Shown: positions 1 to 52,532 of the stretch, one piece after another
Numbering within the stretch: the stretch's first letter is position 1
Layout of the letters: the number at the start of each line of letters is the position of its first letter
From: a bacterium
Lineage (GTDB): Bacteria; Vulcanimicrobiota; Vulcanimicrobiia; Vulcanimicrobiales; SCRA01
Assembly (NCBI GenBank): GCA_004297985.1
Contig: SCRA01000088.1
Coordinates: forward strand, 1-52,532
Direction: 5' to 3'
Length of the DNA: 52,532 nucleotides
Position numbers and translations under genes: made by a program
The notes under the pieces: generated by a model
Database searches by the model: none
What the model saw: only the letters and a program-made list of their open reading frames with translations
What the model was told of the DNA's origin: nothing

Positions 1-1188
1 GCCCAGCGCGCGATTGGCCTCAACGGTGTCCATGCCCTGATCCTGGAGCGCGTAGGCGCGCAGCTTGTTGGCCAGGCCGATGCCCCGCCCTTCCTGATGC
101 AGGTAGAGCAGGACGCCGCGGCCCTCCTTGGCGATCATCGAAAGAGCAGAATCGCGGTTGACGGCGCAGTCGCAGCGCATCGAGTGGAGGCCATCGCCCG
201 TCAGGCACTCCGAATGGACACGCACGAGCACGTTCTTCCCGTCTCCGATCTCTCCCATCACCATCGCCACGTGGCAGACTTCGTCGATGGCCGTCTCATA
301 TGCGACGCCGCGAAAGCGGCCGAAGGTCGTCGGCAAGTCGAACTCGGCGATGCGGTGGACCAGCTTCTCGTTGCGCATCCGGTAGGCGATGAGATCCTTG
401 ACGGTGATGATCTTGAGGTCATGCTGCTCGGCGAAGACCTCCAACTGCGGCAAGCGCGCCATGCTGCCATCCTCGTTCATGATCTCGCAGACCACGCCGG
501 CTGGATAGAAGCCAGCCAAGCGCGCAAGGTCGACGGCCGTCTCCGTGTGCGCCGCACGCACCAGCACGCCGCCTTCGCGCGCACGCAGCGGGAAGGTGTG
601 TCCCGGCCGCAGGAAGTCCGACGGCTTGGCGTGGGGATCGAGCAGCGCCTGAATGGTCGCGGCGCGGTCGTGCGCCGAGATGCCGGTGGTGGTCCGTCCG
701 CGCGCCTCGACGGAGACCGTGAACGCCGTCTCGTGCAGCGAGGTGTTGTCGTGCACCATCGCTGGTATCTGCAGTTCGTCCAGACGCTTGCCGATCATCG
801 GCATGCAGATCAGCCCTCCGGCCTCCTTGCGCATGAAGTTGACTGCCTCGGGGGTGACCATCTGAGCGGCCATGACGAGGTCGCCTTCGTTCTCCCGATC
901 CTCGTCGTCGAGCACGACGACCATCCTGCCGGCGCGAACGTCGGCAATGGCCTCCTCGATGGTATGCATGCGGCTTCTTTCATCGGCGTGCGGTGTAGGG
1001 GCGATGGACGGAAGGGCGCTCGCCAGTTTTCGCAGAGACGGGTACGACGGCTGGCGCCGGCCGGAGAGATAGTAGGAGATCGCGGCCTCGGTGAGGCCGG
1101 TGCGTTGCGCTAGGGCGACCGCCGTCAGTCCCGCGGCCTCCATTGCCTCGCGAAGGGAGCGAGCGAACTCCGTAGCCATCCCTCGCAT
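1..1188 (-). CDS. ribBA: HTH-RibBA fusion: DNA-binding domain + DHBP synthase + GTP cyclohydrolase II (partial, 3' end off window)
   Basis: Bifunctional riboflavin-pathway enzyme. RibB makes 3,4-dihydroxy-2-butanone 4-phosphate from ribulose 5-phosphate; RibA opens GTP. The frame is open from ATG 1188 (alternative ATG 1179) to the left edge without a stop. Residues about 5-60 form a Cro/C1-type helix-turn-helix ([20 protein letters not shown]). After a short linker comes MHTIEEA at 969, where a normal RibBA would begin. RibB motifs [22 protein letters not shown] and HTE follow, then RibA with [14 protein letters not shown] (zinc cysteines) and [12 protein letters not shown]. Lines of 60 bases are whole codons throughout, so the fusion needs no frameshift. 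GGGAG lies just upstream of 1188. The RibBA assignment is secure; that the HTH is translated as one chain is read directly, but starting at 969 remains possible. Confidence 0.9.
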
Positions 1189-1198
1189 CGTACTCCCG

Positions 1199-1220
1199 AT
1201 TCTTAACAAGTGTCAAGAAT
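1199..1220. promoter_or_regulatory. 22-bp palindrome between ribBA and the Fur-family gene (operator candidate)
   Basis: Arms ATTCTTAACA (1199-1208) and TGTCAAGAAT (1211-1220) are inverted repeats with one mismatch and a 2-base spacer. The site lies 11 bases upstream of the HTH-RibBA start and about 40 bases upstream of the divergent Fur-family start. Symmetry and position fit a dimeric repressor. Candidate ligands are the HTH of RibBA itself or the neighbouring Fur-family protein; it does not closely match the classical Fur box. Confidence 0.55.
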
Positions 1221-1228
1221 CGCGCGCG

Positions 1229-1258
1229 TTGACACGGTAACGGCGCCCATGCTACCTT
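1229..1258 (+). promoter_or_regulatory. Promoter candidate for the Fur-family gene
   Basis: A perfect -35 TTGACA (1229-1234) is followed after 18 bases by TACCTT (1253-1258), a weak -10. Transcription would start at or next to the start codons at 1263/1269, and no Shine-Dalgarno sequence precedes them, so the message may be leaderless. Confidence 0.4.
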
Positions 1259-1262
1259 CTTG

Positions 1263-1664
1263 ATGAACATGACTTCCACTTTGGAGCCACGGCTTCCGCG
1301 GAATCACCGTCTCGTTCTGGATGTCGTGCACTCTAACGAGCAGCACGTGACCGTCGCCGACGTCTACGCCCTTGCGCGTGCCGTCAATCCAAAGATCGGC
1401 TATACCACGGTCTATCGCGCGCTACAGCGCCTGGCGGAGCTAAGGCTGATCCGCTCCTTTCCGTCCGTCGATGGAAAGCACACGATCTACGACCGGGAGA
1501 CGCGAGAGCACGGCCACTTCGCCTGCGAGCGCTGCGGTACGTTGATCGACGTCGAGCTCACCGTTCCCGAGGAGCTCTGGCGCCCTTTCGCGCTCGCGCA
1601 CGGCGTGGAGGTTCACAGCCCCTCCCTGCTCCTCAAGGGGCTATGCGCGAACTGTCGGCGCTAG
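1263..1664 (+). CDS. Fur-family transcriptional regulator
   Basis: Metal- or peroxide-sensing repressor of the Fur/Zur/PerR family, 133 aa. The N-terminal winged helix contains TTVYRALQRLAELRLI, the family recognition helix. The C-terminal dimerisation domain has HGHFACERCG and a final GLCANC, giving the two CxxC pairs of the structural zinc site. Starts at TTG 1260, ATG 1263 and ATG 1269 are all possible. It is divergent from HTH-RibBA, and its 3' end overlaps the convergent thioesterase gene by 32 bases. Whether it senses iron, zinc or peroxide cannot be decided from the sequence. Confidence 0.9.
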   Translation: MNMTSTLEPRLPRNHRLVLDVVHSNEQHVTVADVYALARAVNPKIGYTTVYRALQRLAELRLIRSFPSVDGKHTIYDRETREHGHFACERCGTLIDVELTVPEELWRPFALAHGVEVHSPSLLLKGLCANCRR

Positions 1665-2082
1665 CGACCCGGTAGGGTTCCAGCGCGGCCACGACCGCCG
1701 CCGGCAACGGCTGCGACGTCAGCGTCTCCCGCCCCACGCATGCCACCACCATCGCCGCTAACGCGCACTGGCGCTTGCGCTCCTCGCTCCAGATCTCCAT
1801 GCGCAACGTGATGCTCGACGTACCGATGCGCTCGATCGTCGTGCGCACCTCCAGCATCTCGTCGAGGCGAGCCGGCGCGAAGAAGTCGAACTCCAGATGG
1901 ACGCGCGGCAGCCAGATGTCGAAGCGGTCGAAGATCTCGCTATAGGGCAGGCCGACGTCGCGCAGCAGCTCCGTCTCCGCCAGCTCGATGAAGCGCACGT
2001 AGGCCCCAAAGTAGATGATCTCCGCGCCGTCGACCTCGCTCCAACGAACGCGGTCGCGCACGCTGAAGACGTTGCCGCTCAC
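1633..2082 (-). CDS. YbgC/4HBT-family acyl-CoA thioesterase
   Basis: Hot-dog-fold thioesterase of about 149 aa. The N-terminal stretch RVRWSEVDGAEIIYFGAYVR matches the YbgC/4-hydroxybenzoyl-CoA thioesterase signature, including the catalytic Asp in the position of DTDxxGVVYY. I place the start at GTG 2082, which overlaps the stop of the upstream membrane-protein gene (GTGA); a longer frame upstream lacks conserved sequence. Last gene of the comF-ribD-ribE operon. The thioester substrate is unknown. Confidence 0.8.
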   Translation of the reverse strand: MSGNVFSVRDRVRWSEVDGAEIIYFGAYVRFIELAETELLRDVGLPYSEIFDRFDIWLPRVHLEFDFFAPARLDEMLEVRTTIERIGTSSITLRMEIWSEERKRQCALAAMVVACVGRETLTSQPLPAAVVAALEPYRVASADSSRIAP

Positions 2083-2342
2083 GTGCGCCTCCGCATCGTC
2101 GCGAGGATCGCCGGAACCATCATGATCAGCCCGGCGATCTCGCCCAAGAGCTCCCACGGGACCGGAGCGAATGCCGAAGCGCCGTAGACGATGACGCCGC
2201 TAAAGAGCAGCAGCATCCGCTGTCGAGGCGCCACGCGCGGGTTGGCCTCGCGAAGCCGTTCGTAGAAAAACAACGCGGTGACCAAACCCACCACGCCAAA
2301 CACCAGGACGATGATGCGCACCGCCCAGAGGAAATCGCTCAC
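2079..2342 (-). CDS. Small membrane protein, unknown function
   Basis: Protein of 87 aa with three hydrophobic segments: one near the start (WAVRIIVLVFGVVGLVTALFF), one in the middle (RMLLLFSGVIVYGASAF) and one near the end (GEIAGLIMMVPAIL), with an RRR tail. The start is GTG 2342, coupled to the ribE stop by a GTGA overlap, and its own stop overlaps the thioesterase start the same way. I recognise no family. Its place inside a riboflavin operon makes a flavin-related or envelope role possible but unproven. Confidence 0.65.
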   Translation of the reverse strand: MSDFLWAVRIIVLVFGVVGLVTALFFYERLREANPRVAPRQRMLLLFSGVIVYGASAFAPVPWELLGEIAGLIMMVPAILATMRRRT

Positions 2343-2944
2343 GCTCTGCTCTCCATCATTGCCGCCACGGCCGCCGCGGCATAGCGCGCCAACGGATCGA
2401 CCTCGACATTCACGCGCCCCCCGACGCCCTTGGCGCCAAAGGTCGTGCGCCGAGCCGTCTCCGGAATCAACGCGATCTCGAACCACCCGCCATCCGCCGA
2501 AGCGATCGTGAGACTCACGCCGTCGAGGGCTACGAAGGCTTTCTCCACCAGCATCGGCGCCAAGCTAGGCGGACGCGCGAGGCGCACGCGCCAACCCTGC
2601 CCTTCGACCTCCTTGGACACGATCTCGGTGCACGCGTCGACGTGGCCGTAGACGAAGTGGCCGCCCACGCGGTCACCTAGACGCAGCGAGCCTTCGAGAT
2701 TCACTCCGTCGTCCGGCGCGAGTGCATCCAAGTTCGAGCGCGCCAGCGTCTCCGGAACGACATCGGCAGCGAAACCCTCGGCGTCAACCTCCACGGCGGT
2801 CAGACAGACGCCGTTGACGGCGATCGAGTCCTTCGCCTCGATGCCCTCCGCCCGCAGGGTCGGAGAGGAGATACGCAGGCGCAGGCCTCCGTCGCGCAGC
2901 ACCTCGCGCACGCAACCTTGGTGGGCGATCAATCCCGTGAACAT
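2339..2944 (-). CDS. ribE: Riboflavin synthase alpha chain
   Basis: Dismutates two 6,7-dimethyl-8-ribityllumazines to riboflavin. At 201 aa it has the usual length and the expected internal repeat: N-terminal MFTGLIAHQGCV with DSIAVNGVCLTAV, and a second half with GGHFVYGHVD and KAFVALDGVSLTI. The ATG at 2944 gives the canonical MFTGLI start and overlaps the end of ribD by 16 bases, so translation is probably coupled. Cytoplasmic, homotrimeric by family knowledge. RibH (lumazine synthase) is not in the window. Confidence 0.95.
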   Translation of the reverse strand: MFTGLIAHQGCVREVLRDGGLRLRISSPTLRAEGIEAKDSIAVNGVCLTAVEVDAEGFAADVVPETLARSNLDALAPDDGVNLEGSLRLGDRVGGHFVYGHVDACTEIVSKEVEGQGWRVRLARPPSLAPMLVEKAFVALDGVSLTIASADGGWFEIALIPETARRTTFGAKGVGGRVNVEVDPLARYAAAAVAAMMESRA

Positions 2945-4035
2945 CCGTCCTCCGTCTGCAGCCTTCCCGAGAGATAGGCATCCGCGCCAAGCGCCCGCAC
3001 CTCGTCGAAGTGCCAACCCCCGAAGTCGAGCTCCTCGTCCCCCCCGACCGAGGAGGCCGCCCCGGCGCCGGCGATCACCACCGGCGCGATCAGCCAGTGA
3101 AGGCGATCCACCAACCCGCGCGCGAGCAGGCCTGCCGCCAGCGTCGGCCCTCCTTCGCACAGCACGCTGCGAATCCCCATCGCCTTGAGCGCGCGCAGGG
3201 CCGCCCCGAGATCCAAGCGGCCCCGCTCGTCGTCGGCATAGACCACGCGCGCCAACGGCTCGAGCGCGCGAAACGTCTCCGCTCGTCCGCGCGGCGCGAG
3301 AATCACCGTCTCTACGTTAGATTCGCGCCGCAGCACGCGGCGGTCTAAGGGAATCGGCTCGCGCTCGCAGACCACGATGCGGCGATAGGGAACGCGGCGT
3401 GCATGCGCAGGGCGTACCGTCAGTTGCGGGTCGTCCACGCGTACCGTGCCTGCGCCTACCATCACGGCGTCGTGCTCGATGCGCAGGCTGCGCACGAGCG
3501 CGCGCGCCTCTTCGCCGGTCAGCCAGCGCCTCATGCCGCCGCGCGCTGCGATCGCCCCGTTGACGGCCGTGGCCATCTTGAGCGCCACGTATGGCCGGTC
3601 GGTGGCGGCGGCGACAGCGAACGCCTCGATCAGACGCCGCGCCTCGCGCATCTGCGCATCGGTGGCCTCGATGCCGGCGCTGCGCAGGTACTCCGCGCCG
3701 CCGGCGGCCCGCGCATTGGGGTCGCGCACGCCGAAGACCACGCGCGCCACCCCGCGTTCCGCAAGCTCGCGCGTGCAGGGCCCCGTGCGGCCCTGGTGAT
3801 TGCACGGCTCCAGCGAGACGTAGGCGGTGGCCCCACGCGCCTGCCCCCCCGCCGCGGCCAGCGCCTCCACTTCGGCGTGTGCGAGGCCCGCGCCGCGGTG
3901 CCAGCCTTCACCGACGATCTCACCTCCACGCACCAGCACCGCGCCTACCGGGGGGTTGGGCGAGACGTCGCCCAGGCCGTGGCGCGCCAGCGCGCAGGCG
4001 CGACGAAGATAGTGCAGATCGTCCTCGGAGAGCAT
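2929..4035 (-). CDS. ribD: Bifunctional diaminohydroxyphosphoribosylaminopyrimidine deaminase / reductase
   Basis: Second and third steps of riboflavin synthesis, 368 aa. The N-terminal deaminase domain (about 1-145) has the zinc motif HAEVEAL with catalytic Glu, and PCNHQGRTGPC. The C-terminal reductase (about 146-368) begins RPYVALKMATAVNG and carries GAGTVRVDDPQLTVR and LCEGGPTLA. It sits 17 bases downstream of comF and overlaps ribE. Length and motifs are normal. Confidence 0.96.
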   Translation of the reverse strand: MLSEDDLHYLRRACALARHGLGDVSPNPPVGAVLVRGGEIVGEGWHRGAGLAHAEVEALAAAGGQARGATAYVSLEPCNHQGRTGPCTRELAERGVARVVFGVRDPNARAAGGAEYLRSAGIEATDAQMREARRLIEAFAVAAATDRPYVALKMATAVNGAIAARGGMRRWLTGEEARALVRSLRIEHDAVMVGAGTVRVDDPQLTVRPAHARRVPYRRIVVCEREPIPLDRRVLRRESNVETVILAPRGRAETFRALEPLARVVYADDERGRLDLGAALRALKAMGIRSVLCEGGPTLAAGLLARGLVDRLHWLIAPVVIAGAGAASSVGGDEELDFGGWHFDEVRALGADAYLSGRLQTEDGCSRD

Positions 4036-4052
4036 CGTGCGGCTCGCTTCGC

Positions 4053-4634
4053 TCAGCGCGGCGAGCGCTCCGCCCGCGCGAGCACGGCCGCCTCAACCGC
4101 GAGGGCACCGGCCTCGCGCAGCGCCCGTGCGCAGGCTAAGAGCGTTCCGCCCGTCGAGCAGACGTCGTCCACCACGAGCACGCGGCGGCCCGCCACATCG
4201 CCGCCGGAGAAACGCACGCGCCGCGCTAAGCGTTCGGCGCGCCCCGCACCGCGCTGGCTCGCACCCTCGAGGCACAGGCTGACCGAGGCCCCGCCCAACG
4301 CACGAGCCAGCAGCAGTGCCTGATCGAATCCGCGAGTCCCACGACGGTGCGCCGCCGTGGGAGCCGCTGCGATCGCCCCGTCGACGTGCCCTACGACGTC
4401 CGCTAGGCACCTCCCCAACGTCTGCGCGACGTCGCGCCGCCCGCGCTTCATCGCCAGCACCGCCAAGCGCAGCGGCCCCTCGTAGCGGCCGAGCGCCACG
4501 ACTTCCAGCGGCGGCGTGCCGGTGAGCGAGAAGCACTCCGGTGCCAGGGTCGCGGCGCAGTCCAAGCAGAATCCGCTGCCTCGGCGGCGGCAAGCGCCGC
4601 AACGCGCCGGCAGGAGCAACGCAAGCATATCCAT
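4053..4634 (-). CDS. ComF-family phosphoribosyltransferase-like protein
   Basis: Protein of 193 aa. The N-terminal half has two cysteine pairs typical of ComF zinc binding (CGACRRRGSGFCLDC); the C-terminal half has the PRPP-loop motif VLVVDDVCSTGGT. Starts at ATG 4634 or 4628; AGAGGA six bases upstream favours 4634. ComF proteins take part in DNA uptake in naturally competent bacteria, but many genomes carry one without other competence genes. First gene of the rib operon, divergent from the exporter adaptor gene. Confidence 0.85.
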   Translation of the reverse strand: MDMLALLLPARCGACRRRGSGFCLDCAATLAPECFSLTGTPPLEVVALGRYEGPLRLAVLAMKRGRRDVAQTLGRCLADVVGHVDGAIAAAPTAAHRRGTRGFDQALLLARALGGASVSLCLEGASQRGAGRAERLARRVRFSGGDVAGRRVLVVDDVCSTGGTLLACARALREAGALAVEAAVLARAERSPR

Positions 4635-4761
4635 CGGGAGTCCTCTGCGTAACCGAGCGACGAGCGCAAGCTTGAATCCGTCATGAATTTCTGATGATTC
4701 GGGCACCGAAAGGTACGATTCTCGGCGAAAACACAGCAAGTCAAGGAAGAATGGGAAGGCC

Positions 4762-6243
4762 ATGCGACGTACTCTCGCCATCGCCGCCGCCGTCACCGTG
4801 ATCGTGATCGCCGCCGCCACCTTCCTCATTCGGGCCAGGGGTCACGCTTCGGCGCCGCACTACGTCACCGTTCCGGCCTCGTACAGCGACATCGTCTCGA
4901 CCGTGAACGAAACGGGTATCGTGAACCCCGTGAACGAGGTCCAGGTCGGCACACAGGTCTCGGGGACCATCGAGAAGTTATATGTCGACTACAACTCGAT
5001 CGTCAAGGCCGGCCAGGTGCTGGCCGTGCTCGAGCCCACCAGTTTCCAGGCTGCCGACATGCAGGCACGCGGCACGCTCGCCGCGGCGCAGGCGCAGGCC
5101 GCCGGCCAGAGCAGCACGGTTCAGCAGTCCGAAGCGAACGTCCAAGCGGCACTGGCTACCGAGCAGCAGCAGCGCGCGAACGCGCAAGCGGCGCAGGCGA
5201 ACGTCGTCAAGGCCCAAGCGCAGCTGAGACTCGACGCTACGACGGTCGCGCGCGACAAGAGCCTACTCGCGCAGGGCTATATCTCGCAGAGTCAGGCGGA
5301 CACCGACACCACCACGCTTGCCAGCGATGAAGCGGCATCGCTTGCGGCGCAGGCCGCGCTCACGGCAGCGAACGCTCAGGCGAAGGCCGCCGCTTCTCAG
5401 GTGAAGAGCGCGCAGGCGGCGCGCAGCGCGGCCGCCTATCAGGGACAGGCAATCGCGGGCCAGATCGAATCCAACAGCGGTCAAGTGCAGATGGCCGCGT
5501 ACAATCTCTCGCGCACGGTCATCCACAGCCCGATCGACGGGATCGTCGTCTCGCGCGGCGTCAGCGTGGGGCAGACCGTCGCAGCATCGTTCCAGACGCC
5601 GACGCTGTTCGTCATTGCGTCATCCTTGAAGGACATGCAGGTCGACGTCTCAGTCGACGAGGCCGACGTCGGCAACCTGCACACGGGAGATCCGGCCACC
5701 ATTACCGTGCCGGCCTTCCCCAATGTAACCTTCCGCGGAACCGTGCAGCAAGTGCGCGTCAATCCGACCGTCACCTCGAACGTGGTGACCTACGATGCCG
5801 TTGTCGCCGCCCACGACGACTCCGCTCGGCTGATGCCGGGCATGACGGCAAACGTCACGATACAAGTGGCCAAGCATGCGCACGCGCTGACCGTGCCGAC
5901 CTCGGCGCTGCTCTACCGCCCGGTCGCAAGCGACCCTGCGATCTCGGGGCCAACCCGCTCAGCCGGTGCCCGGTCCGGCTCTCGAGCCGGGTCGCCGTCC
6001 GGAGCCCCCGCTGCAGCCACTACGCCCGCGCCCATCTCCGGCGCGCCCGGCTCACAGGTGACGCTGACCGCCCTGCGCGACGGGAGGCCCGTTGCCGTAC
6101 CGGCTGTGATCGGCCTCTCCGACGGGACGAACGTGGAGGTCACATCCGGCGATCTCCATGAAGGCGACGCCGTGGTCGTGGCCGCGCTCCAACAGCACCG
6201 CATCCAAAGCTCTTCACCGTTTGGCGGCCCAGGTGGACGGTAA
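4762..6243 (+). CDS. MacA-like periplasmic adaptor of an ABC exporter (HlyD family)
   Basis: Membrane-fusion protein of 493 aa. An N-terminal signal anchor (about residues 5-24) is followed by a lipoyl half-motif, a long Ala/Gln-rich coiled-coil hairpin (about 95-245), a second lipoyl half ([19 protein letters not shown]), a beta-barrel domain and a C-terminal membrane-proximal domain. About residues 390-430 form an unusual Pro/Ser/Gly/Ala-rich insertion. The ATPase and permease genes follow in the same transcript. An outer-membrane TolC partner is not in the window. Confidence 0.9.
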
Positions 6244-7030
6244 GACGCCGCATACCGTTCCCGTCATCGTCACGCACGATCTGACGAAGACCTACCGCCT
6301 CGGCGCAGTGGACGTCCCGGCGCTGCGCGGCGTGAGTCTGGAAGTGCGGCGCGGTGAGTTCGTAGCCGTCATGGGTCACTCGGGCTCCGGAAAGTCGACG
6401 TTCATGAACCTACTGGGTTGTCTGGACCGCCCGACGTCCGGATCGTACCTGCTGGATGGGCGCGACGTAGCACGCGTCTCGCGAGACGAGTTGGCGGAGA
6501 TCCGCAATCGCTACATCGGCTTCGTCTTCCAAGGCTTCAACTTATTGGCGAAGACCACGGCGCTGGAGAACGTGGAACTTCCGATGCTCTACGCCGGCAT
6601 ATCGGCAGAGGTACGCCGCCAGCGCGCGCGCGCCGCGCTGGAAGCCGTCGGCCTGGGAGACCGTCTCGATCACCGGCCGACGGAGCTCTCCGGCGGACAG
6701 CAGCAACGCGTCGCCATCGCACGCGCCTTGGCGGGGGAGCCGGCGCTGATCCTGGCTGACGAGCCGACAGGCAACCTCGACTCACACAGCAGCGATGAGA
6801 TCATGGAGATCTTCCGCGGACTCAATCGCGAGCGCGGCATCACCATCGTGCTGGTGACCCACGAGGCCGATGTCGCCGCCTGGGCGGAGCGCACGATCTT
6901 CTTCCGCGACGGCCTGGTCGCCGACGACCGGCAGAGAGACCCGTTCGCGAGCCGGCGCGAGGGCGCGGGAATCGTTCAAGCAATGGGGTCCCCACGATCG
7001 AAGCGCAGCGAAGTACGTGGTGAACGATGA
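6233..7030 (+). CDS. MacB-type ABC transporter ATPase
   Basis: Cytoplasmic ATPase of 265 aa from the LolD/MacB group. Walker [11 protein letters not shown]-loop VFQGFNLL, signature [15 protein letters not shown], Walker [10 protein letters not shown] and the switch His in THEAD are all present. GTG 6233 overlaps the adaptor's end by 11 bases; an ATG at 6158 would give a longer but implausible N-terminus. The C-terminus extends about 35 aa past the usual fold with a basic tail. Its stop overlaps the permease start (ATGA). Confidence 0.93.
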
Positions 7031-8244
7031 GCTTGATGAGTCTGGCGACCGTTGCTTGGCGCGCACTGCAGCAGAACGCGATGCGCTCGCTGCTGACGAT
7101 GCTCGGAGTAATCATCGGCGTCGCCGCCGTGATCACCTCGATGGCGATCGGCACGGGCGCCCGCGCCGCCGTCTCGGCGCAACTTCAGCGGCTGGGAAGC
7201 AACCTCATCATCGTCGTGCCCGGCAACGCGACCAGCAATGGCGTCAGCCTCGGCCTAGGCGCGCGCCAGTCGCTAAAACTCAACGATGCGACGGCCATCG
7301 GCCGCGAGGTACCGGCGGTGGCCGGCGTCGCCCCGCAGGCCAATACGAATGCGCAGGTGGTCTCCGGCAACCAGAACTGGTCCACGTCTATCGTAGGTAC
7401 GACGCCGGCCTGGTTGCGCGTGCAGAACTGGGCCGTTGCGCAGGGTCGCTTCTTCACGGGGCAAGAGGTGACCAACGCCGCAAAGGTCTGCGTGCTAGGC
7501 CAGACCGTGGAACAGAATCTCTTCCCCAACGGTGATGCCGCCGGCAGCACGGTGGTCATCAAAAATGTGCCCTTCCAAGTGGTCGGCATCCTCGAATCCA
7601 AGGGACAGTCGGGCTTCGGGCGCGATCAAGACGACCAAGTGATCGTGCCGGTCACCTCGATGCAACTGCGGCTCACGGGACAGAATTGGTTGGGCTCTAT
7701 CTCGATCTCCGCGCAGAGTCCGGATGCCGTCGACGCGGTGATCTCCTCCACTCAGGCATTGCTGCGCCTGCGCCACCACGTGTTGGCCCGCGCTCCCAAC
7801 GACTTTCAGGTCCGCAATATCGCCAACGTCCTGGAGGCGGCGAACGCGACCTCGCAGATCCAGACGCTGCTGCTCGATGCCGTCGCCGCCGTCTCGCTCA
7901 TCGTCGGCGGAATCGGCATTATGAACATCATGCTGGTTTCGGTCACTGAGCGCACGCGCGAGATCGGGATACGCATGGCTGTCGGCGCGAAGGAGCGTCA
8001 CATCATGCTGCAGTTTCTGGTCGAGGCGGTGGCCCTGGCACTGGCCGGCGGCATCATCGGCATCGTGCTGGGCGTAGGCGCCTCGCTCTTGACCTCGCGC
8101 GTAGCGGGTTGGGACGTGATCGTCTCGACGCCTTCGATCGTGCTGGCGTTCGGGTTCTCCGCGCTGATCGGAATCGTCTTCGGCTTCTACCCAGCACGGA
8201 GCGCCTCGCTCCTCAACCCCATCGAGGCGCTCCGGCACGAGTAA
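7027..8244 (+). CDS. MacB-type ABC transporter permease (FtsX domain)
   Basis: Integral membrane protein of 405 aa: one N-terminal transmembrane helix ([19 protein letters not shown]), a large periplasmic MacB core domain (about 45-270), then three C-terminal helices of the FtsX fold, including the conserved [20 protein letters not shown]. With the two genes before it this forms a tripartite MacAB-like exporter for a peptide, lipid or antibiotic-like substrate (family inference). The gene ends 31 bases before the convergent pyrophosphorylase. Confidence 0.93.
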
Positions 8245-8275
8245 CGGGTATGCTGTCAGGCGACGGCGAGAGGAG

Positions 8276-9292
8276 TCATGCCTGCGCCGCCAGCACCTCC
8301 GCGGCCAGCGTCGTACCCTCAGGGACGGTGCTCGCGTGGCCGAGGATCACGTCGTCGAGGCGTGCCCTCGCGCCGACGCGCACGCGATTCCAGAGGATGC
8401 ACGCGCGCAGCTCCGCGCCGGGCTCGATCTCGCAGTCGTCGCCGATCACCGTCGGTCCCACGATGCGCGCACCGGCGCCCACGCACGTTCGCGCGCCGAC
8501 GAGCACATCGCCCTCGATGCGCGCCGTCGAGTCGATCACCGCGCTGGGAGCCACGCCCAACGCGCGCCGCCCGTCGAGCCGAATCGTCCCGGCGAGCACG
8601 TCGCGCGTCGCCCGGCGATACTCGCTGGGCGTGCCGATATCGCACCAGTACTCCTCGCTGCGATGGCCGTAAAAGGCCTCCCCCGCCTGGAGAAGCGCCG
8701 GAAAGACGTCCTTGCCGAAGTCGACGAACACACCCGAGGGGATGCGCGCAAGGATCCCCGGCTCGAAGACGTAGATGCCCGTGTTGACCAGGTGGCTGCG
8801 CTCCTCGCCCACGGCCGGCTTCTCCTGGAACTCGCGGATGCGCCCGTTCTCGTCCACGCAAACCACGCCATACTGGCTCACGTCGTCGGCGCGCACCAAG
8901 GCGATCGTCGCCAGCGCGCGGCGCGCTCGGTGGAAGCCGACCAGCACGTCGAGGCGGAGATCGGTAAGGTCGTCGCAGCCCACGACCACGAACGTCTCGT
9001 CCCCGAGGAACGACCGCATCTGCTCCACCGCGCCGGCGCTCCCCAGGAGTTCCCGCTCGTGGAGGTAGGTGAGCTGCACCCCGTAGGCCGAGCCGTCGCC
9101 GAAATACTCCAGCACCTGGTCGGCGTGGTAGTGGACGTTGATCGCCACCTCCGTGATGCCGTATGCGCGCAGGTAGCGCAGCACATGCGCCACGTTCGCT
9201 TCGCCTGCAACGGGCACCAGCGGTTTGGGCGTGGCAAGCGTCAACGGATAGAGGCGGGTCGACTTTCCGCCGGCGAGCACCATGGCCTTCAC
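8276..9292 (-). CDS. Sugar-nucleotide pyrophosphorylase with left-handed beta-helix tail
   Basis: Nucleotidyltransferase of 338 aa that would join NTP and a sugar 1-phosphate. It begins KAMVLAGGKSTRLYPLT, the GGxxxRLxPLT signature, and has PKPLVPVAG, VGCDDLTDLR and a C-terminal hexapeptide-repeat region (about 235-330). Starts at GTG 9292, overlapping the stop of the upstream glycosyltransferase (GTGA). Closest in layout to GDP-mannose or glucose-1-phosphate enzymes; the nucleotide and sugar cannot be assigned. A paralogue lies at 18849-19904. Confidence 0.88.
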   Translation of the reverse strand: MKAMVLAGGKSTRLYPLTLATPKPLVPVAGEANVAHVLRYLRAYGITEVAINVHYHADQVLEYFGDGSAYGVQLTYLHERELLGSAGAVEQMRSFLGDETFVVVGCDDLTDLRLDVLVGFHRARRALATIALVRADDVSQYGVVCVDENGRIREFQEKPAVGEERSHLVNTGIYVFEPGILARIPSGVFVDFGKDVFPALLQAGEAFYGHRSEEYWCDIGTPSEYRRATRDVLAGTIRLDGRRALGVAPSAVIDSTARIEGDVLVGARTCVGAGARIVGPTVIGDDCEIEPGAELRACILWNRVRVGARARLDDVILGHASTVPEGTTLAAEVLAAQA

Positions 9293-10038
9293 GAAGAGGG
9301 CATTCCTTTCCCAGCATGGAGCCGCTCCAGGGCGACGAGCCACACGAACGTAGGCAGCGCAAGTTGACGCCGCCAGCGGCGCGGCTCGCGCAGGAGCCGG
9401 TAGAGCCACTCCAGTCCCAAGCGGCGGAACGTCTCGGGAGCCCGCTGCAGACGGCCGGCCAGCACGTCGAAGCTTCCGCCAACCCCCATGCCCACGCCTG
9501 CGCCGCTCGCACTCAGCCAGTCGGCCAGAAAGTACTCCTGCTTAGGGAAGCCCAACGCCGCGAAAAGGATGCGCGCCCCGCTCTCGCGGATGGCGGCGGC
9601 CACATCAGGGGCGTCAGCTAGCGCGAAATATCCATCTCGCGTCCCCGCCACACGCAGCCCGGGGTGGCGCGCGGCCAGCGCTGCGCCTGCCGCCTCCGCA
9701 ACGCCGGGCGCTGCGCCCAACAGATAGACGGGAAGGCCTTCGCTTGCCGCGCAAGCGCAGAGACTCTCCAGAAGCTCGATCCCAGCGACGCGCCCACGCA
9801 GCGACGTGGCGTAGAGACGCGAGGCATAGACCACGCCGATGGTGTCAGCGACGATGAGATCGGCGCCGTTGACGACAACTCGATAGGCCGGATCGCGGTG
9901 TGCATGGACGATCATCTCGGTGCCGAGGGTGACCACGCGATGGCTGCGGCCGTCACGCGCGAATGCCGCGATACGCGCAGTCGCCTCCGCGAGGTCAGCG
10001 TCGTCGACGCGGCAGCCCAGGATCTCCAGGGGCGGCAC
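9289..10038 (-). CDS. WecG/TagA/CpsF-family glycosyltransferase
   Basis: Membrane-associated transferase of 249 aa that adds an N-acetylmannosamine-type sugar to a lipid-linked acceptor (family knowledge). Conserved elements: TLGTEMIVHAHRDPAYR, the ADTIGVVYASRL stretch, YLLGAAPGVAE, ALGFPKQEYF and GVGGSFDVLAGRLQRAPE, followed by GLEWLYRLLREP. GTG 10038 shares a base with the dapA stop (TAGTG). Its coupling to lysine genes and the next pyrophosphorylase suggests coordinated envelope synthesis. Confidence 0.92.
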   Translation of the reverse strand: MPPLEILGCRVDDADLAEATARIAAFARDGRSHRVVTLGTEMIVHAHRDPAYRVVVNGADLIVADTIGVVYASRLYATSLRGRVAGIELLESLCACAASEGLPVYLLGAAPGVAEAAGAALAARHPGLRVAGTRDGYFALADAPDVAAAIRESGARILFAALGFPKQEYFLADWLSASGAGVGMGVGGSFDVLAGRLQRAPETFRRLGLEWLYRLLREPRRWRRQLALPTFVWLVALERLHAGKGMPSS

Positions 10039-10931
10039 TATGCCTTGGTCGCGCTGGCCGCCGGCGCGTACCGCGCGAGCAGGGGCGCCAACCGTTGCGC
10101 TGCCGCGCTGGGCATCGGTGAGAGCGGCAGGCGACAGGGGCCCACGTTGAACCCTAGCTCGCCCATCGCCCACTTCACCGGGATGGGATTGCTCACAGCA
10201 AAGAGCGCCTCGAAGAGCGGCACCAGCGAGCGATGGATCTCGGCAGCTCGGGCGACGTCGCCGGCCAGGTAGGCCTCGATCATGCGCTTCATGTCGGCGG
10301 CACACAGATGCGCCGCGACGCTGATGCACCCATAGGCGCCGATCGCCAGGGCCGGTAAGAAGCAATAGTCGTCGCCGCTGTAGATCCTCACGCGATCCGG
10401 AACGGAAGTCACCAGCCGGTTGAACTGATTGAAGTCACCTGTCGACTCCTTGAGCGCCACCACGTTCGCGGCGCGCTCGCAGAGTGCGGCGAACGTCGCC
10501 GGGAGCAGGTTGGTGGCCGTGCGCCCGGGGATGTTGTAGATGAGCACGGGGAGCTCGGTACTGCGCGCGATGGCCAGGAAGTGATCGATCATCCCCTCCT
10601 GCGTCGGCTTGTTGTAGGCCGGCACCGTCACCATGACGACATCGGCCCCCGCGGTCGAGGCGGCGCGCGTCAACTCGATGGAGTGCGCCGTGTTGTTGTC
10701 GCCCGTGCTGGCGACGATCGTGGCCTCGGGAACGGCAGCCTTGACCGCATGGAAGAGCGCCAGGCGCTCGTTGTCGGCCAACGTCGGGCCCTCGCCGGTC
10801 GAGCCGCAGACGATGATGCCGTCATTGCCGCGATCGACCAGGTAGCGTGCGATGCGCCCCGCCTCGTCGAGATCGACGCTCCCATCTGCCGCGAAGGGCG
10901 TCACCATCGCGGTCAGTAGCCTTGCGTTCAT
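10038..10931 (-). CDS. dapA: 4-hydroxy-tetrahydrodipicolinate synthase
   Basis: Condenses pyruvate and aspartate semialdehyde in the diaminopimelate/lysine pathway. 297 aa TIM barrel. Schiff-base Lys161 lies in VVALKEST, Tyr132 in IYNIPGRT, and CGSTGEGPTL is the substrate loop. The start ATG overlaps the lysC stop (ATGA). Cytoplasmic tetramer by family. Confidence 0.97.
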   Translation of the reverse strand: MNARLLTAMVTPFAADGSVDLDEAGRIARYLVDRGNDGIIVCGSTGEGPTLADNERLALFHAVKAAVPEATIVASTGDNNTAHSIELTRAASTAGADVVMVTVPAYNKPTQEGMIDHFLAIARSTELPVLIYNIPGRTATNLLPATFAALCERAANVVALKESTGDFNQFNRLVTSVPDRVRIYSGDDYCFLPALAIGAYGCISVAAHLCAADMKRMIEAYLAGDVARAAEIHRSLVPLFEALFAVSNPIPVKWAMGELGFNVGPCRLPLSPMPSAAAQRLAPLLARYAPAASATKA

Positions 10932-12175
10932 CGTCGTTCGCTCTCCAAGTGAAAGTAGTCGTGAATTCCCTGCTCGGCCTTGGTCGCGTCTTCTTCGCGC
11001 ACCAGGATCGAGATCGTGATGTTAGAGTCGGTCGAGTGGATGATCTCCACCCCCTGCGCCTCGAGCGCCTGTACCACACGGTACATCACGCCCGGCGTAC
11101 CACGCATGCCTGCGCCCACGATCGAGAGTTTTGCGCAACCCTCGCGCACGCGCACCGCCATGTTGAGATCGCGCAGCTCCGTGCGCACCACGGGCAAGTT
11201 GTGGCTCTCCACGGCAAAGAAGACGCCGGCGCGGTTGACGTTGATGAGATCGATCGAGATTCCGCGTCGCGCCAGGCGACCGAAGATCTCCAGCTCGAGC
11301 TTGCCCAACTTCTCGCGGTCCTCGATCTCACCGAGGATCATGTGCACGAAGGCGAGATCGTGAATGGCCGCTATGCCGGTAACCGGACGATCACGGTCGA
11401 TCGGCACCGCATCGTCCACGAGCGTGCCTTGATTGGTTCGCAATCCCTTTACCGAGTATGGCGTCTTCGTCTGCATGGCCCAGGAGGCCGCCTTGTGGTG
11501 CATGACCTTGGCGCCGTGGGCGGCCAACTCGGTCATCTCCTCGTAGGTGATGCGCTCGACGGCGTGAACGCCGGCCACGCGCCGCGGATCTCCCGACATC
11601 ACTCCGCTGACGTCGGTAAATATCTCTACGGCCTCCGCCTTGAGCGAACTGCCCAGCGCGACGGCGCTCAAATCGCTCCCGCCGCGGCCCAGCGTGGCGA
11701 TGGCTCCGTCGGGGGTCATGCCTTGGAAGCCGGCAACCACCGGGATAACGCCTTCGCCGACGATCTGCAGGACGTAGTCGGGGCGCACTTCGATGATCTG
11801 CGCGTCACCCCAACGATCGTCGACGACGACGCCGGCCTGCCCGCCGCTGAGCGCCTGCGCCTTTGCCCCCCACTTGATCAAGAGCTCGGCGAACACGGCA
11901 GCCGAGATCAACTCGCCGACGGCCGCGATCAAGTCGCGATTGGCGGACGGCTTCGCCGGCCCAAGCAGCGAAAGCAGGGTGTCCGTAGCGTAGGGGTCAC
12001 CGATACGCCCCATCGCGCTGACCACCACCACCGGGCAGAAACCGCGCGCACGCGCCTCGAGAACGCGCGAGACGGCTACCTCGCGCAGGTCGTCCTTGGC
12101 GACCGAGGTGCCGCCGAACTTCTGCACGATGAGGCGCGGATGCGCCCGATGAACCGTCGCCGCATCGGTCGTCAT
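10928..12175 (-). CDS. lysC: Aspartate kinase
   Basis: First step of the aspartate family. 415 aa: amino-acid kinase domain with VQKFGGTSVA, the GRGGSDLSAVALG region and FTDVSGVMSGDPR, then two C-terminal ACT domains that usually bind lysine or threonine for feedback control. The start overlaps the asd stop (ATGA), and the stop overlaps dapA. Length is normal. Confidence 0.97.
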   Translation of the reverse strand: MTTDAATVHRAHPRLIVQKFGGTSVAKDDLREVAVSRVLEARARGFCPVVVVSAMGRIGDPYATDTLLSLLGPAKPSANRDLIAAVGELISAAVFAELLIKWGAKAQALSGGQAGVVVDDRWGDAQIIEVRPDYVLQIVGEGVIPVVAGFQGMTPDGAIATLGRGGSDLSAVALGSSLKAEAVEIFTDVSGVMSGDPRRVAGVHAVERITYEEMTELAAHGAKVMHHKAASWAMQTKTPYSVKGLRTNQGTLVDDAVPIDRDRPVTGIAAIHDLAFVHMILGEIEDREKLGKLELEIFGRLARRGISIDLINVNRAGVFFAVESHNLPVVRTELRDLNMAVRVREGCAKLSIVGAGMRGTPGVMYRVVQALEAQGVEIIHSTDSNITISILVREEDATKAEQGIHDYFHLESERR

Positions 12176-13188
12176 GCCGCATGCTCCGCGCGGCGCACGA
12201 GCATCAGCTCCGCCAGCCGCACCGCCGTGGTCGCCGCGCCGATGCGCAAGTTATCGCCTACCACCCACAACTGGAAGTGGCGGCGGCTCCCCTCTTCCGC
12301 CCGCAGGCGGCCGACGTAGACCATATCTTGCCCCTCGACGTCGCGCGGGGTCACGATGCCCTCCGTCACGAGCTTCACGCCGGGTTGGGCGGCGATCGCC
12401 CTCGAGAGCTCCTCTACGCTCGTGTCGCGCTCGGTCTCGACGAAGATCGCCTCGCTGTGGGCATAGCGCACGGGCACGCGCACCGTAGTCGCGGCCACGT
12501 GCAGAGTTGGAAGCTCGAGGATCTTGCGCGTCTCCTCGACGATCTTCTTCTCTTCCGTGGAGTTGCCGGCGTCGTCGAACGAACCGATCTGCGGGATCAC
12601 GTTCCGTGCGATGGCGCTGGGAAAAGGCGTAGCATCGCTGGCGAGCGCGACGCCGTGAAGTGCGCGCTCCTCGGCTTCCAAGCGCTCGAGCGCAGGCCGC
12701 CCCGCGCCGCTCACGCTCTGGTAACTGGCCACGCGCACCGTGCGCAGCCCTGCGGCATCTCGCAGCGGCTTGAGCGCCAACACCAGTTGGATCGTCGAGC
12801 AGTTAGCCACCGGCGCCAGGCGCGCCGAGCCCAGCGCGTGGGGGTTGACGTCTGGCACGACGAGCGGAACATCCAACTCCATGCGGTAGGTCGACGAGTT
12901 GTCGGACACAAGCTTCCCCGCCTCGGCGAGCCGGCGGCCCAAATCTTTGCTTGCGTCATCCCCGCCGGCGAAGAGCACCACATCATACGGGGCCAGCCGA
13001 TCGTAGCTGGTCGCCTCGACATCGTGCGCCTGACCGCGGAATCGCACCGCGGCGGCGCGATCACGGCTGGCGAATGCCCCCAGCCGATCCACCGGAAAGG
13101 CGCGCTCCTCGAGCACGCGCAGAATCGTCTCGCCAACGGCCCCCGTGGCGCCGACTACGGCTACCTTACTTCCACTCACTCGTCCCAC
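12172..13188 (-). CDS. asd: Aspartate-semialdehyde dehydrogenase
   Basis: Reduces aspartyl phosphate to the semialdehyde with NADPH. 338 aa with N-terminal VAVVGATGAVGETILR, catalytic Cys130 in VANCSTIQL, YQSVSGAGR and the PVRYAHSEAIF segment. First gene of the asd-lysC-dapA-wecG-pyrophosphorylase run. A 157-base gap separates it from dapB and holds a promoter candidate. Confidence 0.97.
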   Translation of the reverse strand: MGRVSGSKVAVVGATGAVGETILRVLEERAFPVDRLGAFASRDRAAAVRFRGQAHDVEATSYDRLAPYDVVLFAGGDDASKDLGRRLAEAGKLVSDNSSTYRMELDVPLVVPDVNPHALGSARLAPVANCSTIQLVLALKPLRDAAGLRTVRVASYQSVSGAGRPALERLEAEERALHGVALASDATPFPSAIARNVIPQIGSFDDAGNSTEEKKIVEETRKILELPTLHVAATTVRVPVRYAHSEAIFVETERDTSVEELSRAIAAQPGVKLVTEGIVTPRDVEGQDMVYVGRLRAEEGSRRHFQLWVVGDNLRIGAATTAVRLAELMLVRRAEHAA

Positions 13189-13282
13189 TCACTCCGCTAA
13201 TCTCGTGCTCTTCGGTATTGCGTCCCTCTCGGCAGGCGTCCTTGCATCGAGGTGATGTCGCTTTTCGAAGCGCATAGGCGCC

Positions 13283-13288
13283 ATAATA
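13283..13288 (-). promoter_or_regulatory. -10 element candidate for asd-lysC-dapA operon, inside a long-range inverted repeat
   Basis: On the minus strand TATTAT (13288-13283) is a good -10 hexamer in an otherwise AT-richer stretch; no convincing -35 lies 17 bases upstream. The hexamer is part of TTCGGTATT, which is repeated inverted at 13211-13219, about 65 bases away. Confidence 0.35.
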
Positions 13289-13345
13289 CCGAAAAATTCG
13301 TCGCTACGCCACCCCTAAACATGCATTTCAACGAAAATTATTCGC

Positions 13346-14053
13346 TCATTCGAGGCCGAGCAGGGCTTCGAGACCGACCGTGAGGCCGCGTATGCCGCCG
13401 ACCCGGCGCACCGCCAGCAGGGCCCCGGCGACGAACGATTCCCGCCCCAGGGAGTCATGGCGGAGCGTGAGGACCTCACCCGTTCCGCCGAAGAGCACCT
13501 CTTGATGGGCCACCAAGCCAGGCAACCGCACCGAATGGATGGGCACGGGGTGGCCGGTCACTGCCTCGATCCGCGCCGCCGTCAACTTGGCCGTCCCTGA
13601 GGGGGCGTCGCGCTTGGCCTCGTGATGGAGCTCCACGATCTCGGCCTTGGCAAACCAGCGTGCTGCCTGGCGTGCGAAATGCATCGCCAAGACGGCCCCG
13701 ATCGAGAAGTTGGGAGCCAAGACAACGCCGATGCCGGCGGTCTGCGCGGCAGCGGCCAGTTGCAACTGCTCCGCTTCCCCCCAGCCGGTAGCGCCGATCA
13801 CGAGCGGAGTTCCGTTCGCCAGTGCCGCCGTGGCGATGCGCACGGTATCCGGGTAACGCGTGCAGTCGAGCAGCACATCGGGGCGCTCATCTCGGAGCAG
13901 CTCCTCAACCGCGGCGTGTTCACCCGGGGCCGAAGGCTCGCGCACGAGCCCGCCCACGAGCTCCAAATCCTGCGCTGCGCGCACGCCGGTTGCCAAGGCC
14001 GCCCCTAGACGCCCGCGCAGCCCCGCAACCGCGACGCGTACCCGCTCACTCAC
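13346..14053 (-). CDS. dapB: 4-hydroxy-tetrahydrodipicolinate reductase
   Basis: NAD(P)H-dependent reductase of the lysine/DAP pathway. 235 aa, shorter than the usual 265-270. N-terminal VAVAGLRGRLG is a variant of the GxxGxMG nucleotide loop; APNFSIGAVLA and the catalytic ELHHEAKRDAPSGTA are intact, so it is probably active. Starts 16 bases downstream of the pcrA stop, so it is probably transcribed with the helicase rather than with asd. Confidence 0.93.
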   Translation of the reverse strand: MSERVRVAVAGLRGRLGAALATGVRAAQDLELVGGLVREPSAPGEHAAVEELLRDERPDVLLDCTRYPDTVRIATAALANGTPLVIGATGWGEAEQLQLAAAAQTAGIGVVLAPNFSIGAVLAMHFARQAARWFAKAEIVELHHEAKRDAPSGTAKLTAARIEAVTGHPVPIHSVRLPGLVAHQEVLFGGTGEVLTLRHDSLGRESFVAGALLAVRRVGGIRGLTVGLEALLGLE

Positions 14054-14069
14054 TCACCCGCTCCTCCCG

Positions 14070-16238
14070 TCAGTTGACGCGCTCGAGCGGCGCGTACTTC
14101 AGCATCAGCATCTTGCTGCCCACGCTTGCGAACTCCACCGTGACGAGCGCGTCGCCCCCGGCGCCGTTGAGGCTGCGCACCGTGCCCTCACCCCATTTGG
14201 GATGGCGCACGCGGTCGCCGCGCGAGACGTTCGAGAGCGCCGGCATAGGAGCTACCTCAGGCATCGCCACGTCGCGCCAGCGCCCGCCTTGGGGGCGCGG
14301 AACGTAGGCCGTGCTCCCGAGATGCTGGAGCGAGGGCATCTCGGCTAGGAAGCGGGACGGCGGATAGGCATAGGTGTTGCCGAAGAGCGTGCGGCGTTGC
14401 GCATAGGTGAGCGTGAGGCGCTCCATCGCGCGAGTGATGCCTACATAGGCCAAGCGGCGCTCCTCCTCGCACTCTTGCTGCTCCCCCAGGGCACGGTTGT
14501 GCGGAAAGACCCCTTCTTCGAGGCCGGTGAGGAAGACGATGGGGAACTCCAGCCCCTTGGCCGCGTGAAGCGTCATCAGCGTCACTCGATCGTGCTGGTC
14601 GTCCATGCGGTCGAGATCGGTGATCAGCGCGATGTTGGTGAGAAAGTCGTCCAGCGTGGCACCGCGATTGGCCTCCTCGAATTGACGCGCAACCGAAACC
14701 AGCTCCTCGAGATTCTCGATGCGTCCGCGCGCCTCCGGCGTCTGCTCGTTGTGCAGCTCACGCAGATAGCCGCTCTGCTCGAGGACGGCGATCAGCAGCT
14801 CCGTGACGGACCGCTGTTCCACCAGTGCACGCAACTGGGCGATCAACGCGCCGAAGCGCGCGAGGTCCTTGGCCTTGCGTGCGGTGGCCCGCGTGAGGAG
14901 CGCCTCGTCCTCCAGCGCCTCGCCGATGGGGCGCCCGTCGTCCGTCACCGCCGCCAGCACCTGCGCGACCGTCGTCTGCCCCACGCCGCGCCGCGGTACG
15001 TTGACGATGCGTTTAAAGGCCACCGTATCGGCGGGATTGGCGATGAAGCGGAGGTAGGACATGGCGTCCTTGACCTCCTGACGATTATAGAAGCCGACCC
15101 CACCCACCACGCGGTAGGGCATGCCGTCGGCGAGGAACGTCTCCTCGAAGACGCGTGACTGCGCGTTGGTGCGATAGAGCACCAGCATCTCATGGTACCC
15201 GCGCCCCTCCTCGGCCACCATGTGGCGGATGCGCTGCGTGACGTAGCGTGCCTCGTCGCGCTCGCTCTCGGCAGCGTAGCAGAGCACGGGCTCGCCCCCA
15301 TTGCGCTCCGTGAAGAGGCGCTTGGGATGGCGGGTACGATTATTGGCGACCAGCTCGTTGGCGGCGGCGAGAATGGCGCCGGTCGAGCGATAGTTCTGCT
15401 CCAACTTGAAGACGCGCGCTCCTGGAAAGTCCCGCTCGAAGCGCAGGATGAGCTGGAAGTCGCTGCCGCGCCAAGAGTAGATCGACTGGTCGTCGTCGCC
15501 CACCACCGTCACGTTCTTGTGCCCCTCACCCAACAGTTTCACCAGCCGGTACTGCGCATGGTTGACGTCTTGGTATTCGTCGACCAGCACGTAGAGGAAG
15601 CGCTCCTGATAGCGCCCGCGTACCTCGGCGTCGCTCTCCAGCAGATCGATCGCGCAGCAGATGAGATCGTCGAAGTCGAGCGCATTGTTGCGCCGAAGGT
15701 GACGCTGGTAGATGCGGTAGACGGCGGCCAGGCGCTCGTCATGAAACGAGGCGGCCGATTCCTGGTATTGCTCGACGGTGAGCAAACGATTCTTCGCCCG
15801 CGAGATCTCCGCAAGACACGCCCCGGGCGTCAACTGACGCTCGTCGAAGTCCAGCTCGTGGAGGACGTCGCGCATGATGGAGCGCTGATCGCTCTCGTCG
15901 GCGATGACGAAGTTCGAAGCGATGCCGATGCCACGGCCATCGCGGCGCAAGATGCGTACGCAGATCGCATGGAAGGTTCCCATCCAAAGAGCGCGCGCGC
16001 GTGCGCCGACCATGCGGCCGAGGCGTTCCTTCATCTCACCGGCGGCCTTGTTGGTGAACGTCACGGCCAGGATGCGCTCTGGAGCGATTCCAAGCTCGTC
16101 GATGAGGTGCGCGACGCGGTGCGTGAGCACGCGCGTCTTGCCGGAGCCGGCACCGGCGAAGATCAGACACGGGCCATCCGTGGCGAGCACGGCTTGGTAC
16201 TGGGTCTCGTTCAGAGATTCGGAGAGACGGAGGGGCAC
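14070..16238 (-). CDS. pcrA: UvrD/PcrA-family DNA helicase
   Basis: Superfamily 1A 3'-5' helicase for repair and plasmid or recombination processing, 722 aa. Motifs in order: Q-motif LNETQYQAV, Walker A AGAGSGKTRVLTHR, Walker B DEYQDVN, VVGDDDQSIYSWRGSD, QNYRST, TLHAAKGLEFPIVF and RRLAYVGITRAMERL. The C-terminus is a Tudor-like fold (HPKWGEGTV), as in PcrA. Between the sugar-polymer genes and dapB; spacings of 16-19 bases suggest one transcript. Confidence 0.95.
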   Translation of the reverse strand: MPLRLSESLNETQYQAVLATDGPCLIFAGAGSGKTRVLTHRVAHLIDELGIAPERILAVTFTNKAAGEMKERLGRMVGARARALWMGTFHAICVRILRRDGRGIGIASNFVIADESDQRSIMRDVLHELDFDERQLTPGACLAEISRAKNRLLTVEQYQESAASFHDERLAAVYRIYQRHLRRNNALDFDDLICCAIDLLESDAEVRGRYQERFLYVLVDEYQDVNHAQYRLVKLLGEGHKNVTVVGDDDQSIYSWRGSDFQLILRFERDFPGARVFKLEQNYRSTGAILAAANELVANNRTRHPKRLFTERNGGEPVLCYAAESERDEARYVTQRIRHMVAEEGRGYHEMLVLYRTNAQSRVFEETFLADGMPYRVVGGVGFYNRQEVKDAMSYLRFIANPADTVAFKRIVNVPRRGVGQTTVAQVLAAVTDDGRPIGEALEDEALLTRATARKAKDLARFGALIAQLRALVEQRSVTELLIAVLEQSGYLRELHNEQTPEARGRIENLEELVSVARQFEEANRGATLDDFLTNIALITDLDRMDDQHDRVTLMTLHAAKGLEFPIVFLTGLEEGVFPHNRALGEQQECEEERRLAYVGITRAMERLTLTYAQRRTLFGNTYAYPPSRFLAEMPSLQHLGSTAYVPRPQGGRWRDVAMPEVAPMPALSNVSRGDRVRHPKWGEGTVRSLNGAGGDALVTVEFASVGSKMLMLKYAPLERVN

Positions 16239-16257
16239 AGAGCGCGGCTTCGCTTGC

Positions 16258-17322
16258 CTAGCGGCGCACCCCTCGCTGTTCCGCTACCGGATGCGCCGCC
16301 ATCGCGATCGCCGCCATGAGATAACAGATCGTCGACTCGGCTCCCATGTTGTGATTGGGCCCATCGCGCTCGAGGCCGTCGCGGCAGCCGCCGCCCTGCA
16401 CCATGACCGCGCCGTTGGTGTTGTGGCCGAAGAACCAATCGAAGGCCACACCCGCCATATGGAGATGGCTATCGAGCCCGCTCACCGCGTGGGCTGCGAG
16501 CTCGGCATCCACCATCGATGCCGCCTCGATCGGCTGCTGCGCGTACATGGAGCGGTGACCGCCGCGCGTGAACCAGCCCTCGTTGCCCACCGGTATGAAG
16601 ACGCCGCGCTCCATCGTCACCGACTCCAGAAAGGCCAGCGTCTCGAGGCCTGCGGCGATCGCGCGATCGTCCTCGAGCACGGCGCCCGCGCGCAGGAGTG
16701 CTTCGGGCAGACGCGCATTCGCATAGGTCATGGTCGTCTCGAACCACGGCCACTCGCCGGCGTACCGGCTTCGCGCGGCCAACAGCCGCTCGACGAGCAA
16801 CGCGAGGGCATCCCGTATCTCGACTCGCGCATCCGGCACATCGGCCTGGGCGGCCTGCACCAAGCCAAGCACCGCATAGGCCCATGGACGAAGGTGGCGC
16901 AGGCCGGCCAGATGCGGCAGCGCACGGTGCAAGAGCTGCGCGGAGAGCCGGTTCCAACCGCGTTCCGAAGGAATAGAGAGCCCCCAACCCAGCGCCCATA
17001 GCGCGCGACCGTAGGCATCCTCTCCGCCGACTTCGTCGAGCCAGCGGCGATCGTGCCCCATGAAGTTATGGAAGCGACCGTCGGGAAGCTGCGCGTGGTC
17101 CAGGAAGGAGAGCATGCGCACCGCTAGCCCGCGGGCCGCAGGGTGCCCGCCTCCCAGCGCCGTGCGGACGGCGACGATGAACGCTCGCGCCACGTCGTCG
17201 ACGCAGTATCCGGTCTCGCGATTGGGCACGTCGTAGGTGGCATGCTGGATGACGCCGCAGTCGTCGCTGAGCTGCTGCAGGTGGTCGAGCGAGGGAAGCC
17301 GCGTTCTCTTCGCCTGGCTCAC
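16258..17322 (-). CDS. Probable alpha/alpha-barrel partner of the GT4 glycosyltransferase
   Basis: Protein of 354 aa, mostly helical, with repeating aromatic/Gly motifs: YCVDDVARAFIVA, GRALWALGWGLSIPSE, GNEGWFTRGGHRSMYAQQ and HNMGAESTICYLMAA. The pattern resembles six-hairpin glycosidase or epimerase folds, and such proteins are often encoded next to GT4 enzymes and annotated as glycosyltransferases; I cannot name a reaction. GTG 17322 overlaps the stop of the GT4 gene (GTGA), so the two are made together and probably act on the same glycan or oligosaccharide. Confidence 0.7.
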   Translation of the reverse strand: MSQAKRTRLPSLDHLQQLSDDCGVIQHATYDVPNRETGYCVDDVARAFIVAVRTALGGGHPAARGLAVRMLSFLDHAQLPDGRFHNFMGHDRRWLDEVGGEDAYGRALWALGWGLSIPSERGWNRLSAQLLHRALPHLAGLRHLRPWAYAVLGLVQAAQADVPDARVEIRDALALLVERLLAARSRYAGEWPWFETTMTYANARLPEALLRAGAVLEDDRAIAAGLETLAFLESVTMERGVFIPVGNEGWFTRGGHRSMYAQQPIEAASMVDAELAAHAVSGLDSHLHMAGVAFDWFFGHNTNGAVMVQGGGCRDGLERDGPNHNMGAESTICYLMAAIAMAAHPVAEQRGVRR

Positions 17323-18656
17323 GGGTGGACGCGCCGTTCTCGATCGATCAGGCTCACCGGGGAGAGCCGTCCCGTCATCAGTTGCGCGCCCGTGGGGCGG
17401 GCGATCGGCGGCCGTGAGGGAGCGGCGGGCATCGGCGGACGTGCAAAGACGGGGTGCGAGGGGCCCGCGAGATCGGCGAACAGGCGGCCGTAGTCGCGCG
17501 CGATGTTCGGCCACGTCATTTGGCGGCCGAAACGGTAGGCACGGCGCTCGACGCAACGGCGCAGACCCGGGTCGTCGAGCAGGCGATTGACCTGCGCGGC
17601 GATGGAGTCCGCCTCGCGGAAGCCCGCCAGGAAGCCGCGACGGTGCGCTAGCAGCTCCTCGGCATACAGGTACGGCGTCGAGACGATCGCCTTACCCAAG
17701 CCCATGGCGTAGGCCAGCGTGCCGCTGACGATCTGCACCGGATTGAGGTAGGGCGTGAGGTAGACGTCCGTCGCGCGCAGATAGGTGATGAGCTGCTCTA
17801 GCGACAGGTAGGCGTTGACGAAGGCCACGTTCTTCTCGAGGCCCAACGAGACTACGCGCTCCTGCAGCATCTCGCGGTACGACTCACCCTCGTGGCGGCG
17901 CACCTCGGGGTGCGTCTCGCCGATGACGAGATAGAGCGTCTCGGGGTGACGTTCGACGATGGCCGGCAGCGCCTCGATCGCGTACTCCAGACCCTTGCCC
18001 CGCGAGATCAGCCCGAACGTCGAGATGAGCAGACGGCCTCCGTAGCCTAAGCTCGCCTTGAAGCCGTCTGTCGGCACGAAACCTACATCCGGGACGCCGT
18101 GGTGAATGACCTCGATGCGGTGCGATTCCAGCCCGTAAATCTCTTCGAGGATGCGCCGCCCCGTGTGTGAGAGCACGATCACGACGTCGGAGCGGGTGCA
18201 CAGCTCGCGCGTCACCTGCCGATGGTGCTCCGAAGGATTGGGCAGCACCGTATGCATCGTCAACGCGATGGGCTTGTGAATCCCGGCGAGCGCCCCCACG
18301 AGCATCTCGCCGTCGTCTCCGCCGAACAGCCCGTACTCGTGCTGAATGTTGAGCAGGCGCGCCGGATGCGCGTTCACAAAGCGCACGATCTCACGATACG
18401 ATGCGGCATCGCGATCGCGCAAGGTGGCCACGACCTCACTCCCATAGCTGTGCTCAACGCCCTCGGGTTCGATGGCGATCACGTCGCCGCGCATCCCCGA
18501 GACGCCCTGCACCGAGGTGATGACGTCACGCATGAAGGTCGCGATCCCGCACTCGCGCGGAGGGTACGACCCCAAGAACAGCGTCGGCGGCACCTCGGGC
18601 CGCCGCGTCGCGCGGCGGAGGTTTGCGAGAAGCTCGCTCAACGCATCGGCTGACAT
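17319..18656 (-). CDS. GT4-family glycosyltransferase
   Basis: Retaining glycosyltransferase of 445 aa with a GT-B fold. N-terminal TLFLGSYPPRECGIATF is a recurring start of this subgroup; the acceptor domain has LNIQHEYGLFGG, and the donor domain has STFGLISRGKGLEYAIEA and the E-x7-E-like region around GTLAYAMGLGKAIVSTPYLYAEE. I chose ATG 18656, six bases after a GGAG; TTG 18668 is an alternative. The C-terminal 45 aa are Pro/Ala-rich and probably disordered. Confidence 0.87.
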   Translation of the reverse strand: MSADALSELLANLRRATRRPEVPPTLFLGSYPPRECGIATFMRDVITSVQGVSGMRGDVIAIEPEGVEHSYGSEVVATLRDRDAASYREIVRFVNAHPARLLNIQHEYGLFGGDDGEMLVGALAGIHKPIALTMHTVLPNPSEHHRQVTRELCTRSDVVIVLSHTGRRILEEIYGLESHRIEVIHHGVPDVGFVPTDGFKASLGYGGRLLISTFGLISRGKGLEYAIEALPAIVERHPETLYLVIGETHPEVRRHEGESYREMLQERVVSLGLEKNVAFVNAYLSLEQLITYLRATDVYLTPYLNPVQIVSGTLAYAMGLGKAIVSTPYLYAEELLAHRRGFLAGFREADSIAAQVNRLLDDPGLRRCVERRAYRFGRQMTWPNIARDYGRLFADLAGPSHPVFARPPMPAAPSRPPIARPTGAQLMTGRLSPVSLIDRERRVHP

Positions 18657-18848
18657 CCTGCGCTCCAATTCCTTCTACTTTCTCAACGACGACGGAGACG
18701 ACAGATCAAGCCTGCGCACGCCCCAATTCGGTTCTGTGCACGGCTCAGCAACCCCGAGGTCGCTGGTCTTGCCCCGGAAGCGAGGCCCTCCGCCATAAAG
18801 GCTTCTACCCGGAAAGGGTCTTGTTTGAAACCTCGAGCCGGCGAGCGA
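18657..18848 (-). other. Leader/intergenic region before the GT4 gene, hairpin-rich
   Basis: About 190 bases without a gene. On the minus strand several short complementary runs can pair, for example GCAA near 18772 with TTGC near 18752, and ACCC with GGGT around 18811-18823. No known riboswitch consensus could be matched. It may simply hold the terminator of the pyrophosphorylase on its right and the promoter of the GT4 gene. Confidence 0.3.
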
Positions 18849-19904
18849 TCAGGCGGGCAGACGCGCCGGCATCGGGACGCGTGCCCCCGCCGGAACCACG
18901 CTCCCGGCAGGGATGCGCTCGCCGTGGCCCACTACCGCCCCGCGCTCGACGCGCGCATTCGCACCGACGTGAACGTCGCCGGCCAGGACGGCGCCCTCGA
19001 TCGAGGCTCCCTCTCCGATGACCACGCCGTCCCAGAGCACGCTCTCGTAGACATGCGCATGTGCGGCGATGCGGCAACCGCGGCCGAGCACGACGCCCGG
19101 ACCTACTTCGGCCTGTCGATCGATGATGGAGTGAGCTCCCACGAAGCTGGGATGTTTCACGGCAGCCTCGGCGGACGGGCCAACCGTACGCAGCGGCATC
19201 GTGCCGCGCAGGATGTCGAGATTCGCCTTGAGGTAGTTTTCCGGCTTGCCGATATCGATCCAGTAGTCTTCGGTCGCGTAGGCGTAGAGCGGGCGATCCC
19301 CCGAGATCAACTGCGGGAACGTCTCGCGCTCGATCGAGACGTTGCGTCCGGTGGGGATACGGTCGAGCACATCGCGCTCGAGCAAGTAGGTGCCGGCGTT
19401 GATATAGTTGGTCGTGACCTCATGCGGCTTCGGCTTCTCGGCGAAACGCGTGATTCGTCCGTCGGACTCGCGCTCGACGCAGCCAAACGCCGTGGGATCC
19501 TCGACGGGGATGAGATGGAGCGTGCCGATGCCTCCGCCGCGACGGTGAAACTCCAGCATCGCGCCGAGATCGAGGCTGGTGAGGATGTCTCCGTTGAAGA
19601 CGAAGAACGGGCCCGTGATGAAGCGCTCGACGTTCTTCAGAGCGCCGGCGGTGCCCAGCGGCTCTTCCTCGATCACGTAGTGCAAGCGCATGCCCATCCG
19701 CTCACCGTCACCGAAGTGGCGCTGGATCGCCTCGGGCAGATAGCAGGCAGGGAGCACCACTTCGTTGATGCCTGCGTCCCGCAGACGCAGCAAGACGTGC
19801 TCCATGAAAGGGCGGTCGAGCAACGGAACCATCGGCTTCGGCACAGAGTACGTGAGCGGACGCAGGCGCGTTCCCTCGCCGCCGACCAACACGATTGCCT
19901 GCAT
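18849..19904 (-). CDS. Sugar-nucleotide pyrophosphorylase with left-handed beta-helix tail (second copy)
   Basis: Nucleotidyltransferase of 351 aa, a paralogue of the protein at 8276-9292. It starts MQAIVLVGGEGTRLRPLTY with PKPMVPLLDRPF, FVFNGDILTSLD, EKPKPHE and DYWIDIGKPENYLKAN, then hexapeptide repeats (about 245-345). The N-terminal pattern is that of GDP-mannose or glucose-1-phosphate pyrophosphorylases. ATG 19904 has GGAGAAG two bases upstream of its AG spacer. It probably feeds the GT4 pathway downstream. Confidence 0.9.
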   Translation of the reverse strand: MQAIVLVGGEGTRLRPLTYSVPKPMVPLLDRPFMEHVLLRLRDAGINEVVLPACYLPEAIQRHFGDGERMGMRLHYVIEEEPLGTAGALKNVERFITGPFFVFNGDILTSLDLGAMLEFHRRGGGIGTLHLIPVEDPTAFGCVERESDGRITRFAEKPKPHEVTTNYINAGTYLLERDVLDRIPTGRNVSIERETFPQLISGDRPLYAYATEDYWIDIGKPENYLKANLDILRGTMPLRTVGPSAEAAVKHPSFVGAHSIIDRQAEVGPGVVLGRGCRIAAHAHVYESVLWDGVVIGEGASIEGAVLAGDVHVGANARVERGAVVGHGERIPAGSVVPAGARVPMPARLPA

Positions 19905-20104
19905 CTCTTCTCCGCTTACTCCTTGCGAACGGTGCCCGTCTGCGCGCCACAGCGGCGCCGGACTCCTTCGCACTCTACGGTACCGCGCCACGCCCTGCCT
20001 TCCGCGACCCGCCACACGCGTCACGCTTGCCTGACCCGGCAGAGCCGATCCTATCGGCACGTTGCGGGCCATCGGCAAACGGCGCCGCAGCGGGCTTGTC
20101 CCTT

Positions 20105-21829
20105 CTATGCGTGCAGGAGAGTGACGCGTCCGGCGCTGCCGTCGACGGCGGCGAGCAGGGGTCGGGCGCCGTCGAACGCCTCTCCCACGGCGCAGCCCAC
20201 CACCGCGGGAACGGCAAGGGAGCGAGCCACCTCGATGAGGTGGGCGCTCGGTCCGCCGCCGATAGAGATCAGCGCGGCGGCGTTCCAGAGCAGCGGCGCG
20301 TAACCCGGCAGCGGGTGCGGCACCACCAACACCATGCGTTGCGAAGGACGAGCGCTGTCGGGCCGCGAGGCGAACCACGCGCTGCCGGCGCCGATCCCTG
20401 GCGCGGCCGGCATGCCGGCATGTGCGCTGCCATTAGCCACCACCGTCAGATAGACGAAGGGCTCCCATCCCTCGCGCGGTGCGGCCGTTCGGCGCGGAGT
20501 GTGGTGCGGGTGACGCAAGGCGCGCTCCAGGCCAACGGCGCTCAAACGCCAGACGTCGTCCACCTTCGCCAGCGCTCCGGCCTCTACCAAGTGCCGGCCG
20601 ATGCCGCGCAGCAGCGCCACCAGGCGCACGCCTTGCGCGGCGTTGAGCAGGCGGCCCGCATCCAGCTTGGCCAGCGTTTCCCCTTGCAGGCCGTCGCGCA
20701 GCGCGATCAGCGCCTCGCGCGCCTCGCGCACGCTCTCGGCGCCGCGGTGGCCGCCTTGGCCCCAGGTGGCGGTCGAGAGCGTGGCCGCGATGGCCCGGGC
20801 CTCTGCGAAGGCACCCCACGGATCGGCGGACATCAGCGGCGCCACGGCGGAGGGCGAGGGAAAATCGGCCGATCCCACCGCCCACGGCAGCACCAATTCG
20901 TCGCCGAGCGGACCACCGTACTGGGCCGCCAGATGGGCGATGCGCACCGCGATCGGCACGACAAAGCCCTCGGCGGATGCCGGGAGCTCGTTCGAGCGCT
21001 CCTGGTCCGGCAGCGGCGCTGAGGGGCGCGACTGCAGGAGGAGCACGCCCCGCTCGGGCGTCCATCCCCATTCGATCAAATCGTCTTCGAACGCCGCACG
21101 CACGTTGCGCGAGAGGCGCGCGACCTCTCGGAAGACCGACGGCTCCACGTCGGCCATCTCGGCGGACGTCTGCAAGGCACCGTCGGCGGCGACGACCACG
21201 CGATGCCCCGACTCCCAGCCGCTGAGCACGTTCGCGGGCGAGCCGAGCGTCGCCGTGATGGTCACCGCGTCGCCGGCGGCGATCACCGCCACGCCGGAGA
21301 CGCCGAAAGATGCTTCGGGTTGGACCAGCACCGCCAGGCGCTGCTGTTCGGGGGCGACGCCCAGCTCCTCGCAGCGCTCCACGGCGTCGCGCGAGAAGGC
21401 CGAGGCCCAGCACCCGCGGATCGCCGTCTCCAGCTCCGCGGGCGCCACTCCCACGTACGAGGTGAAGGCTCCGGCCCACGCCGCATCGAGCTCCAGGGCA
21501 CTGGACGAGCGCACCACGAGCGACGCCCCCAACGGTTCCACCGCCGCGTGCAACTCCGCGAGCAAGGCGGGGTCGAGCGCTGCGCCCATGATGGCCAGAC
21601 GGGCCCCGCCGGGACCACGCGTGGCGGCCGCCTCGGCGCCGAGCGCAAGCGCGCGCTCCGCCTCGTCGGCCGGCACCACCACGCCCTGCAGCGCAGGCAA
21701 CCCGAGTCTGCGCGCCTGCGCCAGACGAGCAGCCTTGGCTCCGACGGCGTCGGGCGCAAGCGCACACGCCGCGTCGTCTAAGGCGGCAACGCGGCGTGCG
21801 GCTTGGCCACTGGGGCGAGAAGGATCCAC
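20105..21829 (-). CDS. Compact PEP-synthase / rifampicin-phosphotransferase-like dikinase
   Basis: Protein of 574 aa. The N-terminal half resembles the ATP-binding domain of PEP synthase and PPDK (GAKAARLAQARRLGLP; LVVRSSSALE with Arg107; LAVLVQPEA; LLLQSRPS). A helical linker (about 335-430) resembles that of rifampicin phosphotransferase. The C-terminal mobile domain has ISIGGGPSAHLIEVARS, with His530 in the phosphohistidine position. This predicts ATP hydrolysis to AMP and Pi with a phospho-His intermediate; the acceptor is unknown. There is no PEP-binding TIM barrel, so it is not PPDK or PEP synthase. GTG 21829 lies 5 bases after the M24 gene. Confidence 0.75.
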   Translation of the reverse strand: MDPSRPSGQAARRVAALDDAACALAPDAVGAKAARLAQARRLGLPALQGVVVPADEAERALALGAEAAATRGPGGARLAIMGAALDPALLAELHAAVEPLGASLVVRSSSALELDAAWAGAFTSYVGVAPAELETAIRGCWASAFSRDAVERCEELGVAPEQQRLAVLVQPEASFGVSGVAVIAAGDAVTITATLGSPANVLSGWESGHRVVVAADGALQTSAEMADVEPSVFREVARLSRNVRAAFEDDLIEWGWTPERGVLLLQSRPSAPLPDQERSNELPASAEGFVVPIAVRIAHLAAQYGGPLGDELVLPWAVGSADFPSPSAVAPLMSADPWGAFAEARAIAATLSTATWGQGGHRGAESVREAREALIALRDGLQGETLAKLDAGRLLNAAQGVRLVALLRGIGRHLVEAGALAKVDDVWRLSAVGLERALRHPHHTPRRTAAPREGWEPFVYLTVVANGSAHAGMPAAPGIGAGSAWFASRPDSARPSQRMVLVVPHPLPGYAPLLWNAAALISIGGGPSAHLIEVARSLAVPAVVGCAVGEAFDGARPLLAAVDGSAGRVTLLHA

Positions 21830-21834
21830 GTGCT

Positions 21835-23070
21835 CTAGCCGCAGACGGTGATCTCTTTGACTGGGAACGTGGAGATCAGCTCGGTGCGGTCCTCGTGAAC
21901 GATGAGCATCTCCTCGAGACGAACGCCGAACTCGTGGACCTTACCATGCTGCGTCTCCAGCGCGAAGACCATCCCAGGCTCGATGATCTGCGGAAAGTCC
22001 AGCGACCAGATGCGCGAGATCACCGGCATGTCGTACTGCGCCAGGCCCAGACCATGGCCCCACAGGTTGGCTGCAGCCTGGTCCTCGTCTTCGTAGCCCC
22101 ACGTCTCCTGCGCCGAGGGCCACTTGGATGCGATGTCGCGCGTGGTTACGCCGGCCTTGACGGCGCCGATGGCGTCGTAGAGCCACTTGTAGGCGATGTC
22201 ATAGTAACGCTTGTGCTCGTCGGTCGGCTTTCCGCCCACGCAGTACGTGCGGTAGTAGCATGACTTGAAGCCGTTCCAGGTGAGAGCGGCCAGGTCGATG
22301 ATCACGAGCTCCCCCGGCCGGATGATGCGGTCGGAGAAGTTACGCCAGTTGGGCCAGGCGTTGGGTCCGGAGGAGACGATGACGTCCTCGACATCTTCCA
22401 TGCCCGGGATGTTGTAGAGGTACTGCATCCCGAAGGCAGTGACCTGATTCTCGGTCAGGCCGGGCTTGAGCATCTTGGAGAATTCGTAGTGCAGAGCATC
22501 GCCGATGGCGCCGACGATGCGCATCGCCTCGTGCTCGTCTTTGTTCTTGACGGCGCGCGCCTGCATCATCGGCGTCATGCCGTCGGTCCACTTGATCCCG
22601 GCCTTCTCGAAGGCCCTGATCATGTTGATGTCGATGAAGTCAACGCCCAGCGGCTGATCCTTCACGCCCGCTTCCTCGAGCGCGTCGAGCAGAGCCTTGA
22701 CGAACTTGTCGACCTGCGTCGCCGAGGCGGGCCCGGCTGCGCCTTTGATCCAGGCGAACGAGTGCCGGATGTTCTCCGGCTTGAGCCAAGGGGAGTGGCG
22801 CGCAACGTGAATGCCGATATCGCCTTGCTCGAAGAGGATGGGATCCCTGCCCTCCACCAGGACCGCGTAACGCAGCCCAGGCTTGAGGCGATTCCATCCC
22901 GGGGTGAGCGTCGAGGTGATGTACCTTACGTTCTCGTCGTACATGCAGAGGATGGCGCCCAGGCCGTGGCTACGCATCGCTGCGCGCGCACGCGCTAAGC
23001 GGTGCTCGCGCATGCGCTGCCAGTTGATTCTCTCTTGCCAATCGGTACCGACACTGCCGAACGAAGCCAT
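21835..23070 (-). CDS. Creatinase/M24-fold hydrolase (Xaa-Pro-dipeptidase-like) lacking one metal ligand
   Basis: Protein of 411 aa with an N-terminal creatinase-like domain (about 20-160) and a C-terminal pita-bread fold. Expected M24 metal ligands are Asp259, His339, Glu372 and Glu386. The second Asp, normally in GYxSDxTRT, is replaced: the text reads GFKSCYYRT, with Cys271. It may bind a single metal or, like creatinase, none, and hydrolyse a C-N bond rather than a peptide. GAGGAG lies 8 bases upstream of ATG 23070. Transcribed from the operator-bearing promoter at 23135-23174. Confidence 0.85.
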   Translation of the reverse strand: MASFGSVGTDWQERINWQRMREHRLARARAAMRSHGLGAILCMYDENVRYITSTLTPGWNRLKPGLRYAVLVEGRDPILFEQGDIGIHVARHSPWLKPENIRHSFAWIKGAAGPASATQVDKFVKALLDALEEAGVKDQPLGVDFIDINMIRAFEKAGIKWTDGMTPMMQARAVKNKDEHEAMRIVGAIGDALHYEFSKMLKPGLTENQVTAFGMQYLYNIPGMEDVEDVIVSSGPNAWPNWRNFSDRIIRPGELVIIDLAALTWNGFKSCYYRTYCVGGKPTDEHKRYYDIAYKWLYDAIGAVKAGVTTRDIASKWPSAQETWGYEDEDQAAANLWGHGLGLAQYDMPVISRIWSLDFPQIIEPGMVFALETQHGKVHEFGVRLEEMLIVHEDRTELISTFPVKEITVCG

Positions 23071-23134
23071 GTTCCGTGCTCCTCAATCGAGATGCGGACA
23101 CCACAACCTCCACGACGGCTGCGGCAACGGCTAA

Positions 23135-23174
23135 TTTATCTTTTGATAAAACAATATGCCGGCCCGTCTGTCAA
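23135..23174 (-). promoter_or_regulatory. Promoter with overlapping TetR-type operator, copy 1 (drives M24 gene)
   Basis: Minus strand: TTGACA (23174-23169), 17-base spacer, TTTTAT (23151-23146). The -10 is embedded in a perfect palindrome TTTATC-N4-GATAAA (23135-23150). The same layout with the same spacing occurs on the plus strand at 24036-24075. Confidence 0.7.
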
Positions 23175-23315
23175 GAGTCGGCTCGCGACCGGCGGCTGGG
23201 CGGCGCGGGAGCCGCGTTTTCCGGTCGCGAAGGCGTGGGCATGAGGGAAGGAGCGTCGACCCATCCAAAGTAGCCGCCGTCCGTCCGTCGCATCCGCGCG
23301 TAAAGCCGCGAGCGC

Positions 23316-23372
23316 CAAGCCCAGGCCCAAAGCCAAGCCCAAGCCCAAGCCCAAGCCCAAGCCCAGGCCCAA
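23316..23372 (+). repeat. AAGCCC hexanucleotide tandem repeat
   Basis: Five consecutive AAGCCC units (23335-23364) flanked by AAGCCCAGGCCCAAAGCC and AGGCCC variants. If translated in the TetR frame they encode a Lys-Pro-rich tail; six-base units keep the frame when copy number changes. Confidence 0.8.
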
Positions 23373-23376
23373 GCGC

Positions 23377-24039
23377 CTGCCGCCGGACGAGCGCGAGCGG
23401 CTCATCGTTCGCGAGGCCGTAGCATTTTTTGCCGAGCGCGGCTTCGAGGGACAGACTCGGGAGTTGGCCAGGCGCCTGGGCATCACCCAACCCTTGCTCT
23501 ACCGCTACTTCCCGAGCAAGGAGGCTCTCCTCGAACGGGTCTACCAAGAGGTTTACCTCAACCGATGGAACCCGCACTGGGAAGATATCCTCGAGGACCG
23601 TTCCCGCTCCCTCGAAGACCGCATCGTGGAGTTTTATAGCGACTACGCCCGCGCGGTGCTGACCTACGAGTGGATCCGGGTATTCATGTTCTCCGGCCTA
23701 CGCGGCATGGACCTCAACGGACGGTACTTGACCGTGGTCCGCGACCGCATCTTCGCCCGCGTCATCCGTGAGCTCCGATTCGAAAACGCGTTGCCCGCGC
23801 CGTCCGAAGTGCCGATCAGCGAGGCGGAGTTCGAGCTGGTGTGGTCGTTGCACGCCAGCATATTCTATATCGGGATTCGGAAATGGATCTACGGCCTCGC
23901 GATCCCAGACGACGTCACGGCGGTGGTCGCGGCGCTGGCGACGGCATTCATCGAGGGCGTCCCGGCCGTGGTTGCGCGGCTCACGGGCGCGCCCCCTGAG
24001 CCGCGCGCGAAAGCGACGGCGCAGCAACGGACCCCTTGA
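23377..24039 (+). CDS. TetR/AcrR-family transcriptional regulator (start unclear)
   Basis: N-terminal HTH reads ERLIVREAVAFFAERGFEGQ and LARRLGITQPLLYRYFPSKE, the TetR signature; the rest (about 160 aa) is a helical ligand domain. The frame is open back to a stop at 23242 but contains no ATG, GTG or TTG before the HTH. I place the start at CTG 23377; other options are ATC 23263, which has GGAAGGAG nine bases upstream, or a sequence error. Starting at TTG 23464 would delete the first HTH helix. Upstream codons encode a Lys-Pro tail. It lies between two identical palindromes and probably represses both flanking operons. Confidence 0.8.
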   Translation: MPPDERERLIVREAVAFFAERGFEGQTRELARRLGITQPLLYRYFPSKEALLERVYQEVYLNRWNPHWEDILEDRSRSLEDRIVEFYSDYARAVLTYEWIRVFMFSGLRGMDLNGRYLTVVRDRIFARVIRELRFENALPAPSEVPISEAEFELVWSLHASIFYIGIRKWIYGLAIPDDVTAVVAALATAFIEGVPAVVARLTGAPPEPRAKATAQQRTP

Positions 24040-24075
24040 CAACCATCCGAGCTTTGTGTTTTATCGAGAGATAAA
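24036..24075 (+). promoter_or_regulatory. Promoter with overlapping TetR-type operator, copy 2 (drives binding-protein gene)
   Basis: TTGACA (24036-24041), 17-base spacer, TTTTAT (24059-24064), overlapping the perfect palindrome TTTATC-N4-GATAAA (24060-24075). The -35 overlaps the tetR stop. It drives the gene at 24189, which has a strong GAGGAGG ribosome site. Confidence 0.72.
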
Positions 24076-24188
24076 TAGACGGAGTATCGGCTCGTCATGA
24101 AGACGCGCCCGTCATAGGTCGCTTCAGTGGTCATCCTCGCTTACGTTGACGCCGAGCTACACGAGCGCTTGAATCGAGGAGGCTGGAC

Positions 24189-25457
24189 ATGCACCGTTCG
24201 AAACGCTCTAGGGCCGCTCTGGTACGATTACTCTCATTTGTGGCCATCTTGGCGGTCGGTACCGCGTTCGTCGGGGTATCCCCGGCACGCGCTGCCGACC
24301 AACCCCCGATCAAGGTCGGATTCATCTCGTCTTTGAGCGGCTATTTTGCCGCTCCCGGCAAGTACATGGAGGAGGGTCTCAAGCTCTACCTCCAGGAGCA
24401 CAACTACACGATCGCCGGACGCAAGATCGTGCTCGACATCGCCGACGACCAAGGGAATCCCGCGGTCGGCCTCACCCAGTTGCGCAGGCTCGTCGAACAG
24501 GATCACGTCGACGTGATCTTCGGCCCGCTCTCCGCCGCCGTGGGCTCGGCCATGGCGACGTATCTCGACTCGCACAAGACTCCCGCGGTCTTTCCGATCG
24601 TCTCGTCTGATGATCTCACCCAGCGCACACCGGCCGCCTACGCCGTGCGGACGGGCTGGACGAGCAGCCAGACCACGCAGCCGCTCGGCGACTACTCGTA
24701 CAAGACGCTGAAGTATCGCAAGGTGGCGACGATCGCCTACGACTTCTCGTTCGGCTGGGAGAGCATCGGCGGCTCTGTCGCTACGTTCCAAGACGACGGC
24801 GGCAAGGTGGTCAAGCAGATCTGGACGCCGCTTTCCACGACCGACTTCTCGCCATATCTCTCGGAGCTCCCACGCGACGTCGACGCCATAATGTGCAGCT
24901 TCTCCGGATCGCAAGCTATCAACTTCATGAAGCAGTACAAGGCGTTCGGCCTGAAGACACCGCTGATCTGTCAGGGGAATAGCACCGACGAGAGCACCCT
25001 CCAAACTACCGGTTCGGCGGCTCTGGGCGCCGTGACGTCGTTGCAGTATAGTGCCGCGCTCGATACGCCGACGAACAAGAAGTTCGTTGCGGCGTACACC
25101 AAGGCTTACGGGCACGGACCTTCGTACTACGGCGAGGGCACGTATGTCGGAGCGATGGTGCTGGCCGGCGGAATCGACGCGCTGCACGGGGACATCTCGG
25201 ACCCCGCGGCCTTTGTGAAGGCGATGCGCAGCGTCAATCTCACCAACGCACCACGCGGTCCGATCAGCTTCGACTCCTACGGCAATCCGGTGGAGAACGT
25301 TTACATCCGCAAGGTCGAAGAGGTTGACGGCCAGCTCGCGAACGTCGTGATTCAGACGGATCACAACGTCTCGCAGTTCTGGACATACAACCCTGCGACG
25401 TTCTTGCGGCATCCGGTGTATTCGCGAAGCTATCCGCCGTGCAACGACTGCAAGTAG
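24189..25457 (+). CDS. Branched-chain-type ABC transporter substrate-binding protein 1
   Basis: Secreted periplasmic-binding protein of 422 aa (type 1 fold, LivJ-like). Residues about 1-35 form a signal peptide ending near PARAADQ. The mature domain starts PPIKVGFISSLSG, with LVEQDHVDVIFGPLS and the hinge motif KVATIAYDFSFGWESIGG. It ends in CNDCK, an uncommon cysteine pair shared with the paralogue at 41456. Ligands of this family include amino acids, amides and aromatic acids. GAGGAGG lies six bases upstream of the ATG. Confidence 0.93.
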   Translation: MHRSKRSRAALVRLLSFVAILAVGTAFVGVSPARAADQPPIKVGFISSLSGYFAAPGKYMEEGLKLYLQEHNYTIAGRKIVLDIADDQGNPAVGLTQLRRLVEQDHVDVIFGPLSAAVGSAMATYLDSHKTPAVFPIVSSDDLTQRTPAAYAVRTGWTSSQTTQPLGDYSYKTLKYRKVATIAYDFSFGWESIGGSVATFQDDGGKVVKQIWTPLSTTDFSPYLSELPRDVDAIMCSFSGSQAINFMKQYKAFGLKTPLICQGNSTDESTLQTTGSAALGAVTSLQYSAALDTPTNKKFVAAYTKAYGHGPSYYGEGTYVGAMVLAGGIDALHGDISDPAAFVKAMRSVNLTNAPRGPISFDSYGNPVENVYIRKVEEVDGQLANVVIQTDHNVSQFWTYNPATFLRHPVYSRSYPPCNDCK

Positions 25458-25466
25458 TGAGCGACG

Positions 25467-26471
25467 ATGCGCGCTATGGTACTGGAGTCCTTCGGCGCGC
25501 CGCTGCAGTTGCGCGAGCTGCCGGAGCCCGCGCCGGGTCCGGGCGACGCGATCGTACGCGTGCAGGCGTGCGGCGTCTGCGCGAGCGACCTCAAGATCAC
25601 CTCGGGGGCGCTCACGAGGACGCCTCTGCCCCACGTTCCCGGTCACGAGATCGCGGGCGTGGTGGCGGCGGTGGGGCCCGGCGTGACGTCGCCCCGGGTG
25701 GGCGACCGGGTGGCTTGCTACTTCTATCTTTCGTGCGGCAATTGCATCAACTGCCGCAGCGGGCGCGGTACGGTATGCCTGGCGCTTGCTGGGCGCATCG
25801 GCTTCGAGATCGACGGGGGCCTCGCGGAGCTGGTCCGCATACCGGCGGCGTTGTGCCTCCCAGTTCCCGACGGAGTTCCCCCTGAGGCCGCCGCCGTCGC
25901 GATGGACGCAATCGCTACGCCGTATCACGCGATCGTGACGCGCGGTCGCCTCGCCGCTGGAGAGACGGCAGCCATCGTGGGCGTAGGCGGCCTGGGCCTT
26001 CACGGCGTCGAACTCGCGCGCGCGGTTGGTGCGCGGGTGATCGCGATCGACGTCGACGAAGGGCGCCTGGCCCTCGCGCGCGAGTTGGGAGCCGACCTGA
26101 CCGTGCTCTCCAGCCCCGCGGGATGGCCGCTCAATGGTCTACTCGCGGACTTTGTGCTCGACACGGCGTCCACCGCGCAGACGCTCTTGGGCGACGTGGC
26201 GCTGCTGCGCCCCGGCGGACGCCTGGCGCTGATAGGCTACAAACCCGGTCTGGGAGCCGATTGGGACACTGCGGATCTCGTGCTGAACGAGATCACCGTG
26301 CTGCCTTCGCGCGCCGCGGGGCGCGAAGAGTGCGAGCGCGTGCTTGACCTCTTGGCGATGGGGCGCATCCGCGCGGTCATCGACCGGAGGTATGCGCTCA
26401 TCGACGTAAACCGGGCGCTCGATGCCCTGCGCGGCGGCAAGCTCAACGGCCGCGCCGTAGTGACGATCTAG
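25467..26471 (+). CDS. Zinc-dependent alcohol dehydrogenase (MDR family)
   Basis: Oxidoreductase of 334 aa. Catalytic zinc residues lie in CGVCASDLK and PGHEIAG; the structural-zinc lobe is CGNCINCRSGRGTVC. The nucleotide fold has VGVGGLGLHGVELA and an acidic end of beta-2 (IDVDEG), which suggests NAD. Nine bases downstream of the binding-protein gene and in the same transcript. The substrate is an alcohol or hydroxy compound of the island's unknown pathway. Its stop overlaps the convergent cysteine-hydrolase stop. Confidence 0.92.
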   Translation: MRAMVLESFGAPLQLRELPEPAPGPGDAIVRVQACGVCASDLKITSGALTRTPLPHVPGHEIAGVVAAVGPGVTSPRVGDRVACYFYLSCGNCINCRSGRGTVCLALAGRIGFEIDGGLAELVRIPAALCLPVPDGVPPEAAAVAMDAIATPYHAIVTRGRLAAGETAAIVGVGGLGLHGVELARAVGARVIAIDVDEGRLALARELGADLTVLSSPAGWPLNGLLADFVLDTASTAQTLLGDVALLRPGGRLALIGYKPGLGADWDTADLVLNEITVLPSRAAGREECERVLDLLAMGRIRAVIDRRYALIDVNRALDALRGGKLNGRAVVTI

Positions 26472-27097
26472 CCGTGAGCGATTGGAGCCAGCTCGGCTTC
26501 GAGCTCTTCCCAGCGCAGGACCCGCCCGAGGCAGACCTGCACGAGCTTCAGCGCCATCGCGTGCGCCTCGGGGCCGTCCATCGTTTCCACACACTCCTCG
26601 AGCAGCACCAGCTCGAGATCGCGGTTCACGATCTCGAAGGCGTTGCACAGCACGCAGCTGTTCGTGTTGATACCAGCCAACAGCACCGTGCGCGCGCCGC
26701 GGTCGCGCAGCACGAATTCGAGGTCGGTATGCAGAAAGGCGCTGTAGCGCTTCTTCGTGTTTACCACCACGTCATCGGGCCGGTAGAGCTCGGGGATGAT
26801 CTGCGTGCCCGGCGAGCCCTCCATATTGTGCTCTGCGCTGCGCGTTCGCGTGCCCGAGCGCTTGGAGGCCCAGAACGGATTGCTCTCGGCCTCGGACGGC
26901 CGGCGGTACATGGTGACCACGTGTACTACGGGAATCCCAGCGGCCCGGGCACGATCGAAGATGCGCGCGCTGCGCTCGACGACGGCACGGGCACGATCAG
27001 CGGCTACGGGCATGGTCGCAACCGCGGGGTCCAGATGACCCCGGTGCATATCGATCGCGACGAGAATGGGGCGTTCGAGCCGTTTAATCGCGGTCAT
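26468..27097 (-). CDS. Isochorismatase-like cysteine hydrolase
   Basis: Hydrolase of 209 aa with the family triad: Asp16 in VAIDMHRG, Lys116 in the KKRYSAF segment and nucleophile Cys148 in TNSCVLCNAF. The family includes nicotinamidase, N-carbamoylsarcosine amidase and ureidoacrylate amidase, so an amide or ureide is the likely substrate. It stands alone on the minus strand between two plus-strand genes, divergent from the decarboxylase-like gene by only 42 bases. Confidence 0.88.
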   Translation of the reverse strand: MTAIKRLERPILVAIDMHRGHLDPAVATMPVAADRARAVVERSARIFDRARAAGIPVVHVVTMYRRPSEAESNPFWASKRSGTRTRSAEHNMEGSPGTQIIPELYRPDDVVVNTKKRYSAFLHTDLEFVLRDRGARTVLLAGINTNSCVLCNAFEIVNRDLELVLLEECVETMDGPEAHAMALKLVQVCLGRVLRWEELEAELAPIAHG

Positions 27098-27139
27098 GAT
27101 AGCGGAGGCCTACGACGAAATGTGTGAGGATCCCTAGCC

Positions 27140-28138
27140 ATGCAATGTATTGACGTTCATGCTCATCTCATCCCGGGTTCTGTTGTCGAACGACTCCTGA
27201 AGGACGGTGCCGCGCGCACCAACGACGCCGGCAACATGATCTACCTTCCGCCGTCGGTCAGCGGCGTCCGTGAGGCGATGGTCACGCCGTTCACGCCGGC
27301 GCTGCGCGACATCGACGTGCGCCTTGCCGCCAACGACAAGAACGGCATCGATCGCCAGATCATCTCCGTGCCGCCGTTCTACTTCGGTTACCGGCAGAGC
27401 CCCGAGGCGGGCGGCGCGTACGCACGCGCCGCCAACGACGATCTCGCCAAGGCGGTGGCCGCCCACCCAGACCGCTTCTATGCGTTCGCGACCGCGCCGC
27501 TGCAAGATCCGGCCGGCGCCTCGCGCGAGCTGGAGCGCTGCATCGGCGAGCTCGGCTTCGTGGGCGTGGAGATCGGATCGAACATCGCAGGCACCGAACT
27601 CGACGATCCCTCGCTCGAGCCGTTCTGGGCGACCTGCGTGCGCCTAAACGCGCTCATCTTCATCCACCCGCATCACGTTGTGGGCGGCGACCGGCTCGGC
27701 GCCTACTACCTCTCGAACTTCTTCGGAAACCCCAGCGACACGGCGCTCGGCGCAGCGCGGCTGATCTTCGGCGGCGTGCTGGAGCGCCACGATCTCAAGA
27801 TCGTGCTGGCCCACGCCGGCGGCGCGCTGCCGCAGCTCATCGGACGCTGGGATCACGGTTGGAGCGTGCGCCCGGAGGCTAAATCGCTGCCGAAGCCGCC
27901 AAGCACATACTTCAAGCGGCTCTACTTCGACACCATCGCCCACGACGACGTGATTCTCACGGACTTGATCCACCGCGTCGGCGCAGAGCACGTCATCGCC
28001 GGCACGGATGCGCCGTACGACATGGGCATTCCCGACCCGCGCGCGCTGCTGGCGCGGTTGCCGATCGACGAGCGGGAGCGCGAGGCGATCCTGGGGGGAA
28101 ACGTCGCGCCGCTGCTGCATCTCACGGCCGCGCGCTAG
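27140..28138 (+). CDS. ACMSD-like amidohydrolase-family decarboxylase
   Basis: Amidohydrolase-2 protein of 332 aa. Zinc ligands expected for the ACMSD group are visible: His7 and His9 in IDVHAHLIP, His176-179 in FIHPHHVV, His225 in LAHAGGALP and Asp290 in GTDAPYD. The stretches GGVLERHDLKIVLAHAGGA and IGRWDHGW match aminocarboxymuconate-semialdehyde decarboxylase relatives, which remove CO2 from ring-cleavage products. GAGGA lies 9 bases upstream. An aldehyde dehydrogenase follows, as expected in such pathways. Exact substrate unknown. Confidence 0.87.
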   Translation: MQCIDVHAHLIPGSVVERLLKDGAARTNDAGNMIYLPPSVSGVREAMVTPFTPALRDIDVRLAANDKNGIDRQIISVPPFYFGYRQSPEAGGAYARAANDDLAKAVAAHPDRFYAFATAPLQDPAGASRELERCIGELGFVGVEIGSNIAGTELDDPSLEPFWATCVRLNALIFIHPHHVVGGDRLGAYYLSNFFGNPSDTALGAARLIFGGVLERHDLKIVLAHAGGALPQLIGRWDHGWSVRPEAKSLPKPPSTYFKRLYFDTIAHDDVILTDLIHRVGAEHVIAGTDAPYDMGIPDPRALLARLPIDEREREAILGGNVAPLLHLTAAR

Positions 28139-28151
28139 GAGCAGCATCGTC

Positions 28152-29660
28152 ATGAAGATGGCAAAAGAGCTCGAGGTTCATCATCATTTCATCGACGGCG
28201 TTCCCTCACCCAGCGCCAATAACGCAACGTACGACCTCGTCGACCCGGGAACGGGCGAGGTTGCCGGAAAGGCCGCGCGCGGCGACGCCAACGACGTCGG
28301 CCGCGCCATCGCCGCGGCGCGCCGGGCGTTCCAGGACGGACGCTGGTCGGAGTTGGGGGTGGTGCGACGCGCGCGCATCCTCAACGCCTTCGCCGACGCC
28401 ATCGAGGCGGCGTTGCCGCGCTTGGCCGAGGTGGAGACGCGCTACACGGGACGTCCCATCCGGGAGATGCGCGCGCAGCTCTCGCGTCTGCCGGAGTGGT
28501 ACCGCTACTTCTCGGCAGTCGCGCGCTCGTCGGACGACATCGTAACGCCGTTCGAGGGCCCCTACCACAACTACGTGCGGCGCATCCCCATCGGCGTCGT
28601 CGCACAGGTGACGCCGTGGAACCATCCTCTGCTGATCCTAGCCAAGAAGCTGGCGCCGGCCTTGGCCGCGGGCAATTGCGTGGTCGTCAAGCCCTCGGAG
28701 CTCACCCCGGTCACTACGCTGATGCTCGCGCAGATCGCCAAGGATGCCGGCGTGCCCGACGGCGTGATGAACGTGGTGACGGGCTTCGGCCCCGAAGCGG
28801 GAGCCGCGCTCTCGTACTCCAAAGGAATCGACAAGCTCGACCTCACCGGCGGAACGGAGACGGGGCGCGCCGTGGCACAGGCCGCGGGCGCCAACCTCAT
28901 CCGCTGCTCGTGTGAGTTGGGCGGCAAGGCACCAATGCTCGTCCTGCCCGACGCCGATCTCGACGCGACGGCGGCCGGAGCGGTCTTCGCGGCGTTCATC
29001 GCCGCCGGCCAGACCTGCATCGCGGGGACGCGCATCCTCGTGCAGGAGCAGATGGTCGAGCCCTTCCTTCAGCGCTTTCTCCCGCGCGTGCGCTCGCTGC
29101 GTCTGGGCCTGCCGCAAGCGCTGGAGACGCAGTTGGGTCCGCTGGTCGCGGGGCGCCAACTGGCACGCACTGAGGAGTACGTCGCGATCGCCCTCTCCGA
29201 GGGCGCGACGGTCGCCTGCGGCGGCAAGCGCCCCGGCGATCCGAAGCTCGCGGGCGGCTTTTACTACGAGCCCACGGTGCTCACTGGCGTCACCAACGAC
29301 ATGCGCGTGGCGCAGGACGAGATCTTTGGACCCGTGACGTGTGTGATCGCCTATCGCGATGAAGATCACGCGGTGGCCATCGCCAACGGTATCCGCTATG
29401 GCCTGGGTGCCTCGGTGTGGACTGCCGATGCCGCCCACGGCATGTGCGTGGCCCATCGTCTAGACTGCGGTATCGTGTGGATCAACGATCATCACCGGAT
29501 CGACCCGTCTTCGGTGTGGGGCGGCTTCAAAGCGTCGGGGATCGGCCACGAGAACGGCCACGAGGCCTACCGCGAATACACCAAGATACAGAGCGTCGTG
29601 GTCAATCTCGGCAAGCCCCCCGACTGGTACGGCACGACCGACGTCGTTCGCCTGAGCTGA
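28152..29660 (+). CDS. Aldehyde dehydrogenase 1 (NAD-dependent)
   Basis: Aldehyde dehydrogenase of 502 aa. Asn157 in TPWNHPL, Glu255 in CELGGKAP and nucleophile Cys289 in AGQTCIAG are in place, as is the C-terminal WGGFKASGIGHENG. AGGAG precedes ATG 28152; the frame is open further upstream but overlaps the preceding gene. Probably oxidises the semialdehyde made by the decarboxylase-like enzyme next door (inference). A paralogue lies at 38217-39830. Confidence 0.94.
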   Translation: MKMAKELEVHHHFIDGVPSPSANNATYDLVDPGTGEVAGKAARGDANDVGRAIAAARRAFQDGRWSELGVVRRARILNAFADAIEAALPRLAEVETRYTGRPIREMRAQLSRLPEWYRYFSAVARSSDDIVTPFEGPYHNYVRRIPIGVVAQVTPWNHPLLILAKKLAPALAAGNCVVVKPSELTPVTTLMLAQIAKDAGVPDGVMNVVTGFGPEAGAALSYSKGIDKLDLTGGTETGRAVAQAAGANLIRCSCELGGKAPMLVLPDADLDATAAGAVFAAFIAAGQTCIAGTRILVQEQMVEPFLQRFLPRVRSLRLGLPQALETQLGPLVAGRQLARTEEYVAIALSEGATVACGGKRPGDPKLAGGFYYEPTVLTGVTNDMRVAQDEIFGPVTCVIAYRDEDHAVAIANGIRYGLGASVWTADAAHGMCVAHRLDCGIVWINDHHRIDPSSVWGGFKASGIGHENGHEAYREYTKIQSVVVNLGKPPDWYGTTDVVRLS

Positions 29661-29686
29661 CGCCCGGCGGATCTGTAAGGAGCTCG

Positions 29687-31429
29687 ATGATGCAAGGGAC
29701 AAGCACGATCCGCGATGGCATGCGGATCGACTGGGACGTTCCCATCGCCATGGACGACGGCGTCGTACTGCGGGCCGACGTCTTCCGCCCGGCCGCCGAG
29801 AGCCGCTACCCGATCATCCTCTCCTACGGTCCCTACGGGAAGTGGCTTGTCTTCCAAGACGGTTACGTGACCGCTTGGGAGAAGATGGTGACCAACTATC
29901 CCGATGTCGCCATGGGCTCGAGCAACCGCTATCAGAGCTGGGAGATTGTGGACCCCGAGAAGTGGGTGCCCGACGGTTACGCGTGCCTGCGCGTAGACTC
30001 GCGCGGCGCCGGACGCTCCCCGGGCTTTATCGAATGCTGGTCGACCCGCGAGACGCGCGATCTCCACGACTGCGTGGAGTGGGCCGCCGCTCAGGCGTGG
30101 AGCAACGGAAAGGTGGGGATCAGCGGCATCTCCTACTACGCCATGAACCAGTGGCAGGTGGCCTCGAATGCGCCGCCTCACCTCACGGCGATATGCGCGT
30201 GGGAGGGCGCGGCCGACTTCTACCGTGACCTGGGCCACCACGGCGGTATCTTCTGCACGTTCGCGCCCAACTGGTACGACATGCAGGTCAAGTCCGTCCA
30301 ACATGGCCTGGGGACGCGCGGCTACCGCAGCGGGATGACGGGCGGCTGGGTCTCCGGTCCGCCGACGCTGACCTCCGAGGAGCTGGCGGCGAACCGCGCC
30401 GACCTGGGCGGCGACATGCGCAACCACGTGCTCGACGACGGCTACTGGCACGCGCGCTCCGCCGACTGGTCGAAGGTGACCGTGCCCTTCCTCTCCGCAG
30501 GGAACTGGGGCGGCCAAGGACTCCATCCGCGCGGCAACACCGAGGCGTTCATGCGGGCCGCATCGCCGCAGAAGTGGCTCGAGATGCACGGTGGCGAACA
30601 TTGGACCTCATTCTACACCGACTACGGCATCGCGCTCCAAAAGCGGTTCTTCGGCTACTTTCTCAAGGGCGAGGACACTGGCTGGAGCGAGCAGCCGCGC
30701 GTCTTGCTGCACGTGCGTCACGTGGACCGCTTCGTCGAGCGGGCCGAAGAGGATTGGCCGATCCCGCGTACGCGGTGGCAGCGCCTCTATCTCCGCCCCG
30801 ACACGTTAGCACTCGAGATGCGGCCTCCCGCCGAGGGCTCCACGATCTCGTTCGACGCGCTCGGCGACGGCGTCACCTTCCTGACCATGCCCTTCGAGTC
30901 GGAGACCGAGATCACGGGGCCCCTGGCGGCGAAGCTCTGGGTCTCCTCTTCCACCGCCGACGCCGATCTATTTCTCGTGGTGCGCGTCTTCTCGCCCGAC
31001 TTCCGGGAGGTCGTCTATCAAGGCGCCCTCGATCCGCACACGCCGCTGGCCCAAGGTTGGCTGCGCGTCTCGCACCGCAAGCTCGACCCGGTCCTCTCGT
31101 TACCCTATCGCCCCTATCATGCGCACGATGAGCTCCAACCACTCAAGCCACGCGAGATCGCAGAAGCGGACGTCGAGATCTGGCCCACCAGCATCGTGAT
31201 ACCGGCGGGATACCGCCTAGGCCTTAGCGTGCGCGGACGCGACTACGTCTATCCCGGCGGCAGCGGCGGCCAACTCTCCAACATGAAGAACGAGTTCACC
31301 GGCGTGGGCCCGTTCCTGCACGACGATCCGCTCAACCGCCCCACCGCCGTATATGGCGGGACGACGACGATTCACGTGGGTCCGGGACACGAAGCCTACC
31401 TGCTGGTGCCCGTGATTCCGGCGAGATGA
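29687..31429 (+). CDS. CocE/NonD-family serine hydrolase
   Basis: Hydrolase of 580 aa related to cocaine esterase and X-Pro dipeptidyl-peptidase. The N-terminal alpha/beta-hydrolase domain has SYGPYGKW, DSRGAGRSPG and the nucleophile elbow GISGISYYAM; a catalytic His is likely in MHGGEHWT. The C-terminal 200 aa form the jelly-roll of the family (SAKLWV-like region GPLAAKLWVSSS). AAGGAG precedes two adjacent ATGs (29687, 29690). Probably cleaves an ester or amide; localisation is not clear, as there is no signal peptide. Confidence 0.9.
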   Translation: MMQGTSTIRDGMRIDWDVPIAMDDGVVLRADVFRPAAESRYPIILSYGPYGKWLVFQDGYVTAWEKMVTNYPDVAMGSSNRYQSWEIVDPEKWVPDGYACLRVDSRGAGRSPGFIECWSTRETRDLHDCVEWAAAQAWSNGKVGISGISYYAMNQWQVASNAPPHLTAICAWEGAADFYRDLGHHGGIFCTFAPNWYDMQVKSVQHGLGTRGYRSGMTGGWVSGPPTLTSEELAANRADLGGDMRNHVLDDGYWHARSADWSKVTVPFLSAGNWGGQGLHPRGNTEAFMRAASPQKWLEMHGGEHWTSFYTDYGIALQKRFFGYFLKGEDTGWSEQPRVLLHVRHVDRFVERAEEDWPIPRTRWQRLYLRPDTLALEMRPPAEGSTISFDALGDGVTFLTMPFESETEITGPLAAKLWVSSSTADADLFLVVRVFSPDFREVVYQGALDPHTPLAQGWLRVSHRKLDPVLSLPYRPYHAHDELQPLKPREIAEADVEIWPTSIVIPAGYRLGLSVRGRDYVYPGGSGGQLSNMKNEFTGVGPFLHDDPLNRPTAVYGGTTTIHVGPGHEAYLLVPVIPAR

Positions 31430-31457
31430 ACGCAACGGCTCACGCCCGTCGCCGCCG

Positions 31458-32165
31458 TCACACGCCCAGGTAGTCGGCGCGCACGCGCTCGTTCTGCGCC
31501 AGATCGTCGGGGGGGCCGTGGTAGACCACGGTCCCTTTGCTGATCACGTAGGTGGTGTCGGCCATCGAGAGCGCCAGCGGTAGGTTCTGCTCCACCAGCA
31601 GCACCGCGATTCCGGTGGCCTTGAGCTCCGCCAGCTTCTCATGGATCATGCGCACGATCATCGGCGCCAAACCCTCCGAGGGTTCGTCCATGAGCAAGAG
31701 GATGGGGTTGGACATCAGCGCGCGCCCCACGGCCACCATCTGCTGCTCGCCGCCGCTGAGCTGGGAGCCGTAGTGGCGGCTGCGCTCCCTCAGGCGGGGC
31801 ATGAAGTCGTAGACCGTTTCCAGGTTCCAGCGGCCACCGTTGCCGCCGCGGGCCCCGATGAGCAGGTTCTCCTCGACGGTGAGCGAGGGGAAGACGCGCC
31901 GGCCTTGCGGCACGAGGCCAATTCCCTGCTGTGCGATGAGGTGCGAAGGCATGCGCTGGAGCTCGGTGCCGCGGAAGCGCACCGTGCCCTTTGCCGGCGG
32001 GCTGAAGCCGATGATGGAGCGGATGGTCGTGGTCTTGCCCACGCCGTTGCGGCCCAGCAGCGCGGTCACCGTACCCGGCTCGACCTGCAGGGAGACGCCC
32101 TGGAGGATATGCTTGTCCCCGTAGTACGTGTGGATGTCCTCGACCTCGAGGAGCATCGAGCTCAT
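31458..32165 (-). CDS. livF: Branched-chain-type ABC transporter ATPase LivF
   Basis: ATPase of 235 aa: Walker A LLGRNGVGKTTT, signature LSGGEQQMVAVGRAL, Walker B LLLMDEPSEG. MLLEVEDIHTYYGDKHIL is the typical LivF N-terminus. Starts at ATG 32165, overlapping the livG stop (ATGA). Last gene of the transporter operon. Confidence 0.95.
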   Translation of the reverse strand: MSSMLLEVEDIHTYYGDKHILQGVSLQVEPGTVTALLGRNGVGKTTTIRSIIGFSPPAKGTVRFRGTELQRMPSHLIAQQGIGLVPQGRRVFPSLTVEENLLIGARGGNGGRWNLETVYDFMPRLRERSRHYGSQLSGGEQQMVAVGRALMSNPILLLMDEPSEGLAPMIVRMIHEKLAELKATGIAVLLVEQNLPLALSMADTTYVISKGTVVYHGPPDDLAQNERVRADYLGV

Positions 32166-32944
32166 AACTTCCCTCCGAGGTAGATTTCCTGGACCACGGG
32201 GTTGTCGTGGATGCCCTCCACCGACTCCTCCGCCACGACGCGTCCGTAGTGGAGGACCGTGATGCGCTCCACCACGTTGAAGACGACGCTGAGATCGTGC
32301 TCGATCAGGACCATCGCCACGTCGCGGTGATAGGCGCGCAACATGTCCGTGACCAGCACGGCGTCGGCGGCGGAGAGACCCGCCGTGGGCTCGTCCAGCA
32401 GCAGCAGCTTGGGGCGTTGGGCGAGCGCCATCAGGATCTCGACTTGGCGCTGCTCGCCGTGCCCCAGCGCCCGCACCAGCCAATCGGCGCAATGGTCGAG
32501 CTGCACCTGCCCCAGCAGCCGCAGCGCCTCCTCGCGGAAGGCGCGGTAGCGGGTACGGGGCACGAAGCATTGGAAGCGCGTCGGCGTGAGCGCTTGCAGG
32601 GAGAGCACGAGGTTCTCCACGACGGTCAAGCCCGGCAGCAGCGTTGTGGTCTGGAAGGTGCGGGCCAGACCGAGCCTGGCCCGGGAATGCGGTGGCAGGC
32701 GCGTGATCTCGCGCCCATACAGGTGCACCTTTCCCGAGGTGGGCGCAAGCTCGCCGGCGATCACGTTGAAGAGCGTGGTCTTTCCGGCGCCGTTGGGGCC
32801 GATGATGCCGCGCCGCTCGCCGTGACGCACGGAGAGCGCGACGTCGTCGAGCACGTGAAGGTTGCCGAAGCGCTTGGAGATACCGGTGAGCTGCAGGCAG
32901 GTCTCCCCGGTGGAATCAGGATCGTGCAAGGCGGCAACGGTCAT
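32162..32944 (-). CDS. livG: Branched-chain-type ABC transporter ATPase LivG
   Basis: ATPase of 260 aa: Walker A IGPNGAGKTTLFN, the long LivG insertion with LARTFQTTTL, signature-like LGHGEQRQVEILMAL, Walker B LLLDEPTAG and the C-terminal GRVVAEESVEGI. The usual signature LSYG is LGHG here. Overlaps livM (ATGA). Confidence 0.95.
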   Translation of the reverse strand: MTVAALHDPDSTGETCLQLTGISKRFGNLHVLDDVALSVRHGERRGIIGPNGAGKTTLFNVIAGELAPTSGKVHLYGREITRLPPHSRARLGLARTFQTTTLLPGLTVVENLVLSLQALTPTRFQCFVPRTRYRAFREEALRLLGQVQLDHCADWLVRALGHGEQRQVEILMALAQRPKLLLLDEPTAGLSAADAVLVTDMLRAYHRDVAMVLIEHDLSVVFNVVERITVLHYGRVVAEESVEGIHDNPVVQEIYLGGKL

Positions 32945-33963
32945 CGTTCTGGCCCCCCTCTGGGATTGAATGCCCCAGCCGGCGCAGCGCTGGCGGCCAG
33001 CGATAGCTCGCGCCGGCTCCGCGCGCGAGCGGCCAGCCGATTGATCAGGCCCACGATACCATCCGGCGCATACATCACCGTCACCACGTAGACGGCTCCA
33101 AGGATGAGCACCCAGCGCTGGGTGATGTCGCTCAATGCGTTACTAAGGAAGACCAGGATACCCGCACCCAGGAGTGGGCCGATCAGCGTGCCCGTGCCGC
33201 CGAGGATCACCATGATGAGTACTTGTACCGTGGTGTCGAGGCTCAGGCTGCCGGGCCCGACGAACTCGTTGTAGTAGGCGAAGAGCACGCCCGCAACCGC
33301 CGCGAACATCGCCGCGATGACGAGCGCCAGGTATCGGAAGAGCCAGACGTTGTAGCCCAGTGCCGCCATGCGCCGCGGGCGCTCCCGCGCTCCTACCAGC
33401 ACGAGGCCGAACGGCGAGCGCACCATAAGCACCAGTAGGGTGAGGCAGATGATCAGCGCGGTCAGGGAGAGATAGTAGAAGCCGGAGTTGTCGGTGGTGT
33501 GGAACGGACCCACGTTCACGCGCAGAAAGCCCGTGATGCCGTTGTCGCCGCCGCTCATGGAGACCCATTGGTAGGCCAGACCCCAGACGATCTCGTTGAG
33601 CGCCAGGGTAATGATGATGAAGCCCGCGTCCTCCGCGCGCAGGGCGAGCGCTCCAAACGCCGCGGCCGCGATCCCCGCCACCAGGACGGCGACGACGAGC
33701 GTGAGCCAGAAGTCGACGAAGTGGTAGCGCGTGGCGCCGATCGCCACGACGTACGCTCCGATGCCGAAGAAGGCAGCCTGCATGAAGCTGACCAGACCTG
33801 TGAAGCCGACCAGAAGGTCGAGGCTCATGGCGAGGATGCCGTAGATCCACGTCTGTGTGAGCAGCGAGACGTAGAACGCCGGCAGTCCCAAGCGTGGGAC
33901 GGCGATTGCGAGCACCAGCAGGACGCCGATGATCGCGATGTTACGCCATGACCGGCTGATCAA
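32941..33963 (-). CDS. livM: Branched-chain-type ABC transporter permease LivM
   Basis: Permease of 340 aa with about 8-10 hydrophobic helices and the LivM motifs LAMSLDLLVGFTGLVSFMQAA (start of the core) and GARERPRRMAALGYNVW. The start is TTG 33963, whose TTGA overlaps the livH stop; GGGAGG five bases upstream supports it. The C-terminal 40 aa are Arg/Ala-rich and extend past the usual end. Confidence 0.92.
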   Translation of the reverse strand: MISRSWRNIAIIGVLLVLAIAVPRLGLPAFYVSLLTQTWIYGILAMSLDLLVGFTGLVSFMQAAFFGIGAYVVAIGATRYHFVDFWLTLVVAVLVAGIAAAAFGALALRAEDAGFIIITLALNEIVWGLAYQWVSMSGGDNGITGFLRVNVGPFHTTDNSGFYYLSLTALIICLTLLVLMVRSPFGLVLVGARERPRRMAALGYNVWLFRYLALVIAAMFAAVAGVLFAYYNEFVGPGSLSLDTTVQVLIMVILGGTGTLIGPLLGAGILVFLSNALSDITQRWVLILGAVYVVTVMYAPDGIVGLINRLAARARSRRELSLAASAAPAGAFNPRGGPER

Positions 33964-34823
33964 ATTTTCCTCCCGAACAAGCCTTGCGGGCGCACCGCCA
34001 TGATGATGGCCACCGGCAGGAAGATCGTGAAGTAGGAGAGCTCGGGGAAGAGCGCCCGTCCGAAGGTATTGACGAGCCCGATGATCATGCTGGCGATGAA
34101 GGCACCCTCCAGGCTCCCCATGCCGCCGATGATCACGATGGCAAAGGCCAGCGGCAGCAGCTCGCCGTCGAGGCCCGGATAGGCGCTGGTGATCGGACCG
34201 CCTAAGTAGCCGCCGAGCCCCGCCAGAAACGCGCCCAACGCGAAGACGAAGTAGAAGGCACGGTTGACGTCGATACCCAGGCCGCGGGCCATCTCCTCGT
34301 CGTCGACGGCGGCGCGGATGATGGCGCCGAATTTCGTCCTCTGCTGAAAGACGAGCAGGCCCGCGGCGATTACCGTGCTGACCACGATGAGCGCCAGCCA
34401 ATACTCCGGGAAGACGAGGTTGCCGAAATGAATCGACTCGGCAAACATTCTTGGCGGCGAGATCGACTGCGGATCGCCTCCCCAGATCGCCAGCGATCCG
34501 TCGTCGATGATCAGCGCGAAGCCCAGCGAGAGCAAGAGCGCCGTCAGCGGGTTGGCGTGGTAACGATGAAGGAAGATACCGTAGATCGCCAGACCCACGA
34601 CCGTCGCGGCAACGCCGCCCGCCACGCCGGCGACCCAGAAGTCGACGCCGTGGAGGCCGAGCGAGAGACCGACGTAGGCCCCTAAGAGGTAGAACGCCGT
34701 CTGTGCGAGGTTGATGATCCGCATCAAGCCAAAAATCAGCGTGAAACCGGCTGCGATGAGGAAGAGCAGACTGCCGTGAGCGAGCCCGCCGAGAACGTTT
34801 TGCAGGTAGAACGCGTTGCCCAA
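33960..34823 (-). CDS. livH: Branched-chain-type ABC transporter permease LivH
   Basis: Permease of 287 aa with about eight helices. It contains GFTLIFGLMRIINLAQ, AAVDDEEMARGLGIDVNR and VIIGGMGSLEGAFIASMIIG, characteristic of LivH. Starts 18 bases after the hydroxyacid-dehydrogenase gene. Works with LivM, LivG, LivF and presumably all three binding proteins of the island. Confidence 0.94.
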   Translation of the reverse strand: MGNAFYLQNVLGGLAHGSLLFLIAAGFTLIFGLMRIINLAQTAFYLLGAYVGLSLGLHGVDFWVAGVAGGVAATVVGLAIYGIFLHRYHANPLTALLLSLGFALIIDDGSLAIWGGDPQSISPPRMFAESIHFGNLVFPEYWLALIVVSTVIAAGLLVFQQRTKFGAIIRAAVDDEEMARGLGIDVNRAFYFVFALGAFLAGLGGYLGGPITSAYPGLDGELLPLAFAIVIIGGMGSLEGAFIASMIIGLVNTFGRALFPELSYFTIFLPVAIIMAVRPQGLFGRKI

Positions 34824-34841
34824 GACTCTGCCGCTCCCGTG

Positions 34842-35831
34842 TTAGGATAACGCCGACCCGAGCACCTCCGGGTTGACGAGGTTGGGTGGGCGCTCGCCGC
34901 GCAGGAACGCCGTCACGCTGTCGATGATCGCGGTCGCGATCGCCTCGCGCGTCTCTAGGGTCGCGCTTCCCAAGTGCGGAGTGAGCACGACGTTGTCGAG
35001 ATCGATCAGACCCGCGTGGACCTCGGGCTCGCGCTCGTAGACGTCCAGCGCCGCGCCGGCGATACGGCGTACCCGCAACGCCTCCACCAGCGCGGCCTCA
35101 TCGACGATCGGTCCACGGGCCGTATTGACGAGGTAGGACGAGGGTTTCATGAGCGCGAGTTGCGCGGCGCCAATCAGATGATGGGTGCCGGGGTGGTAGC
35201 TCGCGTGCAGCGAGACGAAGTCGCTCTCGCGCAGGAGTGCGTCGAGGTCGCGGTATTCGACGCCAAGCTCGGCCTCCTCCGAGGGTGCGAGCGCCTGGCG
35301 CTTGTTGTAGAGGACGCGCATGCCGAAGCCGTGCGCTCGGCGCGCCACCGAGCGCCCGATGTCGCCGAAGCCGATGATTCCGATGGTCTTGCCCGCCACG
35401 ATGCACCCAGCGAAGTGGAGCGATTGCGAACCCGGGAACATGCCGGCGCGTAAGCCGCGGTCGGCTTCCGGTATGCGCCGCGCCACGGCCATGAGGATCG
35501 CCCAATGGAGGTCGGCGGTTGCCTCGGTCACGATGCTGGGGATGGTCGTTACGGCGATGCCGCGAGCCGTGGCCCGGGCGACGTCGATATTCGCTGGATG
35601 AACGGCGCCGTTGGCGATAAGCCGCAGGCTGGAGCCGGCGTCCACGACCTCGGCATCGATCCGGTCGTGCAGCAGACAACAGAGCACGTCGGCACGTGCC
35701 GCCTCCTGCAGCAGCCGATCGCGCGAGAGGATCCGGCTGGAGTCAGGGTTGACATCGACTTCGACTCCGGGGAGCGCGCGGAGACGCCGCAAGGGAGCCT
35801 CGACGATCGGCTGCGTGACGAAGATGCGCAT
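34842..35831 (-). CDS. D-isomer-specific 2-hydroxyacid dehydrogenase
   Basis: NAD(P)-dependent dehydrogenase of 329 aa. Nucleotide motif IGIIGFGDIGRSVA is followed by the catalytic set Arg in NTARGP, Glu in DVYEREP and His in TPHLGSA. Typical length. It sits between binding protein 2 and the permeases, 9 and 18 bases from its neighbours. It would interconvert a 2-oxo acid and a D-2-hydroxy acid produced or used by the pathway. Confidence 0.92.
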   Translation of the reverse strand: MRIFVTQPIVEAPLRRLRALPGVEVDVNPDSSRILSRDRLLQEAARADVLCCLLHDRIDAEVVDAGSSLRLIANGAVHPANIDVARATARGIAVTTIPSIVTEATADLHWAILMAVARRIPEADRGLRAGMFPGSQSLHFAGCIVAGKTIGIIGFGDIGRSVARRAHGFGMRVLYNKRQALAPSEEAELGVEYRDLDALLRESDFVSLHASYHPGTHHLIGAAQLALMKPSSYLVNTARGPIVDEAALVEALRVRRIAGAALDVYEREPEVHAGLIDLDNVVLTPHLGSATLETREAIATAIIDSVTAFLRGERPPNLVNPEVLGSALS

Positions 35832-35840
35832 GGGTCCCTC

Positions 35841-37130
35841 TTACGGTGCCTTGATGCCTTGGAACGCCGTCGAGTAAACCGGCTGTTTCAGATACTGTTG
35901 CGGCGAGAGGCTCCAGAACTGCGAGACGTTCGGATAGGTCTTGAGCACGACGTTCCAGGTCTTGCCGTACTTCGCCAGCGGTCCAGTCACCGTCTCGATC
36001 CGCCGCACGTAGATGTTCTCGACGGGGTTGTTGTACGCATCCAGCTGCAGCGGCCCGAACGCAGAGTCCGCGAGACGTACTGAGCGCACGGCGGCCAGAA
36101 AGGCGTCGGTGTTCTCGACGTTCCCGTGCACCTTCAGCATCGCGTCGTCGATCCACTGCGCCGCCGTGAAGAAGGCGGCCGCCATGTACGACGGCAGCTT
36201 TCCCGTCTTCGCCGCGAAGTTCGCATCGAATCCCTGGGTTGCCGGGTCGTTGCGCCCCTCGGCGAAGTGGCCGAAGCTGATGATCCCGTCGACCACGTCC
36301 GGAGGCAGCGTTCGGGTATTGGACTGGTCGGTGGTGGTCTCGTTGGCGATCAGCGGGATCTTGCCTTTGAGGCCAAACGCGTGCCACTGCTGAAGAAAGT
36401 GCACGGCGTCGGAGCCCACCATCTCCACGAAGACGACGTCCGGTTTGGCGGCCTCGATCTGCGAGAGGTAGGGGCTGTAGTCGGTGTTACCGAGCGGAGT
36501 CCAGATCTGCTTGAGGACTTTGCCGCCCTTGTCGGTGAACGTCTGGTTGAAGCCGCCGACGTTCTCGTAGCCGAAGGCGTAGGCGTCGGCGATGGTCACG
36601 ACGGTTCGATATCCCTTATCGTAGGCCCAGTCGCCGGCCGGATGCGTCGGCTGGCTGCTGGTCCAGCCGGCAACGCGGATAACGTACTTGTTGACTTTGC
36701 GCTGGGTCAGATCATCCGCGGAGACCGTCGGCTCCAGGAACGGAATCTCGTGCTGAATGGCGTAAGGCGCCACGGCCAGGCCCTCGTTGGCGAGGTAAGG
36801 CCCCACGATCATCTGGACGTGGTCTTGCTCGACGGCTTGCCGCGCCACGGTCAGGGCACGAGCCGGATCGGAGCCGGTATCGTAGAAGGTGAATTGGATC
36901 TTCCGTCCACTCACGGTATCGCCGTGCTCCGCCCAATAGAGCTTCCAGGCGGTGACCATATCGTGGCCGGCGGCGGCGGCGGTGCCCGACTCGGAGGCCA
37001 AGACACCGATGCGGATCGGGGGATTCTCCGCGCCGCGCGCGGAGACCGTGGTCAACGAGAGAGCTGCGGCGCAGATGGAAACGTACGCCGCGACGTGATG
37101 ATGACGAAGGAAAGCGAAAACCCGTTTCAT
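35841..37130 (-). CDS. Branched-chain-type ABC transporter substrate-binding protein 2
   Basis: Secreted binding protein of 429 aa. Signal peptide about 1-34 (helix AAYVSICAAALSLTTVSARG). The mature part starts PPIRIGVLASESGTAAAAG, with RQAVEQDHVQMIVGPYLANEG. It is clearly more diverged from copies 1 and 3 than they are from each other, and lacks their terminal CNxCK. ATG 37130 has GGGAGG five bases upstream. First gene of the transporter operon proper, so it is the likeliest cognate partner. Confidence 0.93.
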   Translation of the reverse strand: MKRVFAFLRHHHVAAYVSICAAALSLTTVSARGAENPPIRIGVLASESGTAAAAGHDMVTAWKLYWAEHGDTVSGRKIQFTFYDTGSDPARALTVARQAVEQDHVQMIVGPYLANEGLAVAPYAIQHEIPFLEPTVSADDLTQRKVNKYVIRVAGWTSSQPTHPAGDWAYDKGYRTVVTIADAYAFGYENVGGFNQTFTDKGGKVLKQIWTPLGNTDYSPYLSQIEAAKPDVVFVEMVGSDAVHFLQQWHAFGLKGKIPLIANETTTDQSNTRTLPPDVVDGIISFGHFAEGRNDPATQGFDANFAAKTGKLPSYMAAAFFTAAQWIDDAMLKVHGNVENTDAFLAAVRSVRLADSAFGPLQLDAYNNPVENIYVRRIETVTGPLAKYGKTWNVVLKTYPNVSQFWSLSPQQYLKQPVYSTAFQGIKAP

Positions 37131-37272
37131 GCGGTCCTCCCAGCGTGCAAGCTGCACAGGCGAGTAGCAATCAGCGGCCTCGGAAATCGTCTTTTTTGTT
37201 GTTGTTCGCTTGATAAATATCGGAGTCCCTGTCGAGAACCTTCGGGCGGGGAGAGAAATTGCCGCAGGGCAC
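37131..37272 (-). promoter_or_regulatory. Intergenic region with a degenerate TetR-type site upstream of binding protein 2
   Basis: At 37202-37217 reads TTGTTC-N4-GATAAA: one arm matches the perfect operators at 23135 and 24060 and the other matches 4 of 6. No TTGACA lies at the right distance. It may be a weak third site, or chance in an AT-rich gap. Confidence 0.3.
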
Positions 37273-38181
37273 TCAGCCGCTCCGCAATCCCTCGGGTGGG
37301 CTCAGGCGCGCGCGCGCTCCCCGGTACCAATCCAGGATCTGCCCCGCCTTCATAAAGGCGACGCCTTCGTGCCCGGCCATGTGCGCAAGCAGACGCTCGA
37401 GGCTCGCAATGCGGTGCGGCACGCCGCTGACGTACGGATGGATCGCGATGGACATGACGCGCACGTTGCTGGCGCTTTCCTTGTAGAGCCAGTCGAACTG
37501 CCGGCGCCCGCGCTCGTAGAGCTCGTCGGAGGCGTGACGATCCATCACGTAGATGACGATGTCGTTCATCTCGATCGGATACGGAACGGCCACCAGCGAG
37601 CCGTGCTCGGTGGAGATATCGACGGGCTGGTCGTCCATCGGGCCCCAGTCGCAGACGTACTCGAGACCCTCGGCCGCGAGGTAATCCGGGGTGTCGAACG
37701 TCTCGCCTAAGCCGGGTCCCAGCCAGCCGCGAGGGCGCAGGCCCGTCTTCTCCTGGATCACATCCAGCGTCTTGCGGATCACACCGCGCTCGTCTTGCTC
37801 CATCATCAGCGGCCGCTGGTAGAAGCTGTGCCCCATCATCTCCCAGTCGGCATCGACGCACGCTTTCACGATCTGGGGATAGACGTTGCAGACGTTGGCG
37901 TTGATGCTCAACGTGCACTTCACGCCGTGCGCGTTCAAGACGTCGAGAAAGCGCCAGAAGCCTACTCGCATTCCGTACTCGCCCCACGCCCAGTTCGGCA
38001 CGTCGGGAACGTACGCGCCCCCTTGCGGCGGCGAGATGGCCGTGCGGGGCATGGGTTGGTCGAAGCGCCACTCCTCAACGTTGACGATGACGTGGACGAT
38101 GATCCGCGTACCCGCGGGCGGCTCCAGGCGCGCGCGTCCGGCAATCGGCGAATAGACGGTACGTAGCGTGGCAGCGGACAT
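37273..38181 (-). CDS. PuuE-like polysaccharide-deacetylase-fold hydrolase
   Basis: NodB-fold protein of 302 aa from the group of PuuE allantoinases and related deacetylases. Motifs: HVIVNVEEWRFDQPMPR, PDVPNWAWGEYGMRVG, PRGWLGPGLGETFDTPDYLA, CDWGPMDDQP and AIHPYVSGVPHR. No signal peptide, so it acts in the cytoplasm on a small molecule rather than on polysaccharide. GGGGTGA precedes the ATG. The substrate is probably a ureide or amide (family inference). Confidence 0.88.
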   Translation of the reverse strand: MSAATLRTVYSPIAGRARLEPPAGTRIIVHVIVNVEEWRFDQPMPRTAISPPQGGAYVPDVPNWAWGEYGMRVGFWRFLDVLNAHGVKCTLSINANVCNVYPQIVKACVDADWEMMGHSFYQRPLMMEQDERGVIRKTLDVIQEKTGLRPRGWLGPGLGETFDTPDYLAAEGLEYVCDWGPMDDQPVDISTEHGSLVAVPYPIEMNDIVIYVMDRHASDELYERGRRQFDWLYKESASNVRVMSIAIHPYVSGVPHRIASLERLLAHMAGHEGVAFMKAGQILDWYRGARARLSPPEGLRSG

Positions 38182-38216
38182 GACTCACCCCATCTCGAGC
38201 TCGAACAGGTGATTAG

Positions 38217-39830
38217 CTAGTTCAAACGCTTCACCGCGCCGTCGGCCGCGTACCAATCGACGGTACGCCCAGTCGTATCCACCGTCACGACGCGCTGCTC
38301 GGTAAAGTGATCGAAGGACTCGATCCCCGTCTCGCGGCCGACCCCGCTCTCCTTGAAGCCGCCCCAAGGGGAGGCCGGATCGAGCCGGTGATGATCGTTG
38401 ATCCACACCATCCCGAACATCAGCTTGCTCGCTACCCGGTGTGCCCGCGCCACGTCGTTCGTCCAGATGGAAGCTCCTAGACCGAATCGCGTCCCGTTGG
38501 CGATACGGAGCGCGTCGGCCTCGTCCTCGAACGGGATGACGACGGTGACGGGGCCGAAGACCTCATCCTGCGCGACCTCCGATCTCGGGTCCACGTCGTA
38601 CAGCACGGTCGGCTCCAGAAAGAAGCCGCCGCTTGGGACGCCTGAGGGGATTCCGCCTCCCGTGAGCACCTGTGCCCCGTCACGCTTCGCGCGCTCCAGC
38701 ATCGCGAGAATGCGCTCATGCGATCGCTTCGAGATCACCGGGCCGAGCTGCGTGCGCGAGTCGTTCGGATCCCCCACGCGAATCCCAGCGACTTTCGTCC
38801 TGAACGCCTCGAGGAACTCACGATAGCGCGAACGCTGCACCAGGATGCGCGAGCCGCAGATGCAGGTCTGCCCCGCGGCGATGAATGCCGCGAAGGCCGC
38901 TCCATTGACGGCGCGCTCGAGCTCCATGTCCTGGAAGACGATTACCGCGCCCTTGCCGCCGAGCTCCAGCGTCACGGCCGCGAAGTTCTGCGCGGCCGAG
39001 GCTCCGATCTTCCGACCGATGTCGCTGCCGCCCGTGAAGACGACCTTGCGTATCCCGCGATGCGCCACGAGCGGCGCGGCGACTTCCGCTCCGGATCCGT
39101 TGACCATGTTGATCACGCCCGCCGGTACCCCGGCCTCGACCAGCAGCTCCACCAGACGCACCGATGTATATGGCGTCTGCTCCGAGGGCTTGATCACCAC
39201 GCTGTTCCCTGTCGCCAGCGCGGGCGCAAGGCTCTTCGAGAGAATCATCAGCGGATGGTTGAACGAGGAGACCAGCGCTGCCACGCCGAGCGGCACGCGT
39301 TGCGTATAGTTGAGGTACGGCCCTTCGACGGGTATCACGTCACTGCGGCGCGTGAGGGCGAGCGCTGCGAAGTAGCGGTAGAACTGCCCCAGACGGCTGA
39401 TTTGCGCCCGCGTCTCGACGATCGGCCGCCCGTTGTTCAGCGTCTCCAGCCGGAAGAACGCTTCGAGGTCGGCTTCGAAGAGGTCGGCGAAGCGGTTGAG
39501 GACGCGGGCGCGCTCGTGTACCGAAGCGTCACGCCATTCGCCGCGCTCGAACGCGGAACCGGCTGCCTCCACGGCGCGGCTCACGTCCTCCGCGCCGGCG
39601 GCGGCCAGGGTTCCGATAGGCTGGCCCGTTGTCGGGTCGATCACGGGTAGCGTCGCACCGCCCGTGGCATTGCGCCAAACTCCATCGATGAAGAGCGGCG
39701 CGTGGTATGGCGCGGCTGCGCCGAGCACGCTAGTCGTCGTGCCGGCGCCAGGTGCAGAGGTGGAAGGCGTACGCGTGACCATGATGTCTGACCTTTCGCT
39801 GAAACGGCAGCATCGACGTCGCGGCGTCAT
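38217..39830 (-). CDS. Aldehyde dehydrogenase 2 (NAD-dependent)
   Basis: Aldehyde dehydrogenase of 537 aa; Asn191 in SSFNHPL, Glu289 in LELGGKGA and Cys323 in AGQTCICG are in place. ATG 39830 overlaps the hydratase stop (ATGA), giving a 40-residue unconserved leader; ATG 39782 would give a normal length. Similar in layout to aldehyde dehydrogenase 1, including WGGFKESGVGRETG, so the two may handle successive or alternative aldehydes of the island's pathway. Confidence 0.93.
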   Translation of the reverse strand: MTPRRRCCRFSERSDIMVTRTPSTSAPGAGTTTSVLGAAAPYHAPLFIDGVWRNATGGATLPVIDPTTGQPIGTLAAAGAEDVSRAVEAAGSAFERGEWRDASVHERARVLNRFADLFEADLEAFFRLETLNNGRPIVETRAQISRLGQFYRYFAALALTRRSDVIPVEGPYLNYTQRVPLGVAALVSSFNHPLMILSKSLAPALATGNSVVIKPSEQTPYTSVRLVELLVEAGVPAGVINMVNGSGAEVAAPLVAHRGIRKVVFTGGSDIGRKIGASAAQNFAAVTLELGGKGAVIVFQDMELERAVNGAAFAAFIAAGQTCICGSRILVQRSRYREFLEAFRTKVAGIRVGDPNDSRTQLGPVISKRSHERILAMLERAKRDGAQVLTGGGIPSGVPSGGFFLEPTVLYDVDPRSEVAQDEVFGPVTVVIPFEDEADALRIANGTRFGLGASIWTNDVARAHRVASKLMFGMVWINDHHRLDPASPWGGFKESGVGRETGIESFDHFTEQRVVTVDTTGRTVDWYAADGAVKRLN

Positions 39831-40576
39831 CGGCGAAGCATGGTAGCACTGCAGACGGTGAGCGCTTCGACGGCGAGCCGGCAGTTGCTCTCGAACGAGT
39901 TCTGCAGCATCGTGTGAAAGAGATCTTTGCAGGCGCGCGTCGAGGCCGGGTCGAGCTGCATGATCCGCTCGGTCAGCGCGTCGGCCGCGATGCCTAGTTT
40001 CGCAACATCGGCGACCACATCCGAGACGAGGCCGATCTCCAGCGCGCGCCGAGCGGTGAACGGCTCACCGAAGAGGACCAAAGGAAAGGCGTGCCGGGGC
40101 AAGACATACTCGCCCAGATACGCCATGATCGCAGCCGGCGGGAGACCCGCTCGCATCTCGGGGAACGCGAGCGAAGCGCGTTCGACGGCCAACGCGAAGT
40201 CGCACAGGATCGCAAGGCCACAGCCGAAGCCGAACGCATCTCCCTGTATCTCGGCGACGCTGATGAGCGGCGTGGCGCGCAGGATCTGCTTGAAGCTGAC
40301 CAAGCGTGCCGCCTCGGCGCGCACCCCCGCGACGCTCTCCCCGGCACGCTCGCGCCCCGTGCAGAATACGCTTCCCCTCGCTCGCAGGCGCAGCACGCGG
40401 GCGCGAGGCGCAACCGCCTCCTCGCGCAACACGGCAAGCATCGCCTCGAACATCGCTGCGCTGATCTCGTTTCCCCGCTCCGGATGGTCGAGCGTGAACG
40501 TGAGCACGTCGCCGACGCGGTCGATATGCACCGCCCCGGACCCGTGAGAAGATGCTAGACCCTGTTGCACAGGCAT
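39827..40576 (-). CDS. Enoyl-CoA hydratase/isomerase-family protein
   Basis: Crotonase-fold protein of 249 aa. It has the oxyanion region GDAFGFGCGLAILCDFALA and the segment FPEMRAGLPPAAIMAYL; the Glu of the hydratase pair is present in this last motif, whereas the first-helix Glu is not obvious. The start is uncertain: ATG 40576 lies at the edge of the GntR palindrome, and GTG 40609 would include the palindrome in the coding region. First gene of the minus-strand operon ending at livF. Confidence 0.85.
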   Translation of the reverse strand: MPVQQGLASSHGSGAVHIDRVGDVLTFTLDHPERGNEISAAMFEAMLAVLREEAVAPRARVLRLRARGSVFCTGRERAGESVAGVRAEAARLVSFKQILRATPLISVAEIQGDAFGFGCGLAILCDFALAVERASLAFPEMRAGLPPAAIMAYLGEYVLPRHAFPLVLFGEPFTARRALEIGLVSDVVADVAKLGIAADALTERIMQLDPASTRACKDLFHTMLQNSFESNCRLAVEALTVCSATMLRR

Positions 40577-40595
40577 TGTATACTCGGTATACAAT
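40565..40595. promoter_or_regulatory. GntR-type operator and promoter
   Basis: Perfect palindrome ATTGTATAC-TCG-GTATACAAT (40575-40595). On the plus strand TTGCAC (40565-40570), 17 bases, TATACA (40588-40593) forms a good promoter for the GntR gene, with the -10 inside the operator. The palindrome also covers the start region of the divergent hydratase gene. Confidence 0.75.
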
Positions 40596-40660
40596 TTCCG
40601 AAACGACACTCCTTTCTCGGATAACGAAAGACTGCATTATTCCATGAACGGCCCCTCTAC

Positions 40661-41419
40661 GTGACCCGGTTGCGCGGCGCTGCTGCAAGCGCTGCCCTCG
40701 CCTCGATCGCCGGCCGCCACCGTGCGCTACGCGAGCTACGCCCTGAGGGGGCAGCGGCTCACTCGCTGAGCAGCGCCGTGGTCGTCCCGCCGTTGCGCGA
40801 GGCAATCATCGGGGGACAACTGCCTCCGGGGACCCGATTATCGGAGGTCGAGCTCGCTCGCGAGCTTGGGGTGAGTCGCACCCCGGTGCGCGAGGCGCTC
40901 GCCCAGCTCGAGCGCGATGGGCTGGTGACGATCGTCGCGCGGGCCGGTGCCTTCGTTAGGACAGTGACGGTCGATGATCTCGCCGAGATCTATGAGACGC
41001 GTATGGCGCTCGAGACGTTCGCCGTCCAGTTAGTCGCGCAACGCCTCACCCCGGTCGGCCGCACCCGCCTCGAGGAGGTGCTGGCCGAGATGCGCGAGCG
41101 CGTCGCACACGACGATCACGTCGGCTACACGGCGGAGCTCGACCGCTTCTACGCGATCATCATGGAGCTTGCGGGGAATGCCACGCTGCGTCAAATCCAC
41201 GAAACCGTCCTCGTCCCCGTGCGGAGGCTTCGCCGCATCGCGATGAGCCACGAGAACCGCATGGCCGAATCGCTGGTGCACGCCGAGGAGATCGCCGGCG
41301 CGATGCTTGCCGGTGACGGCGCCGGCGCCGCCGCGGCGATGCGCGAACAGCTCGTCACCGCATGTCAGGCCGCAAAAGACGTCCTGCTCCACGCACCCCA
41401 TGCTTGCCCTCCCCCGTGA
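40661..41419 (+). CDS. GntR-family regulator, FCD (FadR-like) subgroup
   Basis: Regulator of 252 aa. A winged helix (about 42-105) contains PGTRLSEVELARELGVSRTPVREALAQLERDGLV, here cited as its ends PGTRLSEVE and QLERDGLV; the C-terminal helical FCD domain has metal-binding Asp/His candidates (ELDRFYAIIMELAGN, HAEEI). GTG 40661 or a later GTG in SSAVVVPP may be the start. Such proteins usually sense organic acids and bind TTGTATAC-like palindromes, one of which lies 66 bases upstream. Confidence 0.92.
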   Translation: MTRLRGAAASAALASIAGRHRALRELRPEGAAAHSLSSAVVVPPLREAIIGGQLPPGTRLSEVELARELGVSRTPVREALAQLERDGLVTIVARAGAFVRTVTVDDLAEIYETRMALETFAVQLVAQRLTPVGRTRLEEVLAEMRERVAHDDHVGYTAELDRFYAIIMELAGNATLRQIHETVLVPVRRLRRIAMSHENRMAESLVHAEEIAGAMLAGDGAGAAAAMREQLVTACQAAKDVLLHAPHACPPP

Positions 41420-41455
41420 TACCCACTCGCAGACACCCGAGAAAGGGATAAGCCG

Positions 41456-42727
41456 ATGCGCGTCTCCACCTCCGTCTCGCTCCGCGCCCTCGTGCTCGTC
41501 GTGGCAGCCGCGGCCGTCACCGCCACCGCTGCGCCGGTTGCCGCAGCCCCGGCTCCCGTCGTTGCGGAACAACAGCCGATCACGATCGGCCTGCTGATCC
41601 CGACCAGCGGCAACTTCGCTGCGCCGGGCCAATACATGAAGGAAGGCTTCGAGCTCTACCTCAAGCAGCACGACGATACGCTGGGCGGGCGCAAGGTCGT
41701 CGTGATCCAAGCCGACAGCGGCGGAAACCCGGCCACCGGGCTGACCCAGGCGCGCCGGCTCGTCGAGCAAGACCACGTCAACATCATCGTCGGACCGCTC
41801 TCCACCGCCGTCGACCAGGCGATCATCCCATACATCACCTCGCACAAGGTGCCGGCGATCTTCCCCGTGCTTTCACCGGACGACATCACGCAGCGCATGC
41901 CTGCCGCGTACGTCGTTCGCACGAGTCCGGCTAGCAGCCAGACCACCCAGCCGCTCGGCGACTACGCGTACAAGACGCTCAAGTACCGCAAGGTCGCGAC
42001 GATCGCCTACGACTTCTCCTTCGGCTGGGAAAGCATCGGTGGCTTCGTCCAGACGTTCCAAAGCGACGGCGGGAAAGTCCTCAAGCAGCTCTGGACTCCG
42101 GTCGCAACTTCCGATTACGGGCCCTATCTCTCTGAGCTCCCGCGCAACGTCGACGCGATCATGTGCAGCTTCTCCGGCGCCGCTGCCGTCAACTTCATCA
42201 AGCAGTACAAAGCCTTCGGCTTGAAGACGCCGTTGATCTGTCAGGGGAATACCACCGACGAGAGTACTCTGCCGGCAACCGGCCCCGCAGCCCTCGGGAT
42301 ACTGACGGCGCTCCACTACAGCACCGCGCTCGATCGGCCACAGAACAAACAATTCGTGGCGGCTTACACCAAGGCGTACGGCCACCAACCCTCATACTAC
42401 GGCGAGGGGACGTACGACGCGGCGCTCGTGCTCGCCGGGGCGGTCGGTAAGCTCCACGGCAACATCGCCGATACGCAGAAGTTTATCGCGGCGATGCGCT
42501 CCCTGCATGTGACGGAGGCGCCGCGCGGCCCGCTGGTGTTCGACCGCTACGGCAACCCCGATCAAAACGTCTACATTCGCAAGGTCGAGATGATCGGTGG
42601 AAAGCTCGAGAACGTCGTGACCGAGACGATGCCCAACGTATCACAATTTTGGACCTACGACCCCGTGGCGACCTTGCAGCACCCCGTGTACTCGCGGGAT
42701 TACCCGGTCTGCAACGCCTGCAAGTAA
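41456..42727 (+). CDS. Branched-chain-type ABC transporter substrate-binding protein 3
   Basis: Secreted binding protein of 423 aa with a signal peptide (about 1-38, Ala/Val-rich). The mature part begins QPITIGLLIPTSG. It shares long identical blocks with copy 1, such as KVATIAYDFSFGWESIGG and KQYKAFGLKTPLICQGN, and the same terminal CNACK, so the two arose by duplication. It lies 36 bases after gntR and is probably co-transcribed and GntR-controlled, whereas copy 1 is under the TetR-type operator. Confidence 0.93.
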   Translation: MRVSTSVSLRALVLVVAAAAVTATAAPVAAAPAPVVAEQQPITIGLLIPTSGNFAAPGQYMKEGFELYLKQHDDTLGGRKVVVIQADSGGNPATGLTQARRLVEQDHVNIIVGPLSTAVDQAIIPYITSHKVPAIFPVLSPDDITQRMPAAYVVRTSPASSQTTQPLGDYAYKTLKYRKVATIAYDFSFGWESIGGFVQTFQSDGGKVLKQLWTPVATSDYGPYLSELPRNVDAIMCSFSGAAAVNFIKQYKAFGLKTPLICQGNTTDESTLPATGPAALGILTALHYSTALDRPQNKQFVAAYTKAYGHQPSYYGEGTYDAALVLAGAVGKLHGNIADTQKFIAAMRSLHVTEAPRGPLVFDRYGNPDQNVYIRKVEMIGGKLENVVTETMPNVSQFWTYDPVATLQHPVYSRDYPVCNACK

Positions 42728-42908
42728 TCCGGACAGCTTCTGGACTCCTTCGCGGAGCTCTCGCACGCGGAGGCTCGCTCGCCCAAGCGGCAGGCCTCAA
42801 TTCTTCATCGAACTTCTCATGGACCTAGCGCCTACCCGGTCCGGGAAATCGTAGGACGGCCGGTCCCCGTAAACACTCCCCAGATTGGCCCCGTAGCCTC
42901 GGAAAACA

Positions 42909-42951
42909 TGAAGGCCGGAAATCCTTCTTCCACCAGGATTTCCGGCCTTCA
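42909..42951. terminator. Strong bidirectional hairpin between convergent genes
   Basis: Perfect 16-bp inverted repeat (42909-42924 with 42936-42951; arm TGAAGGCCGGAAATCC) around an 11-base loop. On the minus strand it is followed by TGTTTTCC, a weak T-run; on the plus strand by AGGCCTTTCC. It lies between the binding-protein gene and the convergent small gene. The rest of 42728-43017 shows no gene. Confidence 0.6.
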
Positions 42952-43017
42952 GGCCTTTCCGTTAGGCCTCTCCCGCTCAGTCCGCGGGCGCTCCCGTGCT
43001 CGAGGACTTATAAGCCC

Positions 43018-43233
43018 TTATCGGCCTTTCTTGCGAAGCTGGCTAAGCGAGTCGACGTTCTCGCGGCTCAGGAGTGTCCCGAGCTTCGCGTCACTGCGGT
43101 AACCGCTGGCGAAGTCCTCGCCGTAAATTCCGCGCAGCGTGCCAACACGCGTGTTATCGTTCTTGCGGCGAATCTGTCCATCTCCGTCACGGCACCGGCC
43201 GTCAAGGCCGGGCGGGCAATTCTTCTTTGGCAT
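43018..43233 (-). CDS. Small conserved-looking protein of the XRE locus
   Basis: Protein of 71 aa: MPKKNCPPGLDGRCRDGDG at the start, then RKNDNTRVGTLRGIYGEDFA and SDAKLGTLLSRENVDSLSQL. GGAGG lies nine bases upstream of ATG 43233. I have the impression of similar small proteins beside XRE regulators but cannot name a family. Divergent from the XRE gene, with overlapping promoters between them. Confidence 0.6.
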   Translation of the reverse strand: MPKKNCPPGLDGRCRDGDGQIRRKNDNTRVGTLRGIYGEDFASGYRSDAKLGTLLSRENVDSLSQLRKKGR

Positions 43234-43312
43234 CTTCCGTAGCCTCCGAAAGGGTAATTGCTGGCTTGAAGCGAACGTTTGTTCGGTTTTGGTAGACAAC
43301 GCCTTGCCTTTT

Positions 43313-43363
43313 AGTACACAATTGTTTAATATAGTTGACAATTCCTCCTTTCGGAGCTAAGTT
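43313..43363. promoter_or_regulatory. Overlapping divergent promoters of the XRE locus
   Basis: Plus: TTGACA (43335-43340), 17 bases, TAAGTT (43358-43363). Minus: TTGTCA (43341-43336), 17 bases, TGTACT (43318-43313). The two -35 boxes overlap, and AATTGT (43320-43325) with ACAATT (43338-43343) forms an inverted repeat, a natural site for the XRE protein to control both genes. Confidence 0.55.
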
Positions 43364-43395
43364 TAAGGGAGCCCTACACCCCCGGAGGAGGACCA

Positions 43396-43767
43396 ATGCC
43401 TGAGACTGTCAGCGCAATGGAGGAGCTGGCACGGAATGTCGTCCGCAAACGAGCCGAACACCACCTCTCCCAAGCCGCCCTTGCCGACCGAGCGGACGTT
43501 GCCCGTGCGACCGTCTGCAAAATCGAGAGCGGGGACGGAAACGTCACCGTCCAGAGCCTTGAGCGCATTGCTCGCGTGCTCGGTTGCCGGCTCGACGAGC
43601 TCTTTGCCCCTCGTTGTGTCGTGGCCGACGACGCCGAACTGGAGCGACGAGCCAATGCCCCCGATAGCGACTTCGTCGACGCCCGGGCACTCCTCGCGGC
43701 GATCGACGAAGCCAATAAAGGCCGCTACAGCCGGGCCGGGCGCAAGCGGTCGCCCGTGGGACGTTAA
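43396..43767 (+). CDS. XRE-family HTH protein (probable antitoxin)
   Basis: DNA-binding protein of 123 aa. Cro/C1 HTH at about 10-65: VVRKRAEHHLSQAALADRAD, then ARATVCKIESGDGNVTVQSL. The C-terminal half is acidic and may be a partner-binding region. GGAGGAGG precedes the ATG. The toxin-like reading frame that begins inside its 3' end is broken, so the protein may survive as an orphan regulator of the locus. Confidence 0.82.
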   Translation: MPETVSAMEELARNVVRKRAEHHLSQAALADRADVARATVCKIESGDGNVTVQSLERIARVLGCRLDELFAPRCVVADDAELERRANAPDSDFVDARALLAAIDEANKGRYSRAGRKRSPVGR

Positions 43768-44046
43768 GCTGCACCGCGAAGTCGCCAAGGACGTCGCGCC
43801 CACTATGGGCTCTCGAACCTCGATTTCTCGCCCACCCTCGCGGAGCTACTGACCGCCCTGGAGTCGAACCCAAAGCAGTTTCCTAAGAAACGCGGCCGGC
43901 TCAAGGATGCCTGAGCCGCCGACCTCAAGTACCGCAACGTCACGTACCGGGCCGTCTTCGTTCTCAATGAAACGGCGCGGCTTGTATAAGATCCTCTCGC
44001 TCGCGCGGCACGATGTCGCATACGACGAAGCGGCGAGGCGCGTCTA
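43750..44046 (+). pseudogene. Degraded RelE/HigB-like toxin
   Basis: Toxin-like pieces follow in different frames: PWDVKLHREVAKDVA, then LAELLTALESNPKQFPKK and, past an in-frame TGA, LKYRNVTYRAVFVLNETARL, then LYKILSLARHDVAYDEAARR ending in TAA. At least two frameshifts and one stop separate them. Pattern and position after an XRE gene fit a RelE/ParE-superfamily toxin; no intact product can be made. Confidence 0.6.
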
Positions 44047-44098
44047 AAAGAGACCAAAAGATGGCACTCGAGGCCGAGTCCTTTCCCTTACGGCTCAA

Positions 44099-44850
44099 TC
44101 ATCTGCTCGCCGCAGCCGGGTCCGCCAGGAGCCGATCGACGATCCGGACCGCGTCACGCTGCTTCTCAACGATCACGTGACCATAGACGTTCAGCGTTGT
44201 ACTCGCGGCCGAGCGCCCGAGCAGCGAGCTGACCGTTCCTACGTCAACCCCGGACGACAGCAGCCACGTCGCGAAGGTGTGCCGGAGGCCATGCAGGGTA
44301 TAGCCCTCAAGTCCGACCTTTGCGCTATCGATCTGAATGCGGCCGAGAGCCCGTACGGCGATGGCGGCTACCCCCGCTCGTCGGTAAACACGTGGCCGCC
44401 CGCCACCCACAAATCGCCCGCCTTCTCTTTCCACAGCCCTTGGCGCTTGACTTCGCGATCAAGCGTTTCACGCGCAAGCGTCGACAGTGCGACTTCTCGC
44501 ACGCGTTCCGACTTCGTCTTCTTCTGTCCGCGTTCGTTGACGACTTCATACCGCGATTCGCAAACGACGACGACGCCGCGTGCCATGTCGATCGATTGCT
44601 TGCGGAGTCCCGCGATCTCACCGCGACGCATCCCGGTCGCCAGCGAGAAGAGCACGGCATTGCCACGTTCCGATGCTCCGATGTTCTCGAGCAACTCCGA
44701 CACGTCAGCTAGGCTCAGCGCGCGCACCTGTGGCTTCGCTCGCCTTGGCGCCTTGACGCCGAAGGGGGCGCCGCGCCCTCGTGTCGCCCAACGCACGGCC
44801 GTGACCCGCCCGCTCCGCGCCAACGTACCGCGCGCTACGTTGCACCGCCG
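44099..44850 (-). pseudogene. Frameshifted, N-terminally truncated tyrosine recombinase (integrase)
   Basis: The C-terminal catalytic domain is in two frames. Upstream piece (about 44375-44850): KPQVRALSLADVSELLENIG with catalytic Arg in TGMRRGEIAGL. Downstream piece (44099 to about 44375): YTLHGLRHTFATWLLSSG and the Tyr in LNVYGH. All catalytic residues survive, but a frameshift near 44375 splits them and the arm/core-binding domain is missing. Probably the integrase that brought in this region. Confidence 0.75.
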
Positions 44851-45314
44851 GCTCAATGGCCGGGTCCGCATTCCAATCGCCGGCGCTCAAGAGCTCATCG
44901 ACGTGCTCGACCAACTCTCGAACCACAACGCGCCTCTGAGCGCCCTGCGAGATTGGCTTGATGCCGCTTGTGTCGCTGCGTCCGCGGAGGAGCGATTGCA
45001 CGCCGAACTACGAGCGCGCCGGGTTCCCGCCGCGCATACGATCGATGCGCTCCGCGCCGCGAAGCTGCTACCTGCGGAAAATGCCGCCCGCCATTGGCAC
45101 GATTGAAGCCGACTGGGGAAGTAACGTCACAGCTGCGCTCGTCGAGGACTCTCATGACGAGCGCATTGACCTCGTCCGGACCGGACCAGCTACGGAGATT
45201 GTCGCCGCCAGACAGACAACTGGCGTGCTCTTCCAGCTCGTCGACGACGCGCGAGAGGAGCTAACGTTGATAGCCGGCGACAACTATCCTGGCCGGTCGT
45301 GTTGCCTCACGTAA
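44850..45314 (+). pseudogene. Gene fragments, possibly a phospholipase-D-like (DrmC-like) defence gene
   Basis: Two overlapping plus-strand frames look coding. The first ends at 45106 (LSALRDWLDAACVAASAEER, RAAKLLPAENAARHWHD); the second runs from ATG 45081 to 45314 (NVTAALVEDSHDERIDLV, then RTGPATEIVAARQTTGVLFQ, LVDDAREELTLI). The segment LVxTGP...RxTxxVLxxLxxxARxxLxL resembles DrmC-type PLD proteins of DISARM defence systems, from memory. Neither frame is complete. The remainder, 45315-45640, holds only a promoter candidate. Confidence 0.3.
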
Positions 45315-45442
45315 GACTGTTACCCGATCGGTTGTTGTCGTCCTGGCGGGCGTTGAGTCACGGTTCTGGTCTAGACCGCCCTCCACGGAGCGCAGGCCGG
45401 ATGAAGGGCGTCGCGCAGCGGTGCCAAGGAACTTGCGAATCC

Positions 45443-45470
45443 TTCACGCGACCGAGCATCGTGATAGAAT
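45443..45470 (+). promoter_or_regulatory. Extended -10 promoter candidate upstream of the LamG/PQQ gene
   Basis: TTCACG (45443-45448), 16 bases, TAGAAT (45465-45470), with a TG one base before the -10 (extended -10). The first gene downstream starts at 45643, leaving a leader of about 170 bases. Confidence 0.45.
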
Positions 45471-45642
45471 GCGCCGATCAGGAGAGCGCTTCGTACGGTG
45501 CCTCGCCGTGCGCCGCCTTCCACTCCTGCTAAGCAACGATGACCCAAGCGCGAGAGCCGAACTTCCCTAGCGCGCCGGGCCGAAGAAACGTAAAGTTGGC
45601 GAAGGGGCTGCACGTCAGCCCGGTTCTTCGAGGTCTATCTCT

Positions 45643-48600
45643 ATGCGCTCCAGCATGGTTTGCGACCTGCTCTTCTGCATGTTTCTCAGCTCCTGCGCGA
45701 GGCTGGCGCCCTCTGCGCTGCCGCCCACGCCCACCACGATCGCGAGCACGCCGGCGCCACGCCAACAGGGGGTGACGCAACGGACGTCGCGCCGGCTGCG
45801 AAGCGCCGCCACCATTACCACCGGCGATCCGTACTCCACCGCCGTCTTGAGCGACGCGCCGATCGCCTACTATCGCCTCGACGACAGCGGCACCGTCGCC
45901 CACGATAGCTCGCCCAGCGGATTCAACGGAACGATCGGCTCGAGCGTCGTGAGCGGGGCCGCAGGACTGCTCACGAGCAGCGCCGACTCGGGCATGGGCT
46001 TTCCCGGCGTACGCGCCAGCACGGGCATCGTCTTGGTTCCACCCAATGCCGCCTTCACAGTCTCCTCCCAGATCACCGTGGAGTGCCTGCTCTCGTTTCC
46101 CTCGGTGCCGGCGGCCTACGCGGTTGCGCTGGCGTACGGCAGCGACGCCAGCTACGCGCCCTACGATCTCTACTTCTTGGCCGGCAAGCTCTTCGCGCAG
46201 TTCGCGCTGAGCTCAGGCGTGCTGGTCGTCTCCACGCCGAGCGCGCTACAGCCCAACACCACGTACTACGTCGTCGCGACGTACAACGGCAGCACGGGAA
46301 GCCTCTATCTCAACGGTGCGCTGGTCGCATCGGCCTCAAAGACCGGCACCTTCATCAACTATGATAGCTCCCACGGGCTTGCCATCGGCGACGACGCGGG
46401 ACTGAGCGATCCGCCATTCGCCGGCACCGTCGACGAGGCGGCGATCTATGCCAAACCCCTCACGGCGGCTCGCGTGCAGGCGCACTACGCTGCGGGAACG
46501 CAAGCACCTGGACCCACGCCGCCGCCGACGCCCACGCCGAGCCCAACGCCAACTCCAACGTCAACGCCCAGTCCAACACCGTCGCCGTCGTCCACGCCCC
46601 CACCGGTGAGCGGCGGCTACGCGGCGGCCGTTCTCGCCAGCAAACCGACGGCCTACTATCGCTTGGACGAAACCAGCGGAAGCGTTGCCCACGACAGTTC
46701 GCCGAACGCTTTGAACGGCACGATCGGCACCTCGGCGACGCTGGGCGCGCCCGGCTTGCTACAGAGCTCCAGCGACGCGGCCATGACGTTCCCGGGAATC
46801 CAGAGCACGGCAGGCATCGTCTCCGTGCCGCCAAACGCCCTGCTGCGCCCAAGCGCGCTGGTGAGCATCGAGTGCCTGCTGCGGTTCGCCAGCGTACCGA
46901 GAACCTACGCGGTACCGCTCAGTTACGGCAGCGACGCCACCTATGCGCCGTATGACCTCTACTTCGCCTCCGGTCACCTGGACGCACAGATCGATCTCTC
47001 CTCCGGCGCGATAGTCCTCTCGTCGCCTGGCGCGCTGCAAGCCAACACCACCTATCACGTCGTCGTGACCTACGACGGGACGACCATGACGCTCTATCTC
47101 AACGGGAACGCCGTGGCCAGTGGCACGAGGACCGGGACGATCGCAGGCTACGACCTCACCCATGGGCTGGCGATCGGGGACGACGCGGGTTTGAGCGATC
47201 CGGGATACGCCGGCACGGTCGACGAGGTGGCGATCTACGGCAGAGCCCTCTCCGCGTCGGAGGTAGTGACCCATTACAACGCCACGCTGTCGTCGCAGCC
47301 GCCACCGCCGACGCCGACGCCGCCGCCGAGCACGAAGTACGTCGACTGGTCGACCTTCGGCTACGATCTCGCGCGCACGGGCTACAACCCCAACGAAACG
47401 ACGATCGGCACGAGCAATGTAGCCAACCTCCATCAGATTTGGTCGCAGTCGTTCGGCGGGCCGTTGGTCGCCGAGCCGGTGCTGGCGCAAGGCGTCTCGA
47501 TCAACGGCTCAACGCAGAACGTGCTCTACGTGGGGACGCAGACGGGTCTATTCACTGCCGTCAACGCCGACACCGGTGCGGTCATCTGGCAAAAGCACCT
47601 GGGAACCGTGAGCTACATCTGCTCCAGCTACCCGTTCGGCGTCGCGGGTACGGCGACGTTCGACCGCAAGACGAATCGCGTCTACGTGGCCGACGGCCAG
47701 GACCAGCTGCACGCGCTAGACATGGCCACTGGCGCCGAGGCTGGCGGCTGGCCCGGGACGGTGGCGACGATCCCCGATCACAACTTCATCTACTCCGCGC
47801 TCACGTTCAACCCCGCGAACGGCTTGATCTACGCCGAGACCTCCTCGACGTGCGACATCTCGCCGTGGACCGGACGCATCGACGTCTTCAATACATCCAG
47901 CGCGGCACTGGCCGCCTCGTTCTATCCCACGCAAGGACAGAGCGGCGGCGGCATCTGGGGCTACGGCGGGGCATCGATCGACACCGGCACTTCCGACGTC
48001 TACGTTGCGGTCGGGAACGCCGATACGAGCGGAGGCAATCCGCAGAACTACGGCTATGCCGAGAACATCGTGCAACTCGATCCTATGCTCAATCTGCTGG
48101 CGGCAAACTACCCTGGTCTGCCCGCGAGCCCGGATGCGGACTTCGGTGCCACGCCCACGCTCTACCAGGCGGCGGGCTGTCAGCCGCAGTTGGCCGCGAT
48201 GAACAAGAGCGGCGTCTTGGTCGTGTACAATCGTAACGCCATCGCCTCCGGCCCGGTGCAAGTCATCCAGATGTCACCCCCCACCGACTCCGGCAACTTC
48301 ATCGGACTGCCGGCCTTCTCGCCGGTGACCGGCATGCTGTACGTCGGCGTGCCGACCGATCTGCCCTCCGGGATCTACATGCACGGTCTGGCGGCACTCC
48401 TCGTCCAGCCGAACTGTACGCTGAGCCTCGCCTGGCAGCAGGTCTTCGGCGTCAACGGATCGACCGTCCCCTACGACGCCCCGCGCTCACCACCGTCGGT
48501 GGCCAATGGCGTGGTCTACGCGGGCGACGGTATCGGGCAGCATGTCCGGGCCTTCAGCGCGCAGACCGGCGCGCTGCTATGGGATAGCGGCAGCACGATC

Positions 48601-48687
48601 GCCGGACAAACCTTCACACAGCCGGTGATCGACGGCCATCTGTTCGTCAGCTCGTACGACGGCGTGCTCCACGCCTACGGTCTCTAA
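45643..48687 (+). CDS. Large surface lipoprotein: two LamG domains + PQQ-like beta-propeller
   Basis: Protein of 1014 aa. The N-terminus has a hydrophobic segment ending in FLSSC, a lipobox, so it is probably an exported lipoprotein. Two tandem concanavalin/LamG domains (about 60-285 and 328-560) share YAPYDLYF, HGLAIGDDAGLSDP and GTVDEvAIY-type motifs and are joined by a Pro-Thr-Ser linker (about 288-322). The C-terminal 430 aa are PQQ-enzyme-like repeats (LHQIWSQSFGGPL, VNADTGAVIWQKHLG, LHALDMATG, AFSAQTGALLWD) forming a propeller without visible catalytic residues. Probably binds glycans or proteins at the cell surface. Confidence 0.85.
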   Translation: MRSSMVCDLLFCMFLSSCARLAPSALPPTPTTIASTPAPRQQGVTQRTSRRLRSAATITTGDPYSTAVLSDAPIAYYRLDDSGTVAHDSSPSGFNGTIGSSVVSGAAGLLTSSADSGMGFPGVRASTGIVLVPPNAAFTVSSQITVECLLSFPSVPAAYAVALAYGSDASYAPYDLYFLAGKLFAQFALSSGVLVVSTPSALQPNTTYYVVATYNGSTGSLYLNGALVASASKTGTFINYDSSHGLAIGDDAGLSDPPFAGTVDEAAIYAKPLTAARVQAHYAAGTQAPGPTPPPTPTPSPTPTPTSTPSPTPSPSSTPPPVSGGYAAAVLASKPTAYYRLDETSGSVAHDSSPNALNGTIGTSATLGAPGLLQSSSDAAMTFPGIQSTAGIVSVPPNALLRPSALVSIECLLRFASVPRTYAVPLSYGSDATYAPYDLYFASGHLDAQIDLSSGAIVLSSPGALQANTTYHVVVTYDGTTMTLYLNGNAVASGTRTGTIAGYDLTHGLAIGDDAGLSDPGYAGTVDEVAIYGRALSASEVVTHYNATLSSQPPPPTPTPPPSTKYVDWSTFGYDLARTGYNPNETTIGTSNVANLHQIWSQSFGGPLVAEPVLAQGVSINGSTQNVLYVGTQTGLFTAVNADTGAVIWQKHLGTVSYICSSYPFGVAGTATFDRKTNRVYVADGQDQLHALDMATGAEAGGWPGTVATIPDHNFIYSALTFNPANGLIYAETSSTCDISPWTGRIDVFNTSSAALAASFYPTQGQSGGGIWGYGGASIDTGTSDVYVAVGNADTSGGNPQNYGYAENIVQLDPMLNLLAANYPGLPASPDADFGATPTLYQAAGCQPQLAAMNKSGVLVVYNRNAIASGPVQVIQMSPPTDSGNFIGLPAFSPVTGMLYVGVPTDLPSGIYMHGLAALLVQPNCTLSLAWQQVFGVNGSTVPYDAPRSPPSVANGVVYAGDGIGQHVRAFSAQTGALLWDSGSTIAGQTFTQPVIDGHLFVSSYDGVLHAYGL
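46501..46605 (+). repeat. Pro-Thr-Ser linker repeat
   Basis: Degenerate tandem CCNACN codon pairs encoding a PTP/PSP-rich linker between the two LamG domains; a shorter linker of the same kind (47296-47335) joins the second domain to the propeller. Confidence 0.75.
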
Positions 48688-48762
48688 ATTATCCGCCGCG
48701 CGGCGGCGATCGGCCCCGGGAGTCGGGTTTGAACAACCCACGCGTATGGGTTAAGAGGAGGC

Positions 48763-49395
48763 GTGGCTCCAAGGATAGACGAGGCGCTTGGCTTCGAAAT
48801 CGTCATCAATGTCAGGGACCATCCGCCGCCGCACGTGCACATTTTGCGCGATGAAGCAGAACTGCGGGTCTACCTGACGGGCCAACGGCCGGCCGAACGC
48901 AAGTACGGGCGCATGAAATCCGCCGACGAGCGCCGCGCCATAGCGTTGGTGCGCCAGAATCGGGCAAAGGTGGAAGGAGATCGATCCGCAACCATGACTG
49001 TCGCGATCAGAGAAAAGGAAGATTTCGTTAACGCTCCATACGCGCTCTATGCCGTGCGTGCGGACGCCAGCCGGAAACGCTTGCGTATCGCATTGACCGA
49101 TGGCGTTGTCGTCGAGATCCCCATAAAGGCGCTCGGCTCACCATGGACTGAGGCCACCTCTGCGCAAATCGCACGCGTGCGACTCCGCATGGGGGGAAGC
49201 TGGCTTTGGTGGGATGCTTTAGGCGAAGGTCTCGTGCTCGACGAGCTGCTGTCAACGACGCTTAAGCTCAATCCCGCGGTGCTGCTCGCGCGTCGAGCGC
49301 GTGGGCACCGTGCTTCGCCGGCGAAGGCCGCTGCGGCGCGCAAAAACGGCAGGAAGGGTGGCCGCCCGCGAGCAGCAGCGACGTCGAAGCGATAG
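48763..49395 (+). CDS. DUF4160-DUF2442 fusion protein
   Basis: Protein of 210 aa. Residues about 1-75 carry the DUF4160 hallmark (VRDHPPPHVHI); residues about 80-165 resemble DUF2442 (KRLRIALTDGVVVEIP, a WWDALGEGLVLDELL end). The C-terminal tail ARKNGRKGGRPR is basic and AT-hook-like. The two domains are usually separate neighbouring genes thought to act as toxin-antitoxin-like pairs; here they are one chain. The start is GTG 48763 directly after AGGAGG, an unusually short spacing. Confidence 0.75.
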   Translation: MAPRIDEALGFEIVINVRDHPPPHVHILRDEAELRVYLTGQRPAERKYGRMKSADERRAIALVRQNRAKVEGDRSATMTVAIREKEDFVNAPYALYAVRADASRKRLRIALTDGVVVEIPIKALGSPWTEATSAQIARVRLRMGGSWLWWDALGEGLVLDELLSTTLKLNPAVLLARRARGHRASPAKAAAARKNGRKGGRPRAAATSKR

Positions 49396-49519
49396 GCAGC
49401 CGGCCTGTCGGAATCGGAGCGGAATGCCCTTCAGAACGCGACCAACAGGCCCGAGCAGTCGTCGAGAACGAGCAGACGCAGACCGCATTTTTCGTTCATG
49501 GAGCCGGTGCTGGACAGCT

Positions 49520-49605
49520 CAACCAAGGAACGTCTATGGCCACGTGGTGAAGGGCGGCGCCGTCAAGGCCGTCGAGACCATCGACGTGGGCCTGCGTCGT
49601 GTGGT
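49520..49605 (+). pseudogene. 3' scrap of a second tyrosine recombinase
   Basis: Reads RNVYGHVVKGGAVKAVETID and then VGLRRVV: the catalytic Tyr motif and tail of a tyrosine recombinase, with nothing recognisable upstream. It abuts the left end of the IS21 element, so the frame runs into the insertion sequence. The stretch 49396-49519 shows no other gene. Confidence 0.4.
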
Positions 49606-49638
49606 AACGCTCGCGAAAAAATGAACCCTTGAGGCGGG

Positions 49639-50394
49639 TTAAGTTCGGCCGCCTTTGGTCGGCTTCCCCCCGCGGTTGCGTAAGCGGTGACTGGTGCCGG
49701 TGAACTCGAAGACCGAGCCATGGTGAATGAGCCGATCGATGACCGCCGAGGCCGTCATGGCATCGGGGAAGACCTGCGTCCACTGCTCGAAGGCAAGGTT
49801 CGTCGTAATCGCGAGGCTCTTGCGTTCGTAGCGTTGCGAGATGACTTGAACGAGCAAGTCGGTCGCCTCACGCTCGAAGGGGATGTATCCGAGTTCATCG
49901 ATCAGAAGGAGGTCGAAACGGTCGAGGCTGCGCAGCTTGCGAGCTAAGCCGCCATCGCGTTTTGCGTCGAGTAATTCGTTGAGCAGTCCGGCTGCGGTGA
50001 CGAAGAGAGTCCGGTGTCCATTCATGCATGCCGAGAAGCCGATGGCGAGCAGGCAATGCGTTTTGCCGGTTCCCGGCGGGCCGTAAAATACGGCCGTACG
50101 GCACTCGTCCACGAACCTGCTCTCCGTGAGCTCGAGGATCTTCATCTTGGGGAGGCCGGCTTGTGCGGCGAAATCGAATGAATCGAACGTCTTCATCGTG
50201 GGAAAGCGGGCAGCGGCGATGCGCTGCTTGATGCCATTCTCGTGTCGGCGCTCCATCTCAACGCTCATCACGTCGGCAAGGTAGGCGACCGGATCGTCGA
50301 CACTCTGGGCGATGCGCTGATAGTTGGCGAGCACCGCGGGGAGCTTGAGTGCTTTGAGGTGCGCTTCGAGCAGTGAAGTGTTCATCGTGCACAC
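49639..50394 (-). CDS. istB: IS21-family helper ATPase IstB
   Basis: AAA+ protein of 251 aa that helps the transposase: Walker A GPPGTGKTHCLLAIG, Walker B LLLIDELGYI, and FEQWTQVFPDAMTASAVIDRL near the C-terminus. Its ATG overlaps the istA end by 13 bases. Intact. Confidence 0.96.
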   Translation of the reverse strand: MCTMNTSLLEAHLKALKLPAVLANYQRIAQSVDDPVAYLADVMSVEMERRHENGIKQRIAAARFPTMKTFDSFDFAAQAGLPKMKILELTESRFVDECRTAVFYGPPGTGKTHCLLAIGFSACMNGHRTLFVTAAGLLNELLDAKRDGGLARKLRSLDRFDLLLIDELGYIPFEREATDLLVQVISQRYERKSLAITTNLAFEQWTQVFPDAMTASAVIDRLIHHGSVFEFTGTSHRLRNRGGKPTKGGRT

Positions 50395-51869
50395 TCCACC
50401 AGGTTTGCGATCGTGTAGGCGGCCAGATCGATGTCTTGCGCACGGCGGGCTGGCCCAGGGGCATGATCCCCAAGATCGAGTACCGGCAAAGCCACGCGCT
50501 GGTCGCGCTGCCGCAGCAGCAGGGCAATGGCCTCCGGGTCGAGCGTTCCTCGCGCGAGCGCGACCTCGGTCGCGACGGTCAGCGCCTCGAGGGAACTTTG
50601 CAGCGCCAGCCGCAGAATCGCGGTCCAGGTCTTGGTGGCCGTTGCCTCGTCACGTTCAGCCAGGCGGTCATAAAGGCGCATCAGCGGTTTCGGGAGCCGT
50701 TCCCCGGCGAAGGCCAGAGCGCGCGTGGCGGAGCGGTGCTTGCGCGCGATGAGCTCGACGTAATGCAGGGGATCGATGACGGCTTGGCGCTTGCCCTGTG
50801 CGCGCCGGTGCTCGGCCACCCGTTCGCCGTCGACGAAGATCACTACCCGCTCGTCGGAGAGCTCGATGGTGGCATGGCGATGGACCAGGCGCGTCGGCAC
50901 AGAGTACCGGTTAGTTTCAACCGTCACTTCGGCGAACTTGTTAACGCGGGCGTAGGTGCGGATGCACGGATCGGGGAGGCGTTCCGGCAGCGGGCGCAGG
51001 TGTGGACGTTCGCGCGCGAAGAGCTCCGCAACCGACTCGGTCTGCGTCGATGGGATGCGCCGCAGCTCTGCCGTACAGAACCGCTCTAGGGTGGCATTGA
51101 GATCCGCGAGACGGTCGAAGGACGGGATGGGTCGGAAGAAGTTGTCCTCGATGTAGCCCATGAGCCCCTCGACGCCGCCCTTCTCGTTGCCCTTGGCGGG
51201 CGCGGCGAAGACGACCTCCAAGGCCAAGGCGCCGCAGAACGCGGAGAACTCCGCGTTCTGCTCGCGCCGGCGGCCGCGCAGCACCTTGGTGATCGCCGTC
51301 TTCGCGTTGTCGAAGACGGCGACGTTGGGGAGGCCACCGAAGTAGCGTAGCGCGCCGAGCAACCCAGCAAAAAGGGCTGGACGATCGCACCGGAGGAACG
51401 CCCGCGCGAAGAAATGTGCGCTATAGCTCAAGCGCATCGCAAAGATGTCGAGCTCAAGGTCGACGCCGCCGATGACGGCACGCATCGGCGAGAAATCGAA
51501 TTGCGCTTGATCTCCGGGCTGGTAGAGCGCCCGGACGAAGGCTTCCGGGGCAACGGTGCGCATGCGGCACGCGGCCACGTACTTGCGCAAAGTGCTCGGG
51601 CTGATCCGCAAGTCCTCGTCGTAGCGCTCGCGCAGCAGGGTCCCGATGCGCTTGGCCGTGATCCTGGGTTCTGCGCGCAAGAGGCTGTCGATCACCTCGG
51701 CGAATGGATCGAGCCGGTTCGCGCGCTCGTAGCGCGGGGGTCCGGGCGGCGACAGGTCCCGCACGTACTTTCGTACCGTATTTGGGGCCAGGCCCAGCTC
51801 TCGGGCAACCCGCTTGATCGGCTCTCCGTCACGGACGCAGCGCAGACGAATGAGTTCCCACGTTTGCAT
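50382..51869 (-). CDS. istA: IS21-family transposase IstA
   Basis: DDE transposase of 495 aa. N-terminal HTH (WELIRLRCVRDGEPIKRVAR, LGLAPNTVRKY), the rve catalytic core with PGDQAQFDF (first Asp), AVFDNAKTAI (second Asp) and KGNEKGGVEGLMGYIEDNF (Glu), then the C-terminal beta domain. ATG 51869 has GGGAG eight bases upstream; a longer frame to 51920 exists. Intact. Confidence 0.96.
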   Translation of the reverse strand: MQTWELIRLRCVRDGEPIKRVARELGLAPNTVRKYVRDLSPPGPPRYERANRLDPFAEVIDSLLRAEPRITAKRIGTLLRERYDEDLRISPSTLRKYVAACRMRTVAPEAFVRALYQPGDQAQFDFSPMRAVIGGVDLELDIFAMRLSYSAHFFARAFLRCDRPALFAGLLGALRYFGGLPNVAVFDNAKTAITKVLRGRRREQNAEFSAFCGALALEVVFAAPAKGNEKGGVEGLMGYIEDNFFRPIPSFDRLADLNATLERFCTAELRRIPSTQTESVAELFARERPHLRPLPERLPDPCIRTYARVNKFAEVTVETNRYSVPTRLVHRHATIELSDERVVIFVDGERVAEHRRAQGKRQAVIDPLHYVELIARKHRSATRALAFAGERLPKPLMRLYDRLAERDEATATKTWTAILRLALQSSLEALTVATEVALARGTLDPEAIALLLRQRDQRVALPVLDLGDHAPGPARRAQDIDLAAYTIANLVECAR

Positions 51870-52053
51870 TGAAACCACTCCCTTGGGCGACCTCCCCATG
51901 GTCTTTGGTGTGCTAACCAACCATTCGGGAGGTGGCCCCTTCTTGTCTGTTTGGGGGGTTCAATTTTCGGGAGCGCTGGGGTTCAAAAATTCACGAGCGT
52001 TTCCAGTCGTGGCGATAAGTAGAAAAATACGTAGAATTCTGATCCATTGAAAT

Positions 52054-52082
52054 ATGAAACCCTTGCGGTGCAAGGGTTTCAT
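52054..52082. terminator. Perfect hairpin after a tRNA/tmRNA-like 3' end
   Basis: 13-bp perfect stem (arm ATGAAACCCTTGC, 52054-52066 with 52070-52082) and GGT loop. On the minus strand it follows a CCA end by seven bases, as a terminator of a stable-RNA gene would. Confidence 0.65.
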
Positions 52083-52088
52083 TCGATT

Positions 52089-52120
52089 TGGTAGCCCCAG
52101 CGAGATTCGAACCTCCGTCC
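52089..52120 (-). other. tRNA/tmRNA 3'-end-like remnant (attachment-site candidate)
   Basis: Minus strand reads GGACGGAGG, TTCGAAT, CTCGC, TGGGGCTACCA: a T-loop, an acceptor-like strand and an encoded CCA. GGACG before the T-arm recalls tmRNA. No matching 5' acceptor strand (AGCCCCA) is found within the window to the right, and the T-stem pairs poorly, so it is probably a displaced 3' end left by integration rather than a working gene. Confidence 0.45.
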
Positions 52121-52219
52121 GAGGGTCGCGGCAAATCCCGACCGCTACCGAAGAATCCCGTGAAACAAGGGATTCCGCTCCTTTAGCTTCCCGGCCGCTG
52201 CCGCCCGAAACCGGCCATT

Positions 52220-52250
52220 TCTAACGCGTTTGTTAGACGGCCGTTAGACG
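52220..52250. repeat. GTTAGACG direct repeats with an inverted half-site
   Basis: GTTAGACG occurs at 52232-52239 and 52243-52250, one helical turn apart; TCTAAC (52220-52225) is an inverted partial copy. Evenly spaced repeats beside a tRNA-like 3' end resemble integrase arm-binding sites. Confidence 0.4.
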
Positions 52251-52413
52251 AGCGGGCCCTCGACGGTCAAACGGGCATGACACACCAAGCCCCCGCGCCT
52301 GTACCTCATCCTTCAACCAGGGACACTTGTTGTTGAAGCCCCTGCCATTCGTCTTCAAGGCGGGCGCTCTGCAACACTCGCGTCTCGGCCAGCTGCTCTA
52401 TTACTGCTAGCAT

Positions 52414-52532
52414 TGAAGCTGGCCCGCTTCCGTGGATACTCTCCGCTTGGCGGAGAAAGGTCCACCAATGGCCAGAAAGCACCCTCGTTCCTACCCGCCG
52501 GAGTTCCGGCATAACGTCGTCGAGCTGGCCCG
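52414..52532 (+). mobile_element. IS3-like insertion sequence, left end (partial)
   Basis: A terminal-repeat-like TGAAGCTGGCCCGC begins at 52414, 54 bases before a transposase OrfA start. The element runs off the right edge. Confidence 0.5.
52468..52532 (+). CDS. IS3-family transposase OrfA (partial, 5' end only)
   Basis: The first 21 residues, MARKHPRSYPPEFRHNVVEL and Ala, match the start of IS3-family OrfA HTH proteins (xxYPxEFRxxVVEL). GGAGAAAGG lies seven bases upstream of ATG 52468. The rest is beyond the window. Confidence 0.7.
   Translation, partial: MARKHPRSYPPEFRHNVVELA

Follow-up and report, generated by a model that had tools for sequence, protein, structure and literature searches.

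A TetR-family regulator gene and its predicted paired operators in a catabolic gene cluster of an uncultured soil bacterium

Introduction

In the genome of a soil bacterium from the uncultured phylum Eremiobacterota (a MAG), a gene for a TetR-family regulator stands between two operons that are directed away from it, and the promoter of each operon carries a palindrome over its -10 element. The arrangement raises the question of whether the regulator controls both operons through the two palindromes, and whether a single ligand would release both at once, as had been proposed in an earlier note on this DNA. Here, we follow this proposal through the window (the whole stretch of 52,532 nucleotides that was analysed), the genome around it, and related and distant genomes. 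We regard it as highly probable that the TetR protein represses both operons through the two operators and that one ligand relieves both; in this model we infer binding, repression, the ligand and joint induction. The features of the locus are collected in Table 1.

Table 1. Features of the tetR locus, in positions of the window.
Feature	Position	Strand	Remarks
PEP-synthase/dikinase-like gene	20105..21829	-	PPDK_N and PEP-utilisers domain; second gene of the M24 operon
M24 (creatinase/prolidase-type) family gene	21835..23070	-	Pfam PF00557; first gene under operator 1
Operator 1, TTTATC-TTTT-GATAAA, TTTATCTTTTGATAAA	23135..23150	.	Exact match; kept in G001 and G002
M24-operon promoter	23146..23174	-	TTGACA 23174-23169, N17, TTTTAT 23151-23146
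tetR open frame	23245..24039	+	PF00440; helix-turn-helix (HTH) near frame residues 54-99
Conserved TetR protein segment	23377..24036	+	Used in comparisons
Binding-protein-operon promoter	24036..24064	+	TTGACA 24036-24041, N17, TTTTAT 24059-24064
Operator 2, TTTATC-GAGA-GATAAA, TTTATCGAGAGATAAA	24060..24075	.	Exact match; kept in G001 and G002
Liv-type ABC transporter substrate-binding protein (Peripla_BP_6) gene	24189..25457	+	Domain match
Zinc-type alcohol dehydrogenase gene	25467..26471	+	Domain match; after the binding-protein gene

The twin promoter-operators

A motif scan of the window finds two mismatch-free copies of TTTATC-N4-GATAAA, each overlapping the -10 element of a TTGACA-N17-TTTTAT promoter; the two promoters lie on opposite strands and point away from the tetR gene between them. 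The earlier note had described exactly this arrangement, one copy per strand, and the description is accurate to the base. Its further claim that the two promoter-operators are identical is true of the hexamers, the spacing and the half-sites, but not of the spacer and the central four bases, which differ. The -35 hexamers are perfect and the -10 hexamers agree with the TATAAT consensus at four of six positions; a generic promoter scan omits both promoters, as the second base of its -10 must be A. The tetR stop codon (TGA, 24037-24039) falls inside the -35 of the binding-protein-operon promoter. No promoter was identified for tetR itself.

The palindrome is rare. The whole 3.19 Mb genome holds only these two exact sites, both at the tetR locus and within 1 kb, against 0.007 expected from base composition, and 100 shuffles of the window produced no exact match. 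The check set beforehand, a genome scan for the motif, thus found that it is not common, and a chance origin, which had already been held to be unlikely, is refuted by these counts together with the conservation of the sites across species and families described below; we put its probability at effectively nil. A relaxed search allowing up to two mismatches yielded six further places in the genome, all with two mismatches, against four matches for a control pattern, and gave no clear additional member of the regulon.

A degenerate, half-conserved operator, TTTATCAAGCGAACAA, lies on the minus strand at window positions 37202-37217, upstream of the gene for a second substrate-binding protein (35841-37157). 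Its TTTATC half and its GAACAA half are both retained in G002, and it is a candidate for a weak third site.

Conservation in congeners and across the order

Of the three further genomes in the family, two (G001 and G002) carry a tetR orthologue, and each of these has both sites and no others. When both promoters are compared across the three congeneric species, the -35 hexamer (6/6), the T plus half-site (7/7) and the remaining half-site (6/6) are invariant and the 17-base spacing is constant, whereas only 9-12 of the 17 spacer positions and 8-9 of the 30 positions of the downstream flank are kept; the palindrome centres differ too.

Orthologues of the TetR protein were found in 11 of 117 genomes of the class, three in the genus of the window and the other eight, at about 70% identity, in one genus of another family. 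The exact motif occurs in 10 of the 103 genomes of the order, all of which have this TetR, and in none of the 92 genomes without it (Fisher p = 5e-13, a value that is indicative only, as the genomes are related). One genome, G113, has the TetR and no motif. Its contig ends inside an amidohydrolase gene, and in its sister genomes this gene separates tetR from the operator site; the contig stops before the site would be reached.

The tetR gene and its product

The start of tetR is anomalous. The congeners start at a GTG; the aligned codon here is an ATG at 23241, from which a stop is reached after 10 codons. In the TetR frame itself, none of ATG, GTG and TTG occurs upstream of 23464, a position inside the HTH. 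The gene could hence have been broken here by a one-nucleotide frameshift, which would leave both operons constitutive and the operators as relics. We consider this unlikely: the remainder of the frame is uninterrupted, its conserved part shares 91-93% identity with congeners whose GTG-started frames are open, both operators are intact, and a one-base error in the MAG or a non-AUG start (an ATC that follows AAGGAG by about 9 nt) would account for the anomaly. An assembly error of one base, a real frameshift and a non-AUG start are all possible.

Ahead of the HTH, positions 23300-23376 encode a Lys/Pro-rich N-terminal tail, KPKPKPKPKPRPK, which derives from a 6-bp repeat and differs in length in each congener. 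Additional DNA contacts by this tail are possible.

The protein scores 53.8 bits against the N-terminal TetR-type HTH domain PF00440 (cut-off 24), and its gene adjoins what is expected of the family, a palindromic putative operator that overlaps a promoter. An AlphaFold model of the conserved segment is all helical with a mean pLDDT of 91.5, in line with the family fold, in which a C-terminal ligand/dimerisation domain follows the HTH. Its best matches among solved structures are TetR-family regulators; for the ligand domain, the search of solved structures returned nothing closely related. The protein scores below all curated TetR equivalog cut-offs and is neither the tetracycline repressor TetR (NF010319, 31.9 bits, cut-off 265) nor AcuR (NF051457, 29.4 bits, cut-off 247).

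In a register taken from the sequence alignment to TetR, Arg28, Gln38, Pro39, Tyr42 and Lys48 are conserved, the first four of them in the window protein and in all relatives aligned. In the tetracycline repressor, Arg28 hydrogen-bonds G+2 and Gln38 A+3 of tetO, while Tyr42 packs on T+4 (PMC7102968). The half-site of the present palindrome reads GATAAA from the centre outward and contains the GAT triplet that is read in tetO.

The operator in other families and phyla

In the second family of the order, the operator is found on other genes. It overlaps a TTGACA-N17 to N19-TTTTAT promoter before a flavin reductase gene in the vicinity of tetR; the flavin reductase gene is divergent from a gene for an amidohydrolase resembling 2-amino-3-carboxymuconate-6-semialdehyde decarboxylase (ACMSD), and tetR adjoins a luciferase-like monooxygenase gene. 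The difference in target genes indicates that the motif tracks tetR rather than one set of targets. The region between tetR and the luciferase-like monooxygenase gene (L028-L036) also carries a degenerate palindrome, TCTATC-N4-GATMAC or close to it, in seven of the eight genomes, and this is likely to be a weaker, autoregulatory site.

A profile built from the 11 TetR proteins retrieved 521 relatives from a collection with one genome per species, and the 73 best loci from other phyla, Proteobacteria in almost every case, were analysed. A de novo scan for five-base inverted repeats of whatever sequence, gapped by 0-10 bases, from about -260 to +960 of tetR, returned TTATC-N4-GATAA as the top dyad by number of loci (28/73). 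The 89 kb near tetR contain 23 exact sites and the 763 kb elsewhere contain 3, although the 73 loci are mutually related and the counts non-independent. At 42 of the 73 loci no site lies near tetR even under relaxed matching, though the recognition helix is the same; these regulators may have their targets elsewhere or tolerate other half-sites.

In rhizobial loci, the operator sits between tetR and an operon for a binding protein, an amidohydrolase, an aldehyde dehydrogenase and Liv permeases, the same kind of module as the cluster in the window. It stands beside genes for an FAD monooxygenase and a symporter in Bradyrhizobium and Skermanella, and beside molybdenum hydroxylase subunit genes in Stappia. 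The cassettes are thus of several types: Liv-type transport with an ACMSD-like decarboxylase and an aldehyde dehydrogenase, a two-component flavin monooxygenase, an FAD monooxygenase with a symporter, and a molybdenum hydroxylase. On balance, we favour the view that a large, uncharacterised TetR subfamily in Eremiobacterota and Proteobacteria forms a portable regulator-operator pair, with one operator placed on different catabolic cassettes and a regulon predictable across phyla.

Gene clusters are inherited or transferred as blocks, and the palindromes might belong to another regulator and lie near tetR through shared cluster ancestry. This reading is highly improbable, as the motif accompanies tetR from phylum to phylum and the genes under control vary from M24 and binding-protein genes to those for flavin reductase, FAD monooxygenase and symporter, or molybdenum hydroxylase subunits. 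Moreover, in G062, from another genus, the M24 gene (82% identity) is accompanied neither by a match to this TetR nor by the motif, and the contact residues of the TetR protein match the half-site. The pairing of this TetR with both sites, as put forward in the earlier note, is supported by conservation in congeners, by co-occurrence across the order and by the de novo recovery of the dyad; judged by sequence, the palindrome is very probably the binding site of this repressor.

Predicted mechanism and ligand

We propose that the TetR-family protein would bind TTTATC-N4-GATAAA as a dimer. At both promoters, which have a consensus -35, the site extends over the -10 and the start region, so that the bound dimer should exclude RNA polymerase. 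Repression would shut the M24/dikinase-like operon on the left and the binding-protein/alcohol-dehydrogenase operon on the right. Some TetR-family proteins are activators, among them FasR, a structural neighbour of the present protein, and TetR bound here might activate, or might repress one promoter only. We find this highly improbable: activators usually bind upstream of the -35, but these sites overlap the -10 and start of perfect-TTGACA promoters with fitting spacing, a geometry of occlusion. Under repression of both operons, a small molecule would free TetR from the two sites at once and bring about coordinate derepression; that one ligand should act on both follows from the biology of the TetR family.

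The most likely ligand would be the substrate of the catabolic cluster or one of its early products. The amidohydrolase encoded downstream is closest to ACMSD. The aldehyde dehydrogenase falls under every listed equivalog cut-off but is similar to the semialdehyde dehydrogenases that act in ring-cleavage pathways. The best solved relative of the substrate-binding protein is 4ey3, which we take to be an aromatic-acid-binding protein of Rhodopseudomonas. On these three likenesses, our guess is an aromatic acid or a ring-cleavage product.

The start of the M24 gene has GAGGAG ahead of it, and identification of its product as the DMSP lyase DddP was rejected with a score far under the cut-off. A gene for an isochorismatase-family hydrolase (26468-27097, minus strand) lies between, and opposite to, the alcohol dehydrogenase and amidohydrolase genes, its stop overlapping that of the former. 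Further to the right, a GntR/FCD-type regulator gene (40661-41419) is divergent from enoyl-CoA hydratase and aldehyde dehydrogenase genes; a separate switch may serve the right half of the cluster.

Comparison with known systems

The open-licence papers searched describe no TetR protein with this operator, and gave no match via NicS or via TetR regulators of Eremiobacterota. With its paired operators, the arrangement is that of a classical local repressor of the TetR family, an ordinary type of switch; the operator assignment is new for this uncharacterised TetR group, within a known kind of system. A testable operator is now proposed for a TetR subfamily with hundreds of occurrences (521) in sequenced genomes, and the matched repressor, promoters and operators amount to a genetic handle from an uncultured phylum.

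AcuR, the acrylate utilisation regulator, has a weak match to the present protein across the HTH and further (frame residues 40-147). NicS is likewise a TetR-family protein. Both NicS (nicAB, Pseudomonas putida) and NicR2 (P. putida S16) resemble the present regulator in being tied to catabolic genes for ring compounds (PMC10269826; PMC5500553). The structural matches of the model include NicR2, at an identity of only 17-18%.

The tetracycline repressor shares the HTH register (Arg28, Gln38, Pro39, Tyr42 and Lys48) and the use of a single repressor with paired operators over divergent promoters, but the ligand-binding half of the present protein is not that of TetR, and no efflux pump adjoins the gene here. 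The half-sites of tetO contain GATA and lie three bases apart, compared with four here. The comparison suggests that a GATA half-site and the residues that read it are common to the two repressors despite their different ligand domains.
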